A stretch of 47,321 nt of DNA from Deltaproteobacteria bacterium. Lineage in GTDB: Bacteria; Desulfobacterota; Binatia; Binatales; Binataceae. Numbering within the stretch: the first letter of the stretch is position 1; every line of letters starts with the position of its first letter. The stretch covers positions 77,152 through 124,472 of the forward strand of contig JAJXZF010000017.1 in NCBI GenBank assembly GCA_021780225.1. Direction: 5' to 3'. The position numbers were made by a program, and so were the translations under genes. Under the pieces are notes generated by a model that had not been told where the DNA came from, ran no database searches, and saw only the letters and a program-made list of their open reading frames with translations. Below, one piece after another: positions 1 through 47,321 of this stretch.

Positions 1-935
1 TCGCGGGCGCCCGCCGCGCGCGCCAGTTCCGCGACCTCGGCGGCTTGCGCGTCTAGCGCGGCGGCGATTCCGTCGAGTTCGATTATCAGCACCGCGCCGG
101 CGTCGCGCGGCAGCCCGGCGTGAAATGCGTCCTCGACCGCCTCGATAATCAATCGATCCATCATCTCGATCGCGCCGGGAATCACGCCGGCCGAGATAAT
201 CGCGGAGACGGTGCGCGTGGCCGCGCCGACGCCGGCGAAGATCGCGAGCAGCGTGCGGCGCTCCTCGGGTTCGCGGGTGAGCTTGAGGATTGCGCGGGTC
301 ACGATTCCGGCCGTGCCCTCGGCGCCGACGATCGCTCCGGCCAAATCATAGCCGAGGCGTTCCTCCGCCGGTCCGCCCAGTTCCGCGATTTCGCCGTCGG
401 GCAGCACGATTTCCAGGCCGAGCACGTGATTCGTCGTGACGCCGTACTTGAGCGTATGCGGCCCGCCGGAATTCTCGGCGATATTTCCGCCGATCGTGCA
501 GGCCATCTGCGAAGAGGGATCGGGCGCGTAGAAAAAGCCGCGTTCGCGCACCGCATTGGTGACGTGAAGATTGACGACGCCGCTTTCGACCTCGACGCGG
601 CGGCTGGCGTAATCGATCGCGAGGATGCGGTTCATCCGCGACGTGCAGATCATCACGGGCGCGCCGACGGGAAGGCATCCGCCGGACAGTCCGGTGCCGG
701 CGCCGCGCGGCACGAACGGAATTTCGCGGCGATGAAGGACTTTGAGCACGGCGCTGATTTCCGCGGCCGAGCGCGGGCGCAGCAGCAGCTCCGGCGCGCT
801 TTTTTCGATCGTCCAGCCGTCGCATTCGTAAACTTTGAGCTCGGTCGGCCGCGAAACGATCGCATCGTCGCCCACGATTGCGCGCAATTCCGCGACGGCC
901 GCGGAATCAAGCGCGCTGTTTCCCGACGACGCCAT
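1..935 (-). CDS. glcD: FAD-linked oxidase, glycolate oxidase subunit GlcD type (3' end cut by window edge)
   Basis: Reading from an ATG at 935 down to base 1 gives 311 uninterrupted residues with no stop, so the C-terminus lies outside the window. The N-terminal half is a typical FAD-binding type 4 (PCMH) domain: it has the RGAGTGLSGG flavin loop near residue 76, PSSQMACTIGGNIAENSGG near 143, and a TTNHVLGLE segment. The family oxidises glycolate or D-2-hydroxyacids to the 2-oxoacid (glyoxylate for GlcD), with electrons passing to a partner subunit or the respiratory chain. The divergent neighbour at 1085 is a class V aminotransferase of the alanine/serine-glyoxylate type, which supports a role in glyoxylate metabolism. 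D-lactate dehydrogenase or another 2-hydroxyacid dehydrogenase of the same fold cannot be excluded from half a protein. Confidence 0.88.
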   Translation of the reverse strand, partial: MASSGNSALDSAAVAELRAIVGDDAIVSRPTELKVYECDGWTIEKSAPELLLRPRSAAEISAVLKVLHRREIPFVPRGAGTGLSGGCLPVGAPVMICTSRMNRILAIDYASRRVEVESGVVNLHVTNAVRERGFFYAPDPSSQMACTIGGNIAENSGGPHTLKYGVTTNHVLGLEIVLPDGEIAELGGPAEERLGYDLAGAIVGAEGTAGIVTRAILKLTREPEERRTLLAIFAGVGAATRTVSAIISAGVIPGAIEMMDRLIIEAVEDAFHAGLPRDAGAVLIIELDGIAAALDAQAAEVAELARAAGAR

Positions 936-1084
936 CGCGCGCAAGCCTAGCACGGAATCATCCGTATGCGCCCGCGATTGAGATTTCAATTTGCTATTCC
1001 GCCGCCCTAAGATATGGCGACGCGTTCGGGCGGATTCGCCGCCGCCGCGCCGATCAAGCCGCATCGAAAAAAGGGAGCTTTCAT

Positions 1085-2278
1085 TTGGCCACGTCATTTC
1101 CCGAACTCAATCCCGGCCCGCGCCTGCTGCTCGGGCCCGGCCCGTCCAATGTCAATCCGCGCGTGATGAAGGCGATGGCGTCGCCGGTGGTCGGCCATCT
1201 CGACGCCGATTTTGTGCGCGTGATGGAGGACATCAAGCGCCTGCTGCGCATCGTGTTTCAGACGGCCAACGAAATCACCTTTCCGGTCTCGGGCACCGGA
1301 TCGTCCGGGATGGAGACGGCGCTGATGAACCTGGTCGAAGACGGCGACGACGTGGTAATCGCGATCGCCGGCGTCTTCGGCGAGCGTATGGCCGATGCGG
1401 CCGGGCGGCTCGGCGCGCGGGTCCATCGGGTGGAGGCGCCGTGGGGCCGGATTATCGAAGCCGAGCGGATCGAAGCGGCGCTCAAAGCCGCGGCCAAACC
1501 CAAGCTGCTCGCGATCGTTCACGCTGAGACTTCGACCGGCGCATGGCAGCCGGTGGAAGCGCTGGGCGCGCTCGCGCATCGCCACGGCGCGCTGTTCCTG
1601 CTCGACGCGGTGACGTCGCTCGGATGCGTGCCGGTCGAGATCGACAAGTGGGAAGTGGACGCCTGCTACAGTTGCACGCAGAAGGGCATCAGCGCCCCGC
1701 CGGGGCTTGCGCCGGTGACCTTCAGCGAGCGCGCGATGGCGGCGGTGCGCGCGCGCAAGACGCCGAGCCGGTCGTGGTATTTCGACCTGGCGATGATCGA
1801 GCGATATTGGGGCGCGGAGCGGCTGTACCATCATACCGCGCCGATCACGATGAATTACGCGCTTTACGAAGCGCTCCGGATAATCGCCGAGGAGGGGCTG
1901 GAAGCGCGCTTCGGGCGCCATCGCGAGAACGCCGCCGCGATGCAGGCGGGGCTGGCGGCGCTCGGACTTGAACCGGCCGCGCAAGCGGGCCATCTGCTGC
2001 CGCAGCTCGCGGTGGTGAAAGTTCCGCCGGGAATCGACGAAGCGGCGGTCCGGGCGGAACTGGTGCGCAAATACAATATCGAAATCGCCGGCGGTCTCGG
2101 TCCGTTCAAGGGCAAAGTCTGGCGAATCGGCACGCTCGGCGAGTCGTCGCGCCGCGAGCACGTGACGCTGGCGCTCGGCGCGCTGGAAACGATTCTTGCC
2201 GGGATGGGCGTCGAAGTGGCGCGCGGGGCCGCGCTGGCGGCGGCGGAGCGGGCGTGGCGCGCCGCGTCGGCCGCATAG
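1085..2278 (+). CDS. Class V aminotransferase, alanine/serine-glyoxylate aminotransferase type
   Basis: A PLP enzyme of 397 residues, the usual length for the AGXT/SGAT family, which converts glyoxylate to glycine using alanine or serine as amino donor. Visible marks are LLLGPGPSNV at residues 14-23 (substrate/phosphate-side loop), SGTGSSGMETAL at 69-80 (PLP phosphate cup), the DAVTSLG strand near 174 carrying the PLP-pyridine aspartate, and TQKGISAPPG with the Schiff-base lysine at about K200. The frame is open upstream to 878, but the start is placed at TTG 1085 because GGGAG at 1073-1077 sits seven bases before it and homology begins just after. The divergent gene is GlcD-like, so glycolate to glyoxylate to glycine is a plausible joint function. 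A purine-catabolism or phosphonate transaminase of the same class is the main alternative. Confidence 0.9.
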   Translation: MATSFPELNPGPRLLLGPGPSNVNPRVMKAMASPVVGHLDADFVRVMEDIKRLLRIVFQTANEITFPVSGTGSSGMETALMNLVEDGDDVVIAIAGVFGERMADAAGRLGARVHRVEAPWGRIIEAERIEAALKAAAKPKLLAIVHAETSTGAWQPVEALGALAHRHGALFLLDAVTSLGCVPVEIDKWEVDACYSCTQKGISAPPGLAPVTFSERAMAAVRARKTPSRSWYFDLAMIERYWGAERLYHHTAPITMNYALYEALRIIAEEGLEARFGRHRENAAAMQAGLAALGLEPAAQAGHLLPQLAVVKVPPGIDEAAVRAELVRKYNIEIAGGLGPFKGKVWRIGTLGESSRREHVTLALGALETILAGMGVEVARGAALAAAERAWRAASAA

Positions 2279-2293
2279 CGCGCCGGAGACGGC

Positions 2294-2719
2294 TCAAAAC
2301 GGCCGGACGATCGCCAGCACCAGGATCGCGAGCAGGAGCAGGCTCACGACGCCGTGAATCATGCTGAACTGGCCGCGCGTGGCGCGGCCGGGATCGTCGG
2401 CGAGCGCCGCGATGCGCCGGTAAAGCAGCGCGTGGAAAAAGAGCATCGCGACGACCAGCGCAAGCTTCGCGTGCATCCAGCCGTGACGCATCACGGAGGG
2501 GTTTTCGACCATCGCGAAAATTCCAAACAGGACCGCGACGATCGCGCCCGCGTTGGCGCTGACGTTAAAGAGCCGCCGGCCGGCCAGAACGGTGGCCTCG
2601 CGCGCCGCGCCGACCTGCTCGGGCACGAGCGCCATCAGGCTGCTGATCACGAGCAGGCTGCCGATCCACATGATTACGCCGAAGACGTGAAAAACGATTA
2701 TCCAGCGTTCGAATTCCGT
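2294..2719 (-). CDS. HemJ/CopD-like four-helix membrane protein, probable ACG start
   Basis: A small polytopic membrane protein with four hydrophobic stretches. The WMHAKLALVV segment with its lysine, and an upstream VFHVFGVIMWIGSLL helix with a histidine, resemble the HemJ (UPF0093, protoporphyrinogen IX oxidase) and CopD families. The first ATG (2671) would delete half of helix 1 including the histidine. The frame stays open upstream with clear helix sequence but has no ATG, GTG or TTG. An AGGAG at 2728-2732 lies eight bases before an in-frame ACG at 2719-2717, which gives a 141-residue protein of the usual HemJ length, so that codon is taken as the start. The gene begins 26 bases after the MFS stop and is probably co-transcribed with it. 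A true HemJ assignment is uncertain because the conserved proline/arginine loop is not obvious. Confidence 0.62.
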   Translation of the reverse strand, partial: TEFERWIIVFHVFGVIMWIGSLLVISSLMALVPEQVGAAREATVLAGRRLFNVSANAGAIVAVLFGIFAMVENPSVMRHGWMHAKLALVVAMLFFHALLYRRIAALADDPGRATRGQFSMIHGVVSLLLLAILVLAIVRPF

Positions 2720-2727
2720 GGCGGTCT

Positions 2728-2732
2728 CTCCT
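2728..2732 (-). promoter_or_regulatory. Shine-Dalgarno AGGAG that points to an ACG start
   Basis: On the minus strand AGGAG is followed by eight bases and then ACG GAA TTC, in frame with the HemJ/CopD-like protein. No conventional start codon exists at this spacing, so the ribosome site decides the unusual start. Confidence 0.5.
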
Positions 2733-2745
2733 GTTTGGCGTTGAA

Positions 2746-3963
2746 TTACGGCGCCGCGGCGATGGCCGGCGACGCGAACGCGATCGCGAGCGCCGCGACC
2801 ACCGCGAGCGCCGCTCCGAGGTAAGCGGCGTTCGGTCCGATCGAACCGTACATCACGCCTCCCGCGATCGGACCGAAAATCCGCGCCAACGACATCGCGG
2901 ACTGATTCACGCCCAGCACTTCGCCCTGCAAATGGCGCTCGGCGCGCTTCGAAATCAAGCTCGCGACGGACGGACTGGCGAAGCCGTAACCAATCGCAAG
3001 CAGGGCCAGCAGCGCGAACAATCCGCCGCGCGAACCCGCGCTCGCCAGCGGCGCCAGGCCGATCGCGAAAGCGATCAAGCCGAATCTGATCAAGCGCGCT
3101 TCGCCCGCGCGCGGCGCGATTTTGCCAAGCAGATATCCCTGCACCAGCGCCTGCATCAGGCCCGCGTAAGCGAGCAAACCGCCGACTCCCGCGGGGCCGT
3201 AGCCGTAAACGGCGGGAGCCATCATCGCGAAGGTCGCCTCGAACGCGGCCATCGCGAGCGTGCCGAGAAATGCGACGCCGAACAACGACGCCAGGCGTCC
3301 GTCGCGCAGCCGCGCCGGCATCCGCGCGAACGGTTCGAACAGATGCGCGAGTTCGAGGCGCGCGGCCGAATCCGGATGATGCGATTCCGGCAATCGCGCC
3401 GCCGCATAAAGCAGATTGGCGAGCGTGAGCGCGGCGGCGAAAAATACCGGGATGCGCAAATCGCTGTGGCCGAGCAATCCGCCGATGCCGGGACCGAGCA
3501 CGAAGCCCAGGCCGAACGCCGCGCCGATCATCCCCATGCCGTGCGCGCGGCCGCGTTCGTCAGTGGTGTCGGCGACGTAGGCCTGCGCGGTCGAAATCGT
3601 GCCGGCGCAGGCGCCGTGCGCCGCGCGCGAAATCAACAGCCACGCGAACGATCCGGCGAAGCCGTAGATCACGTAGCTGAGCGACGAACCGAGCAGGCCG
3701 AGCATGATAATCGGACGGCGGCCAAAATGGTCCGACAGGCGGCCAAGAATCGGCGCCGCCAGAAATTGCGCGAGCGAGTAGGCCGACAGAATCAGGCCGA
3801 TGCCGGCCGCACTGACCTGCATGCGGGCGGCGTACAGCGGCAAAAACGGAATAACGATTCCGAACCCGAGCAGATCGATGAAAACGGTCAGGAACAGGAC
3901 CATGAGCGCCGCGCGGCGCTGCCGAGGGTCCGCGGACTGCGAAAGAGCTTCAGCGGTTGACAT
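2746..3963 (-). CDS. MFS transporter, DHA1 (TetA-like) drug/proton antiporter type
   Basis: A 405-residue protein with the 12-helix pattern of the major facilitator superfamily. DLLGFGIVIPFLPLYA in helix 1 and the loop 2-3 motif A (GRLSDHFGRRP, near residue 75) are hallmarks of the DHA1 branch that includes TetA and multidrug exporters. A motif C-like segment, GLGFVLGPGIGGLLG, occurs near residue 155 and marks antiporters. It should act in the inner membrane, exporting a small hydrophobic or cationic compound against the proton gradient; the substrate cannot be read from the sequence. It is divergent from the CoA-transferase gene and sits just upstream of the HemJ/CopD-like gene on the same strand. 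Confidence 0.9.
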   Translation of the reverse strand: MSTAEALSQSADPRQRRAALMVLFLTVFIDLLGFGIVIPFLPLYAARMQVSAAGIGLILSAYSLAQFLAAPILGRLSDHFGRRPIIMLGLLGSSLSYVIYGFAGSFAWLLISRAAHGACAGTISTAQAYVADTTDERGRAHGMGMIGAAFGLGFVLGPGIGGLLGHSDLRIPVFFAAALTLANLLYAAARLPESHHPDSAARLELAHLFEPFARMPARLRDGRLASLFGVAFLGTLAMAAFEATFAMMAPAVYGYGPAGVGGLLAYAGLMQALVQGYLLGKIAPRAGEARLIRFGLIAFAIGLAPLASAGSRGGLFALLALLAIGYGFASPSVASLISKRAERHLQGEVLGVNQSAMSLARIFGPIAGGVMYGSIGPNAAYLGAALAVVAALAIAFASPAIAAAP

Positions 3964-3967
3964 TGAT

Positions 3968-3997
3968 TTGAATCGCGCGATGAAACAAATCTTATGC
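3968..3997 (+). promoter_or_regulatory. Possible sigma-70 promoter for the CoA-transferase gene
   Basis: TTGAAT (3968-3973) and TTATGC (3992-3997) are separated by 18 bases in the short divergent gap between the MFS gene and the CoA-transferase gene. The -10 is poor, so this is a weak call. Confidence 0.25.
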
Positions 3998-4050
3998 GGC
4001 AGCCGCAGTCAAGGATTGCGCCGCCGCATCCAAAGCGGGAGAACGCGACG

Positions 4051-5385
4051 ATGGGAATTTCATTCGCCGGCGAATTGAAACGCAAGACCGTCACGCCGGA
4101 AGCCGCCGCCGCCGAAATCAAATCCGGCGACTGGATCGATTACGGTTTCGGCGTTGGCCAGCCCGACCTGTTCGATCGCGCGCTGGCGGAGCGGATTCAG
4201 CGTCTCGAGCGCGTGCGGCTGCGCGCGACGCTCTCGATGCGTCCGCGCGCGGCGATCGAGGCCGATCCGGAAGCGCGCCATATCGAGATGTATTCGTGGT
4301 ATTTCTCGGGACTCGAGCGCGCGCTGCACGATCGCGGCCTGTGCCAGCATATCCCGATGAATTTCGGCGAAGCGCCCGACTACTACCGCCGGTTCTGCGA
4401 CGTCGATGTCGCGATTCTCAAGACCGCGCCGATGGATGCGCACGGGTTTTTTAATTTCGGCGGCGCGGTCACGTATCACAAGGCGCTGACCGAAAAAGCG
4501 CGCGCCGTGATCGTCGAGACCGACGAAGCGATGCCGTACGTGTTTGGCGTGGAGAACGGCGTGCATCTCAGCGACGTGGATCACGTAATCGACGGGCGCC
4601 GCGGCTCGATGCCGGAGCTCAAGAATGCCGCGGCGGGCGCGATCGAGCAGAAAATCGCTGGGCTGATCGCGGCGGAAATCGAAGACGGCGCGTGCCTGCA
4701 AATCGGCATCGGCGCGATGCCCAACGCGGTGTGCGAACTGCTGGTCGATTCGCCGGTGCGCGACCTCGGCGTGCACACCGAAATGTTCGTCGATTCGCTG
4801 ATGAAGCTGTACGAGGCGGGCAAGATCACCGGCGCGCACAAGACGCACGATCGGTTCCAGATGACGTACTGTTTCGCCGCCGGGTCGGCGCGGCTGTATG
4901 AATTTCTCAATCGCAATCCCGCGTGTTTCGTCGGTCCGGTCGATTACACCAACCTGCCGCATCGGATCATGCGGAACGATCGCGTGGTCGCGATCTGCAA
5001 CGCCGCGCAAATCGATTTGACCGGGCAGGCGTGCGCCGAATCGGCGGGAATCCGGCAAATCAGCGGCACCGGCGGACAGTTGCAGTTCATGCGCGGCGCC
5101 TACGCCTCGCGCGGCGGCAAGGCCTTTCTTTGCCTGTCGTCAACTTACGAACGCAACGGACGGCGCGAAAGCCGGCTCGTCGCGCGCATCGCCGAATGCA
5201 ATATCGTCACGACCCCGCGCACCGACGTGATGTACGTCGTGACGGAGTACGGAATCGCCAATCTCAAAGGTAAATCGGTTCCCGAGCGGGCGCGCGCGCT
5301 CATCAATCTGGCGCATCCGGACTTCCGCGAAGACCTTGAGCGTGAAGCGCGCGAATATCGTCTGCTGCCGAAGCGTTATCTGTGA
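4051..5385 (+). CDS. Acetyl-CoA hydrolase/transferase family enzyme (4-hydroxybutyrate/butyrate CoA-transferase type)
   Basis: A 444-residue protein covering both halves of the acetyl-CoA hydrolase/transferase family. The family moves CoA between a CoA thioester and a free carboxylate, or hydrolyses it, through a glutamyl-CoA intermediate. Visible landmarks are QIGIGAMPNAVCELL (217-231), LGVHTEMF with a glutamate at about 244 in the place of the catalytic Glu of 4-hydroxybutyrate CoA-transferase, GTGGQLQFMRGA, and the C-terminal VVTEYGIANLKGKS block with a following HPDFR. The start at ATG 4051 is preferred over upstream codons because GCGGGAGA lies at 4036-4043 and conservation begins there. 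It stands alone, divergent from an MFS gene and convergent with the FtsB-like gene, so the physiological acid is not indicated. Confidence 0.9.
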   Translation: MGISFAGELKRKTVTPEAAAAEIKSGDWIDYGFGVGQPDLFDRALAERIQRLERVRLRATLSMRPRAAIEADPEARHIEMYSWYFSGLERALHDRGLCQHIPMNFGEAPDYYRRFCDVDVAILKTAPMDAHGFFNFGGAVTYHKALTEKARAVIVETDEAMPYVFGVENGVHLSDVDHVIDGRRGSMPELKNAAAGAIEQKIAGLIAAEIEDGACLQIGIGAMPNAVCELLVDSPVRDLGVHTEMFVDSLMKLYEAGKITGAHKTHDRFQMTYCFAAGSARLYEFLNRNPACFVGPVDYTNLPHRIMRNDRVVAICNAAQIDLTGQACAESAGIRQISGTGGQLQFMRGAYASRGGKAFLCLSSTYERNGRRESRLVARIAECNIVTTPRTDVMYVVTEYGIANLKGKSVPERARALINLAHPDFREDLEREAREYRLLPKRYL

Positions 5386-5430
5386 ATTTCGGCCGCCGAG
5401 TCGCCGTTCAATTCTGGTTCGTGGCGCGAA

Positions 5431-5748
5431 TCAGCGACTCTTCGCCGCAGATTCATTCGGAAAGCGATAGATCAACTCATTCTGGTGAGTGTACCCGAGT
5501 TCGTTACGAATCAGTCGTTCCACGTATGCGTTATCGTTCTTCAGCCGATCAATCTGGCTGTTCATCCGGTTTTCTTCGGCTTGCAAATGATCGCGGCGCG
5601 TCTCGAGGTCGCGGCGATGACGGCGCAGATTGGCGAGATCGCGAGGGCCCATCGTTCCACCGAGCAGGCCCGACAACAGAACCGCCAGGATCAAGCCGAG
5701 AATTAGGCTCAGCCCTTGTCGGCGGAGTAAGACGCTTAACTTCGCCAT
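5431..5748 (-). CDS. ftsB: FtsB/DivIC-family septum formation initiator
   Basis: A 105-residue bitopic protein: a short cytoplasmic basic segment, one transmembrane helix (roughly residues 12-32, LILGLILAVLLSGLLG), then a heptad-rich coiled coil (about 40-75, with regular leucine/arginine/asparagine spacing such as LETRRDHLQAEENRMNSQID) and a short IRNELGYT-type tail. This is the layout of FtsB/DivIC, which pairs with FtsL and FtsQ in the division complex. The RNELGY motif is typical. Two ATGs occur (5751 and 5748). The second is preferred because the -10 box of the only evident promoter ends four bases before 5751, so a transcript could hardly include it with any leader. It converges with the CoA-transferase gene, 45 bases from its stop. 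Confidence 0.85.
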   Translation of the reverse strand: MAKLSVLLRRQGLSLILGLILAVLLSGLLGGTMGPRDLANLRRHRRDLETRRDHLQAEENRMNSQIDRLKNDNAYVERLIRNELGYTHQNELIYRFPNESAAKSR

Positions 5749-5755
5749 CATTTTG

Positions 5756-5785
5756 ATTGTAGAGATAGATTCTTTCGCAAATCAA
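5756..5785 (-). promoter_or_regulatory. Sigma-70 promoter for ftsB, predicting a leaderless mRNA
   Basis: Minus-strand TTGATT (5785-5780), an 18-base spacer and TACAAT (5761-5756). Transcription should start about seven bases after the -10, at or next to the ftsB ATGs (5751/5748), leaving no room for a ribosome site. Confidence 0.6.
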
Positions 5786-5886
5786 GATTTCTAATGTCTG
5801 AACATCATTTTAATTTCGGGAAAATCCATGAATCATGGTCGGAATCTGATTTTTAGAATTTGTTTATAAATATTTGTGAACGGCTC

Positions 5887-5915
5887 TTGATTCTTGCATA
5901 ACGCATTTCTATAAT
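5887..5915 (+). promoter_or_regulatory. Near-consensus sigma-70 promoter for the lysine-rich peptide transcript
   Basis: TTGATT (5887-5892), a 17-base spacer and a perfect TATAAT (5910-5915). The preceding bases 5861-5880 are A/T-rich and resemble an UP element. It is the best promoter match in the window. The expected transcription start is near 5922, giving a leader of about 67 bases before the ATG at 5989. Confidence 0.75.
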
Positions 5916-5988
5916 CGGCTCGTCGTCCGGTTGAGCGAATCGTTGTCATTAAGCCCGTCCGGCAGCAGCGACCGCATAGGAGGAACGT

Positions 5989-6099
5989 ATGCCAGCAACC
6001 AAAAAGCCCGGTACGAAGAAGACCACCAAATCCAAACCGAAGCTGAAGAGCACCATGGCGAAGAAAAAGGCTACCAAGAAGCCGACCAAGAAGAAGTAA
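5989..6099 (+). CDS. 36-residue lysine-rich basic peptide (histone H1 tail-like)
   Basis: An ATG with a full AGGAGG (5978-5983) five bases upstream opens a 36-codon frame ending in TAA at 6097-6099. Sixteen of 36 residues are lysine, mixed with threonine, proline, alanine and serine (for example MPATKKPGTKKTTKSK and AKKKATKKPTKKK), with no acidic or aromatic residue. Composition and the TKKP/AKKK repeats look like the tails of histone H1 or of bacterial H1-like proteins, so nucleic-acid or polyphosphate binding is a reasonable guess. The unit has its own near-consensus promoter and a strong terminator at 6203, implying an abundant monocistronic message. It is too short to recognise as a named family, and it could instead be a translated small regulatory RNA. 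Confidence 0.75.
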   Translation: MPATKKPGTKKTTKSKPKLKSTMAKKKATKKPTKKK

Positions 6100-6115
6100 C
6101 CAACCATATTATCGC

Positions 6116-6195
6116 CCTCCGCGCCTGAACGGCTTGCGGAGGCCTTCAACCATGCCGGGCTAGCTGCTGGACGAGCCGGGGCCTCAAGCCTCGTC
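6116..6195 (+). other. Two hairpins in the 3' untranslated region of the lysine-rich peptide message
   Basis: CCTCCGC (6116-6122) pairs with GCGGAGG (6136-6142), and GACGAG (6170-6175) pairs with CTCGTC (6190-6195). Both lie between the peptide stop and the terminator, so the roughly 310-base RNA would carry three hairpins after its coding part. Their function is unknown. Confidence 0.45.
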
Positions 6196-6202
6196 AGAAG
6201 GG

Positions 6203-6230
6203 AGAGCCCCCTTGAAAAAGGGGGCTCTTT
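6203..6230 (+). terminator. Rho-independent terminator with GAAA tetraloop
   Basis: AGAGCCCCCTT (6203-6213) pairs perfectly over 11 bp with AAGGGGGCTCT (6218-6228) across a GAAA loop, followed by TTCCTT. It closes the lysine-rich peptide transcription unit. Confidence 0.9.
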
Positions 6231-6575
6231 CCTTCCGAACGTTCGTGCAGAACGAGCCAATTTCCGCGCGCTTGCGGTATTGACTTGGGCCGCGTCAACA
6301 TTTCCAGTCCGTCGCTTTGTGCCGCGATCCCGCAGCCGTTGGCCGGAGCGCTTCCACTGTCATCTGTCATCGAATCGTCCGATCCGTGACGCTCAGACAG
6401 CGTGTCGAAGTCGCAACTTCATACGCGCGTTCCAATCTGCGCGATCGGTGTGCCCTCATCGATCATCACAATTTTACCTCAGACGTAATCGACGCGAGTC
6501 GTTGGAACAGGTACTGACTCTCCGAGACGGCGCGATCGGGCGGCGCCGCGCAACGCCGCAAACAAGGAGAAACAC
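6231..6575. other. Intergenic stretch with no supported gene
   Basis: About 345 bases between the terminator and the thioesterase gene. Open frames here lack ribosome sites and have arginine-rich shadow-like composition. No tRNA, repeat or convincing promoter was found, apart from the AAGGAG at 6564-6569 that belongs to the next gene. Confidence 0.6.
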
Positions 6576-7013
6576 ATGGATTCGATGAGCATCTTGCGCG
6601 AAAGCGCGTTGCCGTTCGCCAATTTTCTTGGACTCCGCCTGCTCTCGGCCACGCCGGACCGGATCGAGGCCGAACTCGAAGTGCGTGACGAGTTGTGCAC
6701 CCGCCCGGCGGTGATGCATGGCGGCGCGATGATGGCGTTTGCCGACTCGCTCGGCGGTTACGCCGCAATGTTGAACCTGCCCGAGGGGGCGGCGACGACC
6801 ACGCTCGAATCGAAGACGAATTTCTTCGCCGCCGCGCCGGTCGGAACCAAAGTAATCGCTGAATGCACGCCGCTGCATCGCGGCCGCCGCACGATGGTCT
6901 GGCAGACGCGGCTTACCTCGCCCGAAGGCCGGCTGCTCGCGCTCGTGACGCAGACCCAGATGGTGCTGGAGGGGCGCGCGCCGCGCCCGGCCGGAGAATC
7001 CGGAAAAGCGTGA
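6576..7013 (+). CDS. PaaI-family hotdog-fold thioesterase
   Basis: A 145-residue single hotdog domain that should hydrolyse an acyl-CoA (phenylacetyl-, hydroxybenzoyl- or similar) in the cytoplasm. The family signature VMHGGAMMAFADSLGG (residues 47-62) carries the HGG active-site turn and the aspartate on the central helix. A second conserved strand, TTTLESKTNFFAAAPVGT, follows at 69-86. The start is fixed by AAGGAG at 6564-6569, six bases before ATG 6576. It is followed 82 bases later by the ODP-type metallo-hydrolase on the same strand, with a possible promoter between them, so the two may not be an operon. Confidence 0.9.
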   Translation: MDSMSILRESALPFANFLGLRLLSATPDRIEAELEVRDELCTRPAVMHGGAMMAFADSLGGYAAMLNLPEGAATTTLESKTNFFAAAPVGTKVIAECTPLHRGRRTMVWQTRLTSPEGRLLALVTQTQMVLEGRAPRPAGESGKA

Positions 7014-7033
7014 TAGGGCGCCCGCATTTCGCA

Positions 7034-7042
7034 TGCTATAAC
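7034..7042 (+). promoter_or_regulatory. Extended -10 element upstream of the ODP-type gene
   Basis: TG-C-TATAAC (7034-7042) fits an extended -10 promoter with no clear -35. A leader of about 45 bases would follow, ending in GGAGGG at 7083-7088, seven bases before ATG 7096. Confidence 0.4.
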
Positions 7043-7095
7043 GCGATTAACGCAAGTATAGGTTCGAATGGTCTGACCGTGCGGAGGGCAATCCA

Positions 7096-7827
7096 ATGGC
7101 GTCGATGGAAACCGAAGTAACCGAAATCGCGGATCGCATTTACCGTCTGGCGACCTTCGTTCCGGGCGTCGCCGGCGTGGGGCTTGGCTTCAATCAATTC
7201 CTGATCGACGCCGACGAGCCGGCGCTTTTTCATTGCGGACCGCGCGGCCTGTTTGGAACGGTCTCAGCCGCCGCGGCGCACGTCATGGATATCAAAAAGC
7301 TGCGATGGATAATGTTCAGCCATGTCGAGTCCGACGAATGCGGCGCGCTCGACGAATGGATGTCCGCGGCGCCGAACGCGATCGCCGCGCACGGGCGCGT
7401 CGGATGCAACATCTGGCTCAATGACATGGCGGCGCGCGCGCCGCGCGCGCTGGCGGACAACGAAGTCGTCGAACTCGGCGGCAAGCGCGTGCGCCGGCTC
7501 GACACCGCGCATCTGCCGCATTGCTGGGACGCCGGGCTGATTTTCGAGGAGACCACCGCGACGCTGTTCACCAGCGATTTGTTCACGCAAGTGGGCGAAC
7601 GGCCCGCGCTGGGCAGCGGCGAGATCGTCGCCGACGCGCTCAAGGTCGAGCGGATGCTGCCGTTCACCAGCCTGACGCCGACGGCCGCGACCAACGTCCG
7701 GCGGCTCGCGGCGCTCAAGCCAAAGACGCTCGCGATCATGCATGGCTCGTCTTTCGCCGGAGACGGGGCGGCTTTGCTTGAAGCGCTCGCCGCGGATTAC
7801 GACGCGCGCCTCCGCGAATCCGTGTAG
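7096..7827 (+). CDS. ODP/flavodiiron-type metallo-beta-lactamase-fold protein
   Basis: A 243-residue stand-alone metallo-beta-lactamase domain with the di-iron version of the motif: HVESDE (H76, E78, D80) replaces the zinc HxHxDH, and further ligands are visible as H142 (LPHCWD), D161 (TSDLF) and H216 (MHGSS). This set matches the H-E-D-H-D-H ligands of flavodiiron oxygen/NO reductases and of the oxygen-binding di-iron protein (ODP) family. There is no flavodoxin domain, so it is a sensor- or binding-type protein, or a reductase using a separate electron donor. The start at 7096 has GGAGGG seven bases upstream. A role in oxygen or nitric oxide binding is inferred from the ligands only. Confidence 0.85.
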   Translation: MASMETEVTEIADRIYRLATFVPGVAGVGLGFNQFLIDADEPALFHCGPRGLFGTVSAAAAHVMDIKKLRWIMFSHVESDECGALDEWMSAAPNAIAAHGRVGCNIWLNDMAARAPRALADNEVVELGGKRVRRLDTAHLPHCWDAGLIFEETTATLFTSDLFTQVGERPALGSGEIVADALKVERMLPFTSLTPTAATNVRRLAALKPKTLAIMHGSSFAGDGAALLEALAADYDARLRESV

Positions 7828-7867
7828 CGGGGATTCCGCGGCGCGAAAATTTATCGGCAGGCGATGG

Positions 7868-8641
7868 TCAGCCGGCGATCAGGCGGCCCCACCACGTGAT
7901 CGCGATTCCGGCGAACAGCGCGACCATCGGCCATAGCGGATGCGGCAGCGAGTCGGCGTCGTTGAAGCGCCGGATTTGCGGCAAGACGTCCGAGGTTGCG
8001 ACCGCAAGGAAAGTTCCGGCTGACAGCGCAATCGACGCGCCAATCACGAGATCGTTCGCGTGACGCAGAAATACCCACGTGATCAGCGCGCCGATCGGCG
8101 TCGAGCAGGCGAAAACCAGCATCGCGATCGCGATCGACCGGCGCTCCCAGCGGTCGAGCAGCAACAGGCTGGTCAATGCGAACGAATCGGGAATTTTGTG
8201 GAAGATGATCGCGAGCAGCACCACGCCGCCAAGCTCCGGCCGCTGATAGCTGGAGCTGAGCGCAAGTCCGTCGAGCAGGCTGTGGAACGACAGGCCGAGA
8301 TAGGCGGTCAAGCCGAGATGAATGTGATGGGCGTGGCCGTGCTCTCCCGCGTGTTCCGGATAAGGATGGACCAGCACGAAGCGCTCGAGCAGAAAGATCG
8401 TCAGAAAGCCCGCGATCAGCGGCCATCCGAGCGCGGCGCCGAGGATCGGCGCGCTTTCGGGAATCATGTCGAAAAAAGTCGCGCCGAGCAGCACGCCGCC
8501 GGAGAAGCTCACCGGAATCAGCAGGCTGCGCCGCGACCAGTCGCCGATCAACGGCGTCAGGCCGCCGGCCAGCGATGTAACGATAATGACGAGGAGGTAG
8601 AAGAGGAAACCGGCGTTCATTTGGCGAAACTTCGCTAGCAT
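7868..8641 (-). CDS. ZIP-family divalent metal transporter
   Basis: About 257 residues with the helix plan of ZIP transporters, which carry zinc, iron or manganese into the cytoplasm. A histidine-rich loop follows helix 3 (HPYPEHAGEHGHAHHIH). Metal-site helices are recognisable by FHSLLDGLAL (in place of the usual H-N-x-P-E/D-G) and by FHKIPDSFAL. The frame is open further upstream to 8803, but that extension is low-complexity and not family-like. ATG 8641 (MLAKFRQ) or ATG 8620 (MNAGFLF) is the likely start and neither has a strong ribosome site. It is convergent with the ODP-type gene and divergent from guaB. Confidence 0.87.
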   Translation of the reverse strand: MLAKFRQMNAGFLFYLLVIIVTSLAGGLTPLIGDWSRRSLLIPVSFSGGVLLGATFFDMIPESAPILGAALGWPLIAGFLTIFLLERFVLVHPYPEHAGEHGHAHHIHLGLTAYLGLSFHSLLDGLALSSSYQRPELGGVVLLAIIFHKIPDSFALTSLLLLDRWERRSIAIAMLVFACSTPIGALITWVFLRHANDLVIGASIALSAGTFLAVATSDVLPQIRRFNDADSLPHPLWPMVALFAGIAITWWGRLIAG

Positions 8642-8804
8642 AGCGGATACGCCGGGACAAAGCGCTACGGCGAAATCAAAACGCGATCGCACGCTCCCCG
8701 CCGATCGCGAAAGCTGCGAATAATTGCGCCCGCCGGAGCCATTTGTTATTCTCAGCCATGGCGATGCCGGATCCATTTCCGGATTACATTTCAGTCTCTT
8801 CAAC

Positions 8805-8829
8805 AGGCCCGCGGGAAAACTGCGGGCTT
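8805..8829 (+). promoter_or_regulatory. Terminator-like hairpin in the guaB leader
   Basis: GCCCGC (8807-8812) pairs with GCGGGC (8822-8827), extended by two weaker pairs, across a nine-base loop, and is followed by TTTGTCG. It lies just upstream of the guaB ribosome site (AGGTG at 8839-8843), where a transcription attenuator would sit. No alternative antiterminator pairing was worked out. Confidence 0.35.
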
Positions 8830-8850
8830 TGTCGTATCAGGTGATTGGCC

Positions 8851-10308
8851 ATGGCGCATCAGGAGCTTCGCGAAGGACTCACGTTTGAAGACGTGCTCTT
8901 GCTGCCGCGGTTCTCCGACCTGCTGCCTTCGAACTGCGACGTCTCGACCGTGCTGAGCAAACGTATTCGTTTGAGAATTCCGCTGGTTTCCAGCCCGATG
9001 GATACGGTCACCGAATCGCGCACCGCGATCGCGATCGCGCAGCTTGGCGGTCTCGGCTTTATCCATCGCAATCTTTCGATCGAGCGGCAGGCGGCCGAAG
9101 TCGCCGCGGTCAAAAAATACGAAAGCGGCATGATCGCGGATCCCGTGACGGTCCATCCGGAGCAGCCCATCGGCGATGCGCTCGCGATCATGGAGCGCCA
9201 CGGCATCTCCGGATTGCCGGTCGTCGCCGACGGCCGTCTGGTCGGAATCCTGACGAATCGCGATCTGCGCTTCGAGCGCCGTCCCGACCGCCTCGTATCC
9301 GAAGTGATGACGCGCAAGGTGATCACCGCCCGGCTCGGAATCAGCGTTGACGCCGCCAAGGAAATCCTGCAGGCCCATCGGATCGAAAAGCTGCCGCTCG
9401 TTGACGAGCACGATCGGTTGTGCGGCCTGATTACCGTAAAGGACATGGACAAAGCGACGCGCCATCCATACTCCAGCAAGGACGCGAGGGGCCGCTTGCG
9501 GGTCGGCGCGGCGATTGGCGTCGGTCCCGACCGCGCGGAGCGCGCGGCGGCGCTCAAGCGCGCCGGCGCCGACGCGCTGGTGATCGACACGGCCCACGGC
9601 CATTCCCAAAACGTTATCGATGCGGTGCGCGAGACCAAGCGCGAATGTCCGGAGCTTGACGTTATCGCCGGGAGCGTCGCCACCACCGAGGGCGCCAAGG
9701 CGTTGGTCGATGCGGGCGCGGACGCGCTCAGGGTCGGGATGGGGCCCGGCTCGATCTGCACCACCCGCGTGGTCTCGGGCGTCGGCGTGCCGCAAATCAC
9801 CGCGATCATGGATTGCGTCGCCGTCGGCGAGCCGGTCGGCGTGCCGATTATCGCCGACGGCGGAATCCGCTTTTCCGGCGATATCACCAAGGCGCTGGCG
9901 GCCGGCGCCGCGACCGTGATGATCGGTTCGCTGTTCGCGGGCGCCGAGGAAAGTCCCGGCGAGACGATTCTCTACCAGGGCCGCACTTACAAGTTGTATC
10001 GCGGGATGGGCTCGCTCGGCGCGATGAGCGAACGGGTCCGCGATCGTTATGGTCAGCATGATATCGCCGACAGCGGCAAGCTGGTGCCCGAAGGCATCGA
10101 GGGCCGCGTGCCGCATCGCGGGGCGCTCGCCTCGAATATCGAGCAACTGGTCGGCGGCCTGCAGGCCGGGATGGGCTATGTCGGCGCGGCGAATCTCGCC
10201 GAATTGCGCCGGCGCGCGCGCTTTATCCGCGTCAGCGACGCCGGCCAGCGCGAGAGCCACGTTCACGACGTCTTTATCACCAAAGAGGCGCCGAACTATC
10301 GCCAATAA
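8851..10308 (+). CDS. guaB: Inosine-5'-monophosphate dehydrogenase
   Basis: A 485-residue IMPDH, which oxidises IMP to XMP with NAD+, the committed step of guanine nucleotide synthesis. The N-terminal [13 protein letters not shown], the two CBS domains inserted at about residues 94-148 and 154-203, the catalytic loop GPGSICTTR with Cys303, and the flap [10 protein letters not shown] are all present. ATG 8851 is preferred over the upstream TTG 8845 because AGGTG at 8839-8843 is seven bases before it. The usual partner guaA is not adjacent; ddl follows 105 bases downstream. The leader carries a terminator-like hairpin. The assignment is secure. Confidence 0.97.
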
Positions 10309-10413
10309 CCGCGCCGCCGCTCGAACCGCGCCGGCGGCCGTGGCAAAATCTTCGCGATTCGTTATCGCACGCGCGCGAACAGGCGGACGCGGCGGGGAAG
10401 GCGGCGGAAGGCG

Positions 10414-11568
10414 ATGAGGCGCAGCGGCAAAATCCGCGTCGGAGTGCTGTTCGGCGGCCGGTCCGGCGAACATCAGATTTCGCTGCGATCGGCGCTTACC
10501 GTGATCGGCGCGATGGATCCGAAACGGTACGAGGTCGTGCCGATCGGAATCGCGCGCGACGGCCGCTGGTATCTGCGCGAGAATGCCGTCGCGACGCTGC
10601 GCGCCGCCGCGCCGAAACTGCGTGCGCTCGGCCGCGGCGGCGACCCGGTCGCGCTGCTTCCCGAACCGCGCCGCGGAGAACTGGTGGTCTTCGCCGGCGG
10701 CAAAGCGCGCGCCGCGGGCCGGCTCGACGTCATTTTTCCCGTTCTTCACGGCACTTACGGCGAGGATGGAACGATCCAGGGCCTGCTCGATTTGGCGGGC
10801 GTTCCCTACGTCGGCGCGGGCGTGCTCGGCTCGGCGCTCGGGATGGACAAGGACGCGCAAAAGCGGCTGCTGCGCGCGTCGGGCGTGCCGGTGGTGCGCC
10901 ATTTCGCGATCACCGGCGCCGAATTGCACGACAATCCCGAATGCGCGCGCCGCCGCGCCAAAGAACTCGGCTATCCGGTTTTCGTCAAACCGAACGCGCT
11001 GGGCTCCTCGATCGGCATCAGCCGGGTGGCCAGCGCGCGCGGGCTCTCCGACGCGATCGCCGAGGCGCTGCGCTACGACCGCAAGCTTCTGCTGGAAGAA
11101 TCCTGCGCCGGACGCGAATTCGAGTGCGCCGTGCTCGGCAACGATCGGCCCGCCGCTTCGGTACCGGGCGAGGTCGTCGTCACCGGCCACGATTTCTACA
11201 GCTACGAATCGAAATACGTCGATCCGAAGGGCGCGACGACCAAAATTCCCGCCGCTTTGCCGGCGCGGATCGCGGATCGGATACGTGAAATTTCGGTCGC
11301 CGCCTTCGCCGCGCTCGGCTTGCGCGGAATGGCGCGCGTCGATTTTCTCGGCCGCCCGGACCTTTCGGAACTTTTCGTCAACGAGGTCAACACGATTCCC
11401 GGCTTCACCGCGATCAGCATGTACCCGAAACTTTGGGAAGCCAGCGGAATTCCGCTGCCGAAATTGATCGATCGCCTGATCGATTTGGCGCGCGAAGATT
11501 TCCGCGAACGTGCGCGGCTCGAATTCCTCTATCAGCCGCCACTCGCCAAAGCTCGGGGCGCGCGATGA
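10414..11568 (+). CDS. ddl: D-alanine--D-alanine ligase
   Basis: A 384-residue ATP-grasp enzyme joining two D-alanines for the peptidoglycan stem peptide in the cytoplasm. Visible are the N-terminal VLFGGRSGEHQISLRSA, the HGTYGEDGTIQGLLDLAG substrate loop near residue 112, KPNALGSSIGISR in the ATP-grasp domain, and the C-terminal metal-binding and omega-loop region NEVNTIPGFTAISMYPKLW. It overlaps the next gene by four bases (ATGA at 11565-11568), so ddl and rdgB are translationally coupled. It is encoded away from any mur cluster in this window. Confidence 0.96.
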   Translation: MRRSGKIRVGVLFGGRSGEHQISLRSALTVIGAMDPKRYEVVPIGIARDGRWYLRENAVATLRAAAPKLRALGRGGDPVALLPEPRRGELVVFAGGKARAAGRLDVIFPVLHGTYGEDGTIQGLLDLAGVPYVGAGVLGSALGMDKDAQKRLLRASGVPVVRHFAITGAELHDNPECARRRAKELGYPVFVKPNALGSSIGISRVASARGLSDAIAEALRYDRKLLLEESCAGREFECAVLGNDRPAASVPGEVVVTGHDFYSYESKYVDPKGATTKIPAALPARIADRIREISVAAFAALGLRGMARVDFLGRPDLSELFVNEVNTIPGFTAISMYPKLWEASGIPLPKLIDRLIDLAREDFRERARLEFLYQPPLAKARGAR

Positions 11569-12188
11569 ATCGGCTGCTGATCGCGACCACCAATCCGGCC
11601 AAGCTCGCCGAATACCGGCTGCTGCTGCGCGGCTACGGCCTGGAGGTTTTGTCGCTGGCCGAGTTCGCGATCGAAGCGGAAGCGCCTGAGGACGCCGCAA
11701 GCTTCGCCGAGAATGCGCGGCTGAAGGCGCGCTTTTATTTCGCGCGCGCCCATGTGGCGACGCTCGCCGACGACGGCGGCCTCGAAGTGGACGCGCTGGG
11801 CGGCGCGCCCGGCGTCCGGTCGCATCGATGGCTTGGCGAGGACGCCGACGATCGCCGTCTCGCCGACGAGATTATCCGCCGGATGCGCGGCGTCGAGCCG
11901 TCGCGCCGCCGCGCGCGCCTGCGCGCCGCCGCGGCGCTGATCTTTTCCGATGGCGGCGCGGTGCGCGAACGCGGCGGCGAGGCCGCCCTTGAAGGCGTAA
12001 TCGCGGATCGCCGCTACGAGCAGGTGCGGCCTGGCTTTCCCTATCGGGCGGTTTTGTTTCTGCCCGGGCGCGGATGCTATCTCGGCGAACTCGGCGAGGA
12101 AGAGGAGGCGCGCATCAGCCAGCGCCGCGCGCTGGTTCATCAGCTTGACGCCGATTTGCGCCGGCTGGCGGCGGCTCGTCCCGAATGA
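11565..12188 (+). CDS. rdgB: RdgB/HAM1 non-canonical purine NTP pyrophosphatase
   Basis: A 207-residue house-cleaning enzyme that hydrolyses ITP, dITP and XTP to monophosphates, keeping inosine and xanthosine out of nucleic acids. The N-terminal LLIATTNPAKLAEY (the S/T-x-N-x-x-K nucleotide loop), FAENARLKARFY, LADDGGLEVDALGG and GAPGVRSHRW are the family blocks. A C-terminal HQL-type segment replaces the common SHR-x-A-LxK block and the tail is slightly divergent. The start is the ATG overlapping the ddl stop (ATGA). With guaB upstream this is a purine-linked stretch. Confidence 0.92.
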   Translation: MNRLLIATTNPAKLAEYRLLLRGYGLEVLSLAEFAIEAEAPEDAASFAENARLKARFYFARAHVATLADDGGLEVDALGGAPGVRSHRWLGEDADDRRLADEIIRRMRGVEPSRRRARLRAAAALIFSDGGAVRERGGEAALEGVIADRRYEQVRPGFPYRAVLFLPGRGCYLGELGEEEEARISQRRALVHQLDADLRRLAAARPE

Positions 12189-12354
12189 TTCGCGTCCGTC
12201 CGCGGCGCATTCGGAATTCGGCCGCCGCGTTCGCGGCTACCATACCGGCGCGATGCAAAGTACTATCCGAATCGCGCGGACGACGCTGGACTTCAAATCG
12301 TTCGGCGGCGCAATCGTCATCTTCACGGGCATCCGCCGCTGGTCCGCTCGGTCA

Positions 12355-13872
12355 ATGTATCATCTGACGCCGCTGCAAATCGTTCTCGGTTTTTCGCTGC
12401 TCGGTCCCGACGAGCGCATCATGGTCGATGCGGTTCTGGTCGCGGCCTTCGTCTTGGGGGCCGTGCTGATTCGCCAACAGCGCGAATCGTTTCCGATTAC
12501 CGGCCTGCTGATGTGCGCAGCGGGTTTCGCTTTCGACTTGCTCGCGACGCCCGCCGCCGCCGTCGCGATGGGCTGGGCGCCATGGGCGGGCGGCGTCGCG
12601 GTCGTGCTGGCGAGTTGGGGCTTTATCCATGTGGTGCTGGCCTCGGTCGACTCCATCGCGCATCGCACGCGCGCCCACTTCTCGACCATCTTCAAAGACC
12701 TGCTGATGATCACGCTCTGGGGCGTGATTCTGCTGCTCGTGCTGCGCCAGGATTTCCACTTCGACCTGACGCCGCTGCTGGCCTCGACCGCGATCGTCGC
12801 CGCGGTAATCGGCTTCGCGCTGCAGGAAAGCCTTGGCAATATTTTCAGCGGTTTGACCTTGCAGCTAAGCAAGCCGTTCGACCCCGGCGATTGGGTGAAA
12901 TCCGGCAATTTCGTCGGCCGGGTGCAGGGTATCGGCTGGCGCTCCACCTCGCTGATCACGCGCGCCAACGAGGTTCTGGAAATTCCCAATTCGATGTTGG
13001 CGAAGGACGCGCTGGTCAACTACTCGGCCGGCCGCGTCGGTAGCGAGATTATGATCGGTTTGAGCTACGCCGCGCCGCCCAATTACGTTCATTCCGTGAT
13101 TTGCGAGGCCCTGGGCAACGTGTCCGGCGTGCTCGCGAGCCCGCCGCCCGAGGTCTTCACCTGGGATTACGCCGACTCGGCGATTCGCTACCGGGTGCGC
13201 TACTGGCTCGGCGATTACGCCGACGCCGAGCGCGTCCATGACGCCGTCGCGACCTCGTTATGGTACGTGCTGCGCCGCAAGGGAATCGAAATTCCCTATC
13301 CGCAAATGACGCTGTCGCGCGCGGCCCGGGCGGCCGGAGGCGCGGGCGAAGCCTTCGAGCGGGAGTTGATGAATGAATTGCGCCTGGTCGATTTTCTGCG
13401 CGGCCTGCGCGACGAGGAGCTGCGTTTGCTCCTTCCCGGCGTTTTGGTGCTGAAATTCGGGGCGGGCGAATCGATCGTCCGCGAGGGCGACGAGGGCGGC
13501 TCGCTGTTCATCATCCGCTCCGGCGTCGTCGAAGTGCTCGCGGCGGCGGCGGACAACCGCCCCGTGCATATCCGCGATCTGGCGCGGCCCGCGTTTTTCG
13601 GCGAGATGGCGCTGATGACGGGCGAGCGGCGCAACGCCACGGTCCGCGCCCGCACCGACGCCGAACTGATCGAGCTGGGCCGCGACGCCTTCAGCGAACT
13701 CTTCAAGAACCATCCGGAAACCGCGTCGCAGATGGGCGAAGTGATCGCGCTCAGGATGTCCGAACGGCGGGAGCTGCTGGCCGCCGCGCCGCATTCCGAC
13801 GGCGACCGCACACGCGCCAACTGGCTGCTCAGCAAGATGCGCGCGGTTTTCAATCTGGCTCCGCCTCGCTAG
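12355..13872 (+). CDS. MscS-family mechanosensitive channel with C-terminal cyclic-nucleotide-binding domain
   Basis: About 505 residues from ATG 12355 (573 from ATG 12253 region upstream is possible; neither start has a clear ribosome site). Four hydrophobic helices are followed by the MscS pore helix and beta domain: TAIVAAVIGFALQESLGNIFSGL (split here as TAIVAAVIGFALQES then LGNIFSGL, residues 145-167), KPFDPGDWVK and the IPNS strand near 210. The C-terminal 110 residues form a cNMP-binding domain: GESIVREGDEGGSLFII and a phosphate-binding cassette FFGEMALMTGERRNATV with its glutamate and arginine. The combination makes an ion channel whose gating should respond to membrane tension and cAMP or cGMP. 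The CHASE2 cyclase at 15.5-17.7 kb could be a source of the ligand. Confidence 0.9.
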   Translation: MYHLTPLQIVLGFSLLGPDERIMVDAVLVAAFVLGAVLIRQQRESFPITGLLMCAAGFAFDLLATPAAAVAMGWAPWAGGVAVVLASWGFIHVVLASVDSIAHRTRAHFSTIFKDLLMITLWGVILLLVLRQDFHFDLTPLLASTAIVAAVIGFALQESLGNIFSGLTLQLSKPFDPGDWVKSGNFVGRVQGIGWRSTSLITRANEVLEIPNSMLAKDALVNYSAGRVGSEIMIGLSYAAPPNYVHSVICEALGNVSGVLASPPPEVFTWDYADSAIRYRVRYWLGDYADAERVHDAVATSLWYVLRRKGIEIPYPQMTLSRAARAAGGAGEAFERELMNELRLVDFLRGLRDEELRLLLPGVLVLKFGAGESIVREGDEGGSLFIIRSGVVEVLAAAADNRPVHIRDLARPAFFGEMALMTGERRNATVRARTDAELIELGRDAFSELFKNHPETASQMGEVIALRMSERRELLAAAPHSDGDRTRANWLLSKMRAVFNLAPPR

Positions 13873-13957
13873 CGCCGCGCCGTTACCGCGCCCGGCGCGA
13901 ATCAGGTTATTCTCCGATCGGCGCGGGCGCGCCCGTCCGCACCGGGGAGAGACCGGC

Positions 13958-14629
13958 ATGATCAACGTGATTTCATTCGTGCGCCGCAAGCCCGGCATGG
14001 CGCTCGACGCTTTTTCGGAATACTGGCGGACGATCCACGCCGACGCGGTGCGGCGCGTGCCGGAAATCCGCCGCTACGTGCAATCCCAGACCATCGCCTC
14101 CGGTTACGCCAAGGGCGAACCGCTTTTCGACGGCATCGCCGAAATCTGGTACGACGATACCGCCGCGATGCATCGCGCGGCGCATTCGCCCGAGGCCGCG
14201 GCCGCGCTCGCCGACGACGAAAATTTTCTCGACATGCGCCGCTTCGCCTCCATCGTCACCGACGAGGTGGTCCAGAAAAACGGCGCCGCCACGCCCGCGA
14301 TGAGGAAAATCGTCGAAGTGGTGACGCGCAAGCCCGGCATGGATCCCGCCGCGTTCCATCGTTATTGGAGCGAAACGCACGGTCCGTTGGCGGCGAAAAT
14401 TCCGCAGTTGCGCCGCTACGTGCAGTGCCACGTCAGGCCGTCGGCCTATCGCGACGGCCGTGCGCCCATCTATGACGGCGTCGCCGAAACGTGGTTCGAC
14501 GACACCGGCGCGATGCGCGCTTCGGCGCGCACGGCGGAGTACGCGGCGAAGCGCGCGGACGAACCGAATTTTATTGACGGTTCGCGCCTCGCGTTCATCA
14601 TCACCGGCGAGCGCGTGATGATCGGTTAG
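13958..14629 (+). CDS. Tandem EthD-domain protein
   Basis: A 223-residue protein built from two copies of a ferredoxin-like EthD/Dabb-type domain (about residues 1-105 and 112-215). Each copy starts with a strand and the K-PGM-x-x-x-F-x-x-Y-W motif (RKPGMALDAFSEYW and RKPGMDPAAFHRYW), continues with RRYVQ and DGIAE-x-WYDD / DGVAE-x-WFDD, and ends with an FI/SIVTDE or FIITGE strand. EthD proteins accompany oxidative degradation systems or act as small dimeric enzymes; the fused pair would form an intramolecular dimer. A GGGGAGAG ribosome site lies near 13942-13949. No catabolic partner is adjacent, so no reaction is proposed. Confidence 0.85.
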   Translation: MINVISFVRRKPGMALDAFSEYWRTIHADAVRRVPEIRRYVQSQTIASGYAKGEPLFDGIAEIWYDDTAAMHRAAHSPEAAAALADDENFLDMRRFASIVTDEVVQKNGAATPAMRKIVEVVTRKPGMDPAAFHRYWSETHGPLAAKIPQLRRYVQCHVRPSAYRDGRAPIYDGVAETWFDDTGAMRASARTAEYAAKRADEPNFIDGSRLAFIITGERVMIG

Positions 14630-14699
14630 TCCGCCGCCGCGTCGCCGACCGTCGAGCCGACACGTCAAGGCGCTAGAATTTAAAATGGGAGGGAGAGGC

Positions 14700-14879
14700 C
14701 TAATACCCGTGCTTTCTTAGATATGCGTCGATCTCGCCGGCCGATGGCGGCGGTGACGGCTTTAGATTGGTCGCAAACATCCGGACTGCTCGAGCTATAG
14801 CTTGTTTGTTTGGCCGGGGATTCTTTTTTTCTTGATTAGTCCGCACTTGGTCCAGCATTCGCTCATGTGACGGGAGCAT
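14700..14879 (-). CDS. 59-residue hypothetical protein
   Basis: An ATG at 14879 begins 13 bases after the stop of the 176-residue membrane protein and runs to TAG at 14702-14700. The product is hydrophilic and charged with a plausible amphipathic helix (NKQAIARAVRMF) followed by a proline-rich turn (KPSPPPSAGEI) and a compact end (DAYLRKHGY). Codon use includes AAA, ATA and CTA, which are rare elsewhere in the window but shared with the gene upstream, supporting one two-gene unit. There is no obvious ribosome site, so coupling to the upstream gene is assumed. No family was recognised. It could be an antitoxin-like or regulatory small protein, but nothing in the sequence shows this. Confidence 0.5.
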   Translation of the reverse strand: MLPSHERMLDQVRTNQEKKNPRPNKQAIARAVRMFATNLKPSPPPSAGEIDAYLRKHGY

Positions 14880-14892
14880 GCGATCGCCGACG

Positions 14893-15423
14893 TCAGGATT
14901 TCACGGGCTCTTTTAGCCCAGCCAAGATTTTCGCAGCGAGTTTAAAGTCGCCAACAATTTCCGGTAAATATTTCTCCGCCCAAAAGTTTGCACCTTTTTC
15001 AATCGCTTCGTGAATGCGCCTTTCGACCTGCTGGCGCTGATCGTCTGGAAAATTGTCCGGCAAAAGGCCCCGAAGCTCATTTTCAATCGCGTCGTCCCGG
15101 TCCCTCAACATCTCCAAATAGTTCATAGCAACCATCCTTTGCCAAGTGCGTAGACCCTGGAACGTCCTCAAAAGCGCAGCGATACTACCATATATTAACG
15201 TGAATCTTAAGGTTACACCTAAAGCAAACCAGGCGCCGTCGTGCTCGACCCCTGCCGTCGGCGGTGGCCAATTACCCGTCAAAAATTGGAAGAAAAATTC
15301 AAAAGTGCCAGCGGCCGATGTCGATAAGTAGTTCTCCAAAACATATGTTGACGGAAATATGGCGAATGGGAGCATGAAAAGCACCCACGAGATGATTCTG
15401 CGCGCTCGCGATTTCGTTGACAT
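14893..15423 (-). CDS. 176-residue membrane protein of unknown family
   Basis: From ATG 15423 (MSTKSRARR) to TGA at 14895-14893. A basic N-terminus is followed by a first membrane helix (IISWVLFMLPFAIFPS), a short external segment rich in proline and glycine, a second helix around GVTLRFTLIYGSIAALL, then about 90 cytoplasmic residues that are strongly charged and helical (LEMLRDRDDAIENELRGLLP, VERRIHEAIEKGANFW). The gene is visibly AT-richer than its neighbours: bases 15181-15240 contain 25 G+C of 60, against 45 of 60 at 16261-16320 in the cyclase. It lies downstream of the FecR and cyclase genes and upstream of a 59-residue gene, all on the minus strand. Function unknown; the composition suggests later acquisition. 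Confidence 0.7.
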   Translation of the reverse strand: MSTKSRARRIISWVLFMLPFAIFPSTYVLENYLSTSAAGTFEFFFQFLTGNWPPPTAGVEHDGAWFALGVTLRFTLIYGSIAALLRTFQGLRTWQRMVAMNYLEMLRDRDDAIENELRGLLPDNFPDDQRQQVERRIHEAIEKGANFWAEKYLPEIVGDFKLAAKILAGLKEPVKS

Positions 15424-15506
15424 TTCCCACCGAATTTCGTCGATTAGCCTATTTCCAGCGGCGAAACAATGCGAATGCCAGGTTTGTAGAAAATCCGTCG
15501 GCGGCG

Positions 15507-17735
15507 TTACTTGGTGTCGAATTCGAAGACCATCTCGCGCGGACGGTCGGCGCCGGCCGCGCTCAGCCGCTCCAGGCACATCGCGATCACGCGGTCGTCG
15601 GGCCGGTCGCCGAGCATCGCGCGCAATTCGCTTTCGGGCGAAACGCCGCCGCGCATCCCGGCCAACGCGCGCGCGAAGCGATCGTAATAGGCCGGATCGG
15701 CGCCGTCGCCCGCGCGCCCCGCGACTTCGACGACCGGAACCAACTGGTCCTTGCCTTTGACCTTCACCAGACCGATTTCGCGCCCGACGAAGCCGTCGCC
15801 GGCCTCGGCATACGCCTGCTTGTTGACCAGTATTCCGACTTTGAATTGGCGCGTAAGGCCCTCGAGGCGCGACGCCAGATTCACGGTGTCGCCGATGGCG
15901 GAATAGTCGAAACTGCGCTCGCCGCCGAAATTGCCGACGATCGCTTCGCCGTAGCAGATGCCGATGCCGATGCGCATGTCGGCGAAGCGCTCGTCGGTCG
16001 CGGCCAGCCGATGCAGTTCCTCCATCATGCGCACCGCGCAGGCGATCGCCGCACGCGCCGGATTTTTCATCGCCGCCGGCGCGCCCCAGAACGCCATGAT
16101 TCCGTCGCCCATCAGCTTGTCGACCGTGCCCCCGCACTCGAGGATCAGGTTGGTCATCACGGTCATGTAAGTGTTGAGCAGGGCGACCAGCGGTTCCGGA
16201 TCGGAACGTTCGGTTCGGGACGTGAAATTGACGATGTCCGAAAACAGAATCGCAAGGTGGCGCCGCTCGCCGCCCAGCGCGAGGCCCTCGGGATTGTCGA
16301 CCAGCGAGGCGATCACCTCGGGGCTCAGATAATGCTCGAAGGCGTGTCGGATGAACCACTTTTCGCGGCCCTCGACCGCGTAACGCCAACTGATGACGAA
16401 GATATAGGTCATCGCGAGCGTCAGCAGCGGAAAGACCAGGCCCAGTTCCTCGCCGGAGCTGCGTAGCAGGTGATTCGACCAGGCAAGATAGCCCACGCCG
16501 AGCACAACCCCGACGCCGGCGCTGGCGACCGCTGTGAGATAGGCGGCGGCGATGCTGATCGCGGCGCCGATCGCAATGCCCGCCCACTCTTCGAGGAACC
16601 AGAGCTGGCCGTTGCTGACCAGAAAGCCTCCGCTCAGCACATTATCGACCGCGCTTGCCTGCACTTCGACGCCGGGATAATCGCCGCTGACGGGCGTGAC
16701 CACGCGGTCGCCGAGCGCGCGTCCGGTCAACCCGACCAACACAATTTTGTCTTTCAGCGCGGCGGGCGGCGCATGATGATTGACGATGTCCGCAATCGAG
16801 TATGACGGTATCGATCCCGCCGGCCCGCGAAAATGGATTATCATCCGGCCGACCTCATCGACCGGAATCCGCATCCGCGCGATGCTCACGCCGGCGACGC
16901 CGCTTGGTCCAAGTTGGACTCCCAGCGGCGGGAATCCGGCGTAGGCGTCGGCCAGCGCCAGGAACAGCGGCGCGCAGTAGCGTCCGTGAAAACGGAAAAC
17001 CGCCGGAATCGACCGGACCGCGCCGTCGGAGTCATGATCGATATAGACGTAGCCGCTGCCGCGCGCCGCGCGATTGAGCACGTCGATCGGCGGCAGATAG
17101 CCGGCCGCGGTCATGGTCGCGTCGAGCGCGCCGGGCGTCTTGCGCACGAGGTTGTAGAAGAGCGGCGGCGGATCGGCGAATGCGGTGCGGAATCCGGATA
17201 CATTCGATTCCTCCGCGCGGAGCGCCTCGGGTTCGAACGGATCCGTCACCGAACTGAAAGTGTAACCAAGAAAAGTCTCGCCCTGCGCGGCGATCGCGCG
17301 CGCGAATTCGGCGTCGTTGCTCTGCGCGAGCATCGTGCGAACGTTGGGCGAATCGACTCCGGCCGCGGCGAGACTGGATGCGATCTGCTCGCGTTCCACG
17401 TCGGCGGAGTCGCGCTCGGTCATCAAGACGTCGAAACCGACCACGGCCGCCTGGTAATCCTTCAAGGCCGCGACCACGCGGGCTTCGACGTCGCGCCCCC
17501 ACGGCCAGCGGCCCAACTCGGCGATGCTCTGGTCGTCGATGCCGGCGATCACCACCACCCCGGTCGGCGGCGGCGTGGGCATATCGTGGTAAACGATTCG
17601 GTCGTATGCGGCCAGTTCAAGCGACTCAAGACCGCCCTTGCGGTTCAGCGTCGCCAAGGCCGCGACCACGACCAGCCCAATCAAAACGGTGGTGAGCGGG
17701 CTTTTCCAAAACGGTTTGCGCGCGGACTCGGCCAT
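15507..17735 (-). CDS. CHASE2-domain adenylate/guanylate cyclase
   Basis: A 742-residue class III cyclase. An N-terminal helix (about 14-27) is followed by an extracytoplasmic CHASE2 sensor domain (to about 400; IAGIDDQSIAELGRWPWGRD and the GKIVLVGLTGRALGDRV-type segment KDKIVLVGLTGRALGDRV are characteristic), three membrane helices, and a catalytic domain (about 480-680). Catalytic features are intact: the two metal aspartates in FSDIVNFTSRTE and KLMGDGIMAFWG, the substrate-specifying lysine just before MGD, and the transition-state Asn/Arg in AIGDTVNLASRLEG. It should make cAMP or cGMP in response to an envelope signal. The FecR-type gene 74 bases upstream on the same strand is its usual companion. 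Confidence 0.93.
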   Translation of the reverse strand: MAESARKPFWKSPLTTVLIGLVVVAALATLNRKGGLESLELAAYDRIVYHDMPTPPPTGVVVIAGIDDQSIAELGRWPWGRDVEARVVAALKDYQAAVVGFDVLMTERDSADVEREQIASSLAAAGVDSPNVRTMLAQSNDAEFARAIAAQGETFLGYTFSSVTDPFEPEALRAEESNVSGFRTAFADPPPLFYNLVRKTPGALDATMTAAGYLPPIDVLNRAARGSGYVYIDHDSDGAVRSIPAVFRFHGRYCAPLFLALADAYAGFPPLGVQLGPSGVAGVSIARMRIPVDEVGRMIIHFRGPAGSIPSYSIADIVNHHAPPAALKDKIVLVGLTGRALGDRVVTPVSGDYPGVEVQASAVDNVLSGGFLVSNGQLWFLEEWAGIAIGAAISIAAAYLTAVASAGVGVVLGVGYLAWSNHLLRSSGEELGLVFPLLTLAMTYIFVISWRYAVEGREKWFIRHAFEHYLSPEVIASLVDNPEGLALGGERRHLAILFSDIVNFTSRTERSDPEPLVALLNTYMTVMTNLILECGGTVDKLMGDGIMAFWGAPAAMKNPARAAIACAVRMMEELHRLAATDERFADMRIGIGICYGEAIVGNFGGERSFDYSAIGDTVNLASRLEGLTRQFKVGILVNKQAYAEAGDGFVGREIGLVKVKGKDQLVPVVEVAGRAGDGADPAYYDRFARALAGMRGGVSPESELRAMLGDRPDDRVIAMCLERLSAAGADRPREMVFEFDTK

Positions 17736-17809
17736 GGTTGCGCCCGCCAGTCTAGCGCATCGCGGGCGTTTCGGTCAGGACGGCCGCGATGCGCGCCGTC
17801 GCGCCTTGA

Positions 17810-18601
17810 TCATTCGCCGTTGGTGATCGGATGCGGCGTCGGGGTGGGACTCGAACCGCCGCCGAAACCTCCGGTGGCTCCGATTACGCCGACCGCGACT
17901 CCGCCCGCGCCGAGCGCTCCAAGAATTCCGGCCGCGATCCCGCCGGCGGTTCCGATTCCAGCGGCGGCGCCGAACAACGGCGCGGCGCCGCACGGCACCG
18001 TGACCCTTTGTCCCGGCTTTACATTCACCGGGGGCGACGAAGGATTCGTCGGATTCGATACCTCGACCGTGCCTTGATAAACCGAAACGTGCGAAAATTC
18101 CTTGCAATTCGGATATTTGTTGTTGTTCACGCCGGTTTCGTGATCGACGTCGTAAGAGGTGCCCCGCGCCGACGCGACCGCGTTCGGCGTATGGACTTCG
18201 TAATTCGGCGGCGTGCCGGGAGTGACCCGCACCAGCGAGTGCAGCAGGCCGGTAAGCAGGGTCACGCGGGTGCTTTGCCGCTGGCCGCCCGGCGTCAAGG
18301 TATTTTCGTCGAGCGTGAGCGTGCTCGATTGCTCCAGCTCCATCTGACTGCCGTCGGTCAGCGTGACCGTGATGTTGCCGTTGGGACCGGTCGTCAGCTT
18401 GTCGCCGACATCGACCTTTTCGCCATAGGCCGCCGCGCTGGTCGCGCCTGCGCGCCCAATCGTCACGTCGCCGCTCACCGCGGTGACCGAGCCTGCAACG
18501 GTCTGGGCCTGAGCGACGCCGCCGGCAAAGATAAACATGGCCGTTGCGACCGCACTGATTATGTTGTTCCGAGCGTTCCTTTTGGCCGAACGATATACCA
18601 T
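17810..18601 (-). CDS. Exported FecR-domain protein
   Basis: A 263-residue protein with a signal peptide (hydrophobic AVATAMFIFAGGVAQA, cleavage expected after about residue 32) and a FecR domain (about 38-165: VSGDVTIGRAG, VDVGDKLTTGPNGNITVTL, a DGSQMELEQSSTL segment, LLTGLLHSLV and the TPNAVASARGTSYDV block). The last 90 residues hold an NPSSPPVNVKPGQRVTV strand, a Gly/Ala-rich hydrophobic stretch (about 208-250) that could enter a membrane, and a TPTPHP tail. FecR domains sense or transmit periplasmic signals. The CHASE2 cyclase gene lies 74 bases downstream. A promoter at 18635-18664 should drive both. Confidence 0.88.
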   Translation of the reverse strand: MVYRSAKRNARNNIISAVATAMFIFAGGVAQAQTVAGSVTAVSGDVTIGRAGATSAAAYGEKVDVGDKLTTGPNGNITVTLTDGSQMELEQSSTLTLDENTLTPGGQRQSTRVTLLTGLLHSLVRVTPGTPPNYEVHTPNAVASARGTSYDVDHETGVNNNKYPNCKEFSHVSVYQGTVEVSNPTNPSSPPVNVKPGQRVTVPCGAAPLFGAAAGIGTAGGIAAGILGALGAGGVAVGVIGATGGFGGGSSPTPTPHPITNGE

Positions 18602-18634
18602 ATTATCTATCTTGTCGGATGCAAGCTTTTTCTA

Positions 18635-18664
18635 TCTATAACGTTTCTTGCTGGAACCGGTCAA
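18635..18664 (-). promoter_or_regulatory. Sigma-70 promoter for the fecR-cyclase unit
   Basis: Minus-strand TTGACC (18664-18659), an 18-base spacer and TATAGA (18640-18635). Transcription should start near 18628, 27 bases before the FecR start. The surrounding 18602-18720 is AT-rich, unlike the coding sequence. Confidence 0.55.
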
Positions 18665-18783
18665 ACGGACTTAAGCAAATTTGGGCAAATTTTAGAGATA
18701 GCAGTCGCAGGTTGCCATGAGAACCGTCGCGATGCAACTTGCAAAGATTCGCACGAGCTTTTGCGTTTGTAGTTGTCTCAACG

Positions 18784-20073
18784 TCAGGCGATTCGGCTCA
18801 ATCCGACCGTCATCTCGCGGAGGTTGCGGACGAGCAGCAAAGTATCGACGACCTTCGCGTATTGTCCGATAGCGCTGTCGCCGGTGTTCCATCGCTCCGG
18901 CGCTTCGGGAATCAGCCAGAGCATTGCGCGCGCATTGCGCCCCAATTCCCGCAACAGGTCAGTGCGCGCCGGACGGCGATTGTTCCGTCCATCGCCCATG
19001 ATCACAATCACCGTGGCGCGGGAGATCAGTTCGGCGCGCCGCGCCTTCAGCTCGGCCAGCACGCGGCCGAAATCCGAGCGCGCGTAAAGATCTAGCGGCG
19101 GCGTCATCACCAGACGGCCGCGCTCGAAACCGGCTTCGGCCAAACGGTCGATATAGACGAAACTGCGGACGCGCCGGAACGCTCCGGCGGCCCCGGCCGC
19201 CAGTTCGAGCATCAGGGTGGACGCATATTTCATCGAGCCGGAGATGTCGGCGAGGATCAGCAACTCCAGATGGCGCGGGCGGCGCGTACGGAAACGCAGA
19301 TCGCCGAGTGCGCCGCCATGCTGAATCGCCGCCCGCAGCGTCCGGCGCAAATCGATCCGGCCGGCGCCGGCCAGCTTCAGACGGCGCGCAAGGCGGACGC
19401 GAAAACGCCGGCTCAAAATCGTCAGCGCGGCGCGCGCCGTTTCGTATTCAAGATCGGAATAGAGGCTGAACGGGGTCTGTTCGATCGCGCGCAGCGCCGC
19501 CGCGCGCGCGGATTCGGATCCAATCGCGCCCGTCCGCGCCGCCCCGTCGTACTGCGGGTCGATATGAGATTCGTCCGCGCGCGCCGAGTCGTGGTCGCTC
19601 GGCCCGCCGGCGGGTTTCGCGGCCTGCCCGGAATCTTGCTCCATCGCGGCGATGCCCTTCGCAACCCGGCCATGCGACGTTTTTGGACGCGGATCCGCTG
19701 TCCGCGGCTGCCGGATTGCAGGCTCGGTCTCATTTTCAGGCTTGGGCGTCGAGGTTTTGTCTCCGGATGCGGAACCGGACGGATTCGGCCCGCCCGCGGC
19801 GCCGAATGTTCCGGAGCGGCGCTCCCGGCCGCGCCGCTCGCCCGCGTGCGGTTGCGGCGGAGCGAAGCGCCGCGCGAATAATTCATCGAAGGCGGGCCGA
19901 TCCGCTTCGTCCTTGATTAGCGCCGCGGCCAGCGCCTCGCGCATCGGGAGGCGCTCGATCCCCGCGGCGGCGACCGCATGCATCGCGTCGAGCGATTCGG
20001 CAATCGAGATGCGAACGCCCGCCGTCCGCAATTCGGCGACAAAATCGAGCAACGCGGCGCGCAATCCGCTCAT
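18784..20073 (-). CDS. CoxE-like von Willebrand factor A domain protein
   Basis: A 429-residue protein of the CoxE family. The N-terminal 70 residues are helical and conserved in the family; residues 75-190 are a low-complexity hydrophilic linker; the VWA domain follows with a metal-ion-dependent adhesion site DISGSMKYAS at D276 and a late VIVIMGDGRNN strand. CoxE proteins work with MoxR-type ATPases such as CoxD, thought to insert metals or remodel a target enzyme. The gene overlaps the CoxD-like gene by four bases (ATGA at 20073-20070). No CO dehydrogenase or other molybdenum hydroxylase genes lie in the window, so the target is unknown. Confidence 0.88.
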   Translation of the reverse strand: MSGLRAALLDFVAELRTAGVRISIAESLDAMHAVAAAGIERLPMREALAAALIKDEADRPAFDELFARRFAPPQPHAGERRGRERRSGTFGAAGGPNPSGSASGDKTSTPKPENETEPAIRQPRTADPRPKTSHGRVAKGIAAMEQDSGQAAKPAGGPSDHDSARADESHIDPQYDGAARTGAIGSESARAAALRAIEQTPFSLYSDLEYETARAALTILSRRFRVRLARRLKLAGAGRIDLRRTLRAAIQHGGALGDLRFRTRRPRHLELLILADISGSMKYASTLMLELAAGAAGAFRRVRSFVYIDRLAEAGFERGRLVMTPPLDLYARSDFGRVLAELKARRAELISRATVIVIMGDGRNNRRPARTDLLRELGRNARAMLWLIPEAPERWNTGDSAIGQYAKVVDTLLLVRNLREMTVGLSRIA

Positions 20074-20942
20074 CGCGGACGCGCCGCCAGCGCGGACGCC
20101 CGGGCCTCGACCCGTTCGCGATCCTCTTCGTGCTTGAGCAGCAGGCCGAGCGTGGCGCGCAGCGCCGGCGTATCGAGTTCCTTCACGCCCAACCGCAGGA
20201 GGGCGCGCGCCCAATCCAGCGTCTCGGCGATCGACGGGGCTTTTTTCAACTCAAGCTTGCGGATTGCGTTTACGATCCGCGCGGCTTCAACCGCGAGCCG
20301 GGCGTCGAGGTCCGGAATTTTCAGTTCGATTATGCGCCGCTCCTGCTCGATTCCGGGGAAATCGATGAACAGATGAAGGCAGCGCCGCCGCAGCGCCTCG
20401 GAGAGTTCGCGCGCACGGTTCGAGGTCAGCGCCACCACCGGCCGCTCGTGCGCTTTGAGCGTGCCCAGCTCCGGCACGCTGACCTGAAAGTCGGACAGGA
20501 TTTCGAGCAAAAAGGCTTCGAACTCTTCGTCCGCCTTGTCGATTTCGTCGATCAGCAAAACGACCTTGCGCGGCGCCGAGATCGCGCGCAACAGCGGCCG
20601 TTCGAGCAGATAGTCGCGGGAAAAAAGATGTTCGGAGATCTCCTCCCAGCGCTGGCCCGAAGCTTCATCGGCCTGCAGGCGGAGCAGTTGCTTCTGATAA
20701 TTCCATTCGTAGAGGGCGCGCGCCTCGTCGAGGCCTTCGTAGCATTGCAGGCGGATCAGTTCGGTTCCGAGCATCGCCGCGATCACCTTGGCGACTTCGG
20801 TTTTGCCGGCGCCGGCCGGACCTTCGATCAGTAGCGGCTTACCCAGCGCGAGCGCGAGAAACACCGCGGTTTCGACGCGCTGATTGGTGATATAGCGCGC
20901 CTGGCGCATCCCGGCGGCGACGCTTTCAAGCGTGATTTCCAT
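20070..20942 (-). CDS. CoxD-like MoxR-family AAA ATPase
   Basis: A 290-residue AAA+ ATPase. Walker A is GPAGAGKT (residues 41-48), Walker B is KVVLLIDEIDKAD (about 133-145), and a sensor 1-type VVALTSNRARELSEALRRR follows near 181 with the arginine-rich end of the second region of homology. The sequence closely follows the CoxD/MoxR pattern. The partner VWA gene overlaps by four bases downstream, the standard MoxR-VWA pairing. ATG 20942 is used; an in-frame TTG two codons earlier is possible. In carbon monoxide-oxidising bacteria the pair matures the CuMo active site; here that partner is missing, so the role is open. Confidence 0.92.
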   Translation of the reverse strand: MEITLESVAAGMRQARYITNQRVETAVFLALALGKPLLIEGPAGAGKTEVAKVIAAMLGTELIRLQCYEGLDEARALYEWNYQKQLLRLQADEASGQRWEEISEHLFSRDYLLERPLLRAISAPRKVVLLIDEIDKADEEFEAFLLEILSDFQVSVPELGTLKAHERPVVALTSNRARELSEALRRRCLHLFIDFPGIEQERRIIELKIPDLDARLAVEAARIVNAIRKLELKKAPSIAETLDWARALLRLGVKELDTPALRATLGLLLKHEEDRERVEARASALAARPR

Positions 20943-20975
20943 CTTCAATCAGCATCGCGGGCGCGTCCGGCGGCG

Positions 20976-21602
20976 TCAATCGGGCATCCCGAGCCGGCCC
21001 GCGCGAACGATGCGCGCCATCCGCACAAAATCGCGGCGATACGACTTTTCCGGATAGGCGCCGCGGATTACATACCCCGGATGGTACATCGCGAGCAGGC
21101 GCAATCCGTTCGCGCTCGTCGGAGTGGCGGCCGCGGGCGTGAACGGCCGGTCCCGGCCCGCCAATTCGCGCCACGCGATACGGCCTAGGCATACGACCAG
21201 CCCGGGCCGCGCCAGCTCCAGCTCGGCGGCGAGATGGCCGCGGCAGTTGGCGATTTCCGAAGCGGCCGGATCGCGATTACGTCCCGCGGCGTCGCGCGGA
21301 TTGCAGCGCACGACATTGGTGATGAAAACCGACTCCAGCCGGGCGTGGCGAATCATCCGGCGCAGCAGCTCGCCGGACCGATCGCCGTCGAACGGGACGC
21401 CGGTGCGATCGCCGCCGAAGCGGCCCGGCGCCAGCCCGACGAACGCGACCTCGGCCGGTATCGCGCCCGCGCCGGGCACGGCCTGCGATCGGCTTTTGAC
21501 CAGATCGGCGCATCGAACGCAAGTGCGTATAGACGCCGAAAGGCTGGCGATAGTGATTATAGGCGAACTATCGAGAGAATATCGCGCCGATGCGTGATCC
21601 AT
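20976..21602 (-). CDS. Uracil-DNA glycosylase, family 5 (UDGb) type
   Basis: A 208-residue iron-sulphur uracil-DNA glycosylase, which removes uracil (and in family 5 also other deaminated bases) from DNA. Motif 1 is GLAPGRFGGDRTGVPFDGDR (residues 56-75); the G-D-R-T-G and F-x-G-D-R-S-G pattern with no catalytic glutamate is typical of family 5 rather than family 4. Four cysteines for the 4Fe-4S cluster are present: C28, C31, C100 and C120. Motif 2 is MYHPGYVIRG with its histidine near residue 173. The gene starts 18 bases after the stop of a zinc-ribbon gene and is probably the last of a short operon. Confidence 0.9.
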   Translation of the reverse strand: MDHASARYSLDSSPIITIASLSASIRTCVRCADLVKSRSQAVPGAGAIPAEVAFVGLAPGRFGGDRTGVPFDGDRSGELLRRMIRHARLESVFITNVVRCNPRDAAGRNRDPAASEIANCRGHLAAELELARPGLVVCLGRIAWRELAGRDRPFTPAAATPTSANGLRLLAMYHPGYVIRGAYPEKSYRRDFVRMARIVRAGRLGMPD

Positions 21603-21620
21603 CGCCGCAAAATCGGCGGA

Positions 21621-21947
21621 TCAGGCGCCGAGGTTGTCAGCCGCGCGGCGGACGAAAACTTTGCGCACGAGCGCGCGCCGAATCGGACCTTTCGGCAAAT
21701 CGTGAAAGCTTCGCCACAGGCATCGACCGCACAGCAGATGGAACGCCTCGGGCGGCAAATCGGGCCACGGCACGCTCCAGACGCCTTCCTGGACGCCGCA
21801 GCGCGCGCATGGGTCGATAATCCGATAGCCGCGCCCGGACGCGCTGGATTCGATTATTCCCACCGTCAAATTCCCTATAAGAACCGAATTGCACAGCAGG
21901 CCGCGATGCGCAAGCGCGGCGGCGGTTTCGCATCGCGGAAATTCCAC
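21621..21947 (-). CDS. Small zinc-ribbon protein of unknown function
   Basis: Placed from GTG 21947, five bases after the stop of the upstream membrane protein, to TGA 21623-21621, giving 108 residues. Two CxxC knuckles, C47-x-x-C50 (DPCARCG) and C73-x-x-C76 (LLCGRCL), are 22 residues apart and would form a zinc ribbon; a basic tail follows (KGPIRRALVRKVFVRR). The frame is open further upstream but overlaps the membrane gene. The UDG gene begins 18 bases downstream. No family was recognised. Position and basic charge would fit a nucleic-acid-binding accessory protein, but this is inference. Confidence 0.55.
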   Translation of the reverse strand: MEFPRCETAAALAHRGLLCNSVLIGNLTVGIIESSASGRGYRIIDPCARCGVQEGVWSVPWPDLPPEAFHLLCGRCLWRSFHDLPKGPIRRALVRKVFVRRAADNLGA

Positions 21948-21952
21948 AAGCG

Positions 21953-22273
21953 TCAGGCGGGCGGCGATTTGCCCGCGCCGGCCGCCCGCTCGAGCATCGA
22001 GGATTCCGCCGGGCCGTCGCCGTCGCGCCTGAGCCAGGTCATCGCGGCGAAGGCTCCGATCCATGAGCCGCCCGCGGCGAACGGAACGTACCATGGATTT
22101 TGCGTGTAGCTGATCACGGCGAAGGCGGACAGCAGGTACCATACGCCGCTCCACGAGGCGGCGCGGATACGGCGGCGCTGCGCGACGGCGGCGTTGAACA
22201 GGACGTAAACGGCGTCCGTGGCGGCGGTCGAGCCGAGAACGCCGAGCGCGATTAGGGGATGGACGGTTGCCAT
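21953..22273 (-). CDS. Small membrane protein of unknown function
   Basis: ATG 22273 opens a 106-residue protein with three likely helices: ALGVLGSTAATDAVYVLFNAA (start), WSGVWYLLSAFAVISY (middle) and WIGAFAAMTWL (end), and a short hydrophilic C-terminus. An aspartate in the first helix and the TQNPWYV loop are notable. Similar short proteins are common as uncharacterised inner-membrane proteins. The zinc-ribbon gene starts five bases after its stop, so translation is probably coupled. No function is proposed. Confidence 0.7.
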   Translation of the reverse strand: MATVHPLIALGVLGSTAATDAVYVLFNAAVAQRRRIRAASWSGVWYLLSAFAVISYTQNPWYVPFAAGGSWIGAFAAMTWLRRDGDGPAESSMLERAAGAGKSPPA

Positions 22274-22349
22274 GCGGCGCATCCTAGCGCGGCGCGCGCA
22301 AAGCGCCGCGCCGACGTTGGCCGCGCACATTGGCGAGATGGTCATAATA

Positions 22350-22413
22350 GTCATTCGCGGGCTTGACCCGGGCATCCATCGCTATGGATTCGCGGGTCAA
22401 GCCCGCGAATGAC
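22350..22413. repeat. 64-bp intergenic palindrome (REP/MITE-like)
   Basis: GTCATTCGCGGGCTTGACCCG (split as GTCATTCGCG and GGCTTGACCCG, 22350-22370) is the exact reverse complement of 22393-22413. Inside, ATCCAT (22374-22379) pairs with ATGGAT (22384-22389) around CGCT. The whole element can fold into one long hairpin between thyX and the downstream small membrane gene. Palindromes with this core are a common mobile intergenic repeat in several proteobacterial groups. No second copy was seen in the window. Confidence 0.85.
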
Positions 22414-22452
22414 GATTCCGCCGCGAGGCAGGCTTACTCGCGAGGCGCGACG

Positions 22453-23280
22453 CTAAAGCTGTTCCTTTTCCTCGACGGCGCGAAACTCCGCGTCGCTCAA
22501 GTCGCGCGATTTGCGCGCGCCGTGGCGCTCGTAGATTTCGAACAACTTCGATTTGTGCGGACGCACCTTGCCGAGCGGGCAGATTTCCCAGTCGCCGAGC
22601 GATTCGTCGCAGTAGCCCATCCGGTTTTCGCCGCACTTGGGCTGCAGAAAAACCGCGATTTCCGGCAATACGCGCTTGATTTCCGCGCGCATCATCGCGA
22701 CCATCCGCCGGATCTCCCACTGCGCGCGCACGCACAGCCTGAGGTCGCAGATATGGAGCATCTCGGCGAAATTCACCATCACGTGAAAATTCGTCGGCGC
22801 GGCGTTGGGCAGCACGAAGCGCGCGTCCTCGGCCGGAATGCCGGCCTTGAGCGCGCGCGCGTAGAGCTTCGACGTATGCTCCAGCAGTTCGGCGTATTCG
22901 GCGCCGAGGCCCGCGCGCGTCCACGACTCGGGCAGCACGAAGGCGAGTTTTTCTTCCTTGAATTTGACGTAGCGCTGGCTCTGCTGCTCGAAACTGATGC
23001 CGATGCGGTGGCGGACGAACTGATGCGACAGCGAGCGCGAAACGCCGGCGATCGCGAACCAGAAGACCACCTGTTCGAGCGGGGAGGCATGGCCGGTTTT
23101 GAGCCGTTCGCCGATAAAGTCGCGGATTTTTTCGTGCGAGATCTTTTCGGCTTCGATCTTCTGCCAGATTTCGATCGGCGTGTCGGCGGAATAGCAGGTG
23201 CGGAAGGCGGCGTAAAGTTTTTCCAACGGCGCCTTGGCGTAATCGATCAGCTTGACCTGCATCTTCGCTTGGTTGTTCAT
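22453..23280 (-). CDS. thyX: Flavin-dependent thymidylate synthase ThyX
   Basis: A 275-residue ThyX, which methylates dUMP to dTMP using FAD, NADPH and methylene-tetrahydrofolate. The signature helix-loop is QFVRHRIGISFEQQSQRY: R90-H91-R92 followed by a serine at 101, one residue further than the RHRX7S consensus, a spacing that needs checking against the family. C-terminal residues include an NFHVMVNFAEMLHICDLRL block and several cysteines. ATG 23280 is chosen because GGGAG lies about six bases upstream; the longer frame to 23367 is not family-like. The divergent gene is pyrD, so the pair covers two pyrimidine steps. No thyA occurs in the window. Confidence 0.95.
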   Translation of the reverse strand: MNNQAKMQVKLIDYAKAPLEKLYAAFRTCYSADTPIEIWQKIEAEKISHEKIRDFIGERLKTGHASPLEQVVFWFAIAGVSRSLSHQFVRHRIGISFEQQSQRYVKFKEEKLAFVLPESWTRAGLGAEYAELLEHTSKLYARALKAGIPAEDARFVLPNAAPTNFHVMVNFAEMLHICDLRLCVRAQWEIRRMVAMMRAEIKRVLPEIAVFLQPKCGENRMGYCDESLGDWEICPLGKVRPHKSKLFEIYERHGARKSRDLSDAEFRAVEEKEQL

Positions 23281-23449
23281 CGCCGCTCCCACGCGCCAGC
23301 ATGATACGTCGCCACGGCTCGGAAGGCATCCACAATTGCATTTTCGGGCGCGTCGAATTTCGTTCATTTAGAAAATAATCCACTCCATCCACAGGATGCT
23401 GCCCGGTTATCCCGATCCGCGTTTGCGCGGGGAATGGCGGGGGCGCAAG

Positions 23450-24535
23450 ATGCGGGCGTTGATGGATCCGGCGGCTTCCAACTTCTACGCGCGAATCATC
23501 CGTCCAATTCTGTTCCGGCTCGATCCCGAACTCGCCCATCGGTTTACCATCGCCGCGCTCGCGCTCGCGCCGCCACTGACCGCGCCCGCCGATCCGCCCG
23601 AACTGGCGACGACCGCCTTCGGCATCAACTTCACGAATCCGCTCGGATTGGCGGCCGGGATGGACAAGGATGCGCGCGCGATCAACGCATGGAACCTGCT
23701 CGGCTTCGGGTTCGCCGAATTTGGCACGATCACGCCGCGCGCCCAACCCGGAAATCCGCGGCCGCGGATGTGGCGGCTGGCGCGCGATCGCGCGCTGATC
23801 AATCGGCTCGGCTTTCCGGGCGCCGGGATGGAGGCCGCGGCGGGGCGGCTGGAACGGGCGGCGCGGCGGTCGCGCGCGATACGCATCGGACTGAATTTCG
23901 GGCCAAACAAAGATACGCCGCCGGAGCGGGTCGCGGAGGCTTACGCGGCGCTGACGCGGCGGCTCGGCCGCTTCGCCGATTTTATTGTCGTCAATGTGTC
24001 GTCGCCGAATACGCCGGGACTGCGGGATTTCCAGGCGCCGGAGCGAATCCGCGAAATCGTCGCCGCGATTCGCGGCGCGCCGCCCGCGGACGCTCAGCCC
24101 AAGCCGCTGATGATTAAAATCGCGCCCGACCTCGACGACGCGCAGGCCGACGCGATTTGCGCCTGCGCGCTGGATGAGCGGATCGACGGAATCGTCGCGG
24201 CCAACACCACGCTCGCGCGCGAAGCGGTCGGCGTGTCCGCGCCGTATCCGGGCGGACTCAGCGGCGCGCCGCTGCGCGAACGGGCGCGCAAAATGATCGC
24301 GCGAGTTTACGCCGCGACCAGCGGCAAAATCGCGATTATCGGCGTCGGCGGAATTGCGAGCGCCGAAGACGCGCTCGGCCATATCCGGGCGGGCGCGAGC
24401 CTGGTCGAGCTGTACACCGGGATGGTGTACGGCGGGCCGGGTATCGTCGCCGGCATCAAGCGCGATCTCGTGCGCTTGCTCGCGCGCGAGGGTTTTCGCT
24501 CTATTAGCGAGGCGACCGGCGCGGCGGCGAAATAG
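23450..24535 (+). CDS. pyrD: Dihydroorotate dehydrogenase, class 2 (quinone-linked)
   Basis: About 361 residues from ATG 23450 (ATG 23462 is equally possible). The enzyme oxidises dihydroorotate to orotate at the inner membrane with a quinone as acceptor. The N-terminal helices (FYARIIRPILFRLDPELAH) that dock to the membrane identify class 2. Conserved blocks are NPLGLAAGMDKDA, FGTITPRAQPGNPRPR, NVSSPNTPGLRDFQ with the catalytic serine, and the C-terminal FMN phosphate site IIGVGGIASAEDA ... SLVELYTGMVYGGP. It is divergent from thyX, with the intergenic gap shared. Confidence 0.95.
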   Translation: MRALMDPAASNFYARIIRPILFRLDPELAHRFTIAALALAPPLTAPADPPELATTAFGINFTNPLGLAAGMDKDARAINAWNLLGFGFAEFGTITPRAQPGNPRPRMWRLARDRALINRLGFPGAGMEAAAGRLERAARRSRAIRIGLNFGPNKDTPPERVAEAYAALTRRLGRFADFIVVNVSSPNTPGLRDFQAPERIREIVAAIRGAPPADAQPKPLMIKIAPDLDDAQADAICACALDERIDGIVAANTTLAREAVGVSAPYPGGLSGAPLRERARKMIARVYAATSGKIAIIGVGGIASAEDALGHIRAGASLVELYTGMVYGGPGIVAGIKRDLVRLLAREGFRSISEATGAAAK

Positions 24536-24567
24536 CCGCGCAATGCGGCCGGCGCGGCGGAGGCGCG

Positions 24568-25407
24568 ATGGCGGCTGAACACCAAACGGCGGAATTCCTG
24601 GTCGATGCGCATTGGCTCGGAGAGCATCGCGGCGACCCCAACCTGATCCTCGTCGATACCCGGCCGCCGGCCGATTTCTGGGCCGGCCATCTGGAAGGCG
24701 CGCGCCATTTCGATCCCTTCCCGTTCCATCACAGCGACACCGGCGAGACGGGCCTGCGCGAATTCAACGGCCAGCTCGGATGGATATTTTCGGCGCTCGG
24801 CATCGCGCCCAACGCGACCGTGGTGTTTTACGAGAACGACTCCGGGATGCGTGCGACGCGGTTGGCGTGGATGCTCGCCTATGCGGGTCATCGCGGGGCG
24901 CGGATCCTCGACGGCGGACTCAAATGCGCGGCGGGCGCGCCGCTGGTGACCGCCGTCAAGCCGCACGCCTATGCGAGCTTCACGGTCGCGCCGCAGGCCC
25001 GCGCGATAATCGGCCATCCGGAGATCGTGAATCGCATCGGCGGCGCTATCCAGATTTTCGACGTGCGCAGCGACGAGGAATATTTCGGCGAGCGGGTGCG
25101 GGCCAAACGCGCCGGCGCCGTCCCCGGCGCAATCCATCGCGACTGGACGCACAATCTCGCGCCCGACGGCCGCTTCAAGCCGGCCGCGCAACTGCGCGCG
25201 GAATTCGCGGCGCTCGGTCTGCGGCCCGAGCTTGAAATCGCGCCCTATTGTCAGGGCGGCTATCGATCGGCCAACGCATGGATCGCGCTTCGCATCGCAG
25301 GCTTTGAGCAGGCGCGCAATTACCTTGGTTCGTGGGGCGAATGGGGCAACCGGCCGGAGTTGCCGATCGAATTTCCGCGGCGCAAGCGCGCGCGCCGCGC
25401 CGAATGA
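24568..25407 (+). CDS. Two-domain rhodanese-type sulfurtransferase
   Basis: A 279-residue protein with two rhodanese domains. The N-terminal domain is catalytically silent (ENDSGMRATR, with Asp at 91 where the cysteine would be). The C-terminal domain has the active loop PYCQGGYRS with Cys228. Rhodanese and 3-mercaptopyruvate sulfurtransferase share this architecture; the loop CQGGYR is nearer thiosulfate sulfurtransferase (CRxGxR/T) than the mercaptopyruvate type (CGSGVT), but this is not decisive. It should move sulphane sulphur to thiols or cyanide. The start lies 32 bases after pyrD, and its stop overlaps the next start (ATGA). Confidence 0.9.
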   Translation: MAAEHQTAEFLVDAHWLGEHRGDPNLILVDTRPPADFWAGHLEGARHFDPFPFHHSDTGETGLREFNGQLGWIFSALGIAPNATVVFYENDSGMRATRLAWMLAYAGHRGARILDGGLKCAAGAPLVTAVKPHAYASFTVAPQARAIIGHPEIVNRIGGAIQIFDVRSDEEYFGERVRAKRAGAVPGAIHRDWTHNLAPDGRFKPAAQLRAEFAALGLRPELEIAPYCQGGYRSANAWIALRIAGFEQARNYLGSWGEWGNRPELPIEFPRRKRARRAE

Positions 25408-26045
25408 CCGCGACGATCCTGCTGACCGGCTTCATGCCGTTCGGCGGCGAACGTACCAATCCGTCGTGGCAGGTGGCGGCGAAATTCGATCGCACTACTA
25501 TCGGCGGCGCCGCGGTGCGCGCGTGGGAATTGCCGGTGAATCTGAAACGGGCCGGACAAGCGCTGGCGGGCGCGATTCAGATGGCGCAGCCCGACGCGAT
25601 TTTGGGCCTCGGCCAGGCCGGCGGCCGAACGGCGCTCTCGATCGAGCAGGTCGCGATCAACCTGGTTGACCAGCGGCGCACGCGCGAAGCCGGTGGAGCG
25701 GTCGGCGGCAAGCCGATAATCGCGGACGCGCCCGACGCCTATTTCACGCGGATTCCGGTCGCCGCGATCCTCCGCGCGCTGGCGCGCAAAGAAATTCCGG
25801 CCGAACGATCGTTGAGCGCGGGAATCTTCATCTGCAACGCCGCGATGTACCTGGCGCTGCATACGACCCGCGCCGATCCCGCGATGCCGGTTGGTTTTAT
25901 CCACCTGCCATACGCCGCGGCGCAGGCCGTTCGTCATCGCACGGCGCCGAGCATGTCGGTCGAGATGATGGCCGCGGGCGTGGAGAGCGCGCTGGGCGTG
26001 ATCGCGCGGACGCTCGCGCGTCCGCGCGGCCGAGCCGCTACTTGA
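25404..26045 (+). CDS. pcp: Pyroglutamyl peptidase I family cysteine peptidase
   Basis: A 213-residue C15 peptidase that removes N-terminal pyroglutamate from peptides. All three catalytic residues fall in the family motifs: Glu81 in GLGQAGGRTALSIEQVA, Cys144 in SAGIFICNAAMY and His167 in PVGFIHLPY. The N-terminal LLTGFMPFGGERTNPSW is also typical. The start overlaps the rhodanese stop by four bases (25404-25407), so the two are coupled. The 3' end overlaps the convergent cyclase-family gene by eight bases. Confidence 0.94.
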   Translation: MTATILLTGFMPFGGERTNPSWQVAAKFDRTTIGGAAVRAWELPVNLKRAGQALAGAIQMAQPDAILGLGQAGGRTALSIEQVAINLVDQRRTREAGGAVGGKPIIADAPDAYFTRIPVAAILRALARKEIPAERSLSAGIFICNAAMYLALHTTRADPAMPVGFIHLPYAAAQAVRHRTAPSMSVEMMAAGVESALGVIARTLARPRGRAAT

Positions 26046-27008
26046 TCGCGACCGCGTTGGGCGGCGAGGCGATACCGCCGCGCAGATGAAGCGGCACGGA
26101 GACCAGCATGAACTCCCAGCGGCCGTCGGCGGCGCAATCTTCCGCCAACCTGTCGAGCACGAACTGCTCGCCGAGCGGCAAGCCAAGCAGCGAGAGCGTG
26201 CGATAGTGGAGCGCGCCGTCGTCCTTGAAGTCCCACGGCCACGGCTCGACGGCGGGACAATCCGTGCCGATCGCGGCGACCCGGCTGTCCCACATCCAGG
26301 CGACGGTGTCGCGTCCGGGGTCGATGCCGCAGGCCTTGAGCGAAAAGATCGGCGCCATCTTGCGTTTGTCCTCCGGCGATGAGGCGAGATAGGCGCCCAT
26401 CCATCCGGTCCGCACCAGCAAAATCGAGCCGGGCTTGAGTTCGGTCTTCTGCGCGGCGAGCGCGCCTTTCAGATCGTCGAGGCTGTAAACGTCGTTGTTG
26501 AGCGGATTGACCGGGCGGCCGGTCCGCGCGCGATGGCGGAAGGCGTCGATCAGCACGCCACGGCCGACGAAGCGGTCGGCCGAGTTATGGATGCCGAGCT
26601 TGTCGGAGGTTTTGCTCTCCCCTTCCTTGACGCCGTTGTAAAAGGCCTGTGCGCGCAAATTGCCGACGTGGCCGAGGCCGTCCCACTGGCTGCCTTCCTG
26701 GGTGTTATAGGCGTCGAGCAGATCGTCGAAGCCGAGCAGGCTGTAACTCTCGAAGCTCTTCTTCGTGTGATGCACCGGTTCGCGCTCGAACAGGGGAGGG
26801 TTGGCGTAGTTGATTGGCGTGTCGAGGCGGAAGACCTTGCCGTTGCGCACCAGCCTGGCCGCATCGACGATTCCCTCCGGCGTCAGGAAGTTGACGCATC
26901 CGGCTTCGTCGTCGTCGCCAAAGACGCCCCATTGGAATCCGCGGGAGCGCCTTTTTTTACCGGCAGCTCGGAGAATTTCGGGATTTTATTGAAGTCGATT
27001 TTCGGCAT
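26038..27008 (-). pseudogene. Cyclase-family (kynurenine formamidase-like) gene with a frameshift
   Basis: ATG 27008, with GGGAG about nine bases upstream, begins a normal-looking N-terminus (MPKIDFNKIPKFSELPVKKG) that runs into a stop after some 40 residues. The rest of the gene is in another frame: WGVFGDDDEAGCVNFLTPEG then VRNGKVFRLDTPINYANPP and on to the stop at 26040-26038. The shift lies between 26932 and 26958, in or just after an A7 run (T7 at 26952-26958 on the plus strand). The family, PF04199-type metal hydrolases, has the DGLGHVG segment here. Whole, it would be about 323 residues. It may be a real pseudogene or a one-base assembly error. Confidence 0.75.
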
Positions 27009-27160
27009 CGTCGTGATCTCCCTGTCGGCCGCGCCAGGCCGATTGGGGCCGGGAGGGCGGCGGCCGCGGATCTCGGCCCAGCACGCCACGGGAGGCGCGT
27101 GGCTGTCAAGTGCGCGAAGCCGATAGCGTCCGAAGCGTCGATGTGGCAATTTACGCCACG

Positions 27161-28414
27161 ATGGATGAGCAGCCGCGGCCCATTGCAAGCCAGGACCTGC
27201 CGTTGAACGATCCCGTTTCCGCGTTGACTTCCAGATGGGTTGGCGCGCTCAAGCTCACGCCGGCGATCGCCGCGATCCTGCTGACACTCGCGATGATGGG
27301 CGGCGCGTCGTGCGGGAAATCAATCTTTCCCGAAGCCACCAATTCCGCGACGGCGACCGCGACGATCACAGTTTCGCCAACCGCCGGCCATTATCTTTAC
27401 AGCTCCAACAATGGCGACGGCAAAGTCGCCGAATTCAGCCGCAACACCAAGACCGGCGCGCTCAGCCTGATCGGATCGGTCGCCGCGGGTTCGACCGGCG
27501 GACCGATCGGAATCGCGAACGGCCCCGGCGCCCAGTACGTCTATGCGGCGAATTCGGTTGACGGCAAGATTCAGGAATACAAAGTTCCAGCCGCCAGCGG
27601 CAAGCTCACGTCGATCGGCACGATCGCGACGGGCAGCCAGCCGCAGTGGATCGCGGTGAATCCCGCCGGCGCGTATGCGTTTGCCACTAATCAAGGCGCC
27701 GGAACGATTTCGCAGTACACGATCAATGCGGCCACCGGCGTCCTGACGGCCAACGGCGGGGCCTTTTCGTCCGTGCTGCTGGCGAAACCGCAAGGAGCGG
27801 TCGCGACCAATTCGTATCTGTTCGTGGCGGACAATGTGAACGGCTCGGTCAGCAGTTTTCCGATCGGCGCGACCGGAACGCTTTCCGCTGGAACGACGGC
27901 GATCGTCGGCAACGGTCCTGGCGTCAGCTTTCCGACCGCTCTGACGCTCGATCCGGTCACCAATCCGGCGTTGCAACAGGGATATTTGTATGCGGCGGAT
28001 TCCATAACCGGCTTCGTCTATTCGATCGGCTATAACCTGCTTAACGGGCAACCGGCCTATTTGAATCCCTATCCGTCATCGACGGCGGGACTTGGCGGGA
28101 TGGCGATCGCGCAACTGGGCGCCAGCGAGTTTCTCTACGTCGCGAATCAGAAACTGACGCCGCCTTCGATTACCGCATTCATCGTGAATTCCGGCGTTTT
28201 GACGTTCGCGGCAATCTACCCGGACCCGAGCCTGAACCTGCCCACTGGAATCGCGATCGGTCCGGGCAACAATAATTTGTACGTGGCGAACCAGGGCAAC
28301 GGCACGATCTCGCAATTCTCGATCAATCAGAGCACGGGCGCGCTCACCTTTACGAAGGTGGTCAACACCGAAAGCGCGACCAGCGCGCCGCTCTATCTGA
28401 CAATCACCGACTGA
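27161..28414 (+). CDS. Secreted beta-propeller protein (lactonase/YVTN-repeat type)
   Basis: About 417 residues from ATG 27161. A hydrophobic N-terminal segment (LTPAIAAILLTLAMMGGASC, with a lipobox-like GASC) points to export and possibly lipid attachment. The remainder is repeated blades of about 45 residues with the recurring pattern YLYSSNNGDGKVAEFS, YVYAANSVDGKIQEY, YAFATNQGAGTISQY, LYVANQGNGTISQFS, each followed by a (K/N)xxTGALT turn. This resembles 6-phosphogluconolactonase/YVTN propellers. Such proteins bind surfaces or partners; enzymatic activity cannot be inferred. It converges on the DUF2231-like gene, 19 bases apart. Confidence 0.85.
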   Translation: MDEQPRPIASQDLPLNDPVSALTSRWVGALKLTPAIAAILLTLAMMGGASCGKSIFPEATNSATATATITVSPTAGHYLYSSNNGDGKVAEFSRNTKTGALSLIGSVAAGSTGGPIGIANGPGAQYVYAANSVDGKIQEYKVPAASGKLTSIGTIATGSQPQWIAVNPAGAYAFATNQGAGTISQYTINAATGVLTANGGAFSSVLLAKPQGAVATNSYLFVADNVNGSVSSFPIGATGTLSAGTTAIVGNGPGVSFPTALTLDPVTNPALQQGYLYAADSITGFVYSIGYNLLNGQPAYLNPYPSSTAGLGGMAIAQLGASEFLYVANQKLTPPSITAFIVNSGVLTFAAIYPDPSLNLPTGIAIGPGNNNLYVANQGNGTISQFSINQSTGALTFTKVVNTESATSAPLYLTITD

Positions 28415-28433
28415 CCCCGGCGCGGAGTATCCG

Positions 28434-29186
28434 TCAGAGATTGTGCGGAGTCGGCGTCGCGGTTGACGAAGCCTCGCCCGGCGGTGGATTGACGGGCGTT
28501 CCGGACGTGGCTGACGGACTCGCGCTTGGGCTTGCTTCCGGAGCCGGCGCGGCGGGCGTTGCGGCGGCCGCGCTTGGCGGCGCGGCCGAAACGGACGGAG
28601 CCGGAGTCGGCGTCGCGGGCGGCGGCGGGGTTGGCGTTGGCGTGGACGGTGCGACGCTCGGGCTGGGTACCGGCGTCTCGGATGGCGCGGGAGTCGCCTC
28701 GGGCGTCGCGGCGGCCGGCATCGGCATCAGCGCGGTCCCGACGCCATAGTCGTAAACCAGCTCTCCGCCCTTGTATCCCTGGTAAATAATCGCGCATAAG
28801 CCGACCACCGCGGCGATTAGATAAAGCGGACGCGACCCATGCAGGAAGCCGAGGAACTGCACGCCCAGCCGCCACAGCGCCAGGCCGCCGAATACCCACG
28901 GCAAGATATCGCCCAGCTCGGCGTGGGTATGCAGGATCTCTTTGGCCGGGCCTTGCACGTTGTTCCAGACGCGATCGGCTTCCCATCCGCCGGTGATATT
29001 CGAGCAGGCCGCCGCGCCCGCGCCGAGGATCATCAGGGTCAGCGCCATGTACCGCATCCAGAGCCGCGACGGGAACAGGCTCGCGACCAAATCCGTCAGT
29101 ACGCCGATCACAATCAGGGCGACGGTGAAGTGATCGACGAACGGATGAAGTTGCATGAGCTTGAGGGTATGGATCAGCGGTTGCAT
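28434..29186 (-). CDS. DUF2231-like membrane protein with a proline/threonine-rich tail
   Basis: A 250-residue protein. Four helices occupy residues 15-150: the opening LHPFVDHFTVALIVIGVLTD with its two histidines is the DUF2231 mark, and an HTHAELGDILPW helix with further histidines follows, a layout that could bind haem, though this is unproven. From about residue 163 to the end there is an extended Pro/Thr/Ala/Ser tail (TPAPSETPVPSPSVAPSTP and similar), likely a periplasmic or cell-wall-spanning linker. The tail coding DNA is repetitive in composition but not an exact repeat. Confidence 0.8.
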   Translation of the reverse strand: MQPLIHTLKLMQLHPFVDHFTVALIVIGVLTDLVASLFPSRLWMRYMALTLMILGAGAAACSNITGGWEADRVWNNVQGPAKEILHTHAELGDILPWVFGGLALWRLGVQFLGFLHGSRPLYLIAAVVGLCAIIYQGYKGGELVYDYGVGTALMPMPAAATPEATPAPSETPVPSPSVAPSTPTPTPPPPATPTPAPSVSAAPPSAAAATPAAPAPEASPSASPSATSGTPVNPPPGEASSTATPTPHNL

Positions 29187-29319
29187 CGGTTCTCCTGCGA
29201 TTGACGGAACGGGGCGCCGGCGGCTCGGGTCGTGACGCGGCGCAGCGCCGAAAACTTTATTGCAGAGCGATGACGCTCACGCAATTACGCCATCCGCGGG
29301 CGAATGGCCGTGGATGGCT

Positions 29320-31020
29320 CTATCCGGGCGGCGTCAGAATTACGGTTGGAGCCGCCGGACCGACCGGCCGCCGGATGATGGTCGCCGTGCGCTGGCGCGT
29401 CGCGCCCCAGAGTTCACCGGTCGCGAGGAACCGCGTGACTTGCGCCGCGTTAATTCCGGTGAAATCCGGCCGCCATGACTCGCTATAGGCGAAATTCCAT
29501 CGTTTGCTCTCGGATGAAACCGTCGGCGCCGGCGCTTCCTCGACGGCGATCACCGACGCGGCCGAGGCCTCGTTGAGCGGGCGCAGGTTCCGCAAATACC
29601 ATCGGATTTGCGGCGCGACCGAACCGATGTAGCCGACGGTCGCGATATCGACGGGCAAGCCCGCTTGCGCCGCGCCGGCCACGCCGGGAAGGTCCGGCAG
29701 CGTCGCGCCTTCGGTCCGGAAAAGATTGCCGTGGCGCGCCCACGGCGCTTCGGACGGATTGGGAACGCCGTTGATAAAATCGGCGTTAACGCCGGCATAA
29801 AGCGATCCCGCGGCGATTACAGCCAGCGGCATCCAAATATATTTCCAGATTTCCGTGCGATGGAGCCAATCAAGACCGATCGCGCCAATCACCGCTGCCG
29901 GAACCAGCATCGCGACGATCCGCGCCGGCTCGCGCGCGGGCGTCCATAGACCCCATGCGATCGCGCCGGCCGTCCAGAGCAGGCACCAAAACGCGAAGCG
30001 CGAGCGCATCTGGAGTCCTAGAATTATCACGGCGCCAACCACGCCAATCAGAACGATCGAAAACTCGTAAAGCCCTGCCGTTGGCAGATAAAACTTCAAT
30101 CCGGCTGCGAAACCGGGCCGGCCCGCGCCGGCAATGACGCTATAAGCGGCCGCGCTCAGCCGGTCCGGCGCGAATCCGTCATGCAGCGCCAGCCGCGAGG
30201 CCGCCCAAGCCGCCGCCGCCGCGAGAATCACGGTCGCCAGATGCGCGCCGTAGCGGTCAAGCCAGACCTGGATACGAAGCTTGAGGTTGCGGACGGTGAG
30301 TGCGTCCCAGATGCCCAGCGGGACCAGCGCGGCGGCGAAAATCGCGACTGTCGCGAGACCGCTCACATCGGCCGCCGCCGTCAGCCCGCCCGCGACTCCC
30401 AGCATCGCGGCCCGCCGCCGGCTCGGATTTGCCCGCAGCGCCATGAAGATACTGATCGTCGCGAGCGCCAGCGCCGCACCCGCCAAGGCCGGCGCCGCCG
30501 ATCGCGAGTACCACGTGAGCGCGGGCGATAGCGAGAACATCGCGGCAAGGCCGAGCGCGCCCGCCCGTCCGACGTAATGGCGCATCTCGAACGCCATCGC
30601 GATTAACAGCAATCCCGCGAGCGCGTATATCGTTCGTGCGGCGCAATCGCCCGCGCCGGTGAAATTGAACAGGCCAGCCGTGAGCGCGTCGATCCATCCC
30701 GCCCCGCCCGGATACGCCGCCACCGGCACGTGCGGGCCGATTCCGGCAAGATTGAACGCGGCGATCGCGTGCCGCGCCTCGGCGCCGTCGAGCGGGCGCA
30801 CTCCAAGGCCGAGCAATCGCGAGCCGAGCGCGTATAGGGTAATCAATGACCACCCTAGATGTTCGACCGTCACGACCTGCAACGGCCGTTCGAGGCGCTC
30901 GCGGCCGAGGTCGCGCGAGTGTTCGCGATGCGGCGGGGCGGCCGTCCCCTGCACGCTTTCGCCCGGTTCAAGACCCAGCCGCCATTCGCTTCCGTGTTCC
31001 TGTGATTCCGCACTGGCCAC
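29320..31020 (-). CDS. Polytopic membrane protein, GT39/TIGR03663-like glycosyltransferase family
   Basis: A 566-residue protein with about ten membrane helices. The early loop RPLDGAEARHAIAAFNL resembles the acidic first-loop motif of GT-C/PMT-type glycosyltransferases and of the TIGR03663 'flippase activity-associated' family (typical RP.HhDEA). A soluble C-terminal part of roughly 150 residues follows (ATVGYIGSVAPQIRWYLRNL, then WRPDFTGINAAQVTRFLATG). It would use a lipid-linked sugar on the outer face of the inner membrane. It is divergent from the ABC permease gene. The substrate cannot be read. Confidence 0.75.
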   Translation of the reverse strand: MASAESQEHGSEWRLGLEPGESVQGTAAPPHREHSRDLGRERLERPLQVVTVEHLGWSLITLYALGSRLLGLGVRPLDGAEARHAIAAFNLAGIGPHVPVAAYPGGAGWIDALTAGLFNFTGAGDCAARTIYALAGLLLIAMAFEMRHYVGRAGALGLAAMFSLSPALTWYSRSAAPALAGAALALATISIFMALRANPSRRRAAMLGVAGGLTAAADVSGLATVAIFAAALVPLGIWDALTVRNLKLRIQVWLDRYGAHLATVILAAAAAWAASRLALHDGFAPDRLSAAAYSVIAGAGRPGFAAGLKFYLPTAGLYEFSIVLIGVVGAVIILGLQMRSRFAFWCLLWTAGAIAWGLWTPAREPARIVAMLVPAAVIGAIGLDWLHRTEIWKYIWMPLAVIAAGSLYAGVNADFINGVPNPSEAPWARHGNLFRTEGATLPDLPGVAGAAQAGLPVDIATVGYIGSVAPQIRWYLRNLRPLNEASAASVIAVEEAPAPTVSSESKRWNFAYSESWRPDFTGINAAQVTRFLATGELWGATRQRTATIIRRPVGPAAPTVILTPPG

Positions 31021-31144
31021 GTCCGAAACCGCTATTTGCCGCGCGCATCATTGTCAACTGACAGGTGGCGCCGGGCAGCCCGCGGCGCAATCCGCCGGCA
31101 ACCGATCGGTAACCGGAAATTAGCGGCGAAAACGCGGCGAAGGC

Positions 31145-31172
31145 TTGAGCCGCGCGGCGAGGCGGCTATGCT
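31145..31172 (+). promoter_or_regulatory. Possible sigma-70 promoter for the ABC transporter operon
   Basis: TTGAGC (31145-31150), a 16-base spacer and TATGCT (31167-31172). The predicted start near 31179 leaves about 15 bases before ATG 31194. Confidence 0.35.
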
Positions 31173-31193
31173 GAACCATCCGGAAGCGGGGCG

Positions 31194-32921
31194 ATGGACT
31201 CGAATACGATCGTAGTGCGGCGGCTGACCAATGGGACGATCGCGTTCCTGCTGATCGCCGTATTCATCGCCCTGTTCTTCGCTTACGAGCGGCATGGGGT
31301 GAAGTTGCACGCGCAGCGGCTGCACGTTTCGGTTCGCAACCTGCCCTATTACGCGTTCTGCTCGTTCATGCGGATGCTCGTGGCGTATGGCTTTTCGCTG
31401 GTCTTCGCGCTGGTTTACGGCCTTTTGGCGGGGACCAACCGCGCCTACGAAAGGGTCCTGATTCCCGCGATCGATATCGCGCAGTCGGTGCCGGTGGTCG
31501 GCTTTTTTCCGGCCGCGATCTATTTCTTCGTCTCGCTGGCGCATGGCGGCCGGATTGGCGTCGAGATGGCGGCCGTGTTCCTGATTTTCACCAGTCAGGC
31601 CTGGAATATGGCGCTCGGCGTGTATGAGGCCGTCCGCACCCTGCCGACCGATTCGGTCGAGGCGCTCGAGGTTTTCGGCGCCAGCGGATGGCTGAAACTG
31701 CGGCGTTTGCTGATTCCCGCCTGCGTGCCAAAGCTGGTTTACAACTCGATTCTTTCGTGGGTCAGCGGCTGGTACTACATCATCGCCTGCGAAATTATCA
31801 CGGCCGGCCCAGCCCACTATCAATTGCCCGGTCTCGGCAGCTACCTGATGACGGCGGCGGACAAGGGCCGCAGCGGCGAGATTATCGCCGGACTGCTGAC
31901 GCTGCTCGCGATCATCATCTTGATGGATGCGATCATCTGGCAGCCGCTTTCGCTGTGGGCGGAACGTTTCCGCTACGAGTTCGCCGCCTCGAGCGAGCCG
32001 ATCCGGTCGCTTGGGATGCTCGATGCGCTCGGCTCGATCGGTCCCTCGGTTTTGCGGCTGATTCAGACCGTCACCCGGCCGCTCGCACGCGCGATCCGCG
32101 GCGCATTCGTATCGGCGCGGCCATTCAATCCGGCCGAGCATCCGGCGCTCGGCCGCTTCAGCCGCTGGATCAAAGTCGCGATGCAGGCGGCGATTTTTTT
32201 CTTCATCGCGTGGGGGTTGATCGACGGCGTAATCGCGCTGACCCGCACCCTGATCCGTCCCTGGCCGGCCGAGGTGCGCCAGATTCCGCTGGCGACGCTG
32301 GCTTCGTTCGGGCGAATCGTGCTCGCCTACGCGATTTCACTGGCGTGGACCGTGCCGTGCGCGATCGCGGCGAGCGAAAGCCAGCGCTTCGCGCGCCGGC
32401 TCGCGCCGATCGCCGAGATCGTCGGCTCGATGCCGGCGACGGCGCTGTTCCCGCTGATCGTGCTGTTCGTGATCAAGCTCACCGGCGGCATGAACCTGGC
32501 GTCGATTCTGCTGATTATCACCGGGATGCAATGGTATCTGCTGTTCAACCTGCTCGCCGGCGTCAGCCAGGTGCCGGCCGATTTGAAGGAGGCGGCGCGC
32601 TCTTTCGGCCTGAGCCGCGCGGCCACTTGGCGCAAGCTGACGCTGCCGGCCGTGCTGCCCTCGCTGATCACCGGCAGCATCACGGCGTGGGGCGGCGGAT
32701 GGAACGCGCTGATTCTTTCGGAATATTTCGTCTATCGCGAGCGGACCTACCAGGTCTTCGGTCTTGGCGCGCTGCTCGACGACGCGACGTACCGGACCGA
32801 CAATTCCCTCATGATTCTGCTGAGCCTGCTGTCGATGGTTTTGATCGTGATAGTCTTGAACCGGGTCGTCTGGCGCCGTTTGTACGACTTTGCCGCCGAC
32901 CGCTACCGGATTGAATATTGA
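31194..32921 (+). CDS. ABC transporter permease with two fused BPD domains (NitT/TauT-SsuC type)
   Basis: A 575-residue protein with about 12 helices made of two binding-protein-dependent permease domains in one chain. Each half carries the EAA loop for the ATPase: EALEVFGASGWLKLRRLLIPA (split here as EALEVFGASGWLKL and RRLLIPA; about residue 160) and EAARSFGLSRAATWRKLTLP (about 465). The family imports nitrate, taurine, sulfonates, or related anions. Fusion of both permeases means the complex needs only one permease chain and two copies of the ATPase. The ATPase gene begins 43 bases downstream. No periplasmic substrate-binding protein gene is in the operon. Confidence 0.9.
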   Translation: MDSNTIVVRRLTNGTIAFLLIAVFIALFFAYERHGVKLHAQRLHVSVRNLPYYAFCSFMRMLVAYGFSLVFALVYGLLAGTNRAYERVLIPAIDIAQSVPVVGFFPAAIYFFVSLAHGGRIGVEMAAVFLIFTSQAWNMALGVYEAVRTLPTDSVEALEVFGASGWLKLRRLLIPACVPKLVYNSILSWVSGWYYIIACEIITAGPAHYQLPGLGSYLMTAADKGRSGEIIAGLLTLLAIIILMDAIIWQPLSLWAERFRYEFAASSEPIRSLGMLDALGSIGPSVLRLIQTVTRPLARAIRGAFVSARPFNPAEHPALGRFSRWIKVAMQAAIFFFIAWGLIDGVIALTRTLIRPWPAEVRQIPLATLASFGRIVLAYAISLAWTVPCAIAASESQRFARRLAPIAEIVGSMPATALFPLIVLFVIKLTGGMNLASILLIITGMQWYLLFNLLAGVSQVPADLKEAARSFGLSRAATWRKLTLPAVLPSLITGSITAWGGGWNALILSEYFVYRERTYQVFGLGALLDDATYRTDNSLMILLSLLSMVLIVIVLNRVVWRRLYDFAADRYRIEY

Positions 32922-32964
32922 GGGGGCTAATACCTTCGATGTGTAACCCGGACCTTTCCGACCC

Positions 32965-33723
32965 ATGGCCTTGCTGGAACTCAGGAACGTTTCCAAAAGC
33001 TTTCCGCACGCGGCCGGCATTTTGCGCGTGCTCGACAATATTTCGTTCACGGTCGAGCACGGCGAATTCGTCGCCGTGGTCGGGCCGTCGGGATGCGGCA
33101 AATCGACCATGCTGCGCATCATCAACGGATTGATGCCGCCGAGCTCGGGACAAGTGCTCTATCGCGGCCGGCAGATCGACGGCATCAATCTTGATTGCGC
33201 GATGGTCTTTCAGTCGTTCGCGCTGATGCCGTGGCTGACGGTGAAGGCCAACATCGAACTCGGCCTCGAAGCGCGCGGCATCGCGCCCGACCAACGCGAA
33301 AAGCGCGCGGGCGTTTATATCGACAAGGTTGGCCTCGACGGCTTCGAGGAAGCCTATCCGCGCGAGCTTTCCGGCGGCATGAAACAGCGGGTCGGCCTCG
33401 CGCGCGCGCTCGCCGTCGAACCGCAACTGCTGCTGATGGACGAGCCCTTCTCCGCGCTCGACGCCCTGACCGCGATCACGCTGCGCGAAGAATTGCTGGA
33501 CATCTGGCAGTCCGCCGACATGCCGGTGCATAACATCATTATCGTGACGCACATTATCGAAGAGGCGGTCGAACTCGCCGACCGGATTCTGGTGCTGGCG
33601 TCCGGGCCGGGCCGTCTCGTGGCCGATCTCAAAGTCAATCTGCCGCGTCCGCGCGATCGCCGCAAGGAGGCGTTCAACGCATTGACGGACAAGGTGTTTT
33701 CGTTGATCGAGGAGCGCGCCTGA
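32965..33723 (+). CDS. ABC transporter ATPase (NrtD/SsuB/TauB type)
   Basis: A 252-residue nucleotide-binding subunit: Walker A GPSGCGKST (residues 40-48), Q-loop glutamine at about 83 (VFQSFALMPW), signature LSGGMKQR (135-142), Walker B LLLMDEP (155-161), and an H-loop in IIVTHIIEEA. It pairs with the fused permease 43 bases upstream. The stop overlaps the next start by one base (TGATG at 33721-33725). Homologues of this subfamily often carry an extra C-terminal AAA-associated domain; here that domain is encoded by the next gene instead. Confidence 0.93.
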   Translation: MALLELRNVSKSFPHAAGILRVLDNISFTVEHGEFVAVVGPSGCGKSTMLRIINGLMPPSSGQVLYRGRQIDGINLDCAMVFQSFALMPWLTVKANIELGLEARGIAPDQREKRAGVYIDKVGLDGFEEAYPRELSGGMKQRVGLARALAVEPQLLLMDEPFSALDALTAITLREELLDIWQSADMPVHNIIIVTHIIEEAVELADRILVLASGPGRLVADLKVNLPRPRDRRKEAFNALTDKVFSLIEERA

Positions 33724-34211
33724 TGGCCTACTCGCCGATCAACCCGATTCCCGACTGCCAACTGACCTGGGTTTTCGGCCTGCTCGAAACGCTTGACGAT
33801 CGCGGCGGACGCGACGACGGCTACAAAATCGCGCGCGACCTGAATTTCAAATTCGGCGATCTGCTCAAGGTAATGAAAACCGCCGAGATCCTCGGCTTCG
33901 TCTCCACGCCCGACGGCGACGTCGTGCTCGAGCCGCTCGGCAAGCAGGTGATCGAGAGCGAGATCAATCAACGCAAACTGATCGTGCGCGAGCGGCTCAA
34001 GTCGCTCGGCTTGTTCGCCTACCTGGTGCGCCTGTTGCGGGCGCAGGAGGATCGTTCGTTGACCAGGGAGGTGGTGCTCGAGCATCTGGCGATGCTCCTG
34101 CCGAACGATCCGCCCGAAAAAATGTTTTCGACCGTCGTCAATTGGGGACGCTACGCCGAGCTTTTCGGCTATAACAAGGACGAAGACCGTTTCTATCTCG
34201 ATCAGGATTGA
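33723..34211 (+). CDS. Detached ABC ATPase-associated C-terminal domain (PF09821-like)
   Basis: A 162-residue protein, mostly helical with a winged-helix look: INPIPDCQLTWVFGLLETL, YKIARDLNFKFGDLLKVMKTAEILGF (split at KF|GDLLKV) and VLEPLGKQVIESE. The pattern follows the AAA-associated domain usually fused to the C-terminus of NrtD/SsuB-like ATPases. Here it is a separate gene whose ATG shares one base with the ATPase stop, so equal synthesis is likely. It probably binds the ATPase or regulates the transporter in response to a metabolite. Function otherwise unknown. Confidence 0.8.
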   Translation: MAYSPINPIPDCQLTWVFGLLETLDDRGGRDDGYKIARDLNFKFGDLLKVMKTAEILGFVSTPDGDVVLEPLGKQVIESEINQRKLIVRERLKSLGLFAYLVRLLRAQEDRSLTREVVLEHLAMLLPNDPPEKMFSTVVNWGRYAELFGYNKDEDRFYLDQD

Positions 34212-34255
34212 TCGGATGGAACGGTTCGCAAAATTTCTCGCGGAGGCCAATCGTC

Positions 34256-34630
34256 ATGCAGTCCAACCCTGAAACCATCGTCAGCGATTTCTGCAAAGCC
34301 TGGGCGCGCCTCGACCTTGATGGGGTCATGGGCTTTTTCGCCGATGACGCGGTCTATCACAACATCCCGATGAAGCCGGCGTCCGGCAAAGACGCGATCC
34401 GTAAAACGATCGAGGGCCTGCTCAAGGGCGTGAAATCGATCGAATTCAAAATCCTGCACAGCGCGGTCCACGGCAACGTCGTGATGAACGAGCGGGTCGA
34501 TTCGTTCGACGCCGGCGGCAAGCATATCGCACTGCCTGTGATGGGCGTGTTCGAGATCGACGGGCACGGCAAAATCAAAGCCTGGCGTGACTATTTCGAT
34601 CTCGAAATGTACATGAAGCAGTTGCGCTAG
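34256..34630 (+). CDS. Limonene-1,2-epoxide hydrolase family protein
   Basis: A 124-residue SnoaL-like fold protein. All five residues that hold the nucleophilic water in limonene epoxide hydrolase have counterparts at matching spacing: Y34 and N36 (VYHNIP), R80 and D82 (NERVDSFD) and D112 (WRDYFD). The [20 protein letters not shown] block is diagnostic. The start has GGAGG at 34242-34246, nine bases before ATG 34256; an upstream start at 34208 would lengthen it without homology. It lies 44 bases after the ABC genes and 33 before selB. The natural epoxide is unknown. Confidence 0.9.
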
Positions 34631-34663
34631 GCGCGCGGGCCGGCGGCTTCGCGGAGACGCGGG

Positions 34664-36592
34664 ATGGCTACACGGGTCGCCCATGCGATAATCGGGGCCG
34701 CCGGACATATCGACCACGGCAAAACCGCGCTGGTGCGCGCGCTCACCGGACAGGAGACCGATCGCCTCAAGGAAGAGCGCGAGCGCGGCATCTCGATCGA
34801 TCTCGGCTTCGCCTGGTTTGAACTGCCCGGCGGCGCGCGCGCCGGCGTAATCGACGTTCCCGGCCATGAACGGTTTATCCGCAACATGCTGGCCGGCGCC
34901 CACGGCATCGATCTCGCCCTTTTCACCGTCGCGGCCGACGACGGCGTGATGCCGCAGTCGGAGGAGCATCTCGACATCCTCCATCTGCTCGGCCTTCAGC
35001 GCGGCATTTTCGTAATCACCAAGGCCGACCTTGCCGATCGCAAGCGGCTGGACGAGGTGCGCGAAGAAATCGAACTGCTCGCCGAGGGCACCGCGCTGGC
35101 CGGCGCCCCGATAATGGAGGTTTCGGCGCAGACCGGCGCCGGAATCGAGAAATTGCGCGCCGAGATTGTCAACCGGCTCGACGGCTTCGAAGCGCGCCGC
35201 CCGACCGGCCTGTTCCGCCTGCCGGTCGATCGCGCCTTCGTAATCAAAGGACACGGCGCGGTCGTTACCGGCACGGCGATGGGGGCCGAGGCGCAAGTCG
35301 GCCAGCGGATGCGCGTGCTGCCGGCCAACGCCGAGGCGCGGGTCCGCGCGATACAGGTGCACGGCGAAACGGTCGAGCGCGCCGGCGTGTGCCAGCGCGT
35401 CGCGCTCAATCTTGCGGGCGTCGAACGGGTCGAACTCAAGCGCGGCGATGTCGTCGCCGACGAGCGGCTCGATTTCGCCACCACGCGGCTGGATGCGCGG
35501 ATCGAGCTCCGGCCGGCCGCCAAACGGCCGCTGCGCAACCAGCAGCGCATTCGGTTTTATCTCGGCGCGGCGGAAACCCCCGCGCGCGTGATCGTGCTTG
35601 AAGAGCCGGGCGAGATCGCGCCGAAAAAATCCGCGATCGCCCAGCTCGTGCTCGACCATCCGATGGTCGCGCTGGCGGGCGACCGCTTTGTGCTGCGCGA
35701 CGAAACCAACGTCCGCACCATCGGCGGCGGCGCCGTGCTGAATCCGCTCGGACGCCGTTCGCGCAAGCCGCTCGGCGCCTACGTGAGCAACCTTGCGGCG
35801 CTCGCCGGCGGCTTCGGCGCGGACGCCGCGGCGGCGATGCTCGAATTGCGCGGCGAACTGGCGACGCCGCCGGCGCGCCTCGCGATGCTCTTCAATATCC
35901 CCGAGCCGGAGGTCCGCGCGGCGCTCGCCGATCGGCGTTTCGTCCGCCTGACGCTGGGCGACGAGGAGGGCTTCACCACGGCGGCGCGATGGGACGAGCT
36001 CAAACGTTTCGCCGCGTCCGCGCTCGCGGAGCATCATCGCGCCAATCCGCTCGCGCCCGGAATGGAGATGGAGGCGATGCGCGAGCGGATGCCGTACGAG
36101 ATCGCGCCGCGCGCCTTCCGCGCCCTGCTTGATCGTCTGTGCCGGGAAACCGGAATCGTGCGCGAAGAGAGCGTGCTGCGCCTGCCGGCGCATCGCGTGC
36201 GGCTGGGCGGCGAGGCCGGGCAGGCCGGCGAACGGATCGAGCGCATCTTGAGCGACGCGCGCTTTCAGCCGCCCGATCTGGCGCAGCTTGCGGCGGCGCT
36301 CGGTCCGGACGGCGCCAATCAGGCGCGGCTGCGCGCGGTGCTGGCGGCGATGGAGCGCGAGGGGCGGGTCGTGAAGGTCGCGGCCGACTTTTATTTCGCG
36401 CGCGCGGCGGTGGACGCGGCGCGCGACCTGATGGCGCGGCGCATCGCGGCGGACGGTCAGATTACCGCCGCGGTTTTTCGCGACCTGCTGGGCGCGTCGC
36501 GCAAATTTTCGATCGCGCTGCTCGACTATTTCGATCGTTCGGGCGTGACGCTTCGCGTCGGCGACGTCCGCAAGCTGCGGGCCGCGCGTTAG
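34664..36592 (+). CDS. selB: Selenocysteine-specific translation elongation factor SelB
   Basis: A 642-residue SelB. It delivers Sec-tRNA to the ribosome at UGA codons marked by a SECIS hairpin. G-domain motifs are GHIDHGKT (14-21), DVPGH (64-68) and TKAD (119-122), with [15 protein letters not shown] typical of SelB rather than EF-Tu. Domains 2 and 3 follow (GHGAVVTGT near 202), and the last 270 residues are the winged-helix repeats that bind SECIS RNA ([59 protein letters not shown]). The end overlaps the convergent ATPase gene by four bases. SelD, whose mRNA appears to be a client, lies 3.1 kb downstream. Confidence 0.95.
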
Positions 36593-38478
36593 GACCGCCG
36601 CCCGCCGCCGCGGCGGATCGCCCGCGGCGGCTCGAAGCCGATCGGCCGGACGCTGGCCGCGCTCCATCGCGCGCCCGTTTCGAGCGCGATCGCTTCGTCG
36701 AAATCCCGCGCCGAAATTGGTCCGGGCGGCGTGCGGCCCGCCGCGATTCGGGCGGCGTTCAGGATGACGTTGTGAATTTCGCCGCCGCTCAAATCGATCG
36801 CGGCGAGCCGATCGATCTCGACGTCGCGGGCGAGGCTGGCGCGGCGCGGCAAAAGTTTGCGCCAGATCCGCTCGCGCATCGCGGCGGTCGGCCGTTGGAA
36901 TTCGACTTTGATCGCGATGCGCCTTTCGAGCGCGGCGTCGAGCGCCAGCTTGCGGTTGGTGGCGAGCACGCAAACGCCCTCGAATTTTTCGATCCGTTCG
37001 AGCAGGATGTTGACCGCGCGCGTTTCCCAGGAATGGATCGCGCCCTCCCGGCGGTAGAACATCGCGTCCGCTTCGTCAAAGAACAGGACCGCGCCGGATG
37101 CGGCGGCGTCGGCGAAAATGCGCACGATATTTTTCTCCGTTTCGCCCACCCAGCAATTTTCCAACTCGGCGTAATTCACGCGGATAATCGGACGGCCGAG
37201 TTCGTACGCCAGCGCCTCGGCGGCGGCGGTCTTGCCGACTCCCGGCGGTCCCGCGAACAGCATCGTCATCCCCCGTCCGTAGCTGAAGCGTTCGCCGAGT
37301 CCCCATTCGTCGAACAGCAAGGGCCCGTTGCGCATCTGCGCAAGCGCCAGCTCGATCGCGCGTCTGGCGCCGTCGCCGAGCACGAGTTGGTTCAGCCGCA
37401 TCGTAGGCCGCTCGCCGCGGTTCTGGGCGGTGCGGACGCGGCGGGCGGGCACGCCGAAGCGTTCGAGCGCCGCCGGCGCCAGTTCGAACTCGCAGCTTCC
37501 GAGCGTCGCGTCGTCTTCCAGCGCCGGGCCGCCCGCCCGTCCGCCGCAAACGCGCGCGAAACCCTCGGCGCGGAGCCGCGCGCGTCCGCCGAGCAGCCGC
37601 AGCGCGTGGCGGATTTGCGGAATCGATTCGCTGGCGCTTTGCGCCAGGCCGTCGCCGGAAAAAAGATCGTCGCCCGCTTCGGCGAAGCCCAATTCCTTGC
37701 CGATCAGAAGAATGACGATGTGCGCTTCCGCATCGTCAAGCTGTGCGTGGCGCAAACGCCATAGCGGTAATTGCCGATTGTAGTCCAGGGTTCGCCACAA
37801 CACGGACGCGGCGCGGCGCACCTGTTGGTTGCAGCGATCGAGATCGCCGCGATGGGCGAAATGACGGGCGGTTTCGAGCGCCGATTTTCGTTCGCGCAGC
37901 GCCTCGAACAGCGGATGCGTCCGGTCGAGCATTTCGTCCTGGCCGCGCACCGGGAGCGCCGCGCGCGCGTCGCGGTCAATCAGCGCCGACTTCAAGGCGA
38001 TCGCGGCGCGGGGTTGATCGCCGAAGGGGCCGAAGGTTTCGATTTCGATCAAACCTTCGCGGATCAGGCGTCCCTCCGAATCCAGGGCGCGCGCCATCCT
38101 GAGCCGTTCCGCGACGCCGCCGGCGCTTGCCGCCAGCATCTCCGCGCACGGCCCGAACGTGGCCATGCCAAGTTCCTTCAGCGCGACCAGCAATGCGACT
38201 TCGCGCTCGGCGCGATTCAGCCGGCATCGCCTGAACAATGCGGGCAGTGCAACCGCGCGGCCGCGGCTGCTCGACTCGATTCGTTCGTGCAAGCGCGCCG
38301 CGATCGACGCGGCCATCCGGCGCAATTCCCGGCCGTGCGCCGGCGCCGCGGCGCGCAGCTCGCTGAGCAGCCAGGCGCATTCGAGCAATTCGGCATCGGA
38401 GCGGAAAGGCTTCGCCGGCTCGGACAAAATCCTGCGCGCGGCGTCGATCAATTTCAGACGATTCGCTTCATCGGGCAT
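36589..38478 (-). CDS. AAA ATPase with duplicated winged-helix-like N-terminal domain
   Basis: A 629-residue protein from ATG 38478, where AGGAG (38490-38486) sits seven bases upstream. The AAA module is C-terminal: Walker A GPPGVGKT (410-417), Walker B LFFDEADAMF (465-474), sensor 1 VLATNRK and an LERRIAIKVEF segment with the arginine finger region. The N-terminal 330 residues contain an internal duplication: residues 87-150 (LNRAEREVALLVALKELGMA ... EGRLIREGLIEIETFG) and 247-313 (LDDAEAHIVILLIGKELGFA ... GRARLRAEGFARVCGG). Such blocks look like winged-helix domains seen in some bacterial AAA ATPases. It is divergent from a WYL regulator. The function is unknown. Confidence 0.82.
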   Translation of the reverse strand: MPDEANRLKLIDAARRILSEPAKPFRSDAELLECAWLLSELRAAAPAHGRELRRMAASIAARLHERIESSSRGRAVALPALFRRCRLNRAEREVALLVALKELGMATFGPCAEMLAASAGGVAERLRMARALDSEGRLIREGLIEIETFGPFGDQPRAAIALKSALIDRDARAALPVRGQDEMLDRTHPLFEALRERKSALETARHFAHRGDLDRCNQQVRRAASVLWRTLDYNRQLPLWRLRHAQLDDAEAHIVILLIGKELGFAEAGDDLFSGDGLAQSASESIPQIRHALRLLGGRARLRAEGFARVCGGRAGGPALEDDATLGSCEFELAPAALERFGVPARRVRTAQNRGERPTMRLNQLVLGDGARRAIELALAQMRNGPLLFDEWGLGERFSYGRGMTMLFAGPPGVGKTAAAEALAYELGRPIIRVNYAELENCWVGETEKNIVRIFADAAASGAVLFFDEADAMFYRREGAIHSWETRAVNILLERIEKFEGVCVLATNRKLALDAALERRIAIKVEFQRPTAAMRERIWRKLLPRRASLARDVEIDRLAAIDLSGGEIHNVILNAARIAAGRTPPGPISARDFDEAIALETGARWSAASVRPIGFEPPRAIRRGGGRRS

Positions 38479-38610
38479 CGGCATACTCCTCAAGTCGGGT
38501 CGAAAAGGCGGGCGACCGTCTTGCTGATGCCGATGATTTAACCGGTGGATGTGACAACCGTTGTCGCAAAGCCGTACAATCGCGAATTCAACGCCCGCCA
38601 AAGGAGACCG

Positions 38611-39687
38611 ATGCGGATGACACGGGGCCATCGCCAGCCTACGTATCCAGCGGCAATCAACTTCGCAAAGATAGTCTATGGCCTCTTTTTAACGCCCATA
38701 GGCATCTCGTTTGCCCATCTCCAAAAGCGTTTCGATCTGTCCGAACGGACCGTGATGCGTTACGCGGACGAGCTGGCCAAAAACTTGAAGGACGATGTCG
38801 GCCGCCCGATCGTCGAAATTTCCGGCACGGGCGAAAACCGGCGCTTGCGGCTGGTCGGCGCGGGGATGCGCTCCGAAGGGACGGCCTACCAGGCGGCGTC
38901 GCTGTACTTCGCGTTCCGCACGCTGGAATTTCTGAGCAAGACGGTAATCGGCGAAGGAATCGAGCATTTTTGGGACGAGGCGCTCAAGACCCTGAAGACG
39001 CCCGCGCAATTGCGCCTGAGGGATATCGAGCGCAAGTTCCACGTCGTGCCCTACGCGCCCAAAGATTATGCGCCGCACGAGGACAAGATCGACCGGATCA
39101 TGCGGGCGCTGCTGATGCAGTGGCGGCTCAAACTGATTTATCGGCGGGTGGGCGGCGGCGCGCCGCGCGACCATCGGTTCGCGCCTTACACGCTGGTCGA
39201 ATATCGCGGCGGACTTTATCTGCTGGGCCGCAGCGACCGCGGCAAGGACGTAATTTATCTTGCCGTCGAGCGAATCGAATCGGCGGAGTTCGATTGTGAC
39301 GATAAGGGCGATCCGATCCATTTCGCCCTGCCGCGCGGCTATAAACCCGAGAAATATACCGACGGCGCTTTCGGCCTGATTGACGGGCCGATCACCGAAG
39401 TCGAATTGCTGGTGCGCAGCGACGACTCGCTGCCCTATCTCAGCAGCCGCGCGATCCATCCGACGCAGCGCTTCGTCAAGCGCGGCGACGGGCGCACCGT
39501 TTTGAAAATGCGGGTGCGCGGCACGACCGAACTGCGCAACTGGATAATGAGTTTCGGGCCGTGGCTGGAAGTGCTTAAACCGGTCGAATTGCGGGCCGAA
39601 ATCGCGCAACTCCATCGCGAGGCGCTGGCCGCCTGCGAGCTTCCCGCCGAGCCGCGCGCAGGGCGCGGCTCGGTCGCGACCCGTTGA
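38611..39687 (+). CDS. WYL-domain transcriptional regulator
   Basis: A 358-residue protein: an N-terminal winged helix-turn-helix (about 12-65; FAHLQKRFDLSERTVMRYAD is the helix-turn-helix) and a WYL domain (about 165-235; LKLIYRR ... APYTLVEYRGGLYLLG). A C-terminal extension (WCX-like) follows (TELRNWIMSFGPWLEVLKP). ATG 38611 has AAGGAG at 38601-38606. WYL proteins bind nucleic acids or nucleotides as ligands and often regulate stress, DNA-repair, or defence genes next to them. It is divergent from the AAA ATPase, which is its most likely target, and is followed by selD 34 bases later. Confidence 0.9.
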   Translation: MRMTRGHRQPTYPAAINFAKIVYGLFLTPIGISFAHLQKRFDLSERTVMRYADELAKNLKDDVGRPIVEISGTGENRRLRLVGAGMRSEGTAYQAASLYFAFRTLEFLSKTVIGEGIEHFWDEALKTLKTPAQLRLRDIERKFHVVPYAPKDYAPHEDKIDRIMRALLMQWRLKLIYRRVGGGAPRDHRFAPYTLVEYRGGLYLLGRSDRGKDVIYLAVERIESAEFDCDDKGDPIHFALPRGYKPEKYTDGAFGLIDGPITEVELLVRSDDSLPYLSSRAIHPTQRFVKRGDGRTVLKMRVRGTTELRNWIMSFGPWLEVLKPVELRAEIAQLHREALAACELPAEPRAGRGSVATR

Positions 39688-39713
39688 GCCGCGTGAAGGG
39701 CCGGCGCTAAACT
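39684..39713 (+). promoter_or_regulatory. Possible promoter giving a leaderless selD message
   Basis: TTGAGC (39684-39689, over the WYL stop), an 18-base spacer and TAAACT (39708-39713). The expected start at about 39720-39722 coincides with the selD ATG at 39722, which has no ribosome site. Confidence 0.4.
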
Positions 39714-39721
39714 CCTTCGCG

Positions 39722-40795
39722 ATGGCTGTCACGGACGACGCCAATCCGACGCGTCAGGAGCTGATCCGCCTGACCGCGCGCTGCAAGGCGGCGGGTTGAG
39801 CCGGAAAGCTGGGTCCGGCGGACCTGGAGGCGGTTCTGTCGCGTCTGGATTTCGGGAATCGGCCCGAAGTGCTTGTCGGTATCGCTACCGGCGACGACGC
39901 GGGCGTGTATCTGCTGCGCGACGATTTGGCGATCGTCAACACCGTCGATTTCTTCACGCCGGTCGTGGACGATCCGTTCACCTACGGACAGATCGCGGCG
40001 GCCAACGCCCTATCCGATGTTTACGCGATGGGCGGCGAGCCGCGGACGGCGCTCAACCTCGTATGCTGGCCGCAATCCGGTTTGCCGGCCGAGATGCTTG
40101 CCGAAATCCTGCGCGGCGCAATCGCGAAAGCGGCGGAGGCCGGTGTCGCGATCGTCGGCGGGCATAGCGTGGCCGACGAGGAAGTGAAATTCGGGATGGC
40201 GGTGACGGGCGTGATCGATCCGCGCCGGATTATTCGCAACGTCGGCGCGCGTCCGGGCGACGCGCTCGTGCTGACCAAGCCGCTCGGCACGGGAATCCTG
40301 ATGACCGCCTTCAAACGCGACGCGCTGCCGCCCGAACAATACGCCGCGGCGGTCGCCGCGATGGCCGAGCTGAACGCGGCGTCCGCCCGCGCGATGCTCC
40401 ATTACCATCCGCACGCCGCGACCGACGTGACCGGCTTCGGGCTTGCCGGGCACGCGATGAAGATGGCCGACGGCAGCGGCGTCACCCTGCGAATCGAGGA
40501 ATCCGACCTGCCGCTGCTGCCCGGCGTGCTCGAATTGATCCGCGAAGGCATGATTCCGGGCGGCGGCCGGCGTAATCGCGAGTTTTACGGGCCGCACGTA
40601 TCGATCGCCGATGAAGTCGCCGACGAAATGGCCGAGGTCGTGTTCGATCCGCAAACTTCAGGCGGATTGCTGATTGCGCTCGCAGCGGAGGAGGCGGAAG
40701 CGCTCGCGGCGGAGCTTCAGCGCGCCGGCAATTCCGACGCCCGAGTTATCGGACAGGTGGCGGAGCGGGGCGCTTTCGCGATCGAAATAGTCTAG
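39722..40795 (+). CDS. selD: Selenide, water dikinase (selenophosphate synthetase) containing selenocysteine
   Basis: ATG 39722 opens a frame read through TGA at 39797-39799 to TAG at 40793-40795, 357 residues. The residues around the TGA, KAA-G-U-A-G-K (positions 22-29), match the SelD active-site loop in which position 26 is Cys or Sec and Lys29 is catalytic. The following GIATGDDAGVY (53-63) and the downstream DFFTPVVDDPFTYGQIAAANALSDVYAMGG region (aspartates binding Mg-ATP; split at DPFTYG|QIAAA) are SelD hallmarks. It makes selenophosphate from selenide and ATP, the donor for Sec-tRNA. A bSECIS-like hairpin begins nine bases after the UGA. SelB is encoded 3.1 kb upstream. Gene finders that stop at UGA would begin the gene downstream. 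Confidence 0.95.
39809..39827 (+). promoter_or_regulatory. Bacterial SECIS-like hairpin for the selD UGA
   Basis: CTGGGTCC (39809-39816) pairs over eight positions (two of them G-U) with GGACCTGG (39820-39827), loop GGC. It starts nine bases after the UGA, where bacterial SECIS elements bound by SelB normally sit, and has guanines in the loop. An overlapping alternative pairing GCCGGA (39800-39805) with TCCGGC (39814-39819) is also possible. Confidence 0.65.
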
Positions 40796-41000
40796 AGCGC
40801 ATTTAGCCAGTCTAGTCATTTCTTGAGTAAATTAAGCTCGATTTTTGTCGGCATGGATGGACTCCGACTTAGATTGGCGAGTCGCACTTTGCAATCTCGT
40901 TCAACGACGATCAGTTGCAGGAGCGATACAAGCCGCAATTGATTCTGTAAATTTGCGCTAATTACACGGATGAACGGATCACCGGTCGATTCGATATTTC

Positions 41001-41029
41001 TTAAGCGAAGAGCGCCAATTCTCGCTTAA
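41001..41029. repeat. Inverted repeat, possible operator
   Basis: TTAAGCGA (41001-41008) and TCGCTTAA (41022-41029) form perfect arms around 13 bases, about 80 bases upstream of the promoter at 41110. The spacing of about two helical turns suits a dimeric regulator. Confidence 0.35.
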
Positions 41030-41109
41030 TATGCGTCAAAGCTGGATTTTAGATGATCGGTCGATAAATCGGAACGGTTACAGACTTTCAACTTGATACG
41101 GCACGTGCG

Positions 41110-41138
41110 TTGCAAAAGATGGCTCTTCGGCTTATCTA
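41110..41138 (+). promoter_or_regulatory. Sigma-70 promoter for the DUF4382 gene
   Basis: TTGCAA (41110-41115), a 17-base spacer and TATCTA (41133-41138), then GGAGGAG at 41147-41153 and ATG at 41158. The leader would be very short, about 13 bases, most of it the ribosome site. Confidence 0.5.
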
Positions 41139-41157
41139 GTTCTAGTGGAGGAGAGTC

Positions 41158-42741
41158 ATGAATCGACCGGAGACTCGACTATCTGAGCGATGCCGGCCAG
41201 CGTATTTGGCCGGATTCGCGACATTGGCAATTTGTTTCCTGGCTGCGAGTTCGGCGTTGGCCGGGGGCGTGTCCCATCCGAATCTCATCAAGCGCAACAC
41301 TTGCAGCGCGTCCGACTACGGCGCTGTCTGGGTGACGGTCAGCGACGTTCAGGCGCACATGGGAAAGAGCGGATGGGTCGATTTGACGCCGGCGTTGGCG
41401 ACGGCGCCGATGCAGGTCAATCTACTCGACGCCACCTCGACCGACTGCTTCCTCGCCTCGCTCGGCTACACCTCGGGATTGCCGGTGGGCCGTTATCAGC
41501 AGATTCGCATCATGCTTTGGGACAACGTCGGACCCGGCAAAGGCCGCGGCAAAGGTAATGGTAAAGGCAAAGGCGGCGGTTCAGTGACGCCTCCGGCGAC
41601 GAATAACTGCTCGTCGGTTGGAACCTACGATTGCGTGCAGCTCGCCGACGGCAGCTTTGATCCGTTGTTCGTCAATGCCGAGACGCATACCGGCTTGCGC
41701 ATTCCGCCCGGACAGATCGCCCGCGGCGGCTTGGACGTCACCACCGGCGAAGTGCTCGACCTCGATTTGGATTTCGACGTCTGCAGCTCGGTGGTCGAAG
41801 CCGGCCATAGCGGCAAGTTCATGCTCAAGCCCGTGCTTAATCATGGCGAGGCTGACGTGAGTCCGCTCCTGAACGGCACGGTCGATGTGGGAACGAACAA
41901 CTCCGGAACCATCACGTCGAACGCCAATTTGCCGGTGCCCGGCGCCAACGTCTATCTTGAAAGCCAGACGCCGGCCAACGGCGTGACGATCTATCCGCCC
42001 ACGACGCCAACCACCGCGCCGGTCGAAAACCTGGTCGCCACCACGACCACGTTCGCGGACGGCGGCTTCGCCTTCTGCGCGCCCGCCGTTGGCACGTATG
42101 AAATCGTGAGCGACGCCGATCCGATGCCTAACGACACCAACGCATCGAACGCGACAATCACGACTGCTGTGGATATGACCTTGGAAGGCGCGACTGCGGG
42201 CACGATTCCGTTGCTTGATGACAGTACGAGCGCGGCGCTGCTCGAATCCACCTTCACGACGGCGAATACGACGACGCCGCCCGGCGCCGGCGACCTGATC
42301 ACGTTTGGCGGAACGCAGCCCTTCACCAACGCCTCGAGCGTCTCGGTGCAGGCGGTCGTGCCGCCGCTTGCCGGCACGCTGCCGATGTTGGCGAATGGCG
42401 CGGCGTTGCCGGTGGTCGCCACCGCGTCTTCTCCGGCGGTTGAAGACTGCCCGAACATCACGCCGGCTCCGACCTGCCCGACCGGCACGAACTGCGCCTG
42501 CTTCACGCTCGCGCTGCCGAACAGCAATCCTGTTATCGGCGCGGCAGGTGGAACGTACGCGGCCCCGGCTGCAAACCCGCCCGCCTACTCCGTTGTCGGC
42601 GCGGCGTCGCAGCTCAACGGCAGCGGAACGGCGGAATGCGATCCGTCGGCGTTAATCACCAACCCGGCGGTACCGATCGCGCTGGCCACGAATCCGTTCT
42701 TTCCGCCGCCGCCGCTGCTGGCGTTCACCGGATGCGATTGA
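41158..42741 (+). CDS. Secreted DUF4382-type protein with a Gly/Lys-rich linker
   Basis: A 527-residue exported protein. The signal peptide is AYLAGFATLAICFLAASSALA, cut after about residue 35. Residues 40-240 resemble DUF4382 domains (YGAVWVTVSDVQAHMGKSGWVDLTP, LPVGRYQQIRIMLWD, later GLRIPPGQIARGGLDV), proteins predicted to be beta-rich with carbohydrate-binding similarity. A KGRGKGNGKGKGGG linker interrupts the first domain near residue 125. The middle (about 250-345) looks like a carboxypeptidase-regulatory or CNA-B-like repeat (GANVYLESQ ... FADGGFAFCAPAVGTYEIVS), and the end holds several cysteines. GGAGGAG precedes the ATG. Function unknown; surface location is likely. Confidence 0.75.
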   Translation: MNRPETRLSERCRPAYLAGFATLAICFLAASSALAGGVSHPNLIKRNTCSASDYGAVWVTVSDVQAHMGKSGWVDLTPALATAPMQVNLLDATSTDCFLASLGYTSGLPVGRYQQIRIMLWDNVGPGKGRGKGNGKGKGGGSVTPPATNNCSSVGTYDCVQLADGSFDPLFVNAETHTGLRIPPGQIARGGLDVTTGEVLDLDLDFDVCSSVVEAGHSGKFMLKPVLNHGEADVSPLLNGTVDVGTNNSGTITSNANLPVPGANVYLESQTPANGVTIYPPTTPTTAPVENLVATTTTFADGGFAFCAPAVGTYEIVSDADPMPNDTNASNATITTAVDMTLEGATAGTIPLLDDSTSAALLESTFTTANTTTPPGAGDLITFGGTQPFTNASSVSVQAVVPPLAGTLPMLANGAALPVVATASSPAVEDCPNITPAPTCPTGTNCACFTLALPNSNPVIGAAGGTYAAPAANPPAYSVVGAASQLNGSGTAECDPSALITNPAVPIALATNPFFPPPPLLAFTGCD

Positions 42742-42770
42742 TCGGTTAACCACGGCTCTTTGCTGACATC

Positions 42771-42808
42771 AACGGCGGCGGAATCTCCGGATTCCGCCGC
42801 CGTTGCTT
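42771..42808 (+). terminator. Rho-independent terminator with a 15-bp perfect stem
   Basis: AACGGCGGCGGAATC (42771-42785) pairs exactly with GATTCCGCCGCCGTT (42790-42804) across TCCG and is followed by GCTTTTGG. It ends the DUF4382 gene, ahead of the convergent AI-2E gene. Confidence 0.9.
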
Positions 42809-42866
42809 TTGGATTAAATGATCGAAAGGTTCGCGCGCCCGACACGGCCGCCGTCTGCGATTGGCG

Positions 42867-44021
42867 TCAATCGGCCAGTTGCGTGCTCCACTCGTCGAGC
42901 AGCGCATAGCCGACCGCCAGCAGCGTCGGACCAAGGAAGACGCCGATAAATCCGAATGCGAGCGCGCCGCCGAGCACGCCGAACAGCACGATCAGGAACG
43001 GCGCGCCGCCCGTCCGCGCGATCAGGTAGGGCTTCAGCACGTGGTCGACCAGGCTGCCGCTGATGGTCATCCATGCCGCCAGAAAAATCGCCCACGCGTG
43101 CTGGTCCTGGAAATAGAGCCAGATCGCCGCGGGACCCCACAGCAGCAGCGGACCCATCGGCACGAACGCGAGGATGAAGGCGCCGAACCCGAGCAGCGGC
43201 GCTCCCGGCACGCCGGCGATTAAAAAGCCCAGCCCGCCGAGCGCGCCCTGAATCAGCGACGTGCCGATCACGCCGTAAACCACGCCCCTGACCGTATCGT
43301 GCGCGACCGTCAGCAGATGCTCGCCGCGCGCGCCGGCAAGCTGAATCGCAAGGTTGCGCAGGCGGGCGGCCGCGGCTTCGCCGTCGCGAAACAGAAAAAA
43401 ACAGATCAGCAGGCTCAGCGTGATATCGAGCAGGCCGTGCCCGATCGCTTTGCCGAGATCGAGCGCATACTCGCGCAGCGGTTTGACAAGCGCGTGGACC
43501 GCGTCAGCGCGCGCGGCGGGATCGGTCGCGAGGCGATTGAGGTAGTCATGAAGATGGAAGCCCAGCACCGGGATGTCGCTGATCCAGGCCGGAGGTTCGC
43601 GCGGACCCTGCTCGAAGCCGTTGCGAATCACGCTGGCCACGGCGCTTACGTTTTCCGCAAGGCCGTTGCCGACGGCGACGAAGGGCGCAACGATGACCGA
43701 CGCCAGCGCCAGCGTCATCACCAGCGCCGCGAGCGTCGCGCGGCCGCCCATCAGGATGGTCAGCCGGCCGAACAGCACCCAGGTCGAAAACGTCAGGATC
43801 GCCGCCCAGAGAATCGCGGTGGCGAAAGGCAGCAGCACCAGCGCGCATCCGGCGACCACCAGCGCGAGAATCGCGATCGCGATGACCGTGTGGATCATCT
43901 GCGCGGCCGATTCGCCTTTGGTCGAGGGTGGTTGCTGGCCGGCGGGCGTTGGCGCTCCGGGCGCCGCGGCGGCCGTCCGGTGGGTTTTGCTCGCCTTGGA
44001 CACGCAGGCCAAGCCTGTCAT
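42867..44021 (-). CDS. AI-2E family (PerM/YdiK) membrane permease
   Basis: A 384-residue membrane protein. A proline/alanine-rich N-terminus (about 40 residues) is followed by the eight-helix pattern of the AI-2E family: an opening IHTVIAIAILALVVAGCALV and LLPFATAILWAAIL, a central soluble region (about 120-210), and the C-terminal PLLGFGAFILAFVPMGPLLLWGPAAIW, LVDHVLKPYLIAR and FIGVFLGPTLLAVGYALL blocks. ATG 44021 is taken as the start, though the later ATG before IHTVI (about residue 42) is also plausible. The family includes autoinducer-2 exporters and Na+/H+ antiporters, so substrate is open. Confidence 0.88.
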   Translation of the reverse strand: MTGLACVSKASKTHRTAAAAPGAPTPAGQQPPSTKGESAAQMIHTVIAIAILALVVAGCALVLLPFATAILWAAILTFSTWVLFGRLTILMGGRATLAALVMTLALASVIVAPFVAVGNGLAENVSAVASVIRNGFEQGPREPPAWISDIPVLGFHLHDYLNRLATDPAARADAVHALVKPLREYALDLGKAIGHGLLDITLSLLICFFLFRDGEAAAARLRNLAIQLAGARGEHLLTVAHDTVRGVVYGVIGTSLIQGALGGLGFLIAGVPGAPLLGFGAFILAFVPMGPLLLWGPAAIWLYFQDQHAWAIFLAAWMTISGSLVDHVLKPYLIARTGGAPFLIVLFGVLGGALAFGFIGVFLGPTLLAVGYALLDEWSTQLAD

Positions 44022-44089
44022 CGCGTGCGGCCGTTGACAACCATTTTGGCGTCATCGCGCGGCCGCGGCGGCGCCGAGATGCGCGGGCG

Positions 44090-46201
44090 TTATCGCGGCG
44101 CGGGCGGAAGCGGCGGTGGTTTCGCGATAGCGAGTTCGGCCGGACTGAACCCGACGACCATCAGGCGCATGAACCGGTCGCCGCGCGGCTGCGCGCCGAG
44201 CCGATGCGGGTACGGAAAATAGACGGGATTCCCGGCTGCCTGGTACAGCCGCGCGAGCGACGCGAGGGCGTCCCACGTGCCGACCACACCCACGCCGACC
44301 GCATCGTTCGGCAGCGGTCCCAGAAACAGGCCGTTCGAGGTGCGCGGATCGGGATCGTTCGCGGTATGCGCCGGCAGCAGCCCCGCTTCCTCCGCACGCA
44401 TCGGCGTCAACCGCGCGGCGGAGCGGTTCGCCGCGAGCCATCGTTGTCCCGCCGCGAGCATCTGCGCGAAGCGCTGCGCATCCGATCGGCGCTCCATCGC
44501 AAGCGCGCCAACGCCCCGCCATCGCGCCAGATCGGAATCCGGCAGACGGTAAATCGCGACGCCGCCGCGGCTTTCGGATTCGATTCCGAGCGCGTCCAGC
44601 AGTGGCCTCCATGCGGAAAGATCGCGCTCGTCGATAATGATCGCGCGTACCTGATGGTTCGCCGCGAAGACGTGGAACTGATCCGCAAAATCGGGAATCA
44701 CGCTCTGCCGCAGCATCGCGTTGACCGCCGGCCAGCTTTGAAATTCGCGCGGCGTGATGCTGGTCCATCCGCCCGCCATCCGGAAATACATCCCGGATAG
44801 CGCCTGCCAGAGCATGCTTGGACCGCGCGCGCCGTAGGGCAGCGCGACGACGATTTCGCCCGGCCGCAGCGTCTGGCGATCTCCGCCGTTTGCGAAAAAC
44901 GCGGGCAAATCGACCGGCGTGGCGCGGGCGACGCGCCCCGGACTTGGCGCCATGAAGAGCGCGATCGCGGCGAGCGCGCCGATTTTCGCGCCGCGTCCGA
45001 CGTCCGCATCCGCGAACCAAAGCGCCGCGACGATCGCCAGCGCGAGATCGGCATAAATTGCGAAGCGCGCGGGAAGCGCGTTGTCGATGAGCGGCAGGTG
45101 GCGCGCGATCTTCCACGGCATCGGAATGGTTTCGGCGCCGGCCAGATGCAGGCGCGGACCGAGCGCCGCCACGGCGGCGATTGCGGCGCTCCAAACCAGC
45201 ACGCGGGCGCGCGTTTCCCCGCGATGCGCCCGCAGGTGAAGAATCGCGATTACGATCAGCGGCAGGCCGAGGTAGCCGCAGGTATCGACCATCCGGCCCG
45301 GAAACCGATGCGAAAGATCGGCGAGCGGCGGCAGTTGGCCGATCCAGTTTGACGGAGTCGGAACAATAAAATTGAGCAGATCGGCCGAATAGGCGCCGGG
45401 GGAATTGATCGCCGAACGCGGATGGCCGGGGCGGAAAAAAAAGTGGATATACGGCGAAACCGCCGCGCCGGCAATCGCGTATGCGGCGGCGAGCGGCGCC
45501 GCCAGCGCGCGAATCCGCGCGCGGCCGGCGTTATCGCCGAGCCGGTAGCCGAGCGCGATCGCGATCGCGCCGAAGAAGGTCAGCGTGGCGATAATTTCGA
45601 GCGAAATCAGAAACGTCGCGGCGAGCGTCGCCGCCAGCGCGAGCGCGAAGGCGGCCGCGCCAAGCTCGCCGTCCAGTCGGCGGATCGCAAGATGGACGGC
45701 GAGCGGAATCGTGAAGATCAGAATCAGCACCAGATGCGCGCTGAGCTCGACCAGCATATATCCCGAAAAGGCGAAGATCGCGCCGCCTGCGAAGGCCGGC
45801 AGCCATCGCCCGCAAATTCGCCGGCAGAGCAAAAACGCGGTCCATCCGGCCAGCGCCGGAGCGAGCACGCACAGCAGGTTGTACGACGCCACCGGGCCGA
45901 AGCGCGTGGTGATCGGCGCCGCGGCGAACGCGGCGAGCGGCATCCCGGTGGTCCAGGTGAGGTTGAAACCGGCCGGCGCCCACAACAGATCGGTGACGAA
46001 GGGATTCAAATGATGCGCGAGCGCGTGCGGCCACCATACGAGGAACCACATGTAGACCGTCGGATCCTCGCTGACGCCGATATACGCTGATGAAGGATGG
46101 GCGAGCACGGCGCGGCCGAAGAGCGTCGCCGAGACGGCGAAATAGATGGCGAAGGCGGCCAGGCCGAAGCGATCGCGGCGCGGAAAGTGCTTGGTGGTCA
46201 A
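44090..46201 (-). CDS. Large polytopic membrane protein, GT-C-like
   Basis: A 703-residue protein with about 11 helices in its first 430 residues and a soluble C-terminal domain of about 250 residues. The first extracytoplasmic loop (GVSEDPTVYMWFLVWWPHAL) and the following NPFVTDLLWAPAGFNL resemble the acidic-site loops of GT-C glycosyltransferases. Several aromatic and histidine-rich segments (FRPGHPRSAINSPGAYSADL, NFIVPTPSNWIG) are typical of these enzymes in undecaprenyl-linked glycan assembly. It is divergent from a methyltransferase gene, an arrangement often seen in envelope polysaccharide loci. The exact sugar and acceptor are unknown. Confidence 0.7.
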   Translation of the reverse strand: MTTKHFPRRDRFGLAAFAIYFAVSATLFGRAVLAHPSSAYIGVSEDPTVYMWFLVWWPHALAHHLNPFVTDLLWAPAGFNLTWTTGMPLAAFAAAPITTRFGPVASYNLLCVLAPALAGWTAFLLCRRICGRWLPAFAGGAIFAFSGYMLVELSAHLVLILIFTIPLAVHLAIRRLDGELGAAAFALALAATLAATFLISLEIIATLTFFGAIAIALGYRLGDNAGRARIRALAAPLAAAYAIAGAAVSPYIHFFFRPGHPRSAINSPGAYSADLLNFIVPTPSNWIGQLPPLADLSHRFPGRMVDTCGYLGLPLIVIAILHLRAHRGETRARVLVWSAAIAAVAALGPRLHLAGAETIPMPWKIARHLPLIDNALPARFAIYADLALAIVAALWFADADVGRGAKIGALAAIALFMAPSPGRVARATPVDLPAFFANGGDRQTLRPGEIVVALPYGARGPSMLWQALSGMYFRMAGGWTSITPREFQSWPAVNAMLRQSVIPDFADQFHVFAANHQVRAIIIDERDLSAWRPLLDALGIESESRGGVAIYRLPDSDLARWRGVGALAMERRSDAQRFAQMLAAGQRWLAANRSAARLTPMRAEEAGLLPAHTANDPDPRTSNGLFLGPLPNDAVGVGVVGTWDALASLARLYQAAGNPVYFPYPHRLGAQPRGDRFMRLMVVGFSPAELAIAKPPPLPPAPR

Positions 46202-46384
46202 TCGGAGTCACCTGCAATAGGCGTGGACGCGGCGCTCGCGCGCCGGATTGCGCCTCAGCTTAAACCGCCGCCGCAATCGCTCCAAGCGCGGACGGCGTAC
46301 CGCGAGCGCCATCCGCGCGAAAAAATGCGACGCTCGCATGCGAATCTCGCGGAGGCGCCGAAAGAGAGTAAGATCGGTCACTCG

Positions 46385-47143
46385 ATGGAAACTGAAACCG
46401 AGCTGGTGCGGCTGCTGGAGACGCTTTACGCGTCGAAAAATCCGACCCGGCGCTGGCTGCATTGCACGCGGCGCGATTGGATCGTCGCCAAATTGCAGGA
46501 GCGCGCTCGGGCCGGAGCGCGGCGCGCGCTGGAAGTCGGTTTCGGCGCCGGAGTCTATCTTGACGCGCTGGCGCGGATCTTCGCGGAGGCGACCGCGACC
46601 GACGTCGCCGATGGAAATCTGCGGCACGCCGCGACGCTTGCGGCGCGCCATCCGAATCTCGCTCTTTTGCGCGACGATATCCTCAAAACCGCGCTGCCCG
46701 AGCACGCCTTCGACGTGATCCTTTGCAGCGAAGTGATCGAGCATTTTCCGGATTCCGCCGGCGCGCTCGCCGCCATGCGCCGCCTGATCGCGCCGGGCGG
46801 AACCTTGATTCTTTCCACGCCGCAGCGTTACAGCCTGCTCGAAATCGCGTGCCGGGTCGCGCTGATGCCCGGCGTGATCGAGCTGGTCCGCCGGATTTAC
46901 GGCGAAGCGATATTTGAAACCGGCCATATCAATTTGCTGACGGCGCGCGCTGTCAACGAACAGATCGTTGGCGCCGGATTTCGCGTCCGCGAGCGATTCA
47001 GCAGCGGGATGTATCTGCCGATCGTCGCCGAGTTCGGCGGCGAAAGCGGCCTCAGGCTGGAGCGATGGCTCGAAAACCGGGCGCGCGGCGGGCGTATGGA
47101 TTGGATGCTCTGGACGCAATATTACGTCGCCGAACCGATGTGA
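46385..47143 (+). CDS. SAM-dependent methyltransferase (class I)
   Basis: A 252-residue Rossmann-fold methyltransferase. Motif I is ALEVGFGAGVYLDAL (about residue 48), the acidic loop is ATATDVADGNL, motif II/post-I DVILCSEVIEHFPD and motif III GGTLILSTPQ follow at about 112 and 137. A basic, aromatic-rich N-terminus (RRWLHCTRRDWIV) precedes it. The start is the ATG at 46385; the frame is open much further upstream but runs through unrelated sequence. It resembles methyltransferases of polysaccharide or lipid modification. It is convergent with a partial gene at the window edge. Confidence 0.88.
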   Translation: METETELVRLLETLYASKNPTRRWLHCTRRDWIVAKLQERARAGARRALEVGFGAGVYLDALARIFAEATATDVADGNLRHAATLAARHPNLALLRDDILKTALPEHAFDVILCSEVIEHFPDSAGALAAMRRLIAPGGTLILSTPQRYSLLEIACRVALMPGVIELVRRIYGEAIFETGHINLLTARAVNEQIVGAGFRVRERFSSGMYLPIVAEFGGESGLRLERWLENRARGGRMDWMLWTQYYVAEPM

Positions 47144-47155
47144 TGGCCGCCGGCG

Positions 47156-47321
47156 TCATCCCGGCGGCGGACTCAATTTGAGCAGCACGCGCGACCCGGC
47201 CGAATCGACCGGCGCGGATTCGAGAAGCGGCGCGTAGCAGGCTCGATTGGCGGGAGCGGCGGCCATGAAATCGGACTTGCGCGCGACGACGAAACGCGGC
47301 GCATCGGGGCCGCAGCGCAGG
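47156..47321 (-). CDS. 3' end of an unidentified gene running off the window
   Basis: Fifty-four codons end in TGA at 47158-47156 and continue beyond the right edge. The visible end (FVVARKSDFMAAAPANRACY ... SAGSRVLLKLSPPPG) has normal coding composition and no similarity strong enough to name. It lies 12 bases after the methyltransferase stop in convergent orientation. Confidence 0.55.
   Translation of the reverse strand, partial: LRCGPDAPRFVVARKSDFMAAAPANRACYAPLLESAPVDSAGSRVLLKLSPPPG

Follow-up and report, generated by a model that had tools for sequence, protein, structure and literature searches.

Does a 36-codon, lysine-rich reading frame with its own predicted promoter and terminator act through its peptide, its RNA or both? 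This question is raised by a locus in a 47,321-nt stretch of DNA (the window) from a 3.8-Mb genome whose class we take to be Binatia (Binatota). Comparison of related loci indicates that it is a conserved unit with selection on both the peptide and the RNA ends, and that it is larger than the preliminary description had outlined.

A compact predicted transcription unit beside ftsB

The unit is compact and lies on the forward strand between a divergent ftsB-like (DivIC) gene (5431-5751, reverse strand; PF04977, 2.3e-14), which anchors synteny, and a thioesterase-family gene (6576-7013, forward strand; PF03061). It begins with a promoter of the sigma-70 type at 5887-5915 (TTGATT at 5887-5892, 17-nt spacer, TATAAT at 5910-5915). 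Upstream, an AT-rich block at 5850-5872 may act like an UP element. Judging from the position of the -10 box, the predicted transcript would extend from 5922 to 6235 (about 314 nt). It carries the Shine-Dalgarno sequence AGGAGG (5978-5983), the 36-codon frame (5989-6099; ATG at 5989, stop codon at 6097-6099), a hairpin 3' of the stop codon (about 6114-6144), a short GC hairpin (about 6177-6193) and an intrinsic terminator with a long stem and a GAAA loop (6197-6235) that is conserved in the alignment of the host family; all are on the forward strand. The elements that the preliminary description had named, i.e. TATAAT with 17-base spacing and AT-rich upstream sequence, AGGAGG, the GAAA-loop terminator and two extra hairpins, were all located where it placed them, and its count of 16 lysines among 36 residues, with no aspartate or glutamate, is correct.

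The same description considered these signals unusually strong for the window. In agreement with this, the promoter matches the consensus at 10 of 12 positions and ranks best among the eight promoter-like sites of the first 20 kb (4.0 +/- 1.7 sites of any quality when these 20 kb are shuffled). No second match to the promoter pattern and its spacer was found at up to two mismatches in the 3.8-Mb genome; the next best sites, two in number, each have three mismatches.

Of 38 loci of the host family (Candidatus Binataceae), 28 were assigned TTGNNN-17-TATAAT by an automatic finder, which picked another upstream site in eight and a near-match in two; reading by eye added four loci (L011, L021, L057 and L083). 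Moreover, ATAAC occurs within the spacer (5898-5902 in the window) in 24 of the 28 automatically scored loci. By eye, a block similar to 5850-5872, TTTARAATTTSTTTATAAAT, lies about 13-15 nt 5' of the -35 box in most host-family loci. To our knowledge, sigma-70 promoters need neither the ATAAC motif nor the upstream block, and the two conserved elements are perhaps a regulator site.

For the predicted 314-nt RNA, the folding energy is -119.9 kcal/mol, compared with -96.1 +/- 5.5 for dinucleotide shuffles (z -4.3; none of 100 shuffles as low). In the fold of the RNA from the window, a small hairpin (about 5974-5993) has the start codon paired in its stem and part of AGGAGG in its loop; by eye, the letters of this hairpin recur in L001-L005 only. 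At gathering score, Rfam 15 gave no match for the window or for 20 related loci. Among Rfam candidates at E <= 10, Transposase-2 RNA reached 20.8 bits of the 42.7 needed and follows just the last hairpin and the terminator.

Purifying selection on the micropeptide frame

The frame is intact beside ftsB in 38 of the 41 host-family genomes seen. The three others are G011 (53% complete and covered by DNA search only), G070, where neither ftsB nor the peptide was found, and G027, where the frame is broken. In this last copy (L130), the only clearly broken one seen, the frame is interrupted and the pre-terminator hairpin apparently missing, and the promoter and both helix strands are kept; assembly error or decay may account for it. 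The neighbourhood is also stable: ftsB is present in all 26 host-family loci tested, L024 of G027 among them, and a gene that we label CoA-transferase-like in 21 of them.

For 34 of the 38 host-family coding sequences, pN/pS is 0.31. Variation is greatest at the third codon position (0.336, against 0.136 and 0.184 at the other two), and gaps within the frame come in threes, except for one-base alignment shifts at its edge in two rows. The ribosome site is, in addition, nearly invariant in the host-family alignment. The frame is thus under purifying selection at the protein level throughout the host family. The predicted peptides contain 41-53% lysine and no more than one acidic residue in all 34 cases examined. 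In a set of 24 sequences, one of them from another family, M1, S15, K16, K20, M23, K25, K26, K30 and K31 are invariant or nearly so.

A long-range helix closes the message

The preliminary description did not include a long-range helix in which the leader (5953-5966) pairs with the trailer (6163-6176) over 14 positions with one mismatch, both strands of the helix lying on the forward strand of the window. It encloses the ribosome site and the frame: AGGAGG starts 11 nt 3' of the leader strand, inside the closed loop, and is unpaired with the trailer strand. In other host-family loci the aligned helix likewise ends before the ribosome site; in L010, L013 and L039, complementarity can extend to the edge of that site.

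The core of this helix was found unprompted by RNAalifold in a MAFFT alignment of 32 of the 38 host-family sequences, the six left out being L017 and L018 (contig ends), L049 (dropped) and L092-L094 (helices too different). In the 32 sequences, 89.6% of the helix cells are paired (83.6 +/- 0.6 in shuffles), and double-sided changes affect 8 of 14 pairs (shuffled 3.5) and 30 cells (shuffled 9.4). None of 500 shuffles, which ignore relatedness (the class-wide permutation given below handles it better), reached the native pairing, double-change counts or covariation score; further pair types were not above shuffles (316/500). When the strands were slid against each other, pairing fell to 22.6-53.8%. 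Under unconstrained folding, the best fold contains at least eight helix pairs in 25 of 32 sequences and the mean helix pair probability is at least 0.5 in 29 of 32; L027 and L029 have no helix pairs in their best fold. Selection on the helix, separate from that on the frame, is evident from this alignment. Double changes also occur in all four pairs of the hairpin behind the stop codon (alignment columns 252-255/274-277) and in one of three pairs of the short GC hairpin that immediately follows the closing helix (columns 319-321/337-339).

The preliminary description had opposed conservation of the peptide to that of the hairpins. In the relatives both are kept, and neither hairpins without a frame nor loss of both was the outcome. 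Its proposal of a dedicated, high-output gene is supported for the first part: the promoter and terminator, as well as the ribosome site and the frame, are conserved, and pN/pS is 0.31, as expected of a dedicated, strongly promoted micropeptide gene. High output would be expected from the promoter signals.

Recurrence of the helix across the class

In other families of the class, the leader-trailer helix recurs with a different sequence. For instance, it reads UUCUCGCCUGAGA/UCUCAGGCGAGAA in f9 (nearly identical in f6 and f7), GAGUUCGAGGCGGGG/CCCCGUCUCGAACUC in f13 and UUCGCCUGCGAGGGUG/CACCCUCACAGGCGAA in f4, and, by eye, GUUUCGUCG/CGACGAAAC in f10 and CUCGCCUGAG/CUCAGGCGAG in L129; within the host family, genus g16 has GCGACGCCAGCGCA/UGCGCUAGCGUCGC. 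For 19 class representatives of our own choice (three late-added class loci stand outside this test), leader-trailer complementarity averaged 28.8 for native pairs against 20.9 for mismatched ones (0 of 20,000 permutations). The native pairing came first in its row in 10 of the 19. Lower ranks were obtained for f1_L021 (9), f5_L198 (7), f7_L190 (6) and f6_L116 (4), in f6 and f7 partly because these families and f9 have a common helix sequence, and in the f15 representative the helix was not found (rank 17).

Taken singly, 27 of 48 loci had an ungapped complementarity reached by at most 5 of 100 shuffles, the best run being another pairing than the closing helix in three of the 27 (L022, L117 and L129). 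The weakest were L057 (96/100), L014 (94/100), L090 (86/100), L029 (73/100) and L021 (52/100); many helices have a bulge, which partly explains why single loci are often non-significant. In a second single-locus test, 15 of 29 loci were at this level (at most 5 of 100 shuffles), the terminator finder having shortened the 3' regions of L093, L096, L097 and L129; this hid the helices of the first three, all of which appear in the 48-locus test. In f10 and f16, the scored pairing varies with the stretch supplied. RNAduplex gave a native mean of -51.6 over 48 loci, modestly below the swap mean of -48.0, and in many loci the native value did not beat the shuffles, for example in L016 (64/100), L022 (60/100), L029 (58/100) and L092 (79/100). 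Since the terminator may pair in such duplexes, RNAduplex with shuffles is a poor statistic, and it was replaced by ungapped complementarity.

Outside the helix, the untranslated sequence diverges widely between families, as read by eye. All four f9 loci (L028, L095, L096 and L097) have GCTAGGCACGTA in their 3' trailer, upstream of the closing helix. Leaders of f6, f7 and f9 (L116, L117, L126 and L028) start with a GUGG/UGG-rich stretch followed by the helix; this stretch is possibly a G-rich structure or a protein site.

Lysine-rich frames across the class

Upstream of ftsB and at most about 4 kb from it, 29 of 42 class genomes outside the host family carry a lysine-rich frame together with a ribosome site. 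By family, these are f4 (5/5), f5 (2/3), f6 (3/3), f7 (4/4), f8 (1/1), f9 (4/4), f10 (2/2), f11 (3/3), f13 (1/3), f14 (2/2), f15 (1/1) and f16 (1/1); the gene was not found near ftsB in f2 (0/7) and f12 (0/3). The 13 genomes without the frame were each read at least 4.1 kb deep. The distance to ftsB ranges from about 0.3 kb (f6 and f9) to about 4 kb (G077 of f11, and f14), which makes it less certain that the far frames represent this gene. By eye, a frame with an enolase-like N-terminus adjoins ftsB, before the lysine-rich gene, in seven of the eight loci displayed. Frames have 24-120 codons outside the host family, and with the host family included, the range is 21 (genus g16) to 120 (f16). 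KKAT/KKAG-like repeats make up the long frames, and the longer relatives in f4, f10, f15 and f16 have 68-120 residues.

As controls, 30 loci with a DivIC domain from other classes of the phylum were read up to 1.5 kb to either side. A comparable frame was absent, and the two weak lysine-rich ones present contain acidic residues. Since 1.5 kb is shallower than the distances in half of the class, 20 of these loci were re-read 4.2 kb deep. None of the 20 was positive by a strict composition test (one locus has two weak frames), compared with 15 of 20 class loci.

A proposed histone-tail-like peptide from an end-to-end-paired mRNA

The explanation that we favour, with a probability of roughly 0.55, is that of a stable, end-to-end-paired mRNA yielding much of a disordered, H1-tail-like polycation that probably binds nucleic acid. 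It builds on the selection seen on the frame and on the helix, and adds high expression, nucleic-acid binding and message stabilisation, which we infer. The one-gene transcription unit would supply, in large quantity, a peptide that is short, disordered and polycationic. Its role would resemble that of the lysine-rich tails of histone H1 or bacterial H1-like proteins, and it would bind nucleic acid or another polyanion, e.g. polyphosphate. The 5' leader would pair with the 3' trailer just before the final hairpin and terminator, leaving the ribosome site and the frame in a closed loop. Because the ribosome site lies outside the helix, the helix can persist during translation. The likely gain would be a long-lived and efficiently translated message. 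With its ends paired and a hairpin and terminator behind, such a message should resist exonucleases and 5'-end-dependent cleavage.

The peptide of the window has no match in Pfam, NCBIfam or the PDB sequences, and seven of its relatives have none in Pfam at E <= 10. Since no family library recognises it, the term H1-tail-like rests on composition. Judged by this composition, the peptide should be disordered and bind polyanions, as H1 tails or the lysine-rich elements of Hc2 (PMC2848022) do. The chromatin- or RNA-binding role suggested in the preliminary description fits this composition. HU-family proteins are encoded in all 59 phylum genomes examined; therefore, the peptide would add to the usual nucleoid proteins and not replace them. 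H1-like proteins of the Chlamydia Hc2/HctB and Bordetella type (PMC2848022) and AlgP (PMC9239181) are lysine-rich, built of repeats and variable in length. Our peptide resembles Hc1, Hc2 and AlgP in being rich in lysine and nearly devoid of acidic residues, and the longer relatives (f4, f10, f15 and f16) also resemble them in their lysine-rich repeats and variable length. However, the peptide of the window has 36 residues without regular repeat and without Pfam or NCBIfam match.

The pairing also has a partial precedent. In the icaR mRNA of Staphylococcus aureus, a motif in the 3' untranslated region is reported to pair with the Shine-Dalgarno region, which hinders initiation and forms an RNase III substrate (PMC3868564). 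In both cases the leader and the trailer of one bacterial mRNA pair together, but the icaR pairing, as described there, covers the ribosome site, whereas the helix of the window ends 11 nt before AGGAGG and encloses a 36-codon frame. It was the only comparable bacterial case among the papers retrieved. Here, many families of one class have retained an end-to-end helix under selection; its sequence changes completely and the ribosome site stays free. The locus is therefore a natural test of end-to-end pairing in bacterial mRNA. Furthermore, the data suggest that this uncultured lineage has a family of tiny histone-tail-like proteins. It was missed by the profile libraries searched, probably owing to the shortness and low complexity of the frames. 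The unit is kin of known kinds, small-protein mRNAs with 5'-3' pairing and H1-tail-like polycations, and is not assigned to any named family. No such gene appears among the titles listed of papers naming Binatota.

Alternative explanations

The strongest rival, in our opinion possible although improbable, is a dual-function RNA, the closed RNA also acting in trans as a scaffold, a sponge or a ribonucleoprotein, perhaps with its own peptide. The RNA structure is selected separately from the frame, and with its leader, post-stop hairpin, closing helix, second hairpin and terminator, the RNA has more structure than a plain mRNA would require; at the same time, the conserved small frame and ribosome site, with a pN/pS of 0.31, predict translation. 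However, the wide divergence between families of the untranslated sequence outside the helix (by eye) and the lack of any Rfam match for the window and 20 related loci argue against a trans-acting RNA. RNAIII/hld and the hok mRNA are structured, contain a small frame, pair end to end and encode membrane-active peptides. The unit shares the small frame and the end-to-end pairing with them, but its RNA has no Rfam relation. VcdRP is a dual-function RNA with a 29-residue protein (PMC8672173); it is similar in its small-RNA-sized transcript and tiny conserved frame and different in its unrelated peptide. A bolder version, which we consider somewhat less probable still, is a class-wide ribonucleoprotein made from one gene, in which an abundant closed RNA and its own peptide would act jointly, e.g. 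in the nucleoid, the message being also a structural RNA.

An accessory ribosomal or ribosome-bound small protein, instead of a chromatin protein, is a doubtful proposal. Tiny basic proteins occur in some ribosomes, and a very small, very basic product with at most one acidic residue and a strong promoter would suit such a role. However, no sequence match was found among PDB chains, and the length, which varies from 21 to 120 codons across the class through lysine-rich repeats, is unlike that of a docked ribosomal protein.

We regard as very unlikely a unit of the type I toxin kind, in which end-to-end pairing would silence the mRNA of a harmful peptide until processing. The hok mRNA is kept inactive in this manner until it is processed, and the general plan, in which the ends of a message with a small frame pair with each other, is the same. 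However, the peptide of the unit is hydrophilic (16 lysines among 36 residues) and, on inspection, has no membrane-spanning or hydrophobic stretch, and its ribosome site is not in the helix. Moreover, the promoter scan found no minus-strand promoter-like site over the unit, which has a single match in its genome, ftsB as neighbour across the host family and no copy on plasmids.

That the RNA alone matters and the frame is incidental, for instance in a derived 6S RNA, is hardly credible. The RNA is long and structured, and the Rfam 6S model finds a match in one of 20 genomes (G035) and in none of 12 host-family genomes, the genome of the window included. However, the protein-level selection (pN/pS 0.31) and the conserved ribosome site speak for the frame. 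The 6S RNA of G035, the only one found, lies by eye between zapA-like and 5-formyl-THF cyclo-ligase-like frames, at another locus than the unit. The unit itself had no match to 6S RNA (RF00013) even at E <= 10. The stretch behind the zapA-like gene in the genome of the window (G000) gave no Rfam match; the 6S gap in the host family may reflect a limit of the model. Searches for tmRNA (RF00023 and ARAGORN) found none in the window, and that of the genome sits on another contig.

The least probable reading, which can practically be set aside, is a small mobile element whose ends are the inverted repeat: such a repeat does flank a short frame, but the unit has one match in its own genome at E <= 0.01 and none on plasmids, its neighbours are constant across the host family, and the repeat sits between promoter and terminator.

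Carriers of the unit

At E <= 0.01, the unit segment is matched in 39 of 57 genomes (own genome included, with its single match), some weak and distant matches among them reflecting lysine-codon similarity only. A scan of a contig collection with a codon pattern specific to the host family matched 13 contigs, all of them metagenome assemblies. On the reverse strand at 5756-5785, a promoter-like TTGATT-18-TACAAT stops just a few bases short of the start codon of ftsB (5751); ftsB may therefore have almost no leader or may start further in.
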